Assembly: GCF_000003195.3 (NCBI RefSeq)
Contig: NC_012873.2
Location: 64,737,615-64,801,614 of the forward strand
DNA length: 64,000 nt
Source of the DNA: Sorghum bicolor
Lineage: Eukaryota; Streptophyta; Magnoliopsida; Poales; Poaceae
Direction: 5' to 3'
In this document: in pieces, positions 1 through 64,000 of the stretch
Position numbering within the stretch: the stretch's first letter is position 1
Layout: each line of letters starts with the position of its first letter
The notes under the pieces: generated by a model
Seen by the model: the letters and a program-made list of their open reading frames with translations, nothing else
Databases searched by the model: none
Told to the model about the DNA's origin: nothing
Program-made: the position numbers and the translations under genes

Positions 1-476
1 TGAGTTGGGAAAATCATCATAATTAACAGATGGCCAGCCATTTCTTTAGCTGTTGCCATACTATTATACATGGAGTCGGGAGTTATCCAGCTTTCTGGCT
101 ACTAACTTCCCATTTTCTACTTACACTTGACTGAGATTTCTTACAACTTTAGCCTAGGCACACACAGCTACTTCATACGCACCTTGGTGTAACTAGACAC
201 ATCAACGGGTCACACTAGATAAACACGCCTTGCAGGGTTTTGGAAACTTTGAGGCACCTAGAGACCAAGGCACTGCGGAAATAATTAAGGCATGCAATCA
301 ATACACATGTATTCAAAGCCCTGTATCCATTTCATGCAGTCTATTCCAATTTTGAGGTAAACTCAACCTTCATACTTGCTACAATGCTAAGGTATGCATT
401 TCCATTAAATTAACCTTATAACAAAGATTGCATAACTTTGAGGAGTGTCTAGAAAAAAAACCCTAAACAACTTACT
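1..476. other. 3' flank of the DUF7036-type gene
   Basis: No coding pattern is seen on either strand. The stretch lies downstream of the minus-strand gene that ends at 477 and probably contains its 3' UTR. No clear repeat boundary was found. Confidence 0.4.
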
Positions 477-2292
477 TCACTTTGGGTTGGGTGCTGGTGC
501 AGTGAATGTTGTTGCTGCCACTGCAATACTGTTTTTCTTGCCCTCAGATTTGTACTTCCTGTGAAACTGTGTTGACAATTGTGGAGAAATCGTCTTGGAC
601 GATACACGCATTAGTCTGCGATGTTGAGTGGTTTCATTTTGAATTTTAACCAAAGGAGGGCATGAAATTCCCCCGTAAGGATAGGTTTGTGGGTGCTCAA
701 ATATTGGAGGCCAGAGCAGGGATGGCGTTGATGTTGGAGACAAGCTAGGAGCACAGGATGGGACAAAGGCTTGTAGGAGTGGAGACAACGTCAAATCCAT
801 AATATTGCCAAAAATTGAGGTATTTAGGCCAAGGTTCCTTGCACTCCATTCTGTGATGATTATGGCTAGTTGTTTCAGCCTGGAAGTTCCTAGATAAATG
901 CTGTGGTCAATGGGGGAAATGGAAACTTGAACTATAACTGGTGTTGCAACAGTTGAGCCATTCATATTTGTTAACTCGACATATAATTCCTGCATGTGCA
1001 TACATAAGTTGTGACTTCATGTCTTTTAAAGAGAAAAAAAAGTCAATGTACGAGTGATTTCAGTGAATGAGAAGAGAGTCGGGTAACCTCATCTGGTGTT
1101 TGCTCCAAAGTGGATCCAAGCTCAATCTTCATCTTCTTAAGAAATCCCCTTATTTCATGAATGGTTGAGTTGAGCGTGATGTTGAAGAGAGGTATTCTTG
1201 AGTCAGCATGTGAAGCATTATGTGGAAGCAATACCGTAATCCCTCCTGGGAACCCTAAAATCTCCAAGCAAAATGTGTCTCCAAAAACAGATGGTGTCAA
1301 AGATAAATTCAGCTGGTGTAGTGTAAGTTTTATCAAAGATGCTCTCAGTGCATTGATGGATTGTGTGCTCATGGAGGTATTTCTTGGGGCTGGAAGAACA
1401 CCAAACTTCACATAAGTGGTATCTGTATATATGTATGGTTGCATAGAAACTGAAACCTGCACGATTGTTAGCCAATATTCAGGTGCCTGTTTGCTTTGAG
1501 TGCTTGAGAATTTTTTTTTGTTTTGTTTTTTTACTGAAGTAGAGTTAAGACCATACCGTACTATTGGGGACACCTATTTGGGTATATATCTCATTTTCGA
1601 GCATTCCAACTTGTGAAGCTACCTGTGAGTGTGGTACTGACAAAATGAAGCCTGCCTCGATTTCTGCAGGAGAAATGAATGTTTCAATGTTAAAGAAGGC
1701 TAGAAAGAATTGGAAAAACAAAAAAAATGCTTATGTTATGTGTTTGGATCAACTAAAGCTAATTGTTAGGCGCAGCTAAAATTTGCCGATGTGTGTTTGG
1801 ATCCCTAGCTAATAGATGAATATATACATAGGAATGGACAGTTAGCTCTTGTTAGCTGGTTGTATCTGGCTATGGGCTAACAATTAGCCAGGGGCTTTGA
1901 TAATTTTAGGCTTGGTATCATCTAGGGCTAATTTTTATCACCTATAACAATTGGCATCTGGTATCCAAATAGACCCTTATGCCGGCCTGAATCTCTGATG
2001 GCTGATATGGCTATCTGCTAGAACTTTTGAATTAATTCTTCAACATGAGAGGAGGCCTCTCTCTGGTCTTACCGGCGAGTATGCCAGGATCATCAGGGAT
2101 GTCTCCTGATGCCCGGAGATGAAGCAGGAGGAAGAAGGCCGAGAGGAATCCGCTGACTGCCAGGAACACCAAAGAGACGCACTTCCCGTTGACTACCTTT
2201 TCAACGACTGCGCCACACCGGCAGCGGCAGGACCTGGTTGCCGGCGCAGAGTTGGGGAAGGAGGCCTGCTCAACGCGACCGGCCTTGCCCAT
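477..2292 (-). CDS. DUF7036-type membrane-anchored protein, four exons
   Basis: Minus-strand exons are 2292-2073, 1663-1557, 1456-1088 and 989-477. All junctions are GT-AG and stay in frame, giving 402 aa. The start at 2292 (MGKAGRVEQ) is preferred over an in-frame Met six codons upstream because it gives the usual short basic N-terminus. Residues about 34-60 form one hydrophobic segment, probably a signal anchor. The rest looks lumenal or extracellular and has two similar half-domains, with FGVLP, FGDTF..ILGFPGGITV and ELTNMNGSTV..VQVS, RLKQLA, NLGLNTSIFG. This pattern is known to me from the plant DUF7036 family, whose biochemical role is unknown. The C-terminus is Pro/Ser-rich and then basic. 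Intron 1 carries a MITE. The family assignment is from memory of conserved motifs; the exon structure is read directly. Confidence 0.75.
1735..1978. mobile_element. MITE in intron 1 of the DUF7036-type gene
   Basis: The left side has GTGTTTGGATCC and the right side GGTATCCAAATAGACCC, which are inverted relatives. The interior, around GTTAGCTGG and CAATTAGCC, is also self-complementary. A second partial left end (TGTGTTTGGATCAACTA, from 1738) suggests a nested or duplicated terminus. No clear target duplication was found. The superfamily is uncertain, with hAT- or Harbinger-like both possible. Confidence 0.45.
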
Positions 2293-3260
2293 GGTGAGTG
2301 CATCTGTCACTACTCACTAATCTCTCTTAAACTCGTCAGTGGAGACATAATCACATAGCTGGAGCCTGTAGGCTGTGGGCGGCGGCTGCGTTGCGTTGGG
2401 GGGCAACTGGAGAGCTGGCGCCACGGCTCGCTGCCGTTGCCGCAACGGCGACGGGAATGGGGATGGGTTTTGGGTGTTAGGAGCGGTGGAGGGGAATGTT
2501 CACAACGATACAACATAAGGCCGGCTGTCCATGGTTGTTGGTTTAGTTTTGAACGTAGAAAAAGTTTTTTTTTAGCTCCGGTTGTTCTGACTTCCTGTCT
2601 TACGGTTTTTTCATGTACTAGCAGTAACCAGCCCCAGAAGTGATTGCTGCAGCGACGATGCGACTGCCACTGCAGTAACCACTCCTACATTTACCCTTTT
2701 TGTATGAAGAAAACAAGCAATTTGGAACAAAGGGAGTACATCACAAGATTCACAACGCTGTACACATTCCCAATAGTCGCTAAGAAATCAGATCGCTTGC
2801 TAGTTTTACACCTGTGCTTTGTAATTGTACACCTCATAGGCATATCGGTTCACTATGATACGGATAGTACTATGATGTTAACCAGTACAAGACTAGTTCT
2901 TTTACGAAGATTACAATTCGTTTAGATCGTAATAACCGAGGGATAACATCGACAAGACCGATTGGAAGGCAACAAGTACATATGTATCCACAATTTTGCT
3001 GCCAAGATGAGTTCACAGCCAGATTCTACAACATGCCTTGATAGAATATCACCTGGTTATACTTATACGTAAGTGTTTAAGCCTAAATATAAGCAAAATT
3101 TTCCTGAAATATTGATATTCGATTCAATCGTAGTTAAACTACATACAGTACAAGTTGCCTATAGGTCATCACTGGTGTGAAATGTTCCAAGCAAGGCAAA
3201 ATTGTCCCTTTCCAAGGTGAACAGCATTTGAACCACAGTGCAACATCAAACAGAGACAAT
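2293..3260. other. intergenic: DUF7036 gene promoter side and p24 gene 3' side
   Basis: The DUF7036-type gene starts at 2292 and the p24 gene ends at 3261, both on the minus strand. The GC-rich 2290-2520 portion is the likely 5' UTR and core promoter of the former. The part next to 3260 is the likely p24 3' UTR. No convincing TATA box or extra gene was recognised. Confidence 0.4.
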
Positions 3261-5811
3261 CTAAATGAGCTTCTTCTTTCTGAAGAACCCTTGAAGATGC
3301 CACACTTGCAAAACTGATACCGCAATGCAGACCCATAGTGCCAGAGTACTGAACCAGACAACCCTTGCATTTGTTGCCTCACTCACAGTTCGCATCTCTG
3401 CTTCCCTGCATGGGCAGATCAAAGCAATTATTAGCAATGCCGCTACACAAAAAATCCTGTAGGGCAATAAATCTCTGGGCTTCCGGATACTTTGTATTTC
3501 CGTTATCAGTAATGGAAATGGGATAACCCCTAGTTTGGAAAAAAAAAATCTCTGGGCTTCCATCTCAGATCATCACACATAGTCAAAGAACACTGAAGCT
3601 AGTGAATTCACTAGTAAAAGATCTTCCAAACAAAAGTGAACCAACCCCTCTGCTGCACAGCAGGTTGGAAGTATGAAAAACAACACAACTGATCTTTCCT
3701 GGACACAACCACCTACAATACATACATGCCAACTTTTGTTTTGAAATAGAGAAGACTCAATTGGCAAAAACACATTTAACTACAAAAGATGTTCCATAGA
3801 CTGGTGGAATAGATGACTTGCCTTTCTTTGAGGTATATCAAGTTCTGATGAATGGCCTGTACTGCCACTTCAAGTTTCCGAAGTTCTAGTTCTACACCCT
3901 GCAGAAAAAGATATTCAATTAACAAATGCCAAATATTGCATTGAATTTGTGATCAACACTTAGAACTGTAGCTCGGCACAACAATTCACATTCCAACCTC
4001 AATTTTTTCCTTCTTAGCAATAGCATCCCAATCTTTTGTTGCAATCCCAATCTTCCAGTCAAGATTCACAGATACTCCTGATCCTTTCTCTGCACTGTCT
4101 ATCCAGAAGCATGCAAGGTAGTTTCCAGCTTCTGCAGTTGTGAATGCAAATTGACCAACTGTAGCATTCTCACTGTGATGCAAGGTGTTCCCATATGGTG
4201 AAGTAACCTGCATAGAGCATTGGATTTTATCAAATGATTTGGCATTTTGCTCGTACTATAAAGTTTAACTCTGAAATAGTTTTCACTATATTAGCAACTC
4301 GTACTGTATGTTTTCAACCAACATAATAATCATGTATTCAGGAAAGAGTTTTCACTGTGATGCAAGGTGTTCCCACAGGAAAGAGTTTTCACTATATTAG
4401 CAACTCGTACTGTATGTTTTCAACCAACATAATAATCATATCTGCAAACTCGATCGGAACAATTTGGCATTTTGCTCCTCTACTGCAAAGTTTAACTCTG
4501 AAATATATTTGTAATTGAAAACCATGTCATTCATATCTCTAAATGAATGCAGGCGCTGCTCAACGTAACAAAACATGTATTCAGTACCTAGATGTTGCAT
4601 TGGTGATGCACATTAAATCTGAGGTGAGAAATAAAGTTGATTCTTAACTAGATATGATGGGGGATGACATAGCAAATATAAGTCTAGAAACTTTGCCAAT
4701 TTACAAGATCTAAACCGTAGCAAAAGTTTCTTAGCATTCATTTTTTACTGTTACCTTAGCCTTTTACCAAAGCAATGTTAAAACAGTAGAGCTAAACGGT
4801 GTTTAGATTTAGAATATTGAAAGGTTTTTTAAAAAAGATGAGCTGTGAGCTCTCACTGGCTCGCTTTAGTGCCCTAACTTATTTCAATTCGCCCCCTTTT
4901 TTGAATACTACATCTTATTCCATAGGATGATTTGATTATCATTTACTTATTAACCTCATGGAACTTTTAAGTAGTTCACTGGAAGAGAAATCGGCAAATC
5001 CCATAAGATGAATAACCTAGTATTCTGTGATTCTATCCCAACTCATGGGTCATAGGTGACATCCTAGTTGGAAACCACCATTACTTAGACAGAAGGAACC
5101 AGCATAGTTTCAGAATCACCTGTGTCATGAACTGATCCATAAAAATCTAGTCAAAGCAGCAGGGCGACATTCAGATTCAGATTTTCTACAGTTTCCTAAT
5201 GCTCTGGTGTCACCATATTGCTCGATAATAACAGTTCTCAATAGAATGCTAGAGCATACAGAAATACAATTTCCTCGTTATTTAGTACTCCTATTTACCC
5301 TGAATAACAGGTCATAAGACATTAAGAATATACTCTTACAATACCATGAAGACACTCGAGAGGAGGCACTAATTTCTGCCTTACTCAAGCACAACATCAC
5401 CCCAAGGCAGTTCCGTAACTTCAATTAACCCAATAAATTTGTGGTATCCGACAGAAACAGAACAAAAAAAGAATCTTTACATTGCTCGGCTCCATTTGAT
5501 AATAAACAGAAGTACCATGGAATTAAAATCTATCGCCCAGACTAAACGTAATCGGAATGCATACCAAGGCTCGCAGCACTGAATCAGCGGAAGGAGAACA
5601 CAATTGCGGGAAGCGATACCTTGACGGCGATGGTGGGATGCGAGTGGGGGTGGGACTCGAACATGATGGAATAGTCGGCGAGCACCACCACGTTGGACTG
5701 GATCTCCTCAGACACGCACTTGGTCCCCGACTGTGGCACGTCCAGCCACACCGCCTCCGCGTGGAGCGACGCGACGGCAAGCGCCACCGCGAGGGCCAGC
5801 GCCACCGCCAT
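3261..5811 (-). CDS. p24 family (emp24/gp25L) ER-Golgi cargo receptor, four exons
   Basis: Exons are 5811-5620, 4207-3998, 3898-3822 and 3405-3261, giving 207 aa with all phases consistent. Residues 1-20 are an Ala/Leu/Val-rich signal peptide. A GOLD domain follows ([18 protein letters not shown] ... ACFWIDSA). Next come a coiled-coil stretch ([28 protein letters not shown] in two exons) and one membrane segment ([20 protein letters not shown]). The tail ends FFRKKKLI, combining a diphenylalanine COPII-type signal with a KKXX COPI retrieval signal. p24 proteins cycle between ER and Golgi and help package cargo such as GPI-anchored proteins. Intron 3 begins with GC (AG|GCAAGT), a known minor donor class. 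Intron 1 (4208-5619) contains the local duplications listed separately. The delta/beta subclass was not settled. Confidence 0.9.
3485..3545 (+). mobile_element. 61-bp retroposed fragment with A-tail and 16-bp target duplication, in p24 intron 3
   Basis: The 16 bases AAATCTCTGGGCTTCC occur at 3469-3484 and again at 3546-3561. Between them are 61 bp ending in a run of A (from 3539). Flanking direct repeats plus a 3' A-tail are the marks of target-primed reverse transcription. The body (CAGTAATGGAAATGGGATAA) resembles the 3' end of a plant LINE or a derived SINE. Confidence 0.6.
4279..4440. repeat. local duplication with templated exon copy in p24 intron 1
   Basis: A segment of about 56 bp, from GTTTTCACTATATTAGC to CATAATAATCAT, is present at 4279-4333 and again at 4385-4439, a spacing of 106 bp. 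Between the copies, 4352-4375 repeats 24 bp of p24 exon 2 (4170-4193, TCACTGTGATGCAAGGTGTT and onward). This is best explained by templated insertion during break repair. Confidence 0.75.
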
Positions 5812-5959
5812 CTCGGCCGCCGTCCTAGGGATCTCCGCCTCGAGGGATCGGGCAGGAGGGGAAGGATGCCGGTCAGGTACTCAGGTGGAGAGGAGTATGG
5901 CGTCGGCAGATGAGACGACGACTGAGGAAGTCGGGTAGCGGTTTGGAGTACAAGGGGTG

Positions 5960-5978
5960 CACGTGACGTTGTCACGTG
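5960..5978. promoter_or_regulatory. palindromic double G-box upstream of the p24 gene
   Basis: CACGTGAC-GTT-GTCACGTG is a perfect inverted repeat with 8-bp arms and a 3-bp spacer, 149 bp upstream of the p24 start codon. Each arm contains the CACGTG core bound by plant bZIP and bHLH factors. TGACG-type cores are also present, as in elements used by ER-stress bZIPs. Binding by any given factor is inference. Confidence 0.5.
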
Positions 5979-6908
5979 ATGCTGGTCTTGTCGCGATGGG
6001 TCATGATGAGTGGGCTCGCAATGACGTGTCGTGTCAATATGATGATATACCATACTCCATCCGTGTGTGAAATAAATCAATTTCTAGATTTATTCTAAGT
6101 TAAATTCATTTTATCATTAACTATATATACGTCTAGGGTCCCATATTTTTTACCACAACTATAGCTACGCATATGGCTTGTGGTTCGACAAACATATTAA
6201 AAAAATTATAAATCTAATTATCTAGAAAAGCTCATTTCATGATCTTTATCACCTATATCGTGTAGATCTAGTTTACAGACACCTATTTTTTATACTTTTT
6301 TTATTACTTTTGTGATTTATCTTTACACCTAAAAATATGAAAGAAAATTGGTAAATTTAAATTATAATGAAATTGAAATATATACAAATTACTTAGTAAC
6401 AAAACTGACAAGTAGTCAGTGCAAAGATCAACTGCGAAGCATAAGAACATTTGCCTGATAAATTTAACGTAAAAAAAGATTTAATAGTTTGTTATCATAA
6501 ATCTTGACATTTTTCCTATAAATTCAGTTAAATTTAAATAGTTTGATTTTAAACAACTCTAGGAGTTGATTTGGTTAAAAACATAGCAACTCTATAAATT
6601 CAGTCTTGTCATCTGAAACCTACAACAGTTAAAGTTACTGGATTTTCTATTTCAGATTTAATTGGCTTGTGTTAATGTCATTTTAATTAAATAAAAAAAT
6701 CACAGCCTATAATAAATGATATATGTAATAAAGGATTAATGCTGCATGGAAAACTGACTAGCGATTTACTTTGCACATGTTGTATGGCCACTCAGAATTA
6801 ATGATGGTTTTTATCTTTATTAAATGAGATAGCACGTAAGTAAAAAATTGACATGACAGCCTAATTAACGAGAAAAGAGGGTGGAAATGCTAGAAACAGT
6901 TTCTTCTA
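5979..6908. other. AT-rich intergenic DNA
   Basis: The sequence is strongly AT-rich with no credible ORF. It holds the distal p24 promoter. No repeat with clear ends was recognised. Confidence 0.4.
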
Positions 6909-7108
6909 AGACTAGTCTTAATAAAGGATTTCATGTCATAGATTTCAACATGTCCTATTTTGAAAATAGTACGGAAGAATTTTATTCTCATAAAACTCTC
7001 TATGTTCTTATATAACTTTTATTATCTTACTTTTCATTAATATGATGTCATATCAACATATTTAATGCTTATGAAATTATGATGAAATTCTATTGAAACT
7101 AACCTAAA
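6909..7108. mobile_element. Tourist-like MITE (probable)
   Basis: The left end AGACTAGTCTTAATAAAGG and the reverse complement of the right end (AGGTTAGTTTCAATAGAA) are imperfect terminal inverted repeats. Both are followed by ATTTCAT motifs. Size is about 200 bp with an AT-rich centre. The target duplication is not clear. Confidence 0.5.
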
Positions 7109-8615
7109 GGAAACGGCGTCGGCTCTTGTTTCAAGGTACAAAGAAACTACAAGTTAGGCGTTGGGAGGAAACCACCAATTTCTATAGGCGGGGGGCCGCG
7201 ACGGTGCTCGGCGACTGTCGCTTCTGCTCGCTTGTGCTGCAGCTACGTGCGCTCGTCGTGCGCTCGCCGGCTGCTACGCCACAGTCACCTGTACCGCGTA
7301 CTCGTTGGCCGTCGCATCCGTGCGCTCGCTGGTCATTCGCACACTGTCGTCCACCCAGGCCACGCAGCGCGTGCTCGCTGAAGGCACCGCCGCAGCAAGC
7401 GCTCACGTTGCTGGTCCCACGCTCACTGGCCGCCGCCGCCGCCGCCGCGGCGTGCTAGCTCCACAGGCCTCGTGCTCGCAGGCCGTCCCGCTGGGCATGC
7501 TAGCTCCGCGCCGCGCTCATCGGCCACGGCCGCTGCACGCTACCTCTATTGAACCACACGAATTTTTGGGCATTACAGAAGTGTAGCCAAATGAATTATT
7601 CTAACTATAAACTATTGTACTTGACGATATATTGTCTCTTTGCACATGACGATGGAAGTTTCGTATGCATTCTGTGTATGTATGTGAGGCTTGGAGAGAA
7701 ACAGAGAGAACGCGAGGAGAGAGAGAGAGGAAGGGATAAGGGAGAGAGAAAAAGTCCTATATTTATTGGACGAAGACTCTAGCATTGTATGAGGTAGTTT
7801 CTATAAATTATTTTTACTGGTATGATCTTCTTAGATATCGTGCATAGTTTTTATCATTGGGACTTAACAAACATGGAAGACGAGCCACACGCTCCCACGC
7901 GTAATAAGCCAAGACACACTCAGACTCAGCCATTTAGGATACGACATGATGAATGGTGTGGTGCAACGAAGGTTTTGTATCTCTAAATTGTAAATAAAGT
8001 CATATTGAAGAGGGATAGAGTCTATTTTTATTGACCCGTGGATTGAGATTGGAAGAAGATAGATATTAGTAAGGGACGATGAACAAACACCATGCCCTAG
8101 GTCACAGACTCTCGTTGTTATCTATGTTTGTCATTTGTAAAAACTATAATCAAAGAGGATTTGAGGGTTAGAGGTGAGAACAATGAGGAAGTCAGCTGTG
8201 GAGAGAAGGAATGGGCCTTGGGTAGTGCCGAAGCTAGAGTAAATTGAAGAGTGGTGCACTTGTCTTATGGGTGCATATACTTGTAAGAAATGGTGCATAT
8301 ATGATGAAATTTAAATCAAAACTACTGTTTTTAAAAATTTGGGGTGGTGCATTTGCACCCAGTACTGACATTGTACCTTCGCCCTTGGCCTTGGGTCTTC
8401 GCACGTGCATTCTTAACTTGGGCCTGTGATGTCTTGTTTTTGTTTGTCTAGTATCTGCTCGCATTTGACTATTTTTTATATTTTAATATCAAAATAGATG
8501 ACCTCCCCTAGCATATGCATATTTCTCTATGATCTTGGAACAAAACACCAACAACTTCCCTCTGTCTCTTCTCTTTTGTATCGATGCGTCTCTATCTCTT
8601 CCACCACAAATTACA
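7109..8615. other. intergenic, with a GC-rich island at 7180-7550
   Basis: The island is rich in GCGCTCG and GCCGCC and carries only short overlapping ORFs with low-complexity Arg/Ala/Pro translations. No family was recognised. It could be a captured exon fragment or a degenerate transposon core. A purine-rich GAGA stretch follows at 7696-7750. The remainder shows nothing recognisable. Confidence 0.35.
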
Positions 8616-8876
8616 GGCATTGTTTAGTTCCTCTCCGTAAAGTTTACTCTCTATCTCATTAGATGTTTGGACATATCTATGGAGTATTAAATATAGACTA
8701 AAAATAACTAATTGCACAGATTGCTGCGACTATTTTGCGAGATAAATCTTTTAAGTCTAATTGGTCTGTGATTTGACAATATGGTGTTACAGTAAAGCTA
8801 CATTAAACATATGCTAATGATAAATTAATTAGACTTAATAAACTCATCTTTCTTTTATTATTACTAGCAAACACTC
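8616..8876. mobile_element. GGCCTTGTTTAGTT-family MITE, diverged copy
   Basis: It begins GGCATTGTTTAGTTCC and contains the family's interior signature: GTATTAAATATAGAC, AATAACTAATTGCACAGA, and GATAAATCTTTTAAG. Related copies in this window lie at 10371, 40751, 41468 and 63572. The right end is decayed (GCAAACACTCC). Confidence 0.6.
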
Positions 8877-9239
8877 CTATGTGACACCCTAATATAACAG
8901 CCGATGTGACACCCCAAAACTTTACACTTAGATTTAAAACAAGACCCACCAATCGTCTTCATCTCTAAAGTCGCTCCATCCCTATCGTCCTTCACCATGG
9001 CTGGGTGTCAATGCCACCATTGAGATCAATACCCGTGAGGCGTGACCTATGAAGCCTGCTGATACACTACGTGCCTTCTCCCTTCCCATCTCGAGTACCT
9101 TCTTCTTCCCAATCTCACAAAGGTACACCACCGACCACTGCATAATCTCGCCTTGGATTAGCCCTTCGGAGGAAGAAGGCATACAAGCTGACAAAGCTAG
9201 AGGAAAGAGGAACTTTGTCCCTGTCGGGCTATTTGTGTA

Positions 9240-9462
9240 CTTTCTCCATCCTAAATTAACTCTTGTTGTTAGTGTGCATACTACAAGTTTAACTCTATTT
9301 GTAGAAAATATGTATAATATTTATATCTTTAAATAAATTTATTAAAAAACTAGTTTCAAAGATCTTTCTAGTGATACTAATTATGTAACATAAATATTAA
9401 TATTTTTTAATATATATTTAATTAAGGTTGTTTTAATGACAATTATTTTAGAACAGAGGAAG
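9240..9462. mobile_element. Stowaway MITE
   Basis: TA target duplications lie at 9238-9239 and 9463-9464. They flank CTTTCTCCATCCTAAATT and, at the right, TTTAGAACAGAGGAAG, which are inverted relatives of the Stowaway/Tc1-mariner CTCCCTCCGT terminus. The 223-bp interior is AT-rich and noncoding. Confidence 0.7.
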
Positions 9463-9464
9463 TA

Positions 9465-10249
9465 AATCTCAATTGAGCTAGAAATCCTAGGCGTTGAGCT
9501 AGTGTTGTTGTCTTCTCTGTTTGCTATGGCGCTCACCATGCTCATTTGACCTCAATATGCTTACTGACCTCTGCACGAGCTTCCAATATTCTTTACCTTT
9601 CCGCCTTCACCATAAACCATATATTTCTACACGTCCTGTGGGATCATGTTTAGTCATATTTGACTCCATTTGTTTTGTTGATTTTTTCCTTTGTGGTGTA
9701 ATGGGTGATTGAGAGAGCATGTCACCATATCAGTGAGCGATTGAGCGCTATCCGAATCTAATTATCTGGTATTCTGGTATGGTTAGTTGGCTCTATGTTT
9801 TTCTATCGTGCAATTTATGCCCGCATCCATAAATGATAGGGACATAAGTATTCTTGTTCCATGTGTAATCATGCGATATTTGTATTTTCTACGTTATATT
9901 CCGTAGGTTGCAGGATATTTGTGTTACCTGGTCTAAAAGCTCACGATGATGTCTTCTCTTTATTGTTTTATCACTATGCACATAATAATGAGGAACCACA
10001 AATCTTTGCAAGATTTAGGTATAGGGATGCAAGGGGCTTGTTCGCAAACCTCAAATAAACTTAAATTTTATGGGTTTTATGAAAGTAGCAAAAAATAAAC
10101 CTATTTGTGAGTTCGCAGATTAGCCCATTTATATCTTAATTTAGGTACTGATGGATCTATATTTATACAAGTTTTTTTTTGATTCTTTTTCTAGTGAATA
10201 TGCATGTCTTCTAAAATTTTGCAAGCCCTGTCAAGCATTATCTAGTTCA
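9465..10249. other. intergenic, nothing recognised
   Basis: Only short ORFs without family features are present. No inverted-repeat boundaries or RNA-gene patterns were seen. Confidence 0.35.
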
Positions 10250-10370
10250 GACCTTGTTTAGTTCACGAAAATTTTTGACTTTGGCTAGTGTGATGTAGAA
10301 GATGGCTACATGGAAATTGAAAAGTCAACGGCCCGTCCACTCTCTAGCTAGCGTCAAAACAGTGTGGAGT
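10250..10370. mobile_element. left fragment of a GGCCTTGTTTAGTT-type MITE
   Basis: It starts GACCTTGTTTAGTTCACGAAA and stops where a complete relative begins at 10371. Either the second copy inserted into the first or the first lost its right half. Confidence 0.5.
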
Positions 10371-10609
10371 GCCTTGTTTAGATACATCCAAAAACCCAAA
10401 ACTTTACAAGATTCTCCGTCACATCGAATCTTGTGGCACATGCATGAAGTATTAAATATAGATAAAAATAATAACTAATTACACAGTTTACCTGTAAATC
10501 ACGAGACGAATCTTTTAAGCCTAGTTACTTTATAATTAAATAATGTTTATCAAATAAAAACGAAAATGCTATGTCAAAATCTAAAAACTTTTTGCATCTA
10601 AACAAGGCC
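10371..10609. mobile_element. GGCCTTGTTTAGTT-family MITE, full-length copy
   Basis: The left end TGCCTTGTTTAGATAC and right end GCATCTAAACAAGGCC are inverted. The interior has CACATCGAATCTTG, CATGAAGTATTAAATATAG, and ACACAGTTTACCTGTAAATC, shared with the other copies in this window. It is probably a PIF/Harbinger-type MITE. Confidence 0.7.
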
Positions 10610-10848
10610 GACTATCCACTGTGTGTCTTTTCACCGATGTCAAGAAAAAAAAAGAGTAACAAAGCATCGAGGTGAAATGTACCGATGCTCAAACAAAAAA
10701 CACATGACTCGGATAGTCTTTGTTCCTAGATGCTTGGTTAAATAAAAAAAGTTTTTTTTTCAAGCCGGCCATTGATTGTCACGATGGTAACAAACTTTTT
10801 TTAAAAATAAATGATGGTACCTTACATACATAAATGCTAAACAACATC

Positions 10849-11354
10849 TATGTGTTTTTTTAGCATTTCAACGCATGAATTTTTCTGTATCTATGATTTT
10901 AGGACCCACATCTCATTCCTCCTTCACTCTCTTTCTCTTCCTCCCCTCCCTTCCTCCCGACGCCTGCCCCACCCTCGACGCACGCCCCCACGGCTGTGCC
11001 CGTGCCTTCTTCCCTGACGTGCCTCCCTCAGCGTAGCCCTCGACAGCGTTCGGCGACCGCACCCTCGCGCCTGCGCCTGCACTGACCATGTCGGTGACGC
11101 CGCAGGGTAGGTCTCTCCTCCTGATCTATAATCTGTGGTTACATATGTCCTTCTATAGAAAAAAATTATTTTCTATAATATGTGATTGTGTTTTTATAGA
11201 AAAAACTGTGCTCTATCTTTCCATAGAAAAAATATTTTTTGTGATCTATAATCTGTGATATGTGATTGTGGCTGGAGGAAAAAGAAAATTGAAGGTTGTT
11301 GGATCTTTATGGCTAAAAAAATTTCGTGTGTTGAAATGCTTAAAAAAACACATG
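10849..11354. mobile_element. inverted-repeat element carrying a captured gene 5' end
   Basis: Arms at 10849-10886 and 11315-11354 are inverted copies (core ATGTGTTTTTTTAGCATTTC). The GC-rich centre (10915-11110) reads like a grass gene start: a pyrimidine-rich leader, ATG at 11088, six codons, and a splice donor CAGG|GTAGGT at 11107. A Pack-MULE-like capture is likely. No target duplication was resolved, so the true ends may lie further out. Confidence 0.45.
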
Positions 11355-12227
11355 GTTGGTATTTTCTCACGCAAAGGAGGTTCTAACCACTCGGGTTCCA
11401 CGTACACTCCGAGGTCCGAGCCTCGATGAGCTACGCGTGTAGTTTTTGGCATCGAGATAAGGTGGCATCTAGAGATTTTTTTCAGCATTAGATACACTGT
11501 GCTAAGTCTTATATATCTACGCATGAGCTCATATGATATCTAGAGTGTCAGCAGATACGCATCTCCGGCCTCCTGCATTTTTAAAACAATGTTTGACAGT
11601 GTCGTCCAGGCATCCCAGCACTACTAACCACAGAACATCAGCAGAACAATACTAAAGCAGAAAATGACCGGAATCAACGTACGTGTGTGTGACATCCTCA
11701 AAGCGAGAGCACATTTGGGTTCCATGTCGATTCAGGCATCAATTTAACAAGAAAAAGCTCGCAATTAGTGGATGCACCAAGGGAGCAGGCAAATCAAAAC
11801 GGACCATCAATTTAAATGCGAAGCTGATCACATCAATCGTCGTCTCTGTAATCGCATTAAGCAAATGCGCGAGAGGCATGTATGAGCACTGATGGAGTAA
11901 TATAATTAATTCCCAGCTCTACGTAAGCAGCAGAGCTGATGCTTTGTTTACTGATTGATTAAGCAACCCATAACGTCATGGCCTTATCCGTTAATACAAG
12001 GTATAAGGATCATCTGTGTCTCCTCTCTCGTGCACTCTCTTACAAGAATTTCAAGGCGAAATTAACAAAAACGGAAGAAGAAGAAATAAAAAATCGCACA
12101 CGTACTTAATTATGTGCTTCAACTCGATCGACCAGGCCATAGCCTGCAGGATGCATGCTGCATGTCTAGCTAGAACTGACGGGCAGGTTGCTTGCTTTAG
12201 GTTTAGGAGTACTGCTAGCTATAGCTA
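11355..12227. other. 3' flank of the EamA transporter gene
   Basis: The stretch holds the downstream region of the minus-strand transporter that ends at 12228. Its proximal part is the likely 3' UTR. No other gene or bounded repeat was recognised. Confidence 0.35.
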
Positions 12228-14686
12228 CTAGTAATGGCCGTTGGCCGCCGGCGTCTCGACATCGAAGACGACGCCGCGGCCGCTGCCAAGCTCGTGCTTG
12301 CCGTTGCCGTTGGGCTGCGCCAAGGTGATGGGCAGCTCGCCACCCTTGGAGCCGCAGCCGCCTGATGCTGAGACGTCGGCCACCTGGTTCACCTCGTCCT
12401 TGCTCTTGCCCCAGATGAGCGCGTACAGGCCTAACACGATGATCGCAGCGCCAATCACACTGAAAGAACAAAATAAGGAGACGCCAGTGGCATTATCAGC
12501 ACTACTATCCACTACTGGATTTTCTATACACAGGAGTATATAGTACATCTTTATGAAAATATCTGGATATATGTTATATATATAAATGCTGGGGGAGATA
12601 TATATATATATTATCATATCCACGTGGATATATTGCAGGTTAATTTTTGTACCTTCCGCGAGTGATCTCTTCTTTGAGTATGATGGAGCCCATGATGGCG
12701 GTTATGATCATGCAGAGAGGATTGAAGGCCGTGACGAACACCGGGCCTCGTTGCCTCGACACGATACCTTGCACGTAGTATGCCACGCCGGAGCACACTA
12801 TACCCTGTATAGTGTACGCGTTCATCATATACATGCATGTATATATATGGGGGTCAAGATTATTGATGATCAAGTACTACTAGACTAAGCTAGTGGCTTA
12901 CGGCGTAGGCGCAGGTGAAGAGGCGGGTGTCGAAGCCGATGACCCAGGCCTGGGTGTTGTTGCGCTCGGCGACGAGCGCGACGGAGCCGCTCATCAGCGA
13001 GCCCATGAGGCAGATGAGCGTGGTCAGCGACAGCTCCGCGGGGTAGCTCTTGAGCGTGTTGGCCTGGAGGACGAAGAAGGCCGACCAGCAGACGCAGGCG
13101 ACGATGATGGTGATGATCCCGGTGAGGAAGCTGCCGCTTGAGGCGGCGCCCTGGGCGCCGGCGTCATGGTGGTGCCCCTTGGACCACGGGAACTGCACCA
13201 CGGGGCCGTGGTACAGGATCATGAGCACCGCGCCGGCGACGGTGAGGACCGTGCCGACGATCTTGGCCTGGCTGTGCACGCTCCGCAGCCGCACTTTCTC
13301 CATCCGTAGGACGAGGGCCATGACGAATGTGACGGCCGGGAGGATGTTTATCAGCGCCGACGCGAAGCCCGCCGAGGTCAGGTTGGCACCCATGAAGTAG
13401 AGGTTCTGATCCAGCACGGGTCTGCATGCGGATGCGGGCACGAATTAACGCCATCAGATCTCGACCAGCTATTGCTGATGCCATGCATATATATGTGCGA
13501 TAAGTAGTCTAATTAAGACGATTAATTTGTACGTACTCGAGTAAAGTGAGCCCCATTATCTTGAGGAAGATTTTGATGGTCATCCTTGGCCTCGATTTCC
13601 TGCATCACGTGTTGAATTGGAGAGCCAAATTAAACAGAGATGATCAGCTAGCTAGTTTGTGCCTTGTCAGCTGTACGTGCACGGGCATGCAGGCAACATC
13701 GTATCAGACTGATGGCTTGATGGGACTATTGTTGTTGTGTCTACTCTAAAACATGTGTGGATGGTGGTACGGTGAAGTGACCTCCCCACCAGTGCCCAAT
13801 GCAATCAGGGGCTTTTGCAAAAATATAGAGTGGAGATTTAATTTGCATTATGTGGAGGATTAAGCATGAATTTTGAATTGATTTAACAACTAACAGATGA
13901 TGACAACGAAAGCTGCTAAAGACTACACCTTTTCTTGCTCAAGATGCAGAGGTATAGACGTCCTACTTTTCCAGATTAGGATCTTAAGTGCTGGTCGTGG
14001 AGCCTGCACCATCTGAAAGCGACTACGAAAATGCTACGTCGTGGCTTTGCAGACAGAATGGATGAAACTGATCAAAGTGTACTCTTAGGCTGCTGGCTCT
14101 TAGGTAGATTCGATGAGTGACGACTGATGGGCTGATGGCAAGTTGGGCATCATCTTGTACTGGATGAACATATACTGAATGCAAGTGCATGAATATTGTC
14201 ACAAAATTTTCCTCCTGGTGCACTTGCATATGCATGCCATGATGTATACATGCATGATGCATGCATATATAGCTTCATCGATCATCAGTTCCACCATGGA
14301 ACCGTCGTCGATGATCATGCTTGTGCGTGCAGTATCATGTGTGTGCCTATATATGAATCACGTCCAGCACGATGATGTGGAGTACGTACGTACCAAGTCT
14401 TAATACACTAGCGAGCTAGGCAAAGGATATGGAGCACACGCATGATACGCACGGAGCGTGGGAGAGAGATTGAGCGACATGGTGATCGTCCTTACCTCTC
14501 GAACCAGAGCGCGAAGGGCGCCATGACGGCGGTGGCGAAGAGGTTACGGTAGACTACGAGGACGAAGTGGCTCATCCCGCGCTTGAGCGATGCCACGGCG
14601 ACGATGTACATCCCGGCGAACCCTACCTGCAGCAGGATCATGGCCAGGTACGGCTTCACATCGTTCAGAGCTTTTCCCACACCCAT
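12228..14686 (-). CDS. WAT1-related/UMAMIT-type EamA transporter, five exons
   Basis: Exons are 14686-14496, 13599-13537, 13421-12902, 12804-12653 and 12459-12228, giving 385 aa with consistent phases. The translation has two EamA (drug/metabolite transporter) repeats with about ten hydrophobic helices. It opens ALNDVKPYLAMILLQVGFAG, then has GMSHFVLVVYRN, LEPVLDQNLYFMGANLTSAG (across exons 2-3), INILPAVTFVMA, AYYVQGIVSRQRGPVFVTAF, and LKEEIT followed by GLYALIWGKSK. These are hallmarks of the plant WAT1/nodulin MtN21 family of tonoplast or plasma-membrane carriers for auxin or amino acids. The substrate of this member cannot be told from sequence. The C-terminal tail of about 60 residues is cytosolic-looking and Gly-rich. 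A TATATAAA box lies about 205 bp upstream. Confidence 0.9.
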
Positions 14687-14687
14687 T

Positions 14688-14709
14688 CTATCTATCTATC
14701 TATCTATCT
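14688..14709. repeat. TATC/GATA microsatellite in the 5' leader of the transporter
   Basis: About five tetranucleotide units begin one base upstream of the transporter start codon on the minus strand. A second TATATATATA run lies at 14722-14731. Slippage here would alter the leader next to the start. Confidence 0.8.
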
Positions 14710-14890
14710 GCCCGGCCGGTCTATATATATATAATAACAGCAGCAGTCTCTCTGATCAAAGCTCCTCGCGATCCTCAGCTAAACTCCAACAAGCCTTCTT
14801 CTTCTTCCTCTCGCACCTCTATGGCTAGCTACTAGCTCGAATGAGGTCTTCAGCTATGGGAGTGAGGAGGCAGCCGAGGTCATCGAGCCA

Positions 14891-14898
14891 TTTATATA
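14891..14898 (-). promoter_or_regulatory. TATA box of the EamA transporter gene
   Basis: On the minus strand the sequence reads TATATAAA in a GC-rich setting, 205 bp upstream of the ATG at 14686. This is a typical spacing for a grass leader. The assignment is by motif and position only. Confidence 0.55.
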
Positions 14899-16380
14899 GC
14901 CGCGCCCCTCGTCGCACTGTTTGCTGCTGTGGGCACAGTATACGTACAGCAGCGAGGCGTAGCTATCGTAGTTGGATGTTGGATCAGCCGAGATGCCAAG
15001 TGCAGCCATTGATGGATCCGAGTCACCGGCACCCGGCTGTGTCTGTGTTGCACGCAGTGCTGGCTTAGCTAATTATATTGCTTCTTCCTTGTTTAATATA
15101 TATATTCCACTTCCGGCAAAAGGAGAAGCTGCTCCATCGGCCTCTCTCTCCTCCGCCCTATACTTCCTTCAGCTTTCCCCCGTTTGCCTAGCTTTTCCCG
15201 GGAAATGCAGAGCGCACGCAGAGCCTACAAACTTGCGGCAGGGAGTGGATCAGAACCGTCAGGTCAAGCCTTGTGGGAGTTTAGCTGGCCCGGACCTCTG
15301 CCTGGCGCGGACACGGACCCTAGCTGTGTTGCATGGCTAAGTGCTTGTCGACGACAGCAATGTGCATGGAACATGTTAAGAATCATATGAAAAGATGTGG
15401 CATCGATACTGGGTATGCCATATTCTCTTGGGGTCGTCGAGTTAAGTCGTGAAAAGCCGAAGGTTCTGCTTCTGCCGAAAGAAAGCAATGAACAATGCAA
15501 ATATCTGATGCTATATATGCGAAGAGGGTACAAGGTAGTCACATATATATGACACATGGGAACAGTTACAATTAGCATTATCAATTTATCATCGCTCTTG
15601 TGTGTCACCTCTGTTCCTCCAAATTAAATCATCTTTGGCAGAACCAGAGATCACCTTCGGTTCCCCTGTGTAGATGTTCCTTTTTTGGTTGAGTCCACCA
15701 CTAGTAAGGCTTTTCACTCTGTTTGTCCACATCCACTAAACTGTGCCTCATTGACTCCAGTAGCCAAACACACTATCTCCGGCTCCTCCTCGAAGCAACC
15801 GGCAAGCTCTCCATTGATACTGTACTATGCATGCTGTTGCCCTCTAGTTTATCAAGTCTTGTCACCACCGTAACCGTAACCACAAATGAAAATTCACTTC
15901 CTAAATCACCAATTCACCATGCTTATGCATCCTCACCTTGTCGCCTCACATTTGATGTCGTACCAGTGTTAAGTTAGGCTGCAATTTGGCTAGTTTTTTT
16001 TGGTTTTTGAAGATACTGCTTTCTTTTTTGAAACAAAGGCTCACAGCTTTATTACGTCACATTGGATCCGTGGAAATCATGAAACGCCAAAGTATTTACC
16101 TTTCTACCATGCATGAAACCCCGCGGTTGTGGTCGCCGTTCTACTCATGACAATCATAGTTCTAAACTTCCAATAGGCATTCTTGTGGTGCTTGTCCTTG
16201 TCGCCATCCATTTCATATTGCCACCATCACCACATTTACCAAGAGGGTTTATAAATTACTACATAGAATTGTGGGGTAAAAGTGTGGTTTACCATAATTG
16301 TGTTAAAGAACCAAAACAACTATCATAGAAAGTTTAGCAGACCATCACAAAAGTGTGATAGTGAGCCAAATAGGCCCTTA
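14899..16380. other. distal promoter and intergenic DNA
   Basis: Only short ORFs without family features are seen. No complete transposon boundaries were recognised. The last part leads into the 182-bp repeat interrupted by the CACTA element. Confidence 0.35.
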
Positions 16381-16531
16381 CAATTTAAATTTACAAGAGG
16401 GCAAAGAAACTTAACAACTTATCAACGGTTTTATTGGACAATAGTTTCATAGAGTAATGGAGCTCACCAAGAGAAAACAAAAAGCTATCTATAACCTCTC
16501 AAATAGACTCTTGAAATTAAAATTTACAATA
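16381..16531 (+). repeat. left piece of a dispersed 182-bp-type repeat split by CACTA insertion
   Basis: ATGGAGCTCACCAAGAG followed by AAAGC.ATCTATAAC at 16457-16495 matches the units at about 34549 and 34731 on the far side of the CACTA element. The AACTTATCAACGG and TAGTTTCAT segments also align with 34505-34540. Confidence 0.6.
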
Positions 16532-16959
16532 CACTACTGGAATCACGCGCTTTGCCTAGTGTCTACGACACTCGGCAAACGGCAAAAAACACTCGGCAAA
16601 GGAGGCTTTGCCGAGTGTCATTTATCGAGCACTCGGCAAAGGCTTTGCCGAATGCTTATTTGACACTCGGCAAACAAAAGTAGCCGTCACGGCCTAACAG
16701 ACGGCGTGAGGCGGTTTGCCGAGTGTCCTAGCAGGGACACTAGGCAAAGTATCAAGTTTGCCTAGTGTCCTGGGCTGGACACTCGGGAAAGCCATCAGGT
16801 TTGCCTAGTGTCCTAGCGTGGACACTCGGCAAAGTACCCAGTTTGTCTAGTGTCCTGGCTTAGACACTCGGCAAAGCCTGCTTCCCTGATACCCAGAAAG
16901 GCACTTTGCCGAGTGTTATGGCCAAAACACTAGGCAAAGTGACAAAAAAACATCATTTT

Positions 16960-17917
16960 TATTTGTTTTTTGTATTCCATCTAAACAAACAGAGAATATA
17001 TATAATAGGCATCACATATATGCCATCAACAACACATATATATTACAGACATCACGTACATATCACAAACGTCATTGTACCACCATCATCCTACCACCAA
17101 CACATGCATCCTAAGTTATTCATGTATATCCATGTTATATGCTATGTAACATTGTAGTATCTAGGCTCAACAGCTCAACAATACATGTTCAGAAGACAAA
17201 AGACAGCTAAGACATAAGTTGTTCAAAAAGACAAGTCGTTGCCGTCCATGTATTCTCGTTGTCCATGCCGTCACCATAGATGTCCTCACTAACATGAGAT
17301 GAACTAGCTGTAAAAACAGATAGTATATTGTAAGTATGAGTTCGACTACAAAATTTCTATAGATTAAAAGGGTAACCTACTCATTATTTTAAAAAAGGGT
17401 AACCTACTTATTATCTTAAAAAAAAGGTAACCTACTCATTCTATTCCATTGCATGGAATTGTTCTCCAACTGTTTTGTACGAACTGAGTCTTATGTATTT
17501 GAGTGATTCTCCATCTAGTAAAAAAGTTTGAAATATTACTAAATGAACTGATTATAGAGAAGGATAAAGAGCAAATACATGAGTATGTTTTTCATTCTTA
17601 CTAATCCTAGTGTTCTGTACAATACGAGCTACTGAACCAAATTATGTAGGACCTCGTATTCAGCCAAATCATGCAGGATCTCATCTTTGCATTTTCCACT
17701 GTAAAACACGGTTACAGGAACTGACTAGCAATCATTAGAGTTAAAAAAGAAGACAGTATTGTGCAAAAGATCACTTAGAAATAGGTATAGAGAATATCAC
17801 ATCTCCTTTGAAAATAAAAAATCCATTACAACGAAAATACAAGGCCAAACACAAAGATCAAACCTGAGCAGATTTTTAAGCATTCATGATGCTCTCCACA
17901 GCAATACATCATCTCTG
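16960..17917. other. left interior of the CACTA element
   Basis: The DNA is AT-rich. The short stretch 17225-17285 (minus strand, GATGACGG/GACAACGAG-like) resembles the end of a CACTA antisense gene but has no clear ORF. The gypsy insertion site follows. Confidence 0.3.
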
Positions 17918-20900
17918 TGTAACACTCTCGTGTTAAGCGAACTAAAACATGACATGTCATCATGAGCATTTCATAGTCTATTGTTAAGTAAACCCTGATG
18001 CATTAACCTAAAATAAGTTTATTTTGGATGAATGTGTTTAGGGATTTAAAGTGTGTTTAATTTATGTATGGATGCTTGTTTTGGAGTTTAAAAACCTTGG
18101 GTGAAAGTTTTCCGAGAAGCTTAAGGGGGGGGAAACCCTAATTTCAAAACCCTAGATTTACCCCCTTTTGTGCAATTCAAAAACCAAGAAAAATTTGAAG
18201 TTGAGTTCAAAAGCAAAGTTGTAGATCTTGTCAAGATGTACAACTTTGGTGTTTTGAGTTTTTGAAGATTCAGTACAAAATTCAAAGTAATTTTGAAAAT
18301 ACAGATTTCCGGAAAGTGTCCCCTTTTCTAATTTAAATCTCCAATTCAAAATCTGTTTGGAATTTTGAAAATGGGTCAACATGAAAGTTGTAGAGCTTGA
18401 ATAGTTGAACAACTTTCATGTTGGAAGTTTTTCAAGTTGTTGTGTAAAATCAAAAGTAATTTCTGAAATTCTGTTTTGCCCCAATTCAAAAATTTGGACT
18501 TAAGCTTGAATTTCAAACTGTTTGGCTCAAATTCATCCCTTTCCATTTCAAATCTGTCTTTGGTCATTAAAGATGTTTTGTAGCTCACAAAATTTTGTAC
18601 AACTTTTATTTTGATGAAATTTTGACTTCTATTCAAAGTTTGGTTGCATTCCACAAAAAGACAGAAAGGGTATTTTGGGGAAGAGGGGGATAAGCTCGGT
18701 CCCTGTTCATGGCGGTGGACCGCCGAGCTGGGATCGGCGTTGCCAGCGCGTGAGCCGCCGTTTCACCCCATCCTAGCGCGTGTTCACGTCCGTGACGATG
18801 TGGAGCAGCTGCTGGCAACCAGAGGCGCGACGTGCCCTTCTCTTCTGCGAGCACCGACTGCTTTTCCGCCACCGGAGCACCAAGGAGCAGTACCCCGTCC
18901 TCATCCAAATTGGCCGTGCTCAATCCTCCTCGCATCAAATTGAGCCGTCCACGATGTTCGCTATCTCCTTGCGCATCTCCAGAACCCACCTTTCTGCTCC
19001 CTTTCGCACCTGAGCGTCGGAATTCATCGTTTTCCTCCTCGCCGGAGTAAATCGCCGCCGAGCTCGAGTCTTCCGTGGTCAGCCCATCCGGGCAACTTTC
19101 TGCTCTCTCTTTCTCTCGTCTTTGTTTTGTCATGACCTTGTGATGCTCATCGGCTCGCTCTTTTCTTCTTTGCTTCACAGCTGTCGTCGGGACATCGTCT
19201 CCTTCGTCGGAGCTCGCCGCCGGAGTCACTGGTCGCGTGGACGAGCAAACCCCGACTGTTCTCCGCTCCTTCTCTCTGCGTCATCACACCCAGGGTGAGA
19301 CGCCAATGCTTCCTGACCTCTCCATTCTTTCTCTACTAGCCTAGAGCCACCGGCGTAAGCACCACCGCGGCCATGTCCGCCGCCGCTCGTGGCCAGACCT
19401 CGCTAGAGCGATAGAGTGCGGGTGTTCTAGCTCGTTTGGTTGCGGGTTGCTTGCTGGTACTCGTGCTCGTCTCATTCTGGCTCGGGGTGACCGGAGTTGG
19501 CCGGCGTAACCCACGCCACCGCGCTCTGCCGCGCTCTGGACGGCCGGAGTGTCGAGGACCTCGTGTTTGTAAAGATAAGAAAGGGGAGGGGTTTGATTGC
19601 AAAGCCGTAGACTCATGTGAATAGTAGCCTGGTCTGCGGGTTGGTTGCTAAGAAAGCCGAGGGCTTTTCTGCAAAACTGCCAGCGCGCGCGGGGGAAGGC
19701 CGGCTGGGCCAAGTTTCACGCGAGCTGGGCCGAGCTTCTGGGCCGCAGTGGCACAGTAGCGTTTTCTTTTTCTTTTTCTGCAGTTTTTGAGTTATGTTTG
19801 ATTTTGTATAATAAATCTTTTGCTGGTCCAAAAATTTGAAAAATTTTTGTATAGCTTACATAAAATGGATAGAGTCTAAGAAAAATGTTAGGTTTGATTT
19901 TCTGATAATTTTCATGTATACATAAATTGCCTTTGTTTATTAATGAATAAACCTTCCATGATTTTTAGTAAATTATGGGTATATCCAAAAATCATGAAAT
20001 TTAATATGTGATCTTGTGTTAATATTATTTAGCTTCATGATTAATTTCAGCTCTGTTTGATAAAGTATGCTCTGTCTCTTAATAAAGCTATTTAAAAATA
20101 ATTATAAAACAAATAGAAATAATTAATCCCTTTAGGATTTGGGTGATATTTTGGATTGTTTGACAACCATGGTTACTTAGCATGATATGCTCCCTGGTTA
20201 TGGTTTATTTCATGTAAATAATCCTTGTGATACGTTGAGTCCATAACCTTGTTTAATAAAAATAATAAAATTGATTTAGCAATAACCCATGCTTTGATAG
20301 CTAGATTAATTTGTTTCTTTACCATGAAGGTAAATTGTACTCGAGATAGTCATGTTTATTGTTGTCATCCAAGAACATGTAACCTGTCTTTATCATGCCA
20401 TGAGTATATCATAATCATGCATATGCACTTTTACGTATAGAATACGCTCCGGAAGAGTCTGATTCCCAGTGGGTTTCTTCCGAGTTTGTGGATCCTTCGA
20501 GTGTTGTTGAGTTGCCGAACGTCCCTTCCGGTCAAGGCAAGCCCCGGACATTAAACCCTATCCTTGTATTTTCATAAAGTTATTTATATCACTTGAGTTA
20601 ATATGATGCATTAGGTGAATAGGAGTTGAGTGGATCCTATTTGCTGCATTATCTACCTTGATGATTTCCATATTAACCTTGATACCTGCTTTATGAAAAT
20701 GCTTAGTATGCTTAGCCATGCTTATTAGATAGGTTTTCAAATGAGAAAGTTTGAAGGGTTGCTGTGGAATACTTTTATGGTTAATGATGTTTAACTTGAG
20801 ACCGGTCGGTGGACTTGCTTTAAGAATGGAGTCTTAAAGTAGTGTCTCCAACTGTGTCGATTAAGGACCGTACCGTTGTTGGCCTGTTGTGATTGAGACC

Positions 20901-21946
20901 TTTGAGTACAGCCCACATGCGGCGGTAAGCCTTACCTATAGCTATTCCGATACTTGAGAACGGCTAACCGCGTACTGGGAGTGGAGAGATGGCGAGAGTA
21001 GCGTGTACCCACCTTACGGATCTGAGATGACCGGGAAACGTCTAGATTGGCTGTAGGATGGTGGTGTACTGTACTCTCGGGTGACGCTGGACCCGTTCTT
21101 GTATGGGAGGATCTATAGAAAAGGTTGACATATGCAAGATTAAGTTCTACATATGTCGTGTGGTACTGAATCCCCAGCTGGGTTTAATCGATTCGAATCG
21201 CCGTGTTTCCTCGGATATGGAGCCTCAATCCTCACCCCATCATCGTAGTAATCAGTGAAATTTTTGGTATAAGAAAGAGGTGATTTGCTTATGAAAGTTG
21301 GATAATGATCTTGGTTAGTTATAAATGATAATCTTGAGTAAAATTTGAAAGTAGGCTTTACTCTTAGTAAGCTTTTGTGCAAAAGAAATACTTGATCTTG
21401 ATTAAGTCTTACCTTGAATCCCTATAGCCTGCATACCTGAGTCTCCACCTCTTTTATAGTCGGTTAAGTCTTGTTGAGTACTTTTGTACTCAGGGTTTTA
21501 TTAACCCATGTTGCAGGTGAATATCTTGATTATCCTTTTGATGGTCATGGTTATTTTACTCTTGTGGAGGAGAGTGATGATGATGAACCTGATGTGTGAC
21601 CTTGGGCAAGTAAAAACTTGTTGTGTGATCTATGGTTTATGTAATATAAAGTTCCGAAGCTTTTATGTATCAAATACTTATGGTTTTGTAAGCTATGAAC
21701 GTAAATTTCCAATCTATGTTATGTAACCTTTCCGCTTTTACTCTGATTTCTCTTATCTATGAAATGTTGTAATACTGTGATGCTTGATGAGGGAATTCCT
21801 GAAAGGATTGTTACGTGGATGATTCGGGTTTCCCGAGGACACCCGACAGACTTCTTGAGTCATTTGGAACTCATGCACGTCGATCAGAAGTCTTTGGGAC
21901 AATGATGTGTGCATGTGGGCCATTTAATTCAAGAGGTTCTGCCACA
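17918..21946 (+). repeat. 5' LTR
   Basis: It is 4029 bp, offset from the 3' LTR by exactly 9824 bp with no indels. Substitutions were seen at 18132 (G/A against 27956), 18373 (G/T against 28197), 19128 (T/C against 28952) and 19187 (T/C against 29011). The interior has an AT-rich start, a GC-rich block at 18690-19740 and an AT-rich 3' half. It also contains a possible spliced reading frame. Confidence 0.95.
20443..21599 (+). CDS. putative spliced acidic short protein inside the LTR
   Basis: Two open segments join in frame. The first, 20443-20536, follows a possible acceptor (GTATAG at 20440) and translates with EESDSQWVSSEFVDPSSVVE and ends PSGQ. A donor CAAG|GCAAGC fits the GC-AG class. The acceptor TTGCAG at 21511-21516 leads to the second segment, 21517-21599, with EYLDYPFDGHGYFTLVEESD and an acidic end before TGA. 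The split codon becomes Gly. The upstream exon and start codon were not found. The same structure is in the 3' LTR (30267-31423). The sequence looks protein-like but no family is recognised. It is tentative. Confidence 0.35.
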
Positions 21947-21948
21947 GC

Positions 21949-21960
21949 TGGTATCAGAGC
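21949..21960 (+). other. primer binding site, initiator tRNA-Met
   Basis: TGGTATCAGAGC begins two bases after the 5' LTR. It is the complement of the 3' end of plant initiator tRNA-Met including CCA, the standard primer for many plant gypsy and copia elements. Confidence 0.9.
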
Positions 21961-22407
21961 AGGTTTCCCTTAGAAAGTATAGCAGTATTCGGTTTTGAAA
22001 ACTTCAAAAGCTTTTGAGTCAAACCAAATTTCAAATTAGTTTGAGTTCAAATTGCTTCTAAGCTTGTCTTATGCTTCTAACTTGTCTCAGTTCATTCTTT
22101 AGACTTATCCTTCTATCTAAATGGATATGTTCTTAGTATAATTATGGTGATATTTATATACAAGGAACGATGCTTATAATGTTATAATATTGCCCTATTT
22201 ATGAAAAGAACGTTTATGCACTTTTATATCAAGTGCCTAACTTAAAGTTAATTATTTGTTTGATGTATGCTTGGTTCGTAAGTACGTTTCATGCATCATT
22301 ATTGATAACATGTAATTAACTTTCCTCCTTAAAGTTGTTAATAATTAGAGGTAATATGTCCATCTAATTGTAAAACTCTATCCTTTAACCTTGGAACATA
22401 TATAGTT

Positions 22408-22437
22408 CTAATATTCAAAATAAAAATATTTTGGCAG
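22408..22437 (+). promoter_or_regulatory. candidate splice acceptor directly before the accessory ORF
   Basis: A CTAAT branch-like motif at 22408-22412 precedes a T/A-rich stretch and TTTTGGCAG, whose AG (22436-22437) abuts the ATG. A leader spliced here would place the H3-like ORF first on the mRNA. It is read from sequence only. Confidence 0.45.
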
Positions 22438-22905
22438 ATGGCTCGTACCCGCCTAACCGCCCGCAAGTCCACCGGAGGTCGTGTTCCCAGGCACCAGTTG
22501 GCATCAAGGGATCCGCCACCCTCCGATAGCAGTGACAGCAGCACTGACAACTCCAGCGACGGAAACGGGAGTGACACCAGCGGAGGTCCTCCTTCGCCAA
22601 GGACCTACAGGCTTATGAAAAATGATCTGCGTCTGATGCTCACTGACAACATCAATATGGAAGTTCAGCTGTACCATATGGCGGGGTATGTGGTCACTCT
22701 TGAGGCCTATGCCAACACCCTCCATGAGGAAGTGCACCAGCTGCAGGATGCTCTCAACCCACCCGAGGCTCCTGAAGCAGCAGAGGAAGGACCAGTTGTC
22801 ATCCAAGTGGATAGTGATACTTCTGAGGATGAAGCAGAAGAACCAGGAACCCCCACTCCAGATGAGGGTGTTACCACCAGTGAGTCGGATATGGATGACG
22901 ACTAG
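22438..22905 (+). CDS. retrotransposon accessory protein with histone H3 N-terminal tail mimic
   Basis: The ORF is 155 aa, ATG to TAG, separate from gag and in a different frame. Residues 2-22 read ARTRLTARKSTGG then RVPRHQLA, matching the H3 tail at 16 of 21 positions. ARKS around H3 K9/S10 is kept, while K4, K14, K18 and K23 become R, R, H and R. No histone fold follows. Instead there is a Ser/Asp-rich linker (25-53), a probable helical/coiled-coil segment (about 55-106), VVIQV at 120-124 followed by DSDTSEDE (SUMO-interaction-like), and an acidic C-terminus. The only lysines are residue 10 (H3 K9) and residue 61. I recognise no named family. A role as a histone mimic binding H3K9 writers or readers is inference. 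Confidence 0.8.
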   Translation: MARTRLTARKSTGGRVPRHQLASRDPPPSDSSDSSTDNSSDGNGSDTSGGPPSPRTYRLMKNDLRLMLTDNINMEVQLYHMAGYVVTLEAYANTLHEEVHQLQDALNPPEAPEAAEEGPVVIQVDSDTSEDEAEEPGTPTPDEGVTTSESDMDDD

Positions 22906-23113
22906 GTGTTGAGTAGGCACGAAGTATGATCGAGTGTGATCTTCTGACTTTGTAACTTAGTTAGTCAGAAAACCTCTAGTATGGGAAGAGTGTAAGATAG
23001 TGGTTTCGGAAGTCCTGCCCAGGAGCGGACTTGTATGATAAATAAGATGAACTGTTTGTGCTATGTAAGCCATGATGTATGATGGTTAAGTAAGCATGTT
23101 AATTAAAGTGTGA

Positions 23114-23128
23114 TGTGTTTTTAAACAG
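23114..23128 (+). promoter_or_regulatory. candidate splice acceptor directly before gag
   Basis: TGTGTTTTTAAACAG ends exactly at the Gag-Pol ATG (23129). Together with the acceptor before the accessory ORF it suggests alternative 3' splice sites choosing the first ORF. The accessory ORF contains a strong GTGAGT donor at 22880 and a weaker GT right after its stop codon at 22906. Confidence 0.4.
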
Positions 23129-26100
23129 ATGTCTGCTAACAACCATGGAGCTAGTTCGTCCCAGGGTGGGGATGATTTTCCTAATGCACCACCAGTTCCA
23201 CCCTCTTTGGCTGATGCAATTGCAGCATTGGTCAATGCAACAACTCTGTTAGCACAAAATCAGAATGCTGGTCAGCGTGGCCGTGGTCGCCATAACAGAG
23301 AAGAAACCACATATGTTGACTTCACAGATACTCGTCCCCCAGTTTTCACAAAAGCTGATGAACCTCTTGAAGCTGAGGATTGGCTTCGCACTATGGAGCA
23401 AAAGTTCAGTCTCATCAACTGTACTGAAACCCAGAAGCCAGTTTTCGCCGCTCAGCAGCTGAGAGGAGCAGCAGGGGTTTGGTGGGAAAACTTACTGGCT
23501 GTTCAACCAGCCCGTCACCGAATCACTTGGGGAGAATTCAAGGAAGCCTTCAGGGCTCATTACATTCCCAAGGGAGTTATGAAAATGAAGCTCGAAGAGT
23601 TCTTAGCTCTCCGTCAGGGGGATGACTCAGTCATACAGTATATTGGAAAGTTTAATCATCTGTCCCAATATGCAATTGAGCAAGTCAACACTGATGAAAA
23701 GAAGAAGGATTGTTTCATGAGAGGCTTGAATACAAAGCTTCAGCTGATGATGGCATCGTGTGGCAACATATCTTATCATGAGGCAGTAAACATCGCCATC
23801 TCCAGTGAAGAAAAGAATCGCAAACATAAGGAGGCTAAGAAGAAGAAGGGGTTTGTCTCAGGGTCTGGATCATCTGGCGGCAACAAGAAGCGTCAGAGGC
23901 TTGTATATCATCCAGCTCAGCAGTTCCGCCCAGCTTATCGTCCTTCTTATCAGCCGCCTCAGCAGCAGAATATGCAGAGGAGTTTTGCAAGGCCGACAAT
24001 GCCGTTCAATGTTCAACGTCAGCCAAATGTTCCTGCCATTCGACCGCCAGTGCCACAAGCTGCAAACAACCCTTGTTACAATTGTGGGAAGAGTGGACAT
24101 TTTTCTCGTGAATGTCCATATCCAAGGCAAAATGTTCCAAATGTCAATGCACCAAGGCCAGTTGGAAATCAGCAAGCAAATCAGAACAAAGGTCAGGCCC
24201 AGAATCAACAGAAGGGTAAGGGTACTCCGAAAACAGGAAGGGTTTTCCACACTCAAGTTGAAGCTATACCTGAGGGAGAGCCAGTGATGCTTGGTATGTT
24301 CCCTGTTGCCCAACACCCAGCACTTACACTTTTTGATTCTGGAGCATCACATACTTTCATGAATAGAGCATTTGCGGAAAAGTATAATATACCTATTGGT
24401 GCAACCAAAGATGAGTTCTTTATACAGTCACCTGGGGGTCGACTATGCACTAAAGAAATGGTACATCAGGTGCCAATAGACTTGGGTGGATATATATTTC
24501 CAACATCCATGATAGTGTTAAAAGATCCAAGTGTAGATGTGATTTTGGGTATGAACTGGATGAGCCAGAGAGGTGCAGTTATAGACACCTTAAATAGAAC
24601 TATCAGGGTCAACTTACCTAATAGCAAGTCTCAACTTCTTATCCATCTTCCTACCCTTAAGAGAGCAGTTGAGCAAGTGTGTGCTATCTCTGTCAAGGAA
24701 ATCAAGGATATTCCAGTGGTCTGTGAGTTTCCTGATGTGTTTCCAGAAGATTTACCGGGTCTGCCACCTGATCGTGATGTGGAGTTTGAGATAGAACTCA
24801 AACCAGGGACAGCACCAATATCTAGAAGAGCTTATAGAATGCCACCAAAAGAATTAGCAGAATTGAAAACTCAGTTGCAAGAATTGATGGATAAAGGTTT
24901 CATTCGACCTAGTTCATCACCATGGGGTTGTCCGGCAATCTTTGTGAAGAAAAAGGACAATACCTTGAGGTTATGTGTGGACTATCGTCCTTTGAATGAG
25001 GTAACAATCAAGAATAAGTATCCTTTGCCCCGTATTGATCTTCTCTTTGATCAACTAACTGGTGCTAAGGTATTTTCAAAGATAGACTTGAGATCGGGGT
25101 ACCATCAAATTAAGATTAAACCAAAAGATGTTCCAAAAACGGCATTCACTACCAGATATGGCTTGTATGAATATCTGGTCATGTCTTTTGGTCTGACAAA
25201 TGCCCCAGCACATTTTATGTATCTGATGAATTCAGTGTTCATGCCAGAGTTAGATAAGTTCGTGGTGGTATTCATTGATGACATTCTCATCTATTCCAAA
25301 ACTAAAGAAGAGCATGAAGAGCATCTCAGGATAGTGTTGGCTCGCCTGAGAGAACATCAGTTATATGCTAAGTTTAGCAAATGTGAATTTTGGATAGATG
25401 AAGTTCAATTTTTGGGTCATGTCCTGTCAGCTGAAGGTGTTGCAGTAGATCCAAGCAAAGTTCAAGAAGTTCTTGACTGGAAGTCACCAACTTCAGTACA
25501 TCAAGTTCGGAGTTTCTTAGGATTAGCGGGGTATTATCGCAGGTTTATCCCTGACTTCTCCAAGATCTCTAAACCAATGACAACACTGCTGAAGAATGAT
25601 ACCAAGTTTGTGTGGTCATCCGAGTGTGAAGAAGCTTTTCGGACTTTGAAAAAGTTGTTGACCACTGCACCAGTGCTAGCTCAACCTGATATTGAAAAAT
25701 CTTTTGATGTGTATTGTGATGCTTCAGGCAAAGGCATTGGGTGTGTACTAATGCAAGAAGGCAGAGTCATTGCATATGCTTCACGACAACTTAAGCGTCA
25801 TGAAGAGCATTATCCAACACATGATCTAGAGTTGGCAGCTGTAGTCCATGCTCTGAAGATTTGGCGACACTATCTGTTGGGTAATACTTGTCACATATAC
25901 ACTGATCATAAGAGTTTGAAATATATCTTTACTCAATCAGAGTTGAATATGCGTCAGAGAAGATGGTTAGAACTGATAAAAGATTATGATATTGAAGTAC
26001 ACTATCACCCAGGTAAAGCCAATGTAGTGGCAGATGCACTCAGTCGAAAGACTCATTGCAATTGTCTGGAAGTTAAGCCGATAAACCTTACCTTGTGTTA

Positions 26101-27613
26101 TGAATTTGAGAAGTTAAGTCTTGAAATAATTCCACAAGGAAGTCTTGCAAATATGACAGTTCAGTCATCTATCAAAGATCAGATTATTACAGCTCAGAAA
26201 GAAAATAAGGGTATGAGCTTTTTGAAAGAAAAGATTCAGTCTGAGCAGAATTCCAAGTTCAGAATAGATGAAGCTGGAGTGATTTGGTTCAAGGATCGTT
26301 TAGTAGTTCCAAAAGTTCCTGAGCTTAGAAAACGAATTCTTGATGAAGCTCATGCAACAAGACTTTCAATCCATCCAGGCAGTAACAAGATGTATCATGA
26401 TTTGAAACAAAGATTCTGGTGGACTAAGATGAAGCTTGAAATTGCTAGTTATGTGGCTAGATGCGATACTTGTCAAAAAGTGAAAGCAGTTCATCTTAGG
26501 TCTGCTGGAGAATTGCAACCATTGCCAATTCCATCTTGGAAGTGGGATGACATCAGTATGGACTTCATAGTGGGTTTACCTAGAACATTGAAAGGGTTTG
26601 ATTCCATATGGGTCATTGTTGATCGTCTGACCAAATCAGCTCATTTCATTCCCGTAAGAAAGAAGTATCGAGCCTCCATCTATGCTAAGATATACTTTAA
26701 CAGAATTGTAAGTTTACATGGTATTCCAAAGACTATCGTATCTGATAGAGGGACACAGTTTGTAAATGCTTTCTGGAAGCATCTGCATAAGTCTTTGGGT
26801 ACTAAACTTTTGCATAGTACAGCTTATCATCCACAGACTGGAGGACAGACTGAAAGAGTCAATCAGATCTTAGAAGATATGCTAAGATCTTGTGTGCTCA
26901 GTTATTCAGAGAAATGGGATGAATGTTTGCCATTAGCAGAATTCTCTTACAATAATAGTTATCAAGAAAGCATTAAGATGGCACCATTCGAAGCTCTATA
27001 TGGCAGAAGGTGCAGGACACCTTTGAATTGGTCAGAACCTGGAGAACATAGTCTCTTCGGGGTTGACTTAGTCAAAGAAACCGAAGAGAAGGTCAAGATC
27101 ATTCGAGATAACATGAAGATAGCGCAGTCCAGGCAAAAGAGTTATGCTGATAAGAGACGTCGATCTCTTAGCTTTGAGGTTGGTGATTATGTATACCTCA
27201 AAGTGTCACCTATGAAAGGAGTCACTCGTTTTGGAGTAAAAGGAAAATTGGCACCTCGATATATAGGTCCATATCAAATCCTTGAAAGATGTGGAAAGGT
27301 GGCATATCGTCTAGATTTACCACCACAGTTGTTATCAGTACACAATGTGTTCCATGTCTCTCAGTTGAAGAAATGTCTTCAAGTGCCTGATCATATCATT
27401 CATGTTGAAGAAATTGAGTTAAAGCCTGATCTGACATATTCAGAGTATCCTATCAAGATTCTAGATCAAAAAGATCGAGTCACTCGTAGAAGAACTATCA
27501 AATATTACAAGGTGCAATGGAATCAACATACCGAAGATGAAGCCACGTGGGAATCCGAAGAGTTTCTCTTAGAACGTTTTCCTGAGTTTCTTTCTTCTGT
27601 CTTATCCTTGTAA
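23129..27613 (+). CDS. intact Gag-Pol polyprotein with C-terminal chromodomain
   Basis: The single ORF is 1494 aa. Gag comes first ([12 protein letters not shown] ... [10 protein letters not shown]). The zinc knuckle is C316-x2-C319-x4-H324-x4-C329, and the protease has DSGAS at 403-407. RT has LCVDYRPLN from 615 and FIDD at 715-718. RNase H has D864 and D926 and ends near DALSRK. Integrase has H1075-x6-H1082-x29-C1112-x2-C1115 and the catalytic triad D1145, D1206, E1242 (35-residue D-E spacing). GPY/F lies near 1380 and a chromodomain at about 1436-1487. In the chromodomain two aromatic-cage positions are kept (Y1440, W1464) and the third is H1467. No stop or frameshift is seen, so the enzyme set looks functional. 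Confidence 0.97.
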
Positions 27614-27727
27614 TCTATAGTGTTATAATCTACCCCTGTTTTTGTAGAGGTTGGTTTTGGAAATGCTTGACAAATTTCCTTTTCCATTAGTTAGACTTTA
27701 AGGTAAATCTCGGGACGAGATTTCTTT

Positions 27728-27740
27728 AAGGGGGAAAGAG
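27728..27740 (+). other. polypurine tract
   Basis: AAGGGGGAAAGAG lies one base before the 3' LTR, the expected site for plus-strand DNA priming. Confidence 0.85.
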
Positions 27741-27741
27741 C

Positions 27742-30700
27742 TGTAACACTCTCGTGTTAAGCGAACTAAAACATGACATGTCATCATGAGCATTTCATAG
27801 TCTATTGTTAAGTAAACCCTGATGCATTAACCTAAAATAAGTTTATTTTGGATGAATGTGTTTAGGGATTTAAAGTGTGTTTAATTTATGTATGGATGCT
27901 TGTTTTGGAGTTTAAAAACCTTGGGTGAAAGTTTTCCGAGAAGCTTAAGGGGGGGAAAACCCTAATTTCAAAACCCTAGATTTACCCCCTTTTGTGCAAT
28001 TCAAAAACCAAGAAAAATTTGAAGTTGAGTTCAAAAGCAAAGTTGTAGATCTTGTCAAGATGTACAACTTTGGTGTTTTGAGTTTTTGAAGATTCAGTAC
28101 AAAATTCAAAGTAATTTTGAAAATACAGATTTCCGGAAAGTGTCCCCTTTTCTAATTTAAATCTCCAATTCAAAATCTGTTTGGAATTTTGAAAATTGGT
28201 CAACATGAAAGTTGTAGAGCTTGAATAGTTGAACAACTTTCATGTTGGAAGTTTTTCAAGTTGTTGTGTAAAATCAAAAGTAATTTCTGAAATTCTGTTT
28301 TGCCCCAATTCAAAAATTTGGACTTAAGCTTGAATTTCAAACTGTTTGGCTCAAATTCATCCCTTTCCATTTCAAATCTGTCTTTGGTCATTAAAGATGT
28401 TTTGTAGCTCACAAAATTTTGTACAACTTTTATTTTGATGAAATTTTGACTTCTATTCAAAGTTTGGTTGCATTCCACAAAAAGACAGAAAGGGTATTTT
28501 GGGGAAGAGGGGGATAAGCTCGGTCCCTGTTCATGGCGGTGGACCGCCGAGCTGGGATCGGCGTTGCCAGCGCGTGAGCCGCCGTTTCACCCCATCCTAG
28601 CGCGTGTTCACGTCCGTGACGATGTGGAGCAGCTGCTGGCAACCAGAGGCGCGACGTGCCCTTCTCTTCTGCGAGCACCGACTGCTTTTCCGCCACCGGA
28701 GCACCAAGGAGCAGTACCCCGTCCTCATCCAAATTGGCCGTGCTCAATCCTCCTCGCATCAAATTGAGCCGTCCACGATGTTCGCTATCTCCTTGCGCAT
28801 CTCCAGAACCCACCTTTCTGCTCCCTTTCGCACCTGAGCGTCGGAATTCATCGTTTTCCTCCTCGCCGGAGTAAATCGCCGCCGAGCTCGAGTCTTCCGT
28901 GGTCAGCCCATCCGGGCAACTTTCTGCTCTCTCTTTCTCTCGTCTTTGTTTCGTCATGACCTTGTGATGCTCATCGGCTCGCTCTTTTCTTCTTTGCTTC
29001 ACAGCTGTCGCCGGGACATCGTCTCCTTCGTCGGAGCTCGCCGCCGGAGTCACTGGTCGCGTGGACGAGCAAACCCCGACTGTTCTCCGCTCCTTCTCTC
29101 TGCGTCATCACACCCAGGGTGAGACGCCAATGCTTCCTGACCTCTCCATTCTTTCTCTACTAGCCTAGAGCCACCGGCGTAAGCACCACCGCGGCCATGT
29201 CCGCCGCCGCTCGTGGCCAGACCTCGCTAGAGCGATAGAGTGCGGGTGTTCTAGCTCGTTTGGTTGCGGGTTGCTTGCTGGTACTCGTGCTCGTCTCATT
29301 CTGGCTCGGGGTGACCGGAGTTGGCCGGCGTAACCCACGCCACCGCGCTCTGCCGCGCTCTGGACGGCCGGAGTGTCGAGGACCTCGTGTTTGTAAAGAT
29401 AAGAAAGGGGAGGGGTTTGATTGCAAAGCCGTAGACTCATGTGAATAGTAGCCTGGTCTGCGGGTTGGTTGCTAAGAAAGCCGAGGGCTTTTCTGCAAAA
29501 CTGCCAGCGCGCGCGGGGGAAGGCCGGCTGGGCCAAGTTTCACGCGAGCTGGGCCGAGCTTCTGGGCCGCAGTGGCACAGTAGCGTTTTCTTTTTCTTTT
29601 TCTGCAGTTTTTGAGTTATGTTTGATTTTGTATAATAAATCTTTTGCTGGTCCAAAAATTTGAAAAATTTTTGTATAGCTTACATAAAATGGATAGAGTC
29701 TAAGAAAAATGTTAGGTTTGATTTTCTGATAATTTTCATGTATACATAAATTGCCTTTGTTTATTAATGAATAAACCTTCCATGATTTTTAGTAAATTAT
29801 GGGTATATCCAAAAATCATGAAATTTAATATGTGATCTTGTGTTAATATTATTTAGCTTCATGATTAATTTCAGCTCTGTTTGATAAAGTATGCTCTGTC
29901 TCTTAATAAAGCTATTTAAAAATAATTATAAAACAAATAGAAATAATTAATCCCTTTAGGATTTGGGTGATATTTTGGATTGTTTGACAACCATGGTTAC
30001 TTAGCATGATATGCTCCCTGGTTATGGTTTATTTCATGTAAATAATCCTTGTGATACGTTGAGTCCATAACCTTGTTTAATAAAAATAATAAAATTGATT
30101 TAGCAATAACCCATGCTTTGATAGCTAGATTAATTTGTTTCTTTACCATGAAGGTAAATTGTACTCGAGATAGTCATGTTTATTGTTGTCATCCAAGAAC
30201 ATGTAACCTGTCTTTATCATGCCATGAGTATATCATAATCATGCATATGCACTTTTACGTATAGAATACGCTCCGGAAGAGTCTGATTCCCAGTGGGTTT
30301 CTTCCGAGTTTGTGGATCCTTCGAGTGTTGTTGAGTTGCCGAACGTCCCTTCCGGTCAAGGCAAGCCCCGGACATTAAACCCTATCCTTGTATTTTCATA
30401 AAGTTATTTATATCACTTGAGTTAATATGATGCATTAGGTGAATAGGAGTTGAGTGGATCCTATTTGCTGCATTATCTACCTTGATGATTTCCATATTAA
30501 CCTTGATACCTGCTTTATGAAAATGCTTAGTATGCTTAGCCATGCTTATTAGATAGGTTTTCAAATGAGAAAGTTTGAAGGGTTGCTGTGGAATACTTTT
30601 ATGGTTAATGATGTTTAACTTGAGACCGGTCGGTGGACTTGCTTTAAGAATGGAGTCTTAAAGTAGTGTCTCCAACTGTGTCGATTAAGGACCGTACCGT

Positions 30701-31770
30701 TGTTGGCCTGTTGTGATTGAGACCTTTGAGTACAGCCCACATGCGGCGGTAAGCCTTACCTATAGCTATTCCGATACTTGAGAACGGCTAACCGCGTACT
30801 GGGAGTGGAGAGATGGCGAGAGTAGCGTGTACCCACCTTACGGATCTGAGATGACCGGGAAACGTCTAGATTGGCTGTAGGATGGTGGTGTACTGTACTC
30901 TCGGGTGACGCTGGACCCGTTCTTGTATGGGAGGATCTATAGAAAAGGTTGACATATGCAAGATTAAGTTCTACATATGTCGTGTGGTACTGAATCCCCA
31001 GCTGGGTTTAATCGATTCGAATCGCCGTGTTTCCTCGGATATGGAGCCTCAATCCTCACCCCATCATCGTAGTAATCAGTGAAATTTTTGGTATAAGAAA
31101 GAGGTGATTTGCTTATGAAAGTTGGATAATGATCTTGGTTAGTTATAAATGATAATCTTGAGTAAAATTTGAAAGTAGGCTTTACTCTTAGTAAGCTTTT
31201 GTGCAAAAGAAATACTTGATCTTGATTAAGTCTTACCTTGAATCCCTATAGCCTGCATACCTGAGTCTCCACCTCTTTTATAGTCGGTTAAGTCTTGTTG
31301 AGTACTTTTGTACTCAGGGTTTTATTAACCCATGTTGCAGGTGAATATCTTGATTATCCTTTTGATGGTCATGGTTATTTTACTCTTGTGGAGGAGAGTG
31401 ATGATGATGAACCTGATGTGTGACCTTGGGCAAGTAAAAACTTGTTGTGTGATCTATGGTTTATGTAATATAAAGTTCCGAAGCTTTTATGTATCAAATA
31501 CTTATGGTTTTGTAAGCTATGAACGTAAATTTCCAATCTATGTTATGTAACCTTTCCGCTTTTACTCTGATTTCTCTTATCTATGAAATGTTGTAATACT
31601 GTGATGCTTGATGAGGGAATTCCTGAAAGGATTGTTACGTGGATGATTCGGGTTTCCCGAGGACACCCGACAGACTTCTTGAGTCATTTGGAACTCATGC
31701 ACGTCGATCAGAAGTCTTTGGGACAATGATGTGTGCATGTGGGCCATTTAATTCAAGAGGTTCTGCCACA
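27742..31770 (+). repeat. 3' LTR
   Basis: It is 4029 bp and near identical to the 5' LTR, with the four substitutions listed there. It ends TCTGCCACA directly before the CTCTG duplication. The putative spliced reading frame is repeated at 30267-31423. Confidence 0.95.
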
Positions 31771-31775
31771 CTCTG

Positions 31776-33096
31776 CACCTGAGTTGAACTCAGAAAAGTA
31801 CCTGCAAAATCATCACTAGGAGAAATCAGATACCAAGGTATATGTGCAGTAGGGGGGTAAAAATCCATGGATCGCAAATTCATATCCTTTGAGCTTCTAC
31901 TATAAGAGATACATCACATCATGTGTCATATAGACAAATTCATAGATAGCAACCTCACCAAGCACCATGAATAAAAGGAATTATAACGATTTTGCTACTG
32001 AACCCAGTCATGCTAAACCTACCTACCAAACAAAACATACAGTACATACCTTCAAAGTATAGAAAGTAATCAATCCTATGCTTAATTTGGTTAAAAAATC
32101 GAACATAAGAATCAATCAGTCAAAAAAACAACAACACTATTATTAGTTGTTCCAGATTAGAAATTACTGGCATGTTGCATTCGATCAAAAAAGAATTATG
32201 GCCTAGCATTTTTTAGATTGAATTTCGAGCAGATCTGCAAGAATTACTTGCCTGAACTCTCAGCAGCCACCGCGTGGCCTGAAATCTGCCTAGAGCAGCA
32301 ACAAGTTACAAATCCGACGGCAAAAAACACATTAACACAAAAATAATATTCACAACAGAGAAGTACACTAATTTGTTACTGTATTCGCTGAAATGGCCGT
32401 AACATACCGTCCAGAGAAATACATTAATGCTATAGTATATTTAGTATATTTAGTTTTGTTCTCCATGGTTAAGTAAATAAAGCTCCTAAGTAAATAAAGC
32501 TCCTAACTCGTTCTATAAACTGGTAAATACTCAGTTTAACCAAATACTACTCAATTTGTCTCTGGTCCCTTCTCCAACAAAATTTCCAAACTTTGAAACC
32601 CTAGACACGGTCAAATCTGTAACATCAGTCCTGGTATTTTCAAGATTTGACCGATTGGAGGGAGTTAAATTGAGAAACTAAAAACAGCACATGCATATGT
32701 ATGAAGCAGAGGCGACATACCAGCTGCCGTCCCTGTACGTGCTGCGCGTGCACAAGAACGCCACGGCGCGACCGGGCTCCGGCGAGCCGCCGGTCGGGGG
32801 CGGGACTGCAGGTGGAGGGTGAGCCGCCGGTCGGGGTGGGACTGCAGGTGGAGGGCGGGGCGGCCGGGATCTGGCGAGCCGCCGGTCGGGAGCAGGGCGG
32901 CCGGGATCTAGCGAGCCGCCTACCAGGGGCGGGGTGGCCGGGGGAGGGCGAGCCGCCGGCCTGGGCGGCGTTGCGGGCGAGCTCATGAGCCATGTGGCGT
33001 TGCGGCCGGACGGGGCGGCGCCGAGGATCTGCGCTGAAGGGACTGGCTCGATTGGTTCTGTTCGGGCGTGAGTGCGTGACCATATATATTTTTGCG
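31776..33096. other. right interior of the CACTA element, with GC-rich minisatellite
   Basis: 31776-32700 is AT-rich without a credible gene. Within 32775-32990 a GC-rich unit of roughly 40 bp (GAGCCGCCGGTCGGG plus GGGACTGCAGGTGGAGGG) repeats several times. The overlapping Pro/Arg-rich ORFs are by-products of this minisatellite. The block may derive from a captured gene exon. Confidence 0.5.
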
Positions 33097-34079
33097 ATGC
33101 TTTGCCGAGTGTCCTCGATCCGGCACTCGGTAAACTTTGATTTTTTTTATTTTTTTTAGTACCATATTTATTTTGAAATTTATAAAAATATTTTTTTAGC
33201 ACCATAATTATTCTTTGCCGAGTATTATACTGCCTGCACTCGGCAAAGGCCACCTGTTATTTTATATATTTATTTTTTTTATTCCTTTTCAAAACTATGT
33301 TTACTTAATTTTTTTTTATTAATGAACTTTTCAAATAACTTGTTAAATGCACTCTACAATGTACATTCGAAGCTTTTACGAATATTCGACTATTATTTTA
33401 TGGGATTATATATAGTTTTAATATTATTTATTAGAATTATAAAACTATATAATTATGATGAACAAAATAATTTTAGCAAATGGATCCAAAATAATACCAA
33501 ATTTTCACAAGACACAATCTTTGTCGTGTATTCACTATACAAAAAGTTCTAAAGTGAAACTTCAACTAGACAGTAAAGTTGACATCAGATCTTATCGGAT
33601 TCTTCTAAACTATATGCAACTTCTTCGGAGATGTTCCGATTTGTAAACATCGTACGTGACAATTTTTGTGAAATCTTCTCAAAATTTTATCACAGCCTCC
33701 ACATATGATATCATCACATTTTGAAAAATCTCATAATTTTTAAAATTTGTTTGGTTTTTATAGAATTTTTAAATTACTAGGCCACAACGTCGTGCTCATG
33801 CTTCATGAGCAACATGTTTGAAATTTGATGTAACTTCTTATATTTAAACTTTATTTGATTTAAATAACATGAATACCATTTTTCCATTTATTTTTTCAAT
33901 TATTTGAACCACCTACAGTTAAAATTTGAGTTATCCTCGAAAATTCAATTAAATTAGGTAAATTAATTAAATATAGCAAATAGATTAGAAATGGTATGAG
34001 ACTTTTACATAGAGTTAAGGTTACATAATGAAGTTAGCAGAAAAAGTTTGGAGGCTAGAAATTAAAAAAAAATAAAAAA
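33097..34079. other. CACTA right side: internal terminal-type repeats and AT-rich DNA
   Basis: TTTGCCGAGTGTCC/CACTCGGTAAA at 33100-33135 and a second pair near 33220-33247 copy the subterminal motif. 33250-34075 is AT-rich and shows no gene. Confidence 0.5.
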
Positions 34080-34481
34080 GTTTGCCGAGTGTCCATGCAA
34101 AACACTAGGCAAAATAGTAACTTTGCCTAGTACCAGCATAAAACACTAGGCAAACTATTAACTTTGCCTAGTGTCAGCGTCAGACACTAGGCAAAACAAA
34201 ACTTTGCCGAGTGTTTAACGAGACACTCGGCAAAGCCTAACGGTGGGTTGGATGGCATCTGGCGTCACGGAAACTTTATTGAGTGTCTTACTTTGCCTAG
34301 TGTCGGACACTAGGCAAAGAGCTAGTTTGCCGAGTGTTCGGGTTTGTCTAGTGTCTGACACTAGGCAAACCGTCGATTTGCCGTGTGCACCCCTTTACCG
34401 AGGGTGACACTCGGCAAACTACTCCTTTGCCGAGTGCCCGATATAAAACACTAGGCAAAGCGTTTGGCACTCGGGGTAGTG

Positions 34482-34890
34482 AGAGGTGAAGAGGACAACA
34501 AAACAACTTGTCAATGACTTAATTAGAGAATAGCTTTGATGAGTAGTCGATCTCACCAAGAGGAAATCGAAAGCAATCTATAACTATAATGCTCCATAGT
34601 TTAAACAACTTGAATCCATTATATAGGATGAGTGAACCATATATACACCATATCGGCACTTATGTTTTTGGCCTTCTTCATGTAAAAGGGTTAGCCCAGG
34701 GATTATGGTATGCTCATTGAGTATGTAATGGAGCTCACCAAGAGGGAACTGAAAGCTTCTAAAGTGCCCTAGAGTTTAAGAGGCTCATATCCACTCTACA
34801 TACTAAGTGAACCATACAGTGCACCAAACATTTATGCTTTTGTTCTCGTTTCACATAAAAGGGTTAATTTGAGAATTATGGTATGTATAG
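34482..34890 (+). repeat. two diverged direct units of about 182 bp next to the CACTA element
   Basis: CTCACCAAGAGG...GAAAGC recurs at 34552 and 34734. Each copy is followed by AGTTTAA, TATCCA/AATCCA, GTGAACCATA and an AAAAGGGTTA-ATTATGGTATG segment. A related piece lies left of the CACTA element (16457). The units look like one tandem array interrupted by the transposon. Confidence 0.65.
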
Positions 34891-35145
34891 TAGAAGTCTT
34901 ATATGTTGGTTTAAATCATCCTCAACAACTAAGGTAGAATTAAATCCCCACATTTCACATTAATATATAACATGGGACACCATGGCCAACTATCTTAACT
35001 TGGCCTCGGTAGGAACCGATGAAGCACATGATAGAGTGAAAGAAAAAAGGTAAAGGAGTGGGAGATGGCAATAGATTTTAAGGTAAGGAATTAGTCAACT
35101 ATAGCTATATAGACTTTGTGTGGATAGATGTAGTGGGGTGCATAA

Positions 35146-35941
35146 GACTGACTCCAACAACGAGAAGGCAAAACGGTCACCCATTCCAGGATTTAGGTCC
35201 TGCACAGCAAATGGGTTATGTACCCAAAAACTTTGTTCTCCAACAGCCGGAAGGCAAAGAGAGCCCCCTCCGCTCGTCTCCCTTCCTGATTCACTCATCT
35301 AGTCATCTCCCTCGCCACCTCTCTGCATGTGTCGCCCACCCCCTCCTCGCCGACGAGCTTGCTGGAGAAGAGGAAGCCACCGTGACCGAGCTCGCCGGAA
35401 GAAGGTGTGGGTCAGATTTGGTCGGAGCGCACGAGCAAGCGCACTGGGAGCTTCGCCGCGACCGCACGGAGGAGCTTCGACTGCCGTCGCGCGGGTGACC
35501 TCTGGCTGGCTGCCGCGCGGGCGAGCGCGTGGGGGAGCTTCGCCGTGGCCGCACGGAAGAGCTTCGGCCCGCCGCCACGCAGGTGACCTCTGGCCGGCCA
35601 CCACACGGGCGAGCGCGTGTGGGGCTGCGCCGGCTCCACCACGCCGGCTCCACCGTCGCGCGGCCAACCTCCGGCCCGCCGCCAAGCAGGCGAGCGCGAG
35701 GGCGACCTCTGTTCCGTCGTCATCGTTGTCTCCACCTCGACGCGTGGGCCCACCACTACCGTCGCAAGAGGATTGCATCGCGGGGGAGAGAGGACGCATT
35801 TTTGCGGTCTGGCTGAGCTTGTACCCAAAATAGGTGTTCTATTTGCATATGTTGTTGGAGACTAGTTTTTGGTACCCAAAATACTGTGCACTACCTAAAA
35901 TGCGATTGGGTCATGCTTTAGTTGCTATGTTGGAGACAGCC
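35146..35941. mobile_element. PIF/Harbinger-like non-autonomous element with GC-rich cargo
   Basis: TAA target duplications at 35143-35145 and 35942-35944 flank GACTGACTCCAACAA and, on the other strand, GGCTGTCTCCAACAT. The inverted terminal regions can be aligned for about 95 bp (shared GTGCACAG/CTGCACAG and TACCCAAAAACT motifs). The interior is GC-rich and includes an 87-bp tandem duplication beginning at 35447 and 35534 (GGAGCTTCGCCG). The overlapping ORFs there look like by-products of the repeat or of captured exon sequence; no family was recognised. Confidence 0.65.
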
Positions 35942-35990
35942 TAAGGTAAGGACAACATATAATTATAGTCAAGCAAAAAAAATAAACTAT

Positions 35991-36331
35991 CACTACTACA
36001 GGATTGAACTACCGCAACGAGCCCATTTCCACCTCCGTGGCGGGCACAGTTTTTTCCCGCCACGGTTATTCAACCGCGCGCCGCCACATGAACGCCCGTT
36101 GCGGTTAATCTATTAACCGCAGCGGGCAACGTAACCTGGCCGCTGTGGTAAATAGCCATTAACCGCAGCGGGCGCGTTATGTTGACTGCTACGATTAATA
36201 GATTAACCGCAGCAGGCATGGGCGCCCGCCACGGTAGTGGCCACGATTTATCGTGGCCTTATGACCTTGGCGGACGCGTTTGCCCGCTGCGGAAAAGGGA
36301 AAACGTCCGCCACAGTTATTCTGCAGTAGTG
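35991..36331. mobile_element. 341-bp CACTA-type MITE
   Basis: It starts CACTACTACAGG and ends CTGCAGTAGTG, with a perfect TAT duplication (35988-35990 and 36332-36334). Subterminal TTAACCGCAGCGGGC motifs repeat in both orientations. It is too short to code and is therefore a deletion derivative. Confidence 0.85.
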
Positions 36332-36557
36332 TATTTGCAAAAAATAGTTTCAAATACAACCCTAAATGCTCTTACAATTTAAACAAGCTACTCTCCCACC
36401 CTATAATACAACACATTCTTTTCTTTTTGAGATATTGAAATGATGCATGTACCCATGAATTAAACAAAATTCAAGAGTTTCACCTGAAATTAAGGTTTTA
36501 TTTTTAACAAACTTTACCGAATCTAAGAACGTGCACCACATAGTAGAATGCCTTAGA

Positions 36558-36757
36558 CTTCCGCCGTCCTGAATATAAGGTATCCAAGCATTCAAATTTG
36601 TCTCAAACTATAAGGGATTCTAAGTGAACATATCCTTCAAAAGGTAACATTCACTTGCATACCTATCATTCATATCTATCATAAACGTAAATTTGTTGTA
36701 TCTATAATATGTTGTAATTAAAATTGCTTGGATATCTTATATTTCAGACAGATGGAG
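36558..36757. mobile_element. Stowaway-like MITE
   Basis: CTTCCGCCGTCCTGAATATA at the left pairs with the reverse complement of the right end (CTCCATCTGTCTGAAATATA). Both continue with AGGTATCCAAGCA-like sequence. The TA duplication is clear only at the right. Confidence 0.55.
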
Positions 36758-37973
36758 TACTTCAGTGCATTTGCCGTTTTGCGCAAATCATAGTGCATTG
36801 TGTTCCTGATGGATGGAGTAGGTACCATGCTATTTGCGCATGCCGTTCTGCTAGTTTTACTATATTGTTGGGATAATGGATATCCCAACATTCTGTCTCC
36901 CTTTCTTTGATGGCTGCATGCGTTCCAAATGTGGGCTCCGGATTGGAAGAATTGCCTTTTTGATCTATGAATCCTGCAGACACTTCATATTATGGCCCTA
37001 CGGCGATCGTTTATATATGTTACATCGAACAGCAATCCTATCTATCTTAACCGTTGAAAACTATATATCCACACACTCCTGAACTCAACAAGTGTAACCT
37101 ATCCATGGGTCAGCCAAAAAGGACGTTAGTCGCGGACACGCAACTCCGACACTCGGAGGGAGGAAAGGAATGCATGCGTTCGGACATCATCCATGCATGC
37201 ATCCTCTCGCGCTCCCCATCCCCGACAAACAAGACAAGGAGAGCAATTAGCTGGGGTCTGCTGATCGAGCACAAACGCATCGCGGTGCTGCTGCGCCTTT
37301 TCACAAGTGACCACGCGCGAGGAGAGATGGGATCCGAGGCTATCAGGCTTGGCGCGCCGGTCTGCTTGCTCACCAGCTGCTGGCGGCCTCTGCATGCGTC
37401 TAGCTAGCTAGATAGATAGCTAGTGCGTGCTGATCATCATATATGCGCCGATCGAGAGTGCTCCCGTGCTGGCAAAGCGTGGTGCGCTCCTGTTAGGATT
37501 CGCATATGTGCATCGCCGGCCTCCAATGCAAACCCCTCCTCTCGTCGCACTCTGTGAAGAAAAAAAGTAACTCGCACCCAGTTACCCGGCCGGCCGGCCT
37601 CCGGTTTGGTAAAAACTACTCGATCGTAAGCCCCCAATGAGGCAAGCGTTAGTGGTATACACGGGAAAGGAATGCGCGCGTATATCTGGGTGCCGCCCGC
37701 GCGCGTGCCGACGTGCATGCGACGCACGGAAAAGATGGAAGAAGCGTCTGGTCTGCGTCGTCGTTTTTTGAGCGAATGGATCGGCGGTATTATTCCGCGT
37801 CGCCGGCTGCGCGCGGCTTCGGTTCTTTCCATCTGCCATCCAGTTCCATGGCAGGTTGGAGCAACTTGATGAATGGCTGGCCAGCACAAGCCACAAGCGC
37901 AGCTAGCACAAGCCAAGAGGGACTTGGGCACCCGTTATATAATAATGTGCACTTCGGAAAGGAATGAAGGCCG

Positions 37974-38004
<31 letters not shown>

Positions 38005-38829
38005 GGACACTACTAGTAGTGTCTTTTTGTCTTCCGGGTATAGGGGCAACCACTTGTATTGGCTAGATCGATGCCTAGATCACATTGCATATACCTGAAA
38101 AGAAGATAAGGTAGCTGATATATTGCACCAATGCAAGCGTACTAGGTGCTCCTATACCGTATGTACGTTGAACTTGAAAGAGATCACGGCTGCTTGTTAA
38201 TCTCCTGAGACTATGACACATGCATGACCAGGTGACCAGGTGCTCTCACGAAGCTGCAAATAAAGTCGTTCTCAATCTGTGGTGTGTCCTGTGTGTGCGA
38301 CCTTGAAACCCCGTGGAGTCGTGGACCCTGGTCCTTCACTGCTGACTACCGGCCCGCCTACGACCGGGAGTCGACTCTGTGCCACATCGACAGTGCGTAC
38401 GTGTTCGATTCAATCAATCATGGCATGGGTTTGTCTTCGGCGGCACGCCGTATCCTCCTTTTGGCTCCTGTCGCCGTCGCGGCGCCTTCAAAAAGGGAAA
38501 AAATACATGCATGCATCCGCCTACACACGCGCGCGCGCGCGCGCGCGCACACACACCGGTACCGGCACTGGCAGGCAACTATCCTGCCGGCGGTGTTGGT
38601 GCGACCATGAGGAGGGAAGCATCATACGCTCCATAACGCCCTGCCCCGCGCTGATCTGGCCCTGAATCACACGCACTGCAGGTTGCATTGCTGCGCTGCT
38701 TTCCTTTTCATCAGGTCAATATCTGTGACAGCGGAAAGCAGATTAGGTGCGCCCTGCACGCCATGGTGCGCTGCGCATCCATCCATGCAGCTGATGAGCT
38801 GTGAACGCGAAACATTGGGCTCATTGTTA
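36758..38829. other. intergenic, with two microsatellites
   Basis: No gene family was recognised in the short ORFs. A TA-dinucleotide run lies at about 37979-38004 and a CG/CA run at 38524-38557. The rest shows nothing recognisable. Confidence 0.4.
38524..38557. repeat. alternating CG/CA microsatellite
   Basis: A run of CG dinucleotides is flanked by CA on both sides, about 34 bp of alternating purine-pyrimidine. Such tracts can adopt Z-DNA. Confidence 0.85.
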
Positions 38830-38994
38830 GGCCAGTCTCAATGCATGTTTCATGAGAGTGTCATACACATTAAATAGGGTGTCACATAAGCAAAATTGCT
38901 GACTTGGCAGGGTCATTAAATAAAAGAGTTTCATCAGATGAGAGAGAAGTTTCATCCCATGAAACTCTTGTGGCTCGGTTAATTGAGACTGGCC
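38830..38994. mobile_element. Tourist/Harbinger-type MITE
   Basis: GGCCAGTCTCAATG and TTGAGACTGGCC form terminal inverted repeats. TTA duplications are at 38827-38829 and 38995-38997. It is 165 bp and noncoding. Confidence 0.75.
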
Positions 38995-39029
38995 TTAAAA
39001 GGTTGTTTAGCATAACCCACAACAGTTAT

Positions 39030-39449
39030 GAGCTGTTTGGCATAACTATTGTGAGCTGTTTTTTTTTTGTCAAACACTCTTTTCAAAAACAACTCCATAA
39101 GGTCATCCTCAGTGGGAGTTTTATGACTCAGTTTCCAACACATCCATATTTTGGAAACGGTGCAAAAAAGTTTCATGGGGATTAATGAAACTCCATTGAG
39201 ACTGGCCTAAGTGAAGCTTTTTTCTTTCTCCTCTCATAAAGGCATGAGTTAGGATGAAGCTGAAAAAAGTAGCTTATCTTAGCTCTCTCCCATATTTCTT
39301 TCTTTCATCCATGCATGAAGCTATTGGTAAAGCTGTTTTGTCAAACAACTTTTTTAAAACAGCTCATTTTTACCTAGAAAGTTGCTCGTGAAACTCTTTT
39401 TAAAAAACAACTTCACTAGTGCAGCTGAGCTATGCCAAACAGAGCCTAT
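39030..39449. mobile_element. inverted-repeat element (GAGCTGTTTGGCATA type) with a nested MITE
   Basis: The left GAGCTGTTTGGCATAAC and the right GAGCTATGCCAAACAGAGCC are inverted relatives. The interior is rich in CAAACA and AAACAGCTC. A second 107-bp MITE interrupts it. The exact outer ends are uncertain. Confidence 0.4.
39101..39207. mobile_element. 107-bp Tourist-type MITE nested in the previous element
   Basis: GGTCATCCTCAGTGGG and CCATTGAGACTGGCC are imperfect inverted ends. TAA duplications are at 39098-39100 and 39208-39210. It is related to the MITE at 38830. Confidence 0.65.
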
Positions 39450-40750
39450 GGGATCTGCACATCCACGAGAACCAACTACTTAGACTTTTCCATACCGTAA
39501 CGTGTGGTCCAAGTTGTTTTCCTTGACAAACGTTATTATCCTCTTTCTCGGGCACTCTACAACGTTATTGTGTCCCATCGACGTACGTGAACCCACACGC
39601 ACCGTCAACCACCATTTTTCTTCCAACACAACTAGATTTGTGCCACGTCAAACAACAGTTACACTTGGAGTTGTCTGCCTACACAAACCTCAAACGCAAG
39701 TCATCCTAACAACAACTCTAAATATAGTGAAATGAGGCTATGTCTTCTTTTTCCTACGAAGGAGCCAAGCCAGTGCTAGGTCTACTTGTCACCAATGCCA
39801 GCATCGAGGAAGTCCTTAACGTAGCTGGGCGCACCTTTGTGGAATGCCTTTAGCTTATTATGATGGCTCTCAATGTTGTTATTGCCCATGTGAGGCTCTG
39901 GACACACCCTAGGGCCAATTTCTATGGACACAGGTTACTAAGGAAGAGCAATTGTAGGAGCAACGATAGCACACCATCATCATGGAATGGTAGGAGTCAC
40001 TACAAGAACTAAAGCTTTACATGATGATTTACTGGTGACGTTCTAAGAAAACATCATAGTATTCTATTGTTTGTGTCGGTTCATTCCTGAGCTATTACAT
40101 CTAAAACGACTGGTACAGCTGTCGTCACGGTTAGATGTGACAAATCATATTCCTCTGTGTTGCCTTAAAGATTGAACTCAAATAGGGTTCTAAAAAATTA
40201 TTTTCTTCATATAATTAATTTATGTATGGAAATATCATGAAATATGAAAAGGTTTCAAAATATTTCAAATGTGGTGTTTCCCAACAAGTAAAAAATAAAT
40301 AGAAGCACCATTTTGGTTGTTCATAGAAAAAATAAATAAAAACAAGAAAAAATAAAATAGAAAATCAGCCCAGCACCCATCTTATAAAAAATAAGATGGC
40401 GAGTGGCCTTCTTTCCCCTAGGCGGATCGATGATGGGGTGGCTACCCTTCTTCTTCCTTGGCCGGATCGACGAAGGGTTTGGTCGTCCTTCTTCTTCCCC
40501 GACCGGTCCATGTTCAACTAGCACATGACACAGCTTGCTTGCGAGACGCTAGAAAGAAAGTCCCCTCCGGTAGAATATATGACATCTTTGCCACCATATG
40601 CCTCTCTTCGTCCATGTTGTCAAATCTATCAAGTGGCTTGAAGGGGGGCCACTGCATGTGATCCCTTGGGTGACCTTAGAGGTGGTGGCATTGAAGTCAT
40701 CGGTGGGCAAGGAAAGCATGAGAAAGTCACACTGCAGACGACATACTAAG
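39450..40750. other. intergenic, degenerate repeats
   Basis: No gene was recognised. CACTACAAGAACTAAAGC at 39998 looks like a CACTA left end but no partner end was found. GC-containing 40380-40540 has repeated CTTCTTCTTCC/GGCCGGATCGA patterns of unknown origin. Confidence 0.3.
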
Positions 40751-40969
40751 TCACAAAAATTTTCAAGATTCTCTGTCACATCGAATCTTTGGTCGCATGC
40801 ATGAAGCACTAAATATAGACAAAAATAAAAACTAACTGCACAGTTTACCTGTAATTTGTGAGATGAATTTTTTGAACCTAGTTACTCCGTGATTGGACAA
40901 TGTTTGTCAAATAAAAACGAAATGCTACAGTACCCTAAAATAAAAAATTTTGCCAACTAAACAAGGCCT
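40751..40969. mobile_element. GGCCTTGTTTAGTT-family MITE, left end lost
   Basis: The right end CAACTAAACAAGGCC and the interior signatures CACATCGAATCTT, CTAAATATAGAC and CACAGTTTACCTGTAA match the family. The left terminus is missing. Confidence 0.65.
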
Positions 40970-41467
40970 AAACATCATTGTTATAGATGCAGAGCCACCC
41001 CAACACGGTGGAAGAAGAAACTTGGTGGATGTGATGGGAGAGAGATGTGTGAGATGGAAAGGGAATGGGAGGGTAAAATGGTATTTTTCAGCACCATATA
41101 ATGTCTTCTATGTAGACACGTTAATTTGTTTGGCCTTGATGTTCCAACACCGATTGCACAAGGAAAAAATTAACCTGGATGGAAGCCATTTCTGTATTGC
41201 CGACAAGAAAACTGTTTCTCACGGAAATTCGATTTCTCTAATGAGCTAGCCATATTTTCCTGTCGGTGTCTGCACTGACAGGGAAACTCACGTTTCCATT
41301 AGTGTGCCCTTATTTAGACAGCATTACGGGTTGCCAAGTTGCTCCTCGATGCACAGTACCTGCACTCCACCTCACTGTTCCCTGTACGACGGCACAACTG
41401 CCTGTCTCATAGAGTAACTTGACTTGTATACTGCGCAGTCTGCGCCCTCGATCTTTTGAGTGCATGA

Positions 41468-41790
41468 GGCCTTGTTTAATTCTTGAAATTTTTTGCGTTT
41501 GGCTCTATCACTTTCATTTGTATTTGGTAACTATTATATAATTATAGACTAACTAAGTTTAAAAAATTTATCTTCTAAATTATAGACAATACAACCGTTC
41601 GTTTGTCTTTATAAGCCGTATTTTTTCTGTCAGCCAACAATATTTTTCTCTCACGATAAATCAACTAACAGTATTTTCAGACATCGCTTTTTAGACCAAT
41701 TATTTTTTATCTATATTTAATATTATATACATTCGTTCAAAGATTTAATATCACCGAAAATCTTGAAAATTTTTAAGAACTAAATAAGGC
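41468..41790. mobile_element. GGCCTTGTTTAGTT-family MITE with internal insertion
   Basis: GGCCTTGTTTAATTC and GAACTAAATAAGGC are the inverted ends, with ATGA on each outer flank. The middle (about 41590-41695) does not match the family and may be a further insertion. Confidence 0.55.
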
Positions 41791-42628
41791 ATGAATTTAT
41801 GATGTATGGACAACACGTCAGCACTAGAAGGAACAGAAAAGCATTTTGATATCACTACTCATGCTCAGAATGACTTCAGCATGCATCTTCTTATTAAACA
41901 TCAGATCAGGTAATGGAGGCTAATGCTAACCTTGTCACATGGGGCGCCTAACGGAGAACCAAATAATATTCAGCTGAAAGCCAGCAGGTGATGTCATTAC
42001 TCATTAGCATCAATGATTTACAGCTTTTGGGACGATCTATTAGCTGCCTAAACTATTGTTGCTTAAGATATGGAGTTCTTGGACCCTTCAATATAGCGAT
42101 ATTCTGGAATGTCTGCCTTTGCTTTCTTTTTACCGAAAATGCTCCCCTTTGTTGGAAAGAAAGAAAGAATAGCGCTCTTTTTGGTGATCTTATCCGTTAG
42201 CTTACATTCCGCATTCTCATGATCCAGTCTGGATTTGTTCAATTCAAAATACTACAGATAAATAGTAAGTACATAAAGTTCAGCATGCTTATGTGCTTGA
42301 CTGAATTTAATTTCACAAAACGCCAATAGCATCGGTTGTCTACATGCTGAGCAAAATCAATCATCTTTGATTTTTCAAAAAAAAATCAATCATCTTTGTT
42401 TTTCATGGTTTATTTACTAAATTCACAAAAAAAAATCTCTTGTTGGTAACTCAGTTGACGCACAATATCTTCTTTATTTAGTAATTTTTTAGAGTAATAA
42501 TAATTAGGGGAGATCCCTACCATCAATATATAATAAATATTAAGATAAAGGAAGGGCAATTTAGCATGCAAGTAGCTAGGTAGACAAAGGAGGGGGGAAA
42601 TAGGTGGAGAGCAATTCATACTGTATTA
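41791..42628. other. intergenic, nothing recognised
   Basis: Short ORFs only. A small direct repeat, AAAATCAATCATCTTTG, occurs at about 42353-42370 and 42384-42400 around an A-run, a minor duplication. Confidence 0.3.
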
Positions 42629-42906
42629 CTCCTTCAGTTCTAAAAAAACATGTAATTATAAAATAGCGATGCTCAGTCAAACTATCTAAAATTTAACTAA
42701 ATTTATATAAAAAGAATATTAATTCTTAACATACTATATAAATAAGAATAATTATATTTATCATGAAATATATTTTCATAATATACTTATTTTGAGTCTT
42801 ATATGTCGATACTATTTTGCATAAATAAAACTCAGTCAAATTTAAGTTAGTTTGATTGATTCTAACTACAGTAAATCTAGAATTGCATTTTTTTTAACGG
42901 AGGTAG
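42629..42906. mobile_element. Stowaway MITE
   Basis: TA duplications at 42627-42628 and 42907-42908 flank CTCCTTCAGTTCTAAAAAAA and TTTTTTTTAACGGAGGTAG, the Stowaway terminal pattern. The interior is AT-rich. Confidence 0.7.
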
Positions 42907-42908
42907 TA

Positions 42909-43639
42909 CTTATTAGACCCCCAGACCACTAACTATGGAGTAGGGTTCAGAGAAGTAGATTGCCCTATTTTTTCTCGGCTGATCTTTGGAATCAAATCAC
43001 TTTCTTCTTGCCGCCTGAGCCAACCAGCACTGAGGCTAATGCACGTCGCCAAACATTCTTTCATACAGCAACCAAGTGGTATTTTGGGCATAAAACACAG
43101 TCATGGCGCAGCTTCCGCAAGTTGAAATTGGCATCAAAGCCCGGAAGCTTACCACTAATCAGTTATCAGCAGCGTTGATGCATCTCGAAAAAAATTCGTG
43201 CCGATCGAACCACACCCTTGATGCGATTCACAAAAATCTGTGTGCAAAGTCGTCGCTGTATTATTCTTGATAACTATAGACTGTAGTATGTTGCAGAGTT
43301 GTGTGTTACAGTACTCCCTTCTTCGCAATTCAGCACTTTTTTAACAATATACTTTTCTTTTTTGATCTGGAAAGTCAGCTAGAACCCTGTAATGTGTCTT
43401 GCCAAGCTTAAAGAACACTTGTGTTCCATTCAAATGTGAAGCAGTTCATGATCCGAGCCCGTTATATTATAAATTGTTGGGATTAGGATCCATGCTTTGG
43501 GGGTTGGAGTTGAGGATTTAAGCTGAGGTGACAAAGTTAGTCTGCTATATTGTAAACACTAGAATGCCGATTATTCAATGTAACATTATCTTGCAATTTT
43601 TCCTAGCTCCCAGCTGGTAATCTATCTCAACAATGAAGG
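42909..43639. other. intergenic, nothing recognised
   Basis: No gene, repeat boundary or RNA gene was recognised. The LINE fragment follows. Confidence 0.3.
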
Positions 43640-45257
43640 ATACCAGCCCCTAAGTCTGAAGATCTTCAATGTTTGCATCAGATACTGTAACTCTTCGCTG
43701 GGGCTTCTGGTTTAATAACAAACGTGGACAAATGTGTGGCCACGCCTATTTGTTGTGATGATGACATGATTGCGGAGGTGCAGTAGGCCTTCCCTGCGAA
43801 GTCACAGCATTCCCATGCAAGTATCTCGGCATACCTCTGTCCCCAAAGCGCCTCAGGCACGCAGATGAGCAGCCTCTGGTTGACTCGGTAGCTGCAAGAA
43901 TCCCGACCTGGAAGTCTGGACTACTCACCAATGCGGGTAGGTTGCTTCTTACAAAGGTGGTGTTATCGGCAATACCTGTGCACTTGAGTATTGCTTGCTA
44001 CCTATCGGAGTGGGCAATCAAGCAAATCGATAAGAGGAGAAGAGCTTTTATCTGGGCAGGGACAAAGCTTTGCTCTGGAGGTAAATGCAAAGTCGCATGG
44101 CCAGTGGTATGGAGGCCACTCGAGCTAGGTGGTCTAGGCTTAATCGATCTGCATTTTTTCGGCTATGCGCTTAGGTTGAGATGGAAATGGTTGGCACGCA
44201 CTAATCAGAACAGCTGCTGGGCAAGTTTGCCATCGCCCAGGGAGAGAATGGTTGATGCAATGTGCGATGCAAGCCTATCTGTTGTTGTCGGAGATGGCGC
44301 CAACACCCTTTTCTGGACTGATAACTGGAGCTCAGTTGGACCCTTAAGTCAAGGCGACGTCCAGAACTGGTCGCAAACGGGTCTTGCGCGATGCTCTGCA
44401 AGATCAACGCTGGGTTAGGGACATTTGTCGTGCCATCACAGTGCAGGTCCTCTGGGTTTACTTAAGGGTGTGGTCTCTGCTAAGCTTTGTGTCTCTGCAG
44501 CCGGGGCAACTAGACAGATTTCAATAGAAATGGTCCTCGGATGGGATCTATCGTGCTTTCGCAACCTACAAGGCTTTTTTCAACGGGGCAACCAAGCTTC
44601 CAAGAGCAAGAGAATTGTGGCAAGTCAGGGCGCCGCCAAAGGTGAAATTGTTCTTCTGGTATGCCTTGCACCGTCGTCTCTGGACAGCAGAAAGAAGAGC
44701 GTGTCATGGTCTTCAAGATAGTGATGCTTGCGCTCTGTGTGATTAGGCACCTGAATCTGTTAGCCATCTGTTGCTAGGCTGTGTCTTCAGTAGGCAGGTT
44801 TGGTTTGCTGTTCTGCGCCCGTTGCAGCTTCTGTCCTTGCAGCCTGATGCACACTCGGATGTGGACACCTGGTGGCTTCAGAAACGGCAGCGACTAGACA
44901 ATTCGTCCAGGCCGGTCCCTAGCCCTGCTGATCTCCTGGGTGATTTGGAAGGAGAGAAACTGCAGGGTCTTCAACAGAACCCCGTCCTTGGTTCAGGAAG
45001 TAGTGCAGGCGTCGATCGTCGAAGGGAGGGATTGGGTGCTCGTCGGCCACGGGCCAGTGCGAACTTTGTTACATTTGTGGTCGCAAAACTTTATTCCTGT
45101 GTAATCTCCTTTTTTTGTTATGAACACCAGGAGTTAGGTCGTGTTCTCTACCTGCCTGTGTGCTGGCCGTGGCTTGCGGCCTTCACCAGCCGGCCTGTTA
45201 TATTTCTGTTTTTTCCTCTTAATGAAAAACGGGTGAAGTCCCGCTCTCGAAAAAAAA
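43640..45257 (+). pseudogene. 5'-truncated LINE with decayed reverse transcriptase C-terminus
   Basis: Reading through several frameshifts and stops gives plant L1 RT motifs: ASGLITNVDKC, FPCKYLGIPLS, GRLLLTKVVLSAIPVH, RRRAFIWAG, and GANTLFWTDNW. A zf-RVT-like region with CALCD and SHLLLGCVFSR follows. The longest open piece is 43942-44418. The 3' end carries AATGAAAAACGGGTGAAGTC and an A-tail at 45249-45257. The endonuclease and most of RT are absent, so it is dead. No target duplication was found, and the 5' end position is approximate. Confidence 0.8.
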
Positions 45258-45428
45258 ACATAATCACAGTATAATTTGTTTTGCAGGTAGCTTCACATTT
45301 ATAATTCTAGAGTCTAGACTAGAAGTGTGAGTCACTTGGCTATCATTCAATTTACACTAAAGATTTACTTTTTATTTCCGGAAAAAAAAAGTTTACTGTT
45401 TAGACACTATGTCAATCTATTGTTGCAA

Positions 45429-46435
45429 GGAAAAAGTCTACATCACCCCCTTAACTATGGGGTGGTGTCTACTTTACCTCCCGAACTATGAAACAGTCTA
45501 ATTTACCCCCTGAACTATCCAAAACCGTTCAAATCACCCCCCGGGCGGTTTTTGAAGGCGGTTTTGCTACAATACCGTGGTTTTGACTTTTTCTTTTTTC
45601 CTATTTGTTTTCATATAATATTTGAAAAATAATAGTAAATCACAGAAAAATCATAAAATAGAAAATCTAATTTTGTTGGACTCTGCATAAGTAGATCTAC
45701 GCAATGGATATATATTATGGTATACTTTAATATAAATTTTTTATGCAGCTTTAAATTAGTTAGAAAAATCAAATTTTATCTGTAATTAATTGGAATAATT
45801 CATAGCTGCAGCTTTTGTGGTCCAATTGTGGTGAAATTTTTATGGTGGACTAATTATTCTATGCTTGAACTATAGTAAATATTTCATACTCATAGGATCA
45901 TGTATAACTAAGTTTATTCAGGTTTATTCAGGTTTATGCTTGTTAAATATAAATAAATCTAAATAAACTTAGTTATACATGATCCTATGAGTATGAAATA
46001 TTTATTATAGTTCAAGCATAGAATAATTAGTCCACCATAAAAATTTCACCATAATTGGACCACAGAAGCTGCAGCTTTGAATTATTCCAATTAATTACAG
46101 ATAAAATTTGATTTTTCTAACTAATTTAAAGCTGCATAAAAAATTTATATTAAAGTATACCATATTATATATTCATTGCGTAGATCTACTCATGCGGAGT
46201 CCAACAAAATTAGATTTTCTATTTTATGATTTTTCTGTGATTTACTATGATTTTTTAAAGATTATATGAAAACAAATAGGAAAAAAAAAGTCAAAACCAC
46301 GGTATTGTAGCAAAAACCGCCCGGGGGGTGATTTGAACGGTTTTGGATAGTTCAGGGGGTAAATTAGACTGTTTCATAGTTCGGAGGTAAAGTAGACACC
46401 ACTCCATAGTTCAGGGGGTGATGTTGACTTTTTCC
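45429..46435. mobile_element. Mutator-type foldback element, 1007 bp, nearly full-length palindrome
   Basis: The perfect 10-bp duplication ATTGTTGCAA lies at 45419-45428 and 46436-46445. Each end begins GGAAAAAGTC followed by CATCACCCCC. The two arms, each roughly 480 bp, are inverted copies through the whole element, meeting near 45920-45960. The duplication length points to the Mutator superfamily. No coding capacity is present. Confidence 0.85.
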
Positions 46436-46445
46436 ATTGTTGCAA

Positions 46446-47711
46446 TGTTGTTACAAAACTAAAGCTAGATAAATAAACTTAATTAGGATAAAACTAAAGT
46501 GAGGCTTGTTAATTCACTTACACAGCTCTAAAACTCGATGACACGCCTGCTGAAACTAAAGATGATGATGAGTGCCGAAAATGGGATGATAGGTAGTATG
46601 TGCAGTTATATTAACCAAATGAAGAAGCATTTCCCAGGACATCAATCATGTCATGTCTCATACGTGAACCCTCACTCGTGTGCTGCTTTTCCATCCTCCT
46701 GGAGTCGCTGGGCCTCGTCATCGAGCCATTGAACGGGCCGGCAAAACTGTTCGCCATCGCCATGGATCGCCAAGACCTACTACACGCTGCTTTTCATGCG
46801 GCGGAGGCTACACTAGCTAGGCCCTGGAAATTGGAAGTTTCGCCGAGGAGATTTCAGACAAGTTAGCAAAAGTGGCCACCGAAATCTGAGATTCGATCCT
46901 TCTTCAGGCTCCGGTGCCCGGCCAGGCACTGGCAGACACACAAAGAACACGATGTGTCCTGGGGTCCAATCCGGCGTGGTCCATTGGATTGGCTCGCTGA
47001 CGCTGAAACCAAGCGTAGCAAGTTGGCACAATAATTCTCCATTTTGCTAGTACATTTGGAGACCTTTCGCCACTGTCACTGTCGATTTGGTCATGCGTCG
47101 ACGATCACTTTCCTCCATATATGTCCGATGTCCGTGTCTGACCGTCTCCCACCAAGCCTGGAAGAGCGGATCGCCTGTGCAGCGCAGAAAAGATACGACG
47201 TGATAGAGCGGCGGCGAACGGGCACCAATGCGCGCGTCCGCCGGCCGCCGTGCCATTGCCTCCTTCGGCGGCGCGGTCGAACCGGTGGCGAGTGGCGACC
47301 GCAAAGAATGTGTGTAATCTAGAGACTGTATATGGGCCGGATATGGGCTGTGGGCCGTGTATTCTCGTCGGAAGGTGATGGTGAGCCCAATACGGGATAC
47401 CCACTTCACCATGGGCCAGGCCTTATCACCTTTGCCCACTTGGATGACTTGCCTAGCCCGATCCGGCCCGACTCGGCCCACTCAACACTCCCCTGAATCT
47501 CCGGGTATGCAAGCGTGCGGCCTGCGGCGTGCCTGTCTGCCTGCTAGTGCTACCACAGAAGCGCGGGCCCACCTGATCACTATTACGCGCGAGCCGCGAA
47601 TCAGACCCGTCATCCCGTCCAAATCCTTGGCCTCCCCTCCCACTACCAGTGACCGCCGCCTCCGCCTACCCCCACCACCACCATCCCCGGCGGCCCGCGT
47701 AGCGCGCGCAG
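46446..47711. other. upstream region of the pyrophosphatase gene
   Basis: 46446-47000 shows nothing recognisable. GC content rises from 47200 and the final 200 bp before 47712 is the likely core promoter and leader. No clear TATA box was seen, as in many plastid housekeeping genes. Confidence 0.4.
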
Positions 47712-50700
47712 ATGGCGACGGCGGCCACGGCGTCCGCGACGGCGGCGACCCGCTTCACGCTCCTAGCGGGCGCGGGGCTCCGCAGCCGCATCAGCCGCCG
47801 CCCCACCGCCGTGCGGTTCCAGCGCCAGCGGGGGCTCACCACCACCGCGCTACTGAAGACCGCCGACCTCCTGCCCAAGGCGCAGGGCCAGCCCGAGACG
47901 CTCGACTACCGCGTCTTCCTCGTCGACGGCGGGGGCCGGAAGGTGTCGCCGTGGCACGACGTCCCGCTGCGCGCAGGGGACGGGGTGTTCCACTTTGTCG
48001 TCGAGATCCCCAAGGAGAGCAGCGCCAAGATGGAGGTCGCCACCGACGAGGCCTTCACGCCCATCAAGCAGGACACCAAGAAGGGCAACCTTCGATACTA
48101 CCCGTAAGGACTATCATAATTCATACCAGGAAAATTCGATAAGAAATGTGCGGTTCTGACTTGTTGTTTTTCGAGGAAAGTCCATCAGCGGTCTCTAAAC
48201 TTGTTCGGACGTGTCATCCCGGTGCTTAAACTCGCAAAATGACCGTTAGGTACTGTTCGGTTGTGTCATCCTGGTCCGTACAGTTGTGTCATCCCGGTCC
48301 CCCTAAACTTGTTTTTAAGTCTTATCTGGGTTAAAACAGGACGAATCTAAAAACTATATTGAAAAATAATTCATAACTTTTTCATATGAACTCAAATGAA
48401 GATAAACTTTATATCAAAATTGTAGGCAGCAACATGACCTACGACTTTGCAGTTGAAAAGTTTTTAAATTAAAATCGTTTAGGTTCGCAAAATATTTTTT
48501 ATAAGTTTATAGATTTTAAAATTTAAAATTTAAAATTAAATTTTATAATACTAAACGACTTCAAATAAAAAACTTTTCAACTACAAAGTTGTAGATTGTG
48601 CTGAGGACTATAACTTTGGTATAAAATTTGTCTTCATTTGAGTCCATATGAAAAAATTATGAATTATTTTTTGATATAGAGTTGTTAGATTGCTTTGTTT
48701 TGACCCAGATGAGATTCAAAACCAAGCTTAGGGACCGAGATGACACAACTGAACAACTTTGAGGACCTAAACGGATGATTTCTAAGTTTAGGGACCGGGA
48801 TGACACAATTGAACAAGTTTAGGGACCGAGATGACACAGATGAACAAGTTTGAGGACCTAAACAATCGATTTGTGAGTTTAGGGACCGGGATGACACGAC
48901 AACACAAGTTTAGGGACCGGTAGTGGACTTTACTCTTGTTTTTCCTTTTTAGAAAGGTATATAGTATTTTTTTTGTTTGTTTTTTTAAGGATGGCAAAAG
49001 CTTTGCCGTAATTTTTATTAGACGTGAAAAAACAAAAAGGATTTTTACAAACGCAATCAAAGACAAAACAAAGAAACGACCTCAACCCATGTCGAAAAAA
49101 ATAGCGAAACAAGACAGAAGACCACTCACAACCCCGAAACGAAAGCAAAAACGACTGAAGTGCCCACACCAAATCCCAAGAGCGACTAACACGCGACTAC
49201 AAGCTGCGTAGGGACCCCACTAAGCCGACTGTATTGTACCATCACCATGTTGCATTGCCGAGTTGTATCGTGTGATGTTATCCTTGCATACGCTCGCAAC
49301 TTCCCTTGGATGTCTTGCCTTCTGTTGAAAAGTTCTTCTATTACGTGCCTTCCAAATATGCCACTAGAAGTAGATTATGATTCCGTCAAAACCCTTCCTT
49401 CAAGGTTTATCAAAGGTGGCTCTACATCTCCTCCAATAACTATAGATGGAGCCACCCTTGTTTATGTTCTGAATATGGGATATTTCGCACCAAGTCTGTA
49501 TTATTGTCCAGGTCTCCTTTGTGAACAAAGATGTTATGGTGTCTCAGGCTCCACACTGCATAACTTACAAATAGGGTCATTCGGCCTGCCTCTTTTAATC
49601 AGGTTGTTCGCGGTGAGGATCTTTTGATGAAGTAAAGTCCAAGCAAAAAACCTGCATTTCTTTCTGTCTTTGCTTTCCAAATTGGGCTAAGCGTCAGTTT
49701 ACTGAAAGTCCCTGTAAACTGAATGTTGTAAGCGCTACTAGTGGTGTACTCCCTACTCCCCATCCACTATCCACCGCCACCAAATAGTATCCTCAACCTC
49801 TTCGTTCCTTGATATCTAATGAATGGCTTTCCAAATAGGTATCGTATCTTTCATTTGAATTGGAACTTAAACATGTGGATTGAGAGCATGATTGTAGACC
49901 AACTAACTGATTCAACTGAATGATACTAACTGACTCAACTGAATGATGTGGTATAGTTGGAAACATGGCATTTTTAAGGTTTTTACTCCATCCCATCTGA
50001 TGGATTCTGAATGGGGTATATATAGGTCAGTACTGATTGTTAATTAGAGCCTTTTGGGTTGCCTATGCAATTGTCAAATTTGCACCTGTATTATCTATAG
50101 TATTGGAAAAAGTTCTGTAGCTCGTCTACAGTGGTGGCAAAGTTCTGTAGCTGGTCTATAGTAGTGGCAAAGTTCTGTAGCCTATAGATTACTATGGTTG
50201 TTATGATGTGAACTGAAATTGCTAGTCTGTCTTAGCTTGGTGCAATTCAGATTCGGCGTTGATCTATACTGAAATAATTATAATATTTTGAGTTTGACAT
50301 GTAAGGTCATGGAAACAATTAATGATGTGTTTGGATGAATCACGGGCTGACTCTGGAGCCATCTGATCCTAACCAAACCTGCCAATTCGTTTGGTTTGAT
50401 GTGGGAAATGGTCTCATCCAGCACCAAGTGGTCCTTGTAGTTAAGGTTACAGTTCATTTTTCAGAATCATCTTATCCGTCGGAAAAACAAGGAGCCACCT
50501 CATCTGGAGCTGTGCTGACCCGGACAACCTGATCCAGCAAACCAAACAGCCTATACGTGTCTTTAGTGGAACATTCAAACTGCTCTAGTGGGAATTTAGC
50601 TTGGTGTCTGTATATCAAGTTGCAAGGTTCCCACCATCTTGGTTCTTTGCTTCTGTTAATAAGTAGATTTGAGAAGAAAATTTTTTACAGAGATATCCTT

Positions 50701-52151
50701 AAGGATGATGATAGTTGTAATCACGCTAGAAACTTATGATTCGTTATGATACATTGAGGAGATGAACATGGCAAAGTTGTTCTCGACTATGGCAGCATAA
50801 CGCCGTTTTGTTATGCTTTGACCTGATCCCTTTATTTGGGATAATACAATATTCATGGAGTGTTTCTTTTAAGTTATCATGCTTCATCTATGAAACTTGC
50901 ATACTTGTTTGCAGTGCAATTGAGTTTACACTGTTATTGACATTACTTGTCGCATCAGGTACAACATTAACTGGAATTATGGATTACTTCCTCAAACATG
51001 GGAGGACCCGACTTCTGCAAATTCCGATGTTGAAGGAGCATTTGGGGATAATGATCCTGGTAATGAACATTTTTATCTGTTACCTTTGACAAACATGTTT
51101 TTCATATTAGCTTCGCTTTCAATAAATCTTTCTTTTATGTGGTTTTCTTTTCCAGTTGATGTTGTTGAGATAGGTGAAAGACGTGCCAATATCGGGGATG
51201 TTCTTAAGGTTAAGCCATTGGCAGCTTTAGCAATGATTGATGAAGGGGAGCTTGACTGGAAAATTGTGGCCATTTCTTTGGATGACCCGAAAGCATCTCT
51301 TGTGAACGACGTGGATGATGTTGAGAAGCATTTTCCGGTATGACTGTGGTCCTTGTCCTCTTTTAGTGCTTGTCCTTGTGCTCCTTCAGTATCTATTTGC
51401 CGATCTCCCTGGTGGGAGGTGGGGCATGTCTCAATGTTATGTCACTGTTATTGCTTCTTTTTTCTTGAGTTTCATTGTTGTTACTAAGCATTTCTTTAAA
51501 TTTCATGTCAGTTGAAGATTTTAAAAGCAAATAATGTACAGCATATTTGTTTTCTGTTCATGATACTGGGATGCCTTCATATTATGCCGTTACTCACCAC
51601 TGCTTTCTGTTTTTAGTTTTTGGGATTCAGCTGAAGAATCTGAAAGTAATAATTGTTAGTAGACTTACTTTGCATTCATGTCACTGGAAAAGAGATAAAT
51701 GCTACCCCCTATAATGATCAGACTTTAAGCAGTTTGTCCCTGTTTTTCTGTGTTGTTATGAGGCTAATATAGTATATGTATTGAGTTCAATAACAGTCCA
51801 AACTGCAATGCTGCACTCGCAGTCTATGTCCAGTTTCTCTTATTGTTCTGACCATTTTGTAATATCTATTCAGGGGACACTGACTGCCATCAGAGACTGG
51901 TTCAGAGACTACAAGATACCTGATGGAAAGCCTGCCAACAGATTTGGTCTCGGCAACAAGCCCGCAAGCAAGGTAATCCTGAACTCAACTTCTTCGGTTA
52001 GCCTGAAGCGCAGAGGTTGTTCTTGCAATAATATGGTATCTTTGTTTGTCTGAACTAGGAATATGCCCTGAAGGTCATTGAAGAGACCAACGAATCATGG
52101 GAGAAATTGGTAAAGAGGAATATTCCTGCTGGAGAGCTCTCGTTAGCCTAA
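47712..52151 (+). CDS. PPA6: plastid soluble inorganic pyrophosphatase, five exons
   Basis: Exons are 47712-48103, 50959-51059, 51156-51337, 51874-51972 and 52059-52151, giving 288 aa. All junctions are GT-AG and in frame. Residues 1 to about 60 are Ala/Ser/Thr/Arg-rich without acids, a chloroplast transit peptide. The mature enzyme has the family I metal site D161-N-D-P-V-D166, upstream YYPYNINWNYG, and downstream ERRANIGDVLKVKPL, MIDEGELDWKIV and FRDYKIPDGKPANRFG. It hydrolyses PPi to phosphate in the stroma, pulling ADP-glucose and other biosynthetic reactions forward. The match is to the Arabidopsis PPA6 type. Intron 1 (2.85 kb) is expanded by a foldback element, a reversed LINE fragment and a MITE. 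Confidence 0.95.
48178..48931. mobile_element. 754-bp foldback element in pyrophosphatase intron 1
   Basis: It begins AAAGTCCATC and ends GTGGACTTT. Both arms carry GTTTAGGGACCGGGATGACAC-type repeats in opposite orientation, and the AT-rich inner parts (TTCATAACTTTTTCATATGA and its complement) are also inverted. Right-arm units recur three to four times in tandem. No clear target duplication was found. Confidence 0.65.
48955..49665 (-). pseudogene. LINE 3' fragment, antisense in pyrophosphatase intron 1
   Basis: On the minus strand 49480-49650 translates to FFAWTLLHQKILTANNLIKR and CKLCSVEPETP, the zf-RVT end of a plant L1 RT, with stops inside. The 3' end is AATAAAAATTACGGCAAAGC and then an A-rich run near 48960. 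It is orientated opposite to the host gene. Confidence 0.7.
50329..50549. mobile_element. MITE in pyrophosphatase intron 1 (probable)
   Basis: GTGTTTGGATGAATCACGGG at the left and AGCAAACCAAACAGCC at the right are the usual ends of a TTTGGTT-type MITE. The interior has several inverted CCAAAC/GTTTGG pairs. The superfamily is not certain. Confidence 0.4.
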
Positions 52152-53956
52152 CCTTGGCCCATGGGAAGCCACCACATTCTTTGAACTGCTTTCATAAGCA
52201 TGTCGTTTTGTATGATGTCACCATGCTTCTTCGTTTGCATTCCAAACCTTTTTACGAACTGTTTAACAAAAATAATCTTATCGGAAGAATAATGATTCTG
52301 GTGCGAGTTTATGAGAAGGGCAAGGAATGTTTGATAAGTAATTGTCATGTTTTCCAAACACAGAAACATGTAATTTATGAAGTTGGAACACTATTGAACT
52401 GAGCAAAAGCAGTTTGAGGTCGTTAAGCTAGTCTTTCCACACCGTGCCTTGTGTTTGATTGTTACACCTACAAGTCAGAATACAGATGTAACATTGCGTT
52501 TACAGAAGTTACTTGAAACCCTTCAATTCTAAGATCGGCCTTGGTGCTCAAGAATTTCACATGAACCTAGAGGAATTTTCATGCCCAAAACAGGTCTAAA
52601 CTGTGGAAATTAACCACTTTGAGCCTAAAGTAGTTGATTTATGCAAAGAAAAGGCTCCGACTTGATTACAATGCCTTGCGCCAGGGTTACCAGATCCATA
52701 TACGCCTTCACTTGTACCTGCAAAACGTACTTAGGTTAGCACTAGACCCGAACTGTGTTCATGAGCAAAATCAGTATCAGTGATTGAACAAAGCCTAGTA
52801 TATTATGTCTTGCAGCCATTGAGAACCCTCACATCTGATTATGACGTGCCAAAATTAACAACAAAGCAAAATTCTACACTTGGCAAAACTATGCACGGTG
52901 ATCGTGACAGTTATCATATACTCCTACTTATGTTTTACGCCCTATGGCCCTAATCATGGATAGCCTAATCAGCAGTGAACTACAGACCACATATCTTTCA
53001 GACTAAAAATCGAGCTGACGAAGCTCACAAGTCACAACCTACAAGGGAATGAGAAGTGCAGGTCGAATCAGGTGATGCCGCAAGGGAACTTGATGATGAC
53101 AATGTGATTCGCTGATTCTACAGGCTGAAGCAACACAAACCCTAATCCATGAGAGATTTACATGACAGTAGGGACTATGTGGATTCCATTACTCCTAAGA
53201 GCCATGAGCACCAAAACTACAGAGTGAGCAAACTAAAAAGATGGAAGTTACATGTGAGAATACTACACTGTTGGACATATCGGTTGAGCTAACTTCCAAC
53301 AAATATGTTGGTCTGGTTTTACTGAATGAGCACATCTAGGAATTACATGTGAGAATGAAATCGTACCAACTTACAGAATCCATCTGAAAAGGGTTGCTTC
53401 TTTAAAATCCCTTTCAAAATGCTGTTCCCACTCAATATTATCCAGTCCTAGATCTAAATCAGAAACTAAGAGTGCATGAAAATTAAGATGTCACCAGAAT
53501 CAGCGTAGATTCACTCAATAGGAACACAGTAAATAGCTAAATGTTATCTGGGACCTGAACCATGAATTATATAGGCCTAAACAAATTGAAATGAAGCTTT
53601 GTTGCCTGAAGCTCAGCTCTTTGCAATCTAGCTGAATAAAACATTACTAGTTTAGTAACAAACTAGAACTAGCAATCCATTCCCACTGCAAGTTTCCAGT
53701 ATGTCATGAACTGTGTTAAGGAACACTTGACGTGTTATTTTGCAAACAGGAGTTGGACAATGCAACAGATTTATAATTTTGACAAAATAGTCCAACAATC
53801 AGGAAAATGTTCGATTCCCATCTGCCTCTAAACAATTTCTATATAATTGATCCAACACTGCATTACAGAATGAGCAACAAGTTGAACATATTGACCTAAT
53901 ATATTAGGGAAGGAGATTTCCTACATACTACATGCAACATGTGATTCATACCTGAA
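52152..53956. other. 3' regions of convergent genes
   Basis: The pyrophosphatase 3' UTR begins at 52152 and the GeBP-like gene on the other strand ends at 53957. No further gene or bounded repeat was recognised. Confidence 0.4.
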
Positions 53957-56143
53957 TTATGTCCCTAGGCCCTTGATGGTATCATTGAGCAAGCCACAAA
54001 TTTCCTTAGCCAGATCATGCCACCGCATTTGTGTTTTCATCTCTCCATCAAACTGCTTCCTCCACCTGGTTTCAATCAATCTGCCATTTTTTCTCCATAG
54101 TAGTGACAGCCCCTTCTCCAGTGACAACCCCGCCAATTCATTCATTTTCCAGTACTCACGAAGCACCTCGGTGACCACTGGCATCTTGGTTGCTGCATCT
54201 CGGGCCTCAAGCACCTCTGTTACCACTGGCGTCTTGGTTGCTGCATCTCGGGCCTCTCGAGCCACAGTGTTGACAGAGCCCCATGATTTGGCACTGAGAT
54301 CATGCAAGAGGCGGTCGTGCGCGGTGGCGGATTTCTCCGGCGCCGAGTGCAGGAACTTGCTCCTGAAGCGCGTCAGCTTGTAGGACACATTGGCTTCGTT
54401 GATGCGCGGGGAGACGGAGTCCCTGATGGAGTCGAACAGCGCGCCCGCGTCGATGGGGAGCGGGGATCGCCCGGTGCGCTCGCGGAAGAAGGCGGCTGCG
54501 GCGAGAAGCGTGACCTCCTCGGCGTCGCTCCATCTTTTGGGATAGTTAGGGGCGACGCCATGGCATCCGCCGTCCGAGGGTTGGAGTCCCTGAACGTCGC
54601 CGCGGCCTAAGTCGACGGCGACGCCCGTGGATTCGGGACTCTGGACATCTTCGTGCCCTCCGTCGACGTCCGACCAGAGCGTGGCCGCCGCCGCAGCAGC
54701 AGCTGCTGCAGCGAGCGTGACCACGGTGCTCTCTGTGGATATGCGGAGCCTGCGGGAGGGAGAGCCGCATGGGCTAGAGCTTGGGTCCAGGTGGCCGTCG
54801 CCCATGCCGAGCAGAGGGCTGAGCGACCGCTTCTTCGAACTGTGAGAGGAAGGAGGCGTGTGTGCCGCGTTGGCGTCCATGGAGAATGCAGATGACCGCT
54901 CCGACAGCATCGGCGCGTCGATGCGTGGCGAGAGTGCGGGCAAGGGCGCGCGCTGTGTGGTCAGGCGTCGCTCGTCGAGGCAAGGAAGCGTGGGCGCCGC
55001 GTCGGTGTCCATGGACGATGCTGATGACCGCTCGGACGGCGACGGCATGTCGAGGCGTGGCGAGAGTGCGGGCATGGGCGCGCGCTCTGTTATCAGGCGT
55101 CGCTCATCGGGGCAAGGAGGCGTGGGCGTCGCGTCGGCGTCCATGGAGCAATAGGAGCATGCGGATGACTGCTCGGACGGCGACGGCGCGTCGAGGCGTG
55201 GCGAGAGTGCAGGCATGGGTGCGCCCTCTGTAATCAGCCGTCGTTCGTCGTGGTAAGGAAGCGCGGGCGCCCCGCCGGCGCCGATGGAGGATGCAGATGA
55301 CCGCTCGGACGGCACCGGCGCGTCGAGGCATGGCGGGGGTGCGGGCATGGGCGAGCGCTCTGTGATCAGGCGTCGCTCGTCGCCGTAGCTCTCGTTAGCT
55401 TCTTGGTCGCACGAGTCATCCTCCGGAAGGGGCACGACGTCGAGCGCACCCCACACTCTGGTGGACAGGTCATGCACGCGGCGTTCGTGCGTGGTAATGG
55501 AACTCCCCGGCGCACCGCAAGAGAACTTGCTCTCGAATCGCATCAGCTTGGAGTACACCATGGCCTCGTCGAAGTGCGGGGAGACGGAATCCCTGATGGA
55601 GTCGAACAGCGAGCCCGCGTCCAGGCGGAGCGGGGGTCGTCCGGTGCGCTCGCGGAAGGCGGCGGCGGCGGCGAGCAGCTTGACCTCGTCCGCATCGCTC
55701 CAGAGACTCTGAGCGGCGCCATGGTCTACGTCGACGGCGACGCGCACAGCTCCGAGCCTTTCGAGGTCGCCGTTGTCTCCGTCGGGGCGGGCGCTGGCGT
55801 CGGACCCACGCAAGGCCTTCGCCGCGTTGAGGTCGAGCACTAGTCCGGCAGTCTCCGCGGACTCGCGGAGCGTGCGCTTGAGCTCGCTCCTGCTTGAAGG
55901 GGAGCCCAGGGGACTAGGGTTGGGGCCCCGTTGGTTGCCGCCGCCCACGCGGGGCTGGGGACCGGACGAGGGCTTCTTCCATCTGCGCCTGGGAGAGAAG
56001 AGGGGCGTGTGCGCCGGGTCGGTAGCCACGGTGGATGCCGACGGCTGTTCGGAGGGCATCGGCCCGGCGTGGAGCGTGGTGCGTGGGTGGCCGGATAGTC
56101 CGATGGGCGATGGGGGGTGGTGAACTGGTGCTGGTGGGTTCAA
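53957..56143 (-). CDS. GeBP/DUF573-type DNA-binding protein with duplicated domain
   Basis: The single-exon ORF is 728 aa; a later start at Met29 (MPSEQPSAS) is also possible and matches the start of its neighbour. It has two DUF573 domains (about 147-233 and 537-623), each with WSDA.EV.LLAAA..FRERTGR, LFDSIRDSVSP, SKFxxxAP and a final LS..WG. Between them four units of 44-47 residues begin DERRLITE/DERRLTTQ at 255, 299, 346 and 390. A 16-residue segment (ARDAATK.PVVTEVL) is repeated at 631-661. The C-terminus (EYWKMNE ... KGLSLLWRKNGRL ... LAKEICGLL) is the family's coiled-coil end. GeBP proteins are plant transcriptional regulators linked to leaf cell fate and cytokinin response. The layout suggests fusion of tandem copies. 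An Ala run (478-487) is present. Confidence 0.85.
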   Translation of the reverse strand: MNPPAPVHHPPSPIGLSGHPRTTLHAGPMPSEQPSASTVATDPAHTPLFSPRRRWKKPSSGPQPRVGGGNQRGPNPSPLGSPSSRSELKRTLRESAETAGLVLDLNAAKALRGSDASARPDGDNGDLERLGAVRVAVDVDHGAAQSLWSDADEVKLLAAAAAFRERTGRPPLRLDAGSLFDSIRDSVSPHFDEAMVYSKLMRFESKFSCGAPGSSITTHERRVHDLSTRVWGALDVVPLPEDDSCDQEANESYGDERRLITERSPMPAPPPCLDAPVPSERSSASSIGAGGAPALPYHDERRLITEGAPMPALSPRLDAPSPSEQSSACSYCSMDADATPTPPCPDERRLITERAPMPALSPRLDMPSPSERSSASSMDTDAAPTLPCLDERRLTTQRAPLPALSPRIDAPMLSERSSAFSMDANAAHTPPSSHSSKKRSLSPLLGMGDGHLDPSSSPCGSPSRRLRISTESTVVTLAAAAAAAAAATLWSDVDGGHEDVQSPESTGVAVDLGRGDVQGLQPSDGGCHGVAPNYPKRWSDAEEVTLLAAAAFFRERTGRSPLPIDAGALFDSIRDSVSPRINEANVSYKLTRFRSKFLHSAPEKSATAHDRLLHDLSAKSWGSVNTVAREARDAATKTPVVTEVLEARDAATKMPVVTEVLREYWKMNELAGLSLEKGLSLLWRKNGRLIETRWRKQFDGEMKTQMRWHDLAKEICGLLNDTIKGLGT

Positions 56144-58416
56144 GAGTAGTGTTGGCTGTGGCCTGTGGGTGAATGATGAAATGTTAGGGGATGTTTAGCA
56201 TTTTATTTTATTTGGTAATTAGTGTCTAATTATATATTAATTAGATTTAAAAAATTTGTCTCGTAAATTATACTTTAGTTATATTTTTGGTTTCATAAAT
56301 ACCTATATGTCCAAACATTTGATGTTATAGAAATTAAAAAAAAAAACAGGAGCAACGCCTGTCCACTTTTGCGTGAGTATTATTTCTATTTTCAGTATCT
56401 CCTGATCCACCGGAGCATGGGTTTGAAAAGGGGAGGTATTGGTTCCAAAAAGGAAGAGAGAGAGAGGTATTATTCGTCGCGTATCATGTGAGAAGCTACG
56501 GCCCAATATTTTGTGCTCGAGGGTTCTCAATTTTCATAAGGTTTCTAATAGCAACTTTATCAAACTTACTCTCTCCTTTCTCTTAAAATTCATTATAGAG
56601 GATTCACAAAAGCTTATTTATAATTTTAGACGAGTGTTGCTAAAAACGAGAAACTCGTTCTATTTTCTCTCTTCCTCCTCCTCTCTCTTTTCCTCTCTTT
56701 CATGCGGCAACCTACATGGCACAGTCAGGGCGATGCAGCTCGCGCAGCTTCGCACGGTGGCCAACTCGTGCATGGCCTTGGCGCGGCGATAAGTTGGCTC
56801 ACAGCCTCGACAACCCACATGGCTCACCCAAAATGAGCCCAAAGACCTCGATGTAGCGATATAGAGATGGCACGCCCCTGCTTCAACGATTAGTGACAGA
56901 TGAAGAGAAAGAGAGCGGAGAAAAACTAGTGTCGGATCCCCTTTGTTTGAGGAAGAGAGAGGATATTTTGAGAAATTATGAAACAAAAATTAGAGAAAGG
57001 GGGTTGGAAGATATGTTGGAGCATGTTCTTTTGCCTCTACCTCAATCTCCTTTACTTAGAGAAAAGATATTTGTTTTCTCAATCTGGTGTTTGAGCTTGA
57101 AGGGGTCGAGTTAGTTTGAACCCATTTTTTAGGGTATTTGGTTTGGGGGCTAAGAGAGTTGCCACAAGGTAATATACCTTTAATATCCTTGTTCACACCA
57201 TTCCGCCAAAACAAAGAAATTGATTGAACCTGCTCTCTTCAAGAGTGCATGACCAGAGTAGGCGATGTGGCTAGAGCGTGAGAGCTAGAGGGGTGTGGCG
57301 AGTGCGAGCGAAGCTCTAGGGGTGCAACGAGTAGCGCAACATAATTGCAATGGGGGCACATGGCACGTCGCAGTGGCAATGGGCTAGGGTGAGCTTGCAT
57401 CAGCAGTATTTAGTTGTAGTGAAGGAGAGAAAAGCCAAGAGAAGGGAGGAGAAAGAGGATAACATGTGGAGTCCATGTATCAGGTCCTCAACCCACATCC
57501 ATTTGTCTTCAAACCAAACACAAAACTTAGGACAATCCTATCTCTCTAACCAAAACGAAATATGATTAGCCCAGAAAAGGAAAGATGGAATCAATCTATC
57601 CAACTTGGTTGTCAACTAGAGACAAGGTTATTGGTGCCTTGGAGGTACGGTGGATGAATGTGGGAGGGGACAAAAAAAACAAAACCGCGATGACGCATCT
57701 AATTGTAGGAGAGAAATGCATCTCGCTAGCAATGTGGATCTGATCGACGTGATATTGAAGGGAAATTGACTTGCTGTTTCTTTTTTTTATAAGTATTGCT
57801 GGGCTTTTTGTGCCACCTATGAAAAAGTCCCTACTTTTGAGAGTCGGACCTGAAATTGGATAGAAATAAGAAAACACACAGTAGATAGGACGCAAAGGAG
57901 TAGTAGATCAATATTTCAATGTTGCATAGCCTGAACGACTTGCAGACAGCATAAATAAATGCCAGTATAGCACTGCACAGATACGGAGTACTGAATCAGG
58001 ATCAGCATGGTAAACCGACAATTTCTGGATTTCCACAAGGATGAGGATCTGAGAAAAGAAATCATAGCCTTGATGAAGGTAAACAAACTGAAAACAAGAT
58101 GGTTAGGTTTGCCGAAGCTTAGTCCTTTTACAGGCCAGCTGAATAGAACATCACTACTAATTCACTAACAAGCTAGTATAAGCAGGGCATTCTTGCCGTC
58201 CTGTTTTGTTACAGAAGTCAGACAATGCAACTGTGTTACAAGTTTTGAGAAAATGTTACAACAAATAGGGAATTTCAGTTTCCAGCTTCCTCTGAAGAAC
58301 TTCTGCTGTAATTGACCCAACATTTAATCTGAGATGAGCAACAGGTTTAAACCAATCACACCAACAAACAAGTAAACTAGAGAAGGAAGTCTCCTACAAA
58401 CCAGATGCAAGCCGAG
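56144..58416. other. intergenic between the two GeBP-like genes
   Basis: The left end is the promoter of the 728-aa gene and the right end the 3' UTR of the 308-aa gene. The 3' flanks of the two genes resemble each other (GGAGATTTCCTACA/GGAAGTCTCCTACA), so the duplication extends past the coding region. 56195-56315 is AT-rich and similar to the interior of the GGCCTTGTTTAGTT MITEs. No gene was seen. Confidence 0.45.
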
Positions 58417-59343
58417 CTAAGGGCCGAGGCCTTTGATGGCATCAGTGAGCAAGCCGCAGACTTCCTTAGCCAGATCATGCCGCCGCATCTGAGATTGCAT
58501 CTCTTGATCAAGCTGCTGCCTCCATTTGGTTTCAATAAGTCTGCCCTCTTTTTTCCCCAGTAGTGACAGGCCTTTCTCAAGCGACACCCCTGCCATGGCT
58601 CGCTCATTCGTTTTCCAGTACTCGCCGAGCACCTCGGTGACCACCGGCATCATGGCTGCCGCATCAGGGACAGCACGTCGCTCGCCGACGTCCGAGTCTT
58701 CCTCGGAAGAGGGCACGACGCCGACGCCCCATAGTACGGAGCACAGATCGCGCAGGCGACGGTCGCGCGGGCCGGAGGAGTGCTGGAACTTGCTCTTCAG
58801 GCGCTTAATCTTGTAGTACACCATGAACTGGTCGATGTGCGAGGAGATGGAGTCCCTAATGGACTCGAACAGCTCGGCCATGTCCGGGAGGCGCGGGGCT
58901 CGGCCGTTGCGCTCGCGGAAGGCAACGGCTGCGGTGAGGAGCGTGAACTCGTCGTCGTCGCTCCATTGTTTCTGGGCGGCGCCGCGGCCTCCACCGACGC
59001 GGGCGGCGGCGGCTCCGAGCATCCGGATGGCCCCGTCGCCTCCTTCGGCGCGGGCGCGCGGGCGTCTCCGCCTCTCGACGGCGCCGTCGCCCGCGTCGGA
59101 GCGGACGCCGGACGCGGACGCGCGCGCGGCGGCCGTGGCGAGCGCGAGCGCGGCGGACTCCGCAGATGTGCGGCGCCTGCGCTTAAGCTCGCTACCGCGG
59201 GCGGGGGAGCCGCGGGGGCTAGGGTTTGGGCTCGAGTTGCCGTCGCCCGTGCGGGGCAGCCGCTTCTTCGATCTGAGAGGGAAGGACGCCGCGGGCGCTG
59301 CGTCGGCGTCCATGGCAGATTCGGAAGGGCGTCCGGATGACAT
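58417..59343 (-). CDS. GeBP/DUF573-type DNA-binding protein, single domain
   Basis: The ORF extends to 59553 (378 aa), but the start at 59343 (MSSGRPSES, 308 aa) is preferred because it aligns with MPSEQPSAS of the neighbour and the upstream residues are low-complexity. Counting from that Met, the DUF573 domain covers about 126-206 (QWSDDDEFTLLTAAVAFRER ... LFESIRDSIS ... LRDLCSVLWG). The C-terminal EYWKTNE ... LEKGLSLLGKKEGRLIETKW ... LAKEVCGLL helix is highly similar to the 728-aa paralogue. A basic patch (KRRRR, RRRRPRAR) precedes the domain and may serve as nuclear signal. It is intronless, as usual for the family. Confidence 0.85.
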   Translation of the reverse strand: MSSGRPSESAMDADAAPAASFPLRSKKRLPRTGDGNSSPNPSPRGSPARGSELKRRRRTSAESAALALATAAARASASGVRSDAGDGAVERRRRPRARAEGGDGAIRMLGAAAARVGGGRGAAQKQWSDDDEFTLLTAAVAFRERNGRAPRLPDMAELFESIRDSISSHIDQFMVYYKIKRLKSKFQHSSGPRDRRLRDLCSVLWGVGVVPSSEEDSDVGERRAVPDAAAMMPVVTEVLGEYWKTNERAMAGVSLEKGLSLLGKKEGRLIETKWRQQLDQEMQSQMRRHDLAKEVCGLLTDAIKGLGP

Positions 59344-60595
59344 CGTCGCGGCACGACGTGCGGGGGACGCGGGGCGCGGCGTGCGGCGTGCGGCGTGGGC
59401 GGCGTGGCGTGGCGAGGGCGTGGACTCTGGCGATTGGGGTGGGGAAGTCGCCGGTAATCGATGACACCGCGTGTCTATTGCCGCTGCGCCGGCTAGTTGC
59501 ATTTCGTGATGTGCCCGCTTGCTTTGTTCGGCATTCGGCAACTTCGTCTTCACAAATCAGCCTCTCACGAACGTGAAGTGCTGAACTATGCGCCATTTTG
59601 TTACAAACAAAACAAGCAAAAACAGTCAACGATATGAAATTCTCTTTTTTTGCTACGTTGTAAGAAATAATAAAGTTAAAGTTATCTGGTCGTTTGTGTC
59701 AGCTACTCAGCTGTGAATGCACAGAGGCCCGTCGTTGGTTGTTTTTACAGCTTCCACCAAGGAATAGTTCATATGCTCTGAAAACCAAAACATTGGATGA
59801 CAGCGAAGACCAGAAACAAGCCCGGTGTATTCCGCTTAAAGCCTTAAATTGGCATGCATAGGGGATTTACCTGAGCTTTGCTAAAAAAGAAAAACATCAG
59901 GACGGCTTAGCCGGATTGCCCAATATGTTCCAGCAATAATATGATGCGCGTTTTGATCTTATTAATCCAGTCACCAAATACATGTGGAAAAAAAATATAT
60001 GGCAGTGTATGATCTTGTTTGGCAGAACTCTGGATATTACTTTTTTTTTTCTCAAACACCTCTCCACCATGGAATCTGAATCTATCACAAATGCAAATCT
60101 AAGGGCTCGATCCATGGATTTCATGAGCAACATAAGTTGGCCAAAATTTCTCATCATGTCACTAATTACAAAAAAAAAACAGTTTGCTCGTCCTTATTTT
60201 CTCATGTATTCTTCCCTGTCGTGACTCCGGCACGACTCTAGCCATTGTGCGCGCCGACCCTGGCCATGTGGACGTTGCCCTTGGCTGCTATAGTCCCGCC
60301 CTAGCCATGCTAGCCCTAGGTCGTGTTGGGCCACGTTGTGGTCACCACCGGCCACGCCCGGTCTCGCCAAGTCGTGCTGAGGTCACCGCCGGCCGCACTT
60401 GGCCTGCCGGCCATGCCAAACCTTGATGTGGAGGTATAAACCCCTATATCCTAATGGCTCGACATGGCCCGCACCATCGGAGGTGGTCCGACCACAAGAT
60501 GAAGACGTGCGGCGTACGACGCTGATCGACGTGCACCGCAAGACTACAAGAAGATATTATACCAATTACCAAATAAGATACTTTACTTGTAACTC
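59344..60595. other. GeBP-like gene promoter and intergenic DNA
   Basis: 59344-59640 is the likely leader and core promoter of the 308-aa gene. 60200-60430 is GC-rich with GGCCATG/GCCACG repeats of unknown origin. No gene was recognised. Confidence 0.35.
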
Positions 60596-60836
60596 TATCA
60601 CTTCATAGTATATAAGGAGGGGCAGGGGTCCCCTAGAGGACAGATCATACTCAATTCACTATCAAAACAATAAGACGCAAGACGCAGGTATTACGTCCTC
60701 ATGGGGGCCGGACCTGGATAAAATCCTTGTCTATGTCTTGCATCACCATCTAATTCGCAGCTTTCTCACCTGTCTGCCGACAATCTACTACCTTGAGCAT
60801 ACCCCTAGGTAGACTGCCGACCATATTTCATCGACA
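60596..60836 (+). repeat. LTR fragment or 3' part of a solo LTR
   Basis: AGTATATAAGGAGGGGCAGG is a TATA box typical of grass LTRs. It is followed by CAATTCACTATC and a U5-like segment (ATTACGTCCTCATGGGGGCC) ending CGACCATATTTCATCGACA. The 5' limit is not resolved and no body of a retroelement is next to it. Confidence 0.45.
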
Positions 60837-62280
60837 CTTGCCCATGTCACGACTAGTGTCATGATGTTCTGCTTAAGAAGAGGAAGAAGACTCTAACGTG
60901 TGGGTCCAAGGCGTAAGTGAGACAAATGGGAGGAGGACCTGTCACTCATAGGATCTCGTTGGATGGCTATTAGGTCGGCTTAGTAGATCCACTATGGAGC
61001 TCCCCCAATCATTTTTTTCTCAACAACAGTGGGATCCTAGATCCTTGTGTTCCTAGCTTGTAACCTTCATTTCTCACACGAATTTTTAGTCCACATGTGC
61101 TATTAGTAATTATCAAAACCCAAACATGGGCCACTTCCTCCCTCATTGGACGAATACACATGTGGAGGTAGAGATGCGTAATTTAGATACACTCACAGTT
61201 GTTTCATTATCAACTCACGAACAATACACATGAATTTTGTCCTAACACTGCATAGGCATATCAAAATTAGATATTGAAGATGACCATGGGAGAGATCACA
61301 TGGGAGGGACAACCATAGTGGAGAGGATGGCCATCGATCCCACCGTGTTGTTTTGATGTGTGGTCGACGTAGTACAGATGATAGTTTTGTGGTTGACGTA
61401 GTTTCTTGATGGTGGCTTTGCATTTGCATTAAGAGTATTATTTTGCGAAAGGGAAAATTGATGAACAATTCAAAATTGTTCACGGAAGGTTTCACCATGT
61501 TCGTATAGATAGGTCTTTTATGGCCATTTTTATCAGAACTTTGCAGGAGCACTACATATCAATTAAGAAGAAGAGTAAGCAGATTTAGCACATCGCGATA
61601 TTACTTTAGATACTAAGATCACTAACACAATATTTCCTAAAAAAATCATTAACACAGTAACCAAGACCCTGGTTAGCTAAAGCCATGGCTGCAAGGCAGC
61701 CCACAAGCAACTATCCTAAGAGCCATTTATCTTTCACCAGATTGAAAACTTGCACCAGCGAGTTTAGCCCATATTTAAAGATTCTTATGTTTTCTCTCCT
61801 TTGAGATGTTCTAAGACGTATACATGAGCAACACCACAGTTGTTCTCTTTTGTCTTCTGTTGTGGCCCTACAAGGAAGCCAACACTTGTCTTCTGTTATT
61901 GCATATTCTGGCCTAGGAGCATAACCTCTTGACTAGCCCAGGTTTTGAGATGCATCCAAATCACAATCGTGAAAGTGAATTGGATGCAAAGGTGTATTGT
62001 CGTTTATAGCTCTTGATTGCACAAAGCACACATCAGATTGCACAGTCAGTTCAGACCATGATCCTATCAGTTGTGAGAAGTTAGTTGTAGATTAGTCTTT
62101 TTCGTTGTAGATAGATAGATATTTTTTAGGTATACAAATAGATTTTTTAGAGGAGGGAGATAGAAATGTCTCTTGCGAGCCCAATCCATTTGTACTATAA
62201 ACCAAACCTAGGCCATGTCCCGGTTCAAATCAAAGCGTTTTATGGATCACTATCATTAGAAAGGTAAAAATCACCCAATT
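60837..62280. other. intergenic, nothing recognised
   Basis: Short ORFs only, without recognisable domains. No bounded repeat was found. Confidence 0.3.
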
Positions 62281-63425
62281 TGAAACTTGCCGTTACAATT
62301 CTTTTTTTTCTACCTGATCATTACCATTTTCTATATCTTTCGAGTGTCTAGGCCTACTGTCATGCCGTATCTGTGTATGCATCTTTCGTACAGACCAAAA
62401 CACCCCTATTGCTTCTCTCTCCCTCCACTCGCTGACATGCGGGCCTCACACGTTAGCTTTTCCTTCAAACTCGAGCGATCTTCCTCCTTCAACCTCCTCT
62501 CCCTCCACTGTCCAACAAGGGGGAGTGCCAGAGGGGCGTGGCTACTGCACGCGCCGTGCACCCGCGTGGGGCAGCAACAGGGGCTCGCCTACGCACGGTC
62601 GTGGGAGCTACTGATGCAACACACTTGCGTGCCCGTGGGGCGGCAGCGGCGGCGGCTCGCCCATGTGTGGCCATGGAGTCGGTGCAGGAGGGCGGGGCAC
62701 GGACAACTGGGTTAGTGAGCAGGAATGGCACACAAGTCATCCATGCGGCTTCGCCATGGACACCATCGGCATCCACGTGCTATTTTTGCCCCTGCACTTA
62801 GTGTCCCGCAGACTCAAGACCAATGTGGCCATCATGGCTAAATCTTTGGGGCTCGTGTTCTCGCCATCAAAATGTGTTGCTGCAAGATTGGTGACACATT
62901 GCTCACATCGCTTCTCATGTGTATGCCTCCGTGTATGGCTTCAGCCTTTAGCTAGTGATTTCCGACACGGCGCACACTTGACGGACTTGGCATCGCGTAG
63001 CTCGCGCGTAGTCAATGTGTGGCGGCGCTGGTGACCATAGCTCCTCTCGCGTCTATGGCCTCCTCGATGAAATGTCTTAGTTTGAAGTTACGTAGTCCCG
63101 TGCGGGGAGGTTGGGCTCGTGACCGCCTATTGCGGTGCCCACATGTCCTCCCATCTCGCTAAACGCCGTCCTTCTAGCCACCCCCCGACACTCCCCCCTT
63201 GTGGGGCAGTTGTGGTAGAGAAGATTGAAGGAGGAAGATGGCTAGAGGTTGAAGGAGAAGCTAACGTGTGAGAGTGGAGGGAGAGAGAAGCAATAGAGTT
63301 GTTTTGGTCCATATAGAAGATATATAGACGTATATGGTGTGACAATTGGTCCAGACACCCAAAAGACGTAGAAAAGGCAATGATCAGGTAAAAGAAGAAT
63401 TGTAATGACAAGTTTTAGAAGTAAT
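62281..63425. mobile_element. long-inverted-repeat element with GC-rich core (Pack-MULE-like)
   Basis: The left arm (ACTTGCCGTTACAATTC then ACCTGATCATTACC) and the right arm, read on the other strand (ACTTGTCATTACAATTC then ACCTGATCATTGCC), are inverted. Both continue through CTTCTCTCTCCCTCCACTC for about 230 bp. The GC-rich core at 62515-63130 has short ORFs of no recognised family, with repeats such as GGGGCAGCAACAGG/GGGGCGGCAGCGGC. The target duplication is unresolved. Confidence 0.55.
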
Positions 63426-63571
63426 GATAAGTTTTAGAATAGATGAATTGTAATGAAAGACCTCTAAAGTTGAAAAATGGTAATAGTAGGAATTAAAAAA
63501 AAAACCCAAAATCAATCGCGGCCATACCGCCTATGGCACTTGTTTCCCGTGGGATCCTGCTGCTTGCCTCA

Positions 63572-63815
63572 GGCCTTGTTTAGTTCCGAAAAGTGAAAAG
63601 TTTTCGGTACTGTAGCACTTTCGTTTGTTTGTGACAAATATTATCCAATCATGGACTAACTAGGATCAAAAGATTCATCTCGTGATTTACAGCTAAATTG
63701 TGTAATTAGTTTTTGTTTTCGTCTATATTTAATGTTTCATGCATATGTCACAAGATTCGATGTGACAGGGAATCTTGAAAATTTTTTAGTTTTTCAGAGT
63801 AAACTAAACAAGGCC
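63572..63815. mobile_element. GGCCTTGTTTAGTT-family MITE, intact
   Basis: GGCCTTGTTTAGTTCCGAAA and GTAAACTAAACAAGGCC are the ends. TCA duplications lie at 63569-63571 and 63816-63818. It is the best-preserved copy of the family in the window (244 bp) and probably PIF/Harbinger-derived. Confidence 0.8.
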
Positions 63816-63818
63816 TCA

Positions 63819-64000
63819 GTGTGAAGCGTCAACCGGACGGTGCAGTTCACGTTGCCGGTTTAGCACCGAGCCAGCCAGGCAAGTGAGCACATGCTACGTG
63901 CATCGCCCCACTTTACAAAACTGAAGCCGTGTCCTTACGCTGACGGCTCCCTCCGATCCCAGCTCCCAGTCCCACCAGGCCAGCACCCTCTCCTCCCTCC
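63819..64000. other. possible promoter/leader of a gene beyond the window
   Basis: GC rises toward the end. The last 60 bp (CTCCCTCCGATCCCAGCTCCC) looks like a pyrimidine-rich grass 5' leader on the plus strand. No start codon lies within the window. Confidence 0.3.

Follow-up and report, generated by a model that had tools for sequence, protein, structure and literature searches.

Additional 5' reading frames, designated ORF0 or 5'aORF, are described for Tekay elements of grasses, the named bearers including RIRE3, RIRE8, Retrosat2, Sorsat2/Sb7 and maize Tekay (PMC3485330, PMC11728184). The grass ORF0 is characterized there as being of unknown function (PMC3485330), and a dsRBD-like fold is in print for the maize and sorghum Sb7 proteins. 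The word histone does not occur in either article, and the available portions of several others (PMC7264820, PMC9289625, PMC6317226, PMC12786077, PMC8603533) make no mention of an H3-like reading frame. Listings from the open-licence PMC literature contained no paper treating the H3 likeness of grass ORF0 proteins as mimicry, the articles on extra ORFs being the only ones that bore on the subject. The H3 similarity of extra chromovirus reading frames is itself treated here as known. The abstract of Steinbauerova et al. 2011 reportedly notes partial similarity to histone H3 in some extra ORFs of Poaceae chromoviruses, and is said to note similarity to LONELY GUY in some elements. A passage of PMC9289625 agrees with the LONELY GUY statement. 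The first-pass annotation of the locus considered here knew of no described element-borne H3 mimic of its kind; that novelty is weakened by the published Tekay 5' ORFs and by the 2011 abstract.

Histone mimics include the C-terminus of influenza NS1 and the ARKT site of G9a. Both share with the protein described below a short H3-like peptide containing a modifiable lysine; they are, however, shorter and internal or C-terminal, whereas ORF0 presents a true N-terminus over 21 residues and belongs to a plant retrotransposon.

The window, a 64,000-nucleotide stretch of Sorghum bicolor DNA (NC_012873.2, positions 64,737,615 to 64,801,614, forward strand), holds an element that has several features in common with the grass Tekay ORF0 elements: long LTRs (about 3 kb or more), an ORF0 placed after the 5' LTR and ahead of gag-pol, and, in this ORF0, fast evolution and a long helix. 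Added here to those accounts are the exact boundaries of an H3 tail-like stretch, a pattern of substitution that spares K9 but turns K14 into R and K18 into H, evidence that the tail is under selection, and the finding that ORF0 proteins without the dsRBD-like domain carry it as well. Sb7/Sorsat2 is set beside the two families treated below (A and B) by description rather than by sequence alignment.

Structure of the Host Element

The element is a young chromovirus of the Ty3/gypsy type that carries ORF0 downstream of its 5' LTR and ahead of gag-pol; it is recognized by its paired LTRs, target-site duplication, primer-binding site, protease-RT-RNase H-integrase order and C-terminal chromodomain (Table 1). 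The primer-binding site is presumably of the initiator Met-tRNA type. The four mismatches between the LTRs correspond to an insertion age of about 0.04 My if 1.3e-8 substitutions per site and year are assumed. The name Tekay is taken from the first-pass annotation and from the published ORF0-bearing elements.

Table 1. Coordinates, in the window, of the chromovirus and of its accessory reading frame
Feature	Position	Strand	Basis
Target-site duplication CTCTG, left copy	17913..17917	+	flank sequences; right copy 31771-31775
5' LTR, 4029 bp, TG...CA ends	17918..21946	+	blastn of flanks; 4 mismatches to 3' LTR, no gaps
Primer-binding site TGGTATCAGAGC	21949..21960	+	sequence 3' of LTR
Candidate leader intron (GTAAGT donor-like at 22278; CAG acceptor-like ending directly before ORF0 ATG)	22278..22437	+	
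ORF0, 155 aa accessory protein	22438..22905	+	open reading frame and translation
H3 tail-like stretch, residues A1-A21	22441..22503	+	sequence match to H3; conservation across relatives
K9 codon of tail-like stretch	22465-22467	+	
Predicted single long helix, residues 54-106	22597..22755	+	AlphaFold2 model; partial homology to coil of other ORF0 types (local alignments)
VVIQVDSDTSEDE, acidic, near ORF0 C-terminus	22795..22833	+	translation
gag-pol ORF, 1494 aa: gag, CCHC, protease, RT, RNase H, integrase, chromodomain	23129..27613	+	Pfam
C-terminal chromodomain	27458..27592	+	Pfam E = 3.4e-6; alignment to MPP8
3' LTR, 4029 bp	27742..31770	+	blastn of flanks

Aligned to MPP8, the window chromodomain keeps the cage W and has H in place of the cage Y, while the first aromatic position falls outside the alignment. 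Type II chromodomains are defined as those without the first and usually the last cage aromatic (PMC6317226). The window chromodomain may be of this type, as judged from an alignment that covers two of the cage positions.

Splicing of the leader ahead of ORF0 is possible. The GTAAGT at the putative donor is kept in 26 of 28 copies of the window's own family (family A), and AG stands directly 5' of the ORF0 ATG in 27/28 family A copies and in 19/20 copies of family B; the unspliced leader contains 13 ATGs. GTAAGT is present 18 times in the window against 26 expected by chance, and a single occurrence carries little weight. Ahead of gag the window has TTTTTAAACAG, with an acceptor-like CAG adjoining the gag ATG.

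The H3 Tail-Like N-Terminus of ORF0

Translation of ORF0 starts with M-ARTRLTARKSTGGRVPRHQLA (in a longer stretch, M-ARTRLTARKSTGGRVPRHQLASRDPPP), and 16 of the 21 residues that follow the methionine are identical to residues 1-21 of histone H3. The likeness runs from residue 1 and leaves the K9 context TARKSTGG intact; the differences are K4R, Q5L, K14R, A15V and K18H, and ORF0 lacks both the K27 region and the histone fold. Among PDB chains the best phmmer match of ORF0 is histone H3 (E = 5.2e-5, query residues 2-25, the query having one additional residue before the Met). At a fixed position the probability of at least 16 matches is 6e-16 under an approximate Swiss-Prot background. When all six frames were compared with the H3 tail, the window itself reached 16 matching residues, whereas 20/20 first-order Markov resamples stopped at 7-9. 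A chance match, which the first-pass annotation had already judged very unlikely, is rejected on these figures. The same annotation had reported the 16/21 match at the exact N-terminus, and the alignment, phmmer and resamples bear this out; it had carried the feature over 22438..22513, of which the tail match stands but the end point does not, the tail-like stretch stopping at 22503.

Of the features of the H3 family, then, ORF0 has the N-terminal tail and not the fold. A Pfam search gives no histone match downstream of the tail, and the AlphaFold2 model of ORF0 contains one helix, with no regular structure before it and low confidence outside it. The earlier statement that no histone fold follows is thereby confirmed, and a degenerate histone gene is rejected as an explanation. 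Tail pLDDT is low in the models of both the window ORF0 (about 55) and the family B ORF0 (34-38), as expected of a free tail. The acidic stretch VVIQVDSDTSEDE resembles a SUMO-interacting motif; among family A copies it falls within another well conserved part of the protein (the 21-codon windows that start at residues 114-116), and in the relative P0007 it is duplicated in tandem.

Selection on the Tail in Family A

A search of the genome with ORF0 gave 1383 candidates, of which the best 150 were scored; 151 matches were reported and 150 listed. Among the 150 listed, matches extend over the whole ORF in 99 cases; the tail is included, with the match starting at residue 1 or 2, in 97 of the 99, and 95 of the 99 have no stop. 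Two additional listed matches are second pieces of ORF-wide copies, and the other 49 cover about residues 1-34 or less, most of them 1-26. Together with the 20/20 fetched copies of family B, the 97/99 count among the best 150 of 1383 rejects an accident specific to the window copy. Relatives lacking the tail, or a tail confined to this copy and decaying neutrally, had been named beforehand as the outcome that would point to accident; the outcome found was the opposite, in these copies and in 26 database proteins of several types.

Substitution rates were estimated by the Nei-Gojobori method from 47 family A copies, comprising the window and 46 others (L064 was dropped), in a set ranked by whole-ORF similarity and therefore poor in decayed copies. 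The dN/dS of the tail is 0.058 against 0.227 for residues 23-155, within which it rises from 0.132 (23-60) through 0.213 (61-110) to 0.327 (111-155); pS differs little between tail (0.135) and rest (0.150). In this family the tail is thus under purifying selection. Counted as distinct variants, the tail has 15 synonymous and 7 nonsynonymous changes and the rest 77 and 90, giving one-sided Fisher values for tail against rest of 0.042 for all variants, 0.029 for those seen at least twice and 0.042 for those seen at least three times, a contrast of moderate strength. Few parts of ORF0 are as constrained as the tail, but it does not stand alone, since 71 of 20000 random 21-codon sets drawn from the rest were as conserved as the tail in amino acids (19929 were more variable), as were, or more so, 3 of the 113 contiguous 21-codon windows of the rest. 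Fourteen of the 21 tail positions, K9 included, are invariant in the 47 copies, and the changes at the others are each carried by one or two copies: A1P and T11I by two, S10P and L20M by one, and L5Q, R14C and R17W by one or two.

A Second Accessory Protein with the Same Tail

The short matches of the genome search lead to a second family, B, sampled through 20 of the 49 (L009-L028), each found through its tail. All 20 copies carry the tail, with 1-3 differences from that of the window, but the protein behind it is another one; 9/20 frames are interrupted before they reach 200 aa. The long form of this ORF0 has 346 aa: after the tail come a domain with a possible dsRBD-like fold (about residues 37-123), a long helix that spans 161-303, and finally an acidic end. 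The dsRBD fold is alpha-beta-beta-beta-alpha. No dsRBD family appeared among the Pfam matches of family B ORF0 up to E = 1, and a profile built from the family B alignment gave 6 weak matches in the PDB, none of them a dsRBD. In comparison with the dsRBD proteins DRB7.2, DCL4 and HYL1, family B ORF0 is therefore without a Pfam dsRBD match, and the window ORF0 is without this domain. In copy L011, ORF0 precedes gag, protease, RT and integrase, which occupy separate frames.

K9 is unchanged in 20/20 family B copies, and R8H occurs in 2/20. The tail dN/dS is 0.56 in the 11 frame-open copies and 0.46 in all 20, values that result from the very low pS of the tail (0.070 and 0.065; the regions that follow have 0.30 and 0.24). 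Because the tail is conserved at synonymous sites too, dN/dS is uninformative in this family, and the low ratio across copies that had been proposed as a check is found, of the two families, within family A only. Choosing copies by their tail lowers amino-acid differences but should hardly affect synonymous ones, and the first 60 nt of family B ORF0 (nt 0-59) have the lowest divergence (0.031, 0.049) within about 2 kb. Constraint on the family B tail may thus lie partly at the DNA or RNA level. Age of the copies does not explain the synonymous conservation. Between the two families, the tail codons have pS 0.68 and pN 0.08, a dN/dS of about 0.05 near saturation, while representative tail peptides are identical at 20 of 21 residues.

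A further genome search, based on the database protein P0043, gave 3260 candidates; of the best 150, 149 matched in the coil, starting at residues 22-31 and so outside the tail, and one started at residue 1. Among the same best 150 of 3260, 103 have open frames 340-375 aa long, which is what a protein with the tail would measure. On such counts family B is abundant. One locus of the same genome (G000:C4:27028537-27028998) matches P0043, of the 194-aa type, over its residues 1-158 in a 173-aa frame, and possibly represents a third ORF0 type there.

ORF0 Types Among Database Proteins

Protein searches returned 12 matches, 39 matches and 120 listed of 683, and 150 listed proteins were examined. 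The tail is present in 26 of them, at a Met each time, a proportion that is no measure of how often the tail is missing. The remaining 124 comprise 3 whose first residue is tail residue 20, 27 that begin no more than 12 residues from the post-tail landmark, and 94 that have no landmark; since truncation is indistinguishable from absence, these 124 neither support nor contradict the tail. The idea that database proteins with internal starts lack the tail is rejected by P0015, which starts MPTLLWR and matches 302/310 residues of the ORF0 of family B copy L010, where the tail lies upstream in frame; the called starts of database proteins accordingly carry little information.

Several distinct ORF0 types bear the tail. 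A type of ~194 aa (e.g. P0038, P0043) has MARTK(L/R)TARKSAGGRAPRHRLA-like starts and no dsRBD-like domain, P0026 combines the tail MARRRLTAHKSTGGRVPRHQLA with a dsRBD-like domain, and P0009 has the tail MARTKQTARKSTGGRVPRHQLA, identical to H3 at 18/21 residues. Across the 26 tail proteins, which form related clusters so that the counts are not independent, A1, A7, K9, S10, G13, P16 and L20 are kept in 26/26 and T6 in 25/26, while K14 is R in 25/26 and K18 is H in 25/26; position 4 is K in 19 and R in 7, and R8, R2 and R17 are kept in 22, 20 and 16, respectively. When six representatives are compared in pairs, they share 14-20 of the 21 tail residues, and the tail is more alike than the locally aligned rest (27-62%) in 14 of 15 pairs; in the exceptional pair the tail stands at 67% and the rest at 81%. 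The Miscanthus gene model P0053 has an integrase piece ahead of the coil. A pattern scan of viral contigs, a collection that may omit records close to the genome of the window, gave 62 pattern stretches, none of them related.

Possible Origin and Function of the Tail

The constraint on the tail suggests that the element uses its copied H3 end on host chromatin machinery. In the proposed scheme, the N-terminus of a canonical histone H3 gene, from the start codon to about residue 21, would have been captured once, by an ancestral grass chromovirus of the Tekay type, and joined to a coiled-coil protein whose end is acidic; R14 and H18, common to the tail proteins, argue for a single capture, with P0009 nearest to H3. 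The sequence would since have been kept as a free H3 tail, K9 and its surroundings staying and the acetylatable K14 and K18 giving way to R and H. Met aminopeptidase removes a methionine that precedes alanine. Removal from ORF0 would expose A1-R2-T3, and N-terminal acetylation could change the exposed end. The processed protein, presumably nuclear, could offer the H3-tail machinery of the host a multimeric tail that is modifiable at K9 and not acetylatable at 14 and 18, and that in family A, family B and P0026 would also be without a methylatable lysine at position 4. As a bait, such a tail may engage H3K9 methyltransferases, H3K9 readers or both, either titrating these factors off the chromatin of the element or tethering the element's nucleoprotein to chromatin that holds them.

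The first-pass reading of the protein as a gypsy retrotransposon mimic of the H3 tail only is supported at the level of sequence. It is fairly probable that some H3-tail factor, the element's own or the host's, is engaged by the tail, and a K9 decoy or tether for writers or readers would be the most economical account; that a captured H3 N-terminus is kept specifically as a K9 tail mimic acting as bait for host K9 factors is put at an even chance. A more extended version is offered tentatively, namely that one capture gave a large grass chromovirus lineage a coiled-coil-displayed K9 decoy (closed to acetylation at 14 and 18, K4R in some types, joined to a dsRBD-like domain in one family) able to engage the H3K9-methylation and small-RNA arms of silencing, or replacing in targeting the methyl-lysine reading lost from type II chromodomains.

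The richness of the tail in R and K, the replacement of K14 by R, of K18 by H and in part of K4 by R, and the predicted nuclear location of published 5'aORFs (PMC11728184, in the available text) would also suit a basic N-terminus kept for nuclear localisation or for binding nucleic acid, such as the element's RNA, with the H3 likeness telling of origin only. This reading is considered unlikely: the non-basic A1, A7, S10, G13, P16 and L20 are the residues kept in all 26 tail proteins while the basic R2, R8 and R17 vary, and a localisation signal has no need to start at residue 1. Less likely again is a role within the element, in targeting or packaging, where the tail would be a ligand of the element's chromodomain or Gag, or would tether the integration complex to H3 readers. 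Both in the window and in L011, gag-pol does follow immediately after ORF0, the window chromodomain keeps the cage W with H at the last cage aromatic, and PMC6317226 describes type II chromodomains as having unidentified partners; a chromodomain without the full cage is not, however, expected to read K9me, and a Pfam search of the L011 integrase frame, in a gag-pol broken into several frames, found no chromodomain. Constraint at the nucleic-acid level, with the first 60 nt kept as a splice-acceptor context, translation start or packaging signal and the protein match a relic, would fit the divergence minimum and low pS at the start of family B ORF0 and the acceptor-like CAG before the ORF0 ATG. 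It is nevertheless judged improbable, as the family A tail has hardly any deficit in pS and the tails of A and B differ at most synonymous sites while encoding nearly the same peptide. Chance, or a neutral relic of a captured H3 fragment with no present function, would agree with the fast evolution of ORF0 overall (PMC3485330, available portion) but is largely refuted, its likelihood being very low given the odds of the match at a fixed position, the purifying selection, and the retention of the tail by ORF0 types whose remaining sequence is only partly shared.

If the host does read a tail of this kind, a group of transposons abundant in grasses would imitate the substrate of the pathway that silences it. 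Histone mimicry would then extend to plant transposons, the unexplained ORF0/5'aORF would gain a function, and a natural H3K9 tail that is non-acetylatable at 14 and 18 could serve as a probe of K9 writers and readers. A 25-residue peptide suffices to put the question of the tail to test.

Other Reading Frames in the Window

Outside the element, the window contains two ORFs with GeBP-like DNA-binding domains (53960-56143 and 58420-59553, both on the minus strand) and two adjacent DUF7036 ORFs (480-1001 and 1046-1573, likewise on the minus strand).
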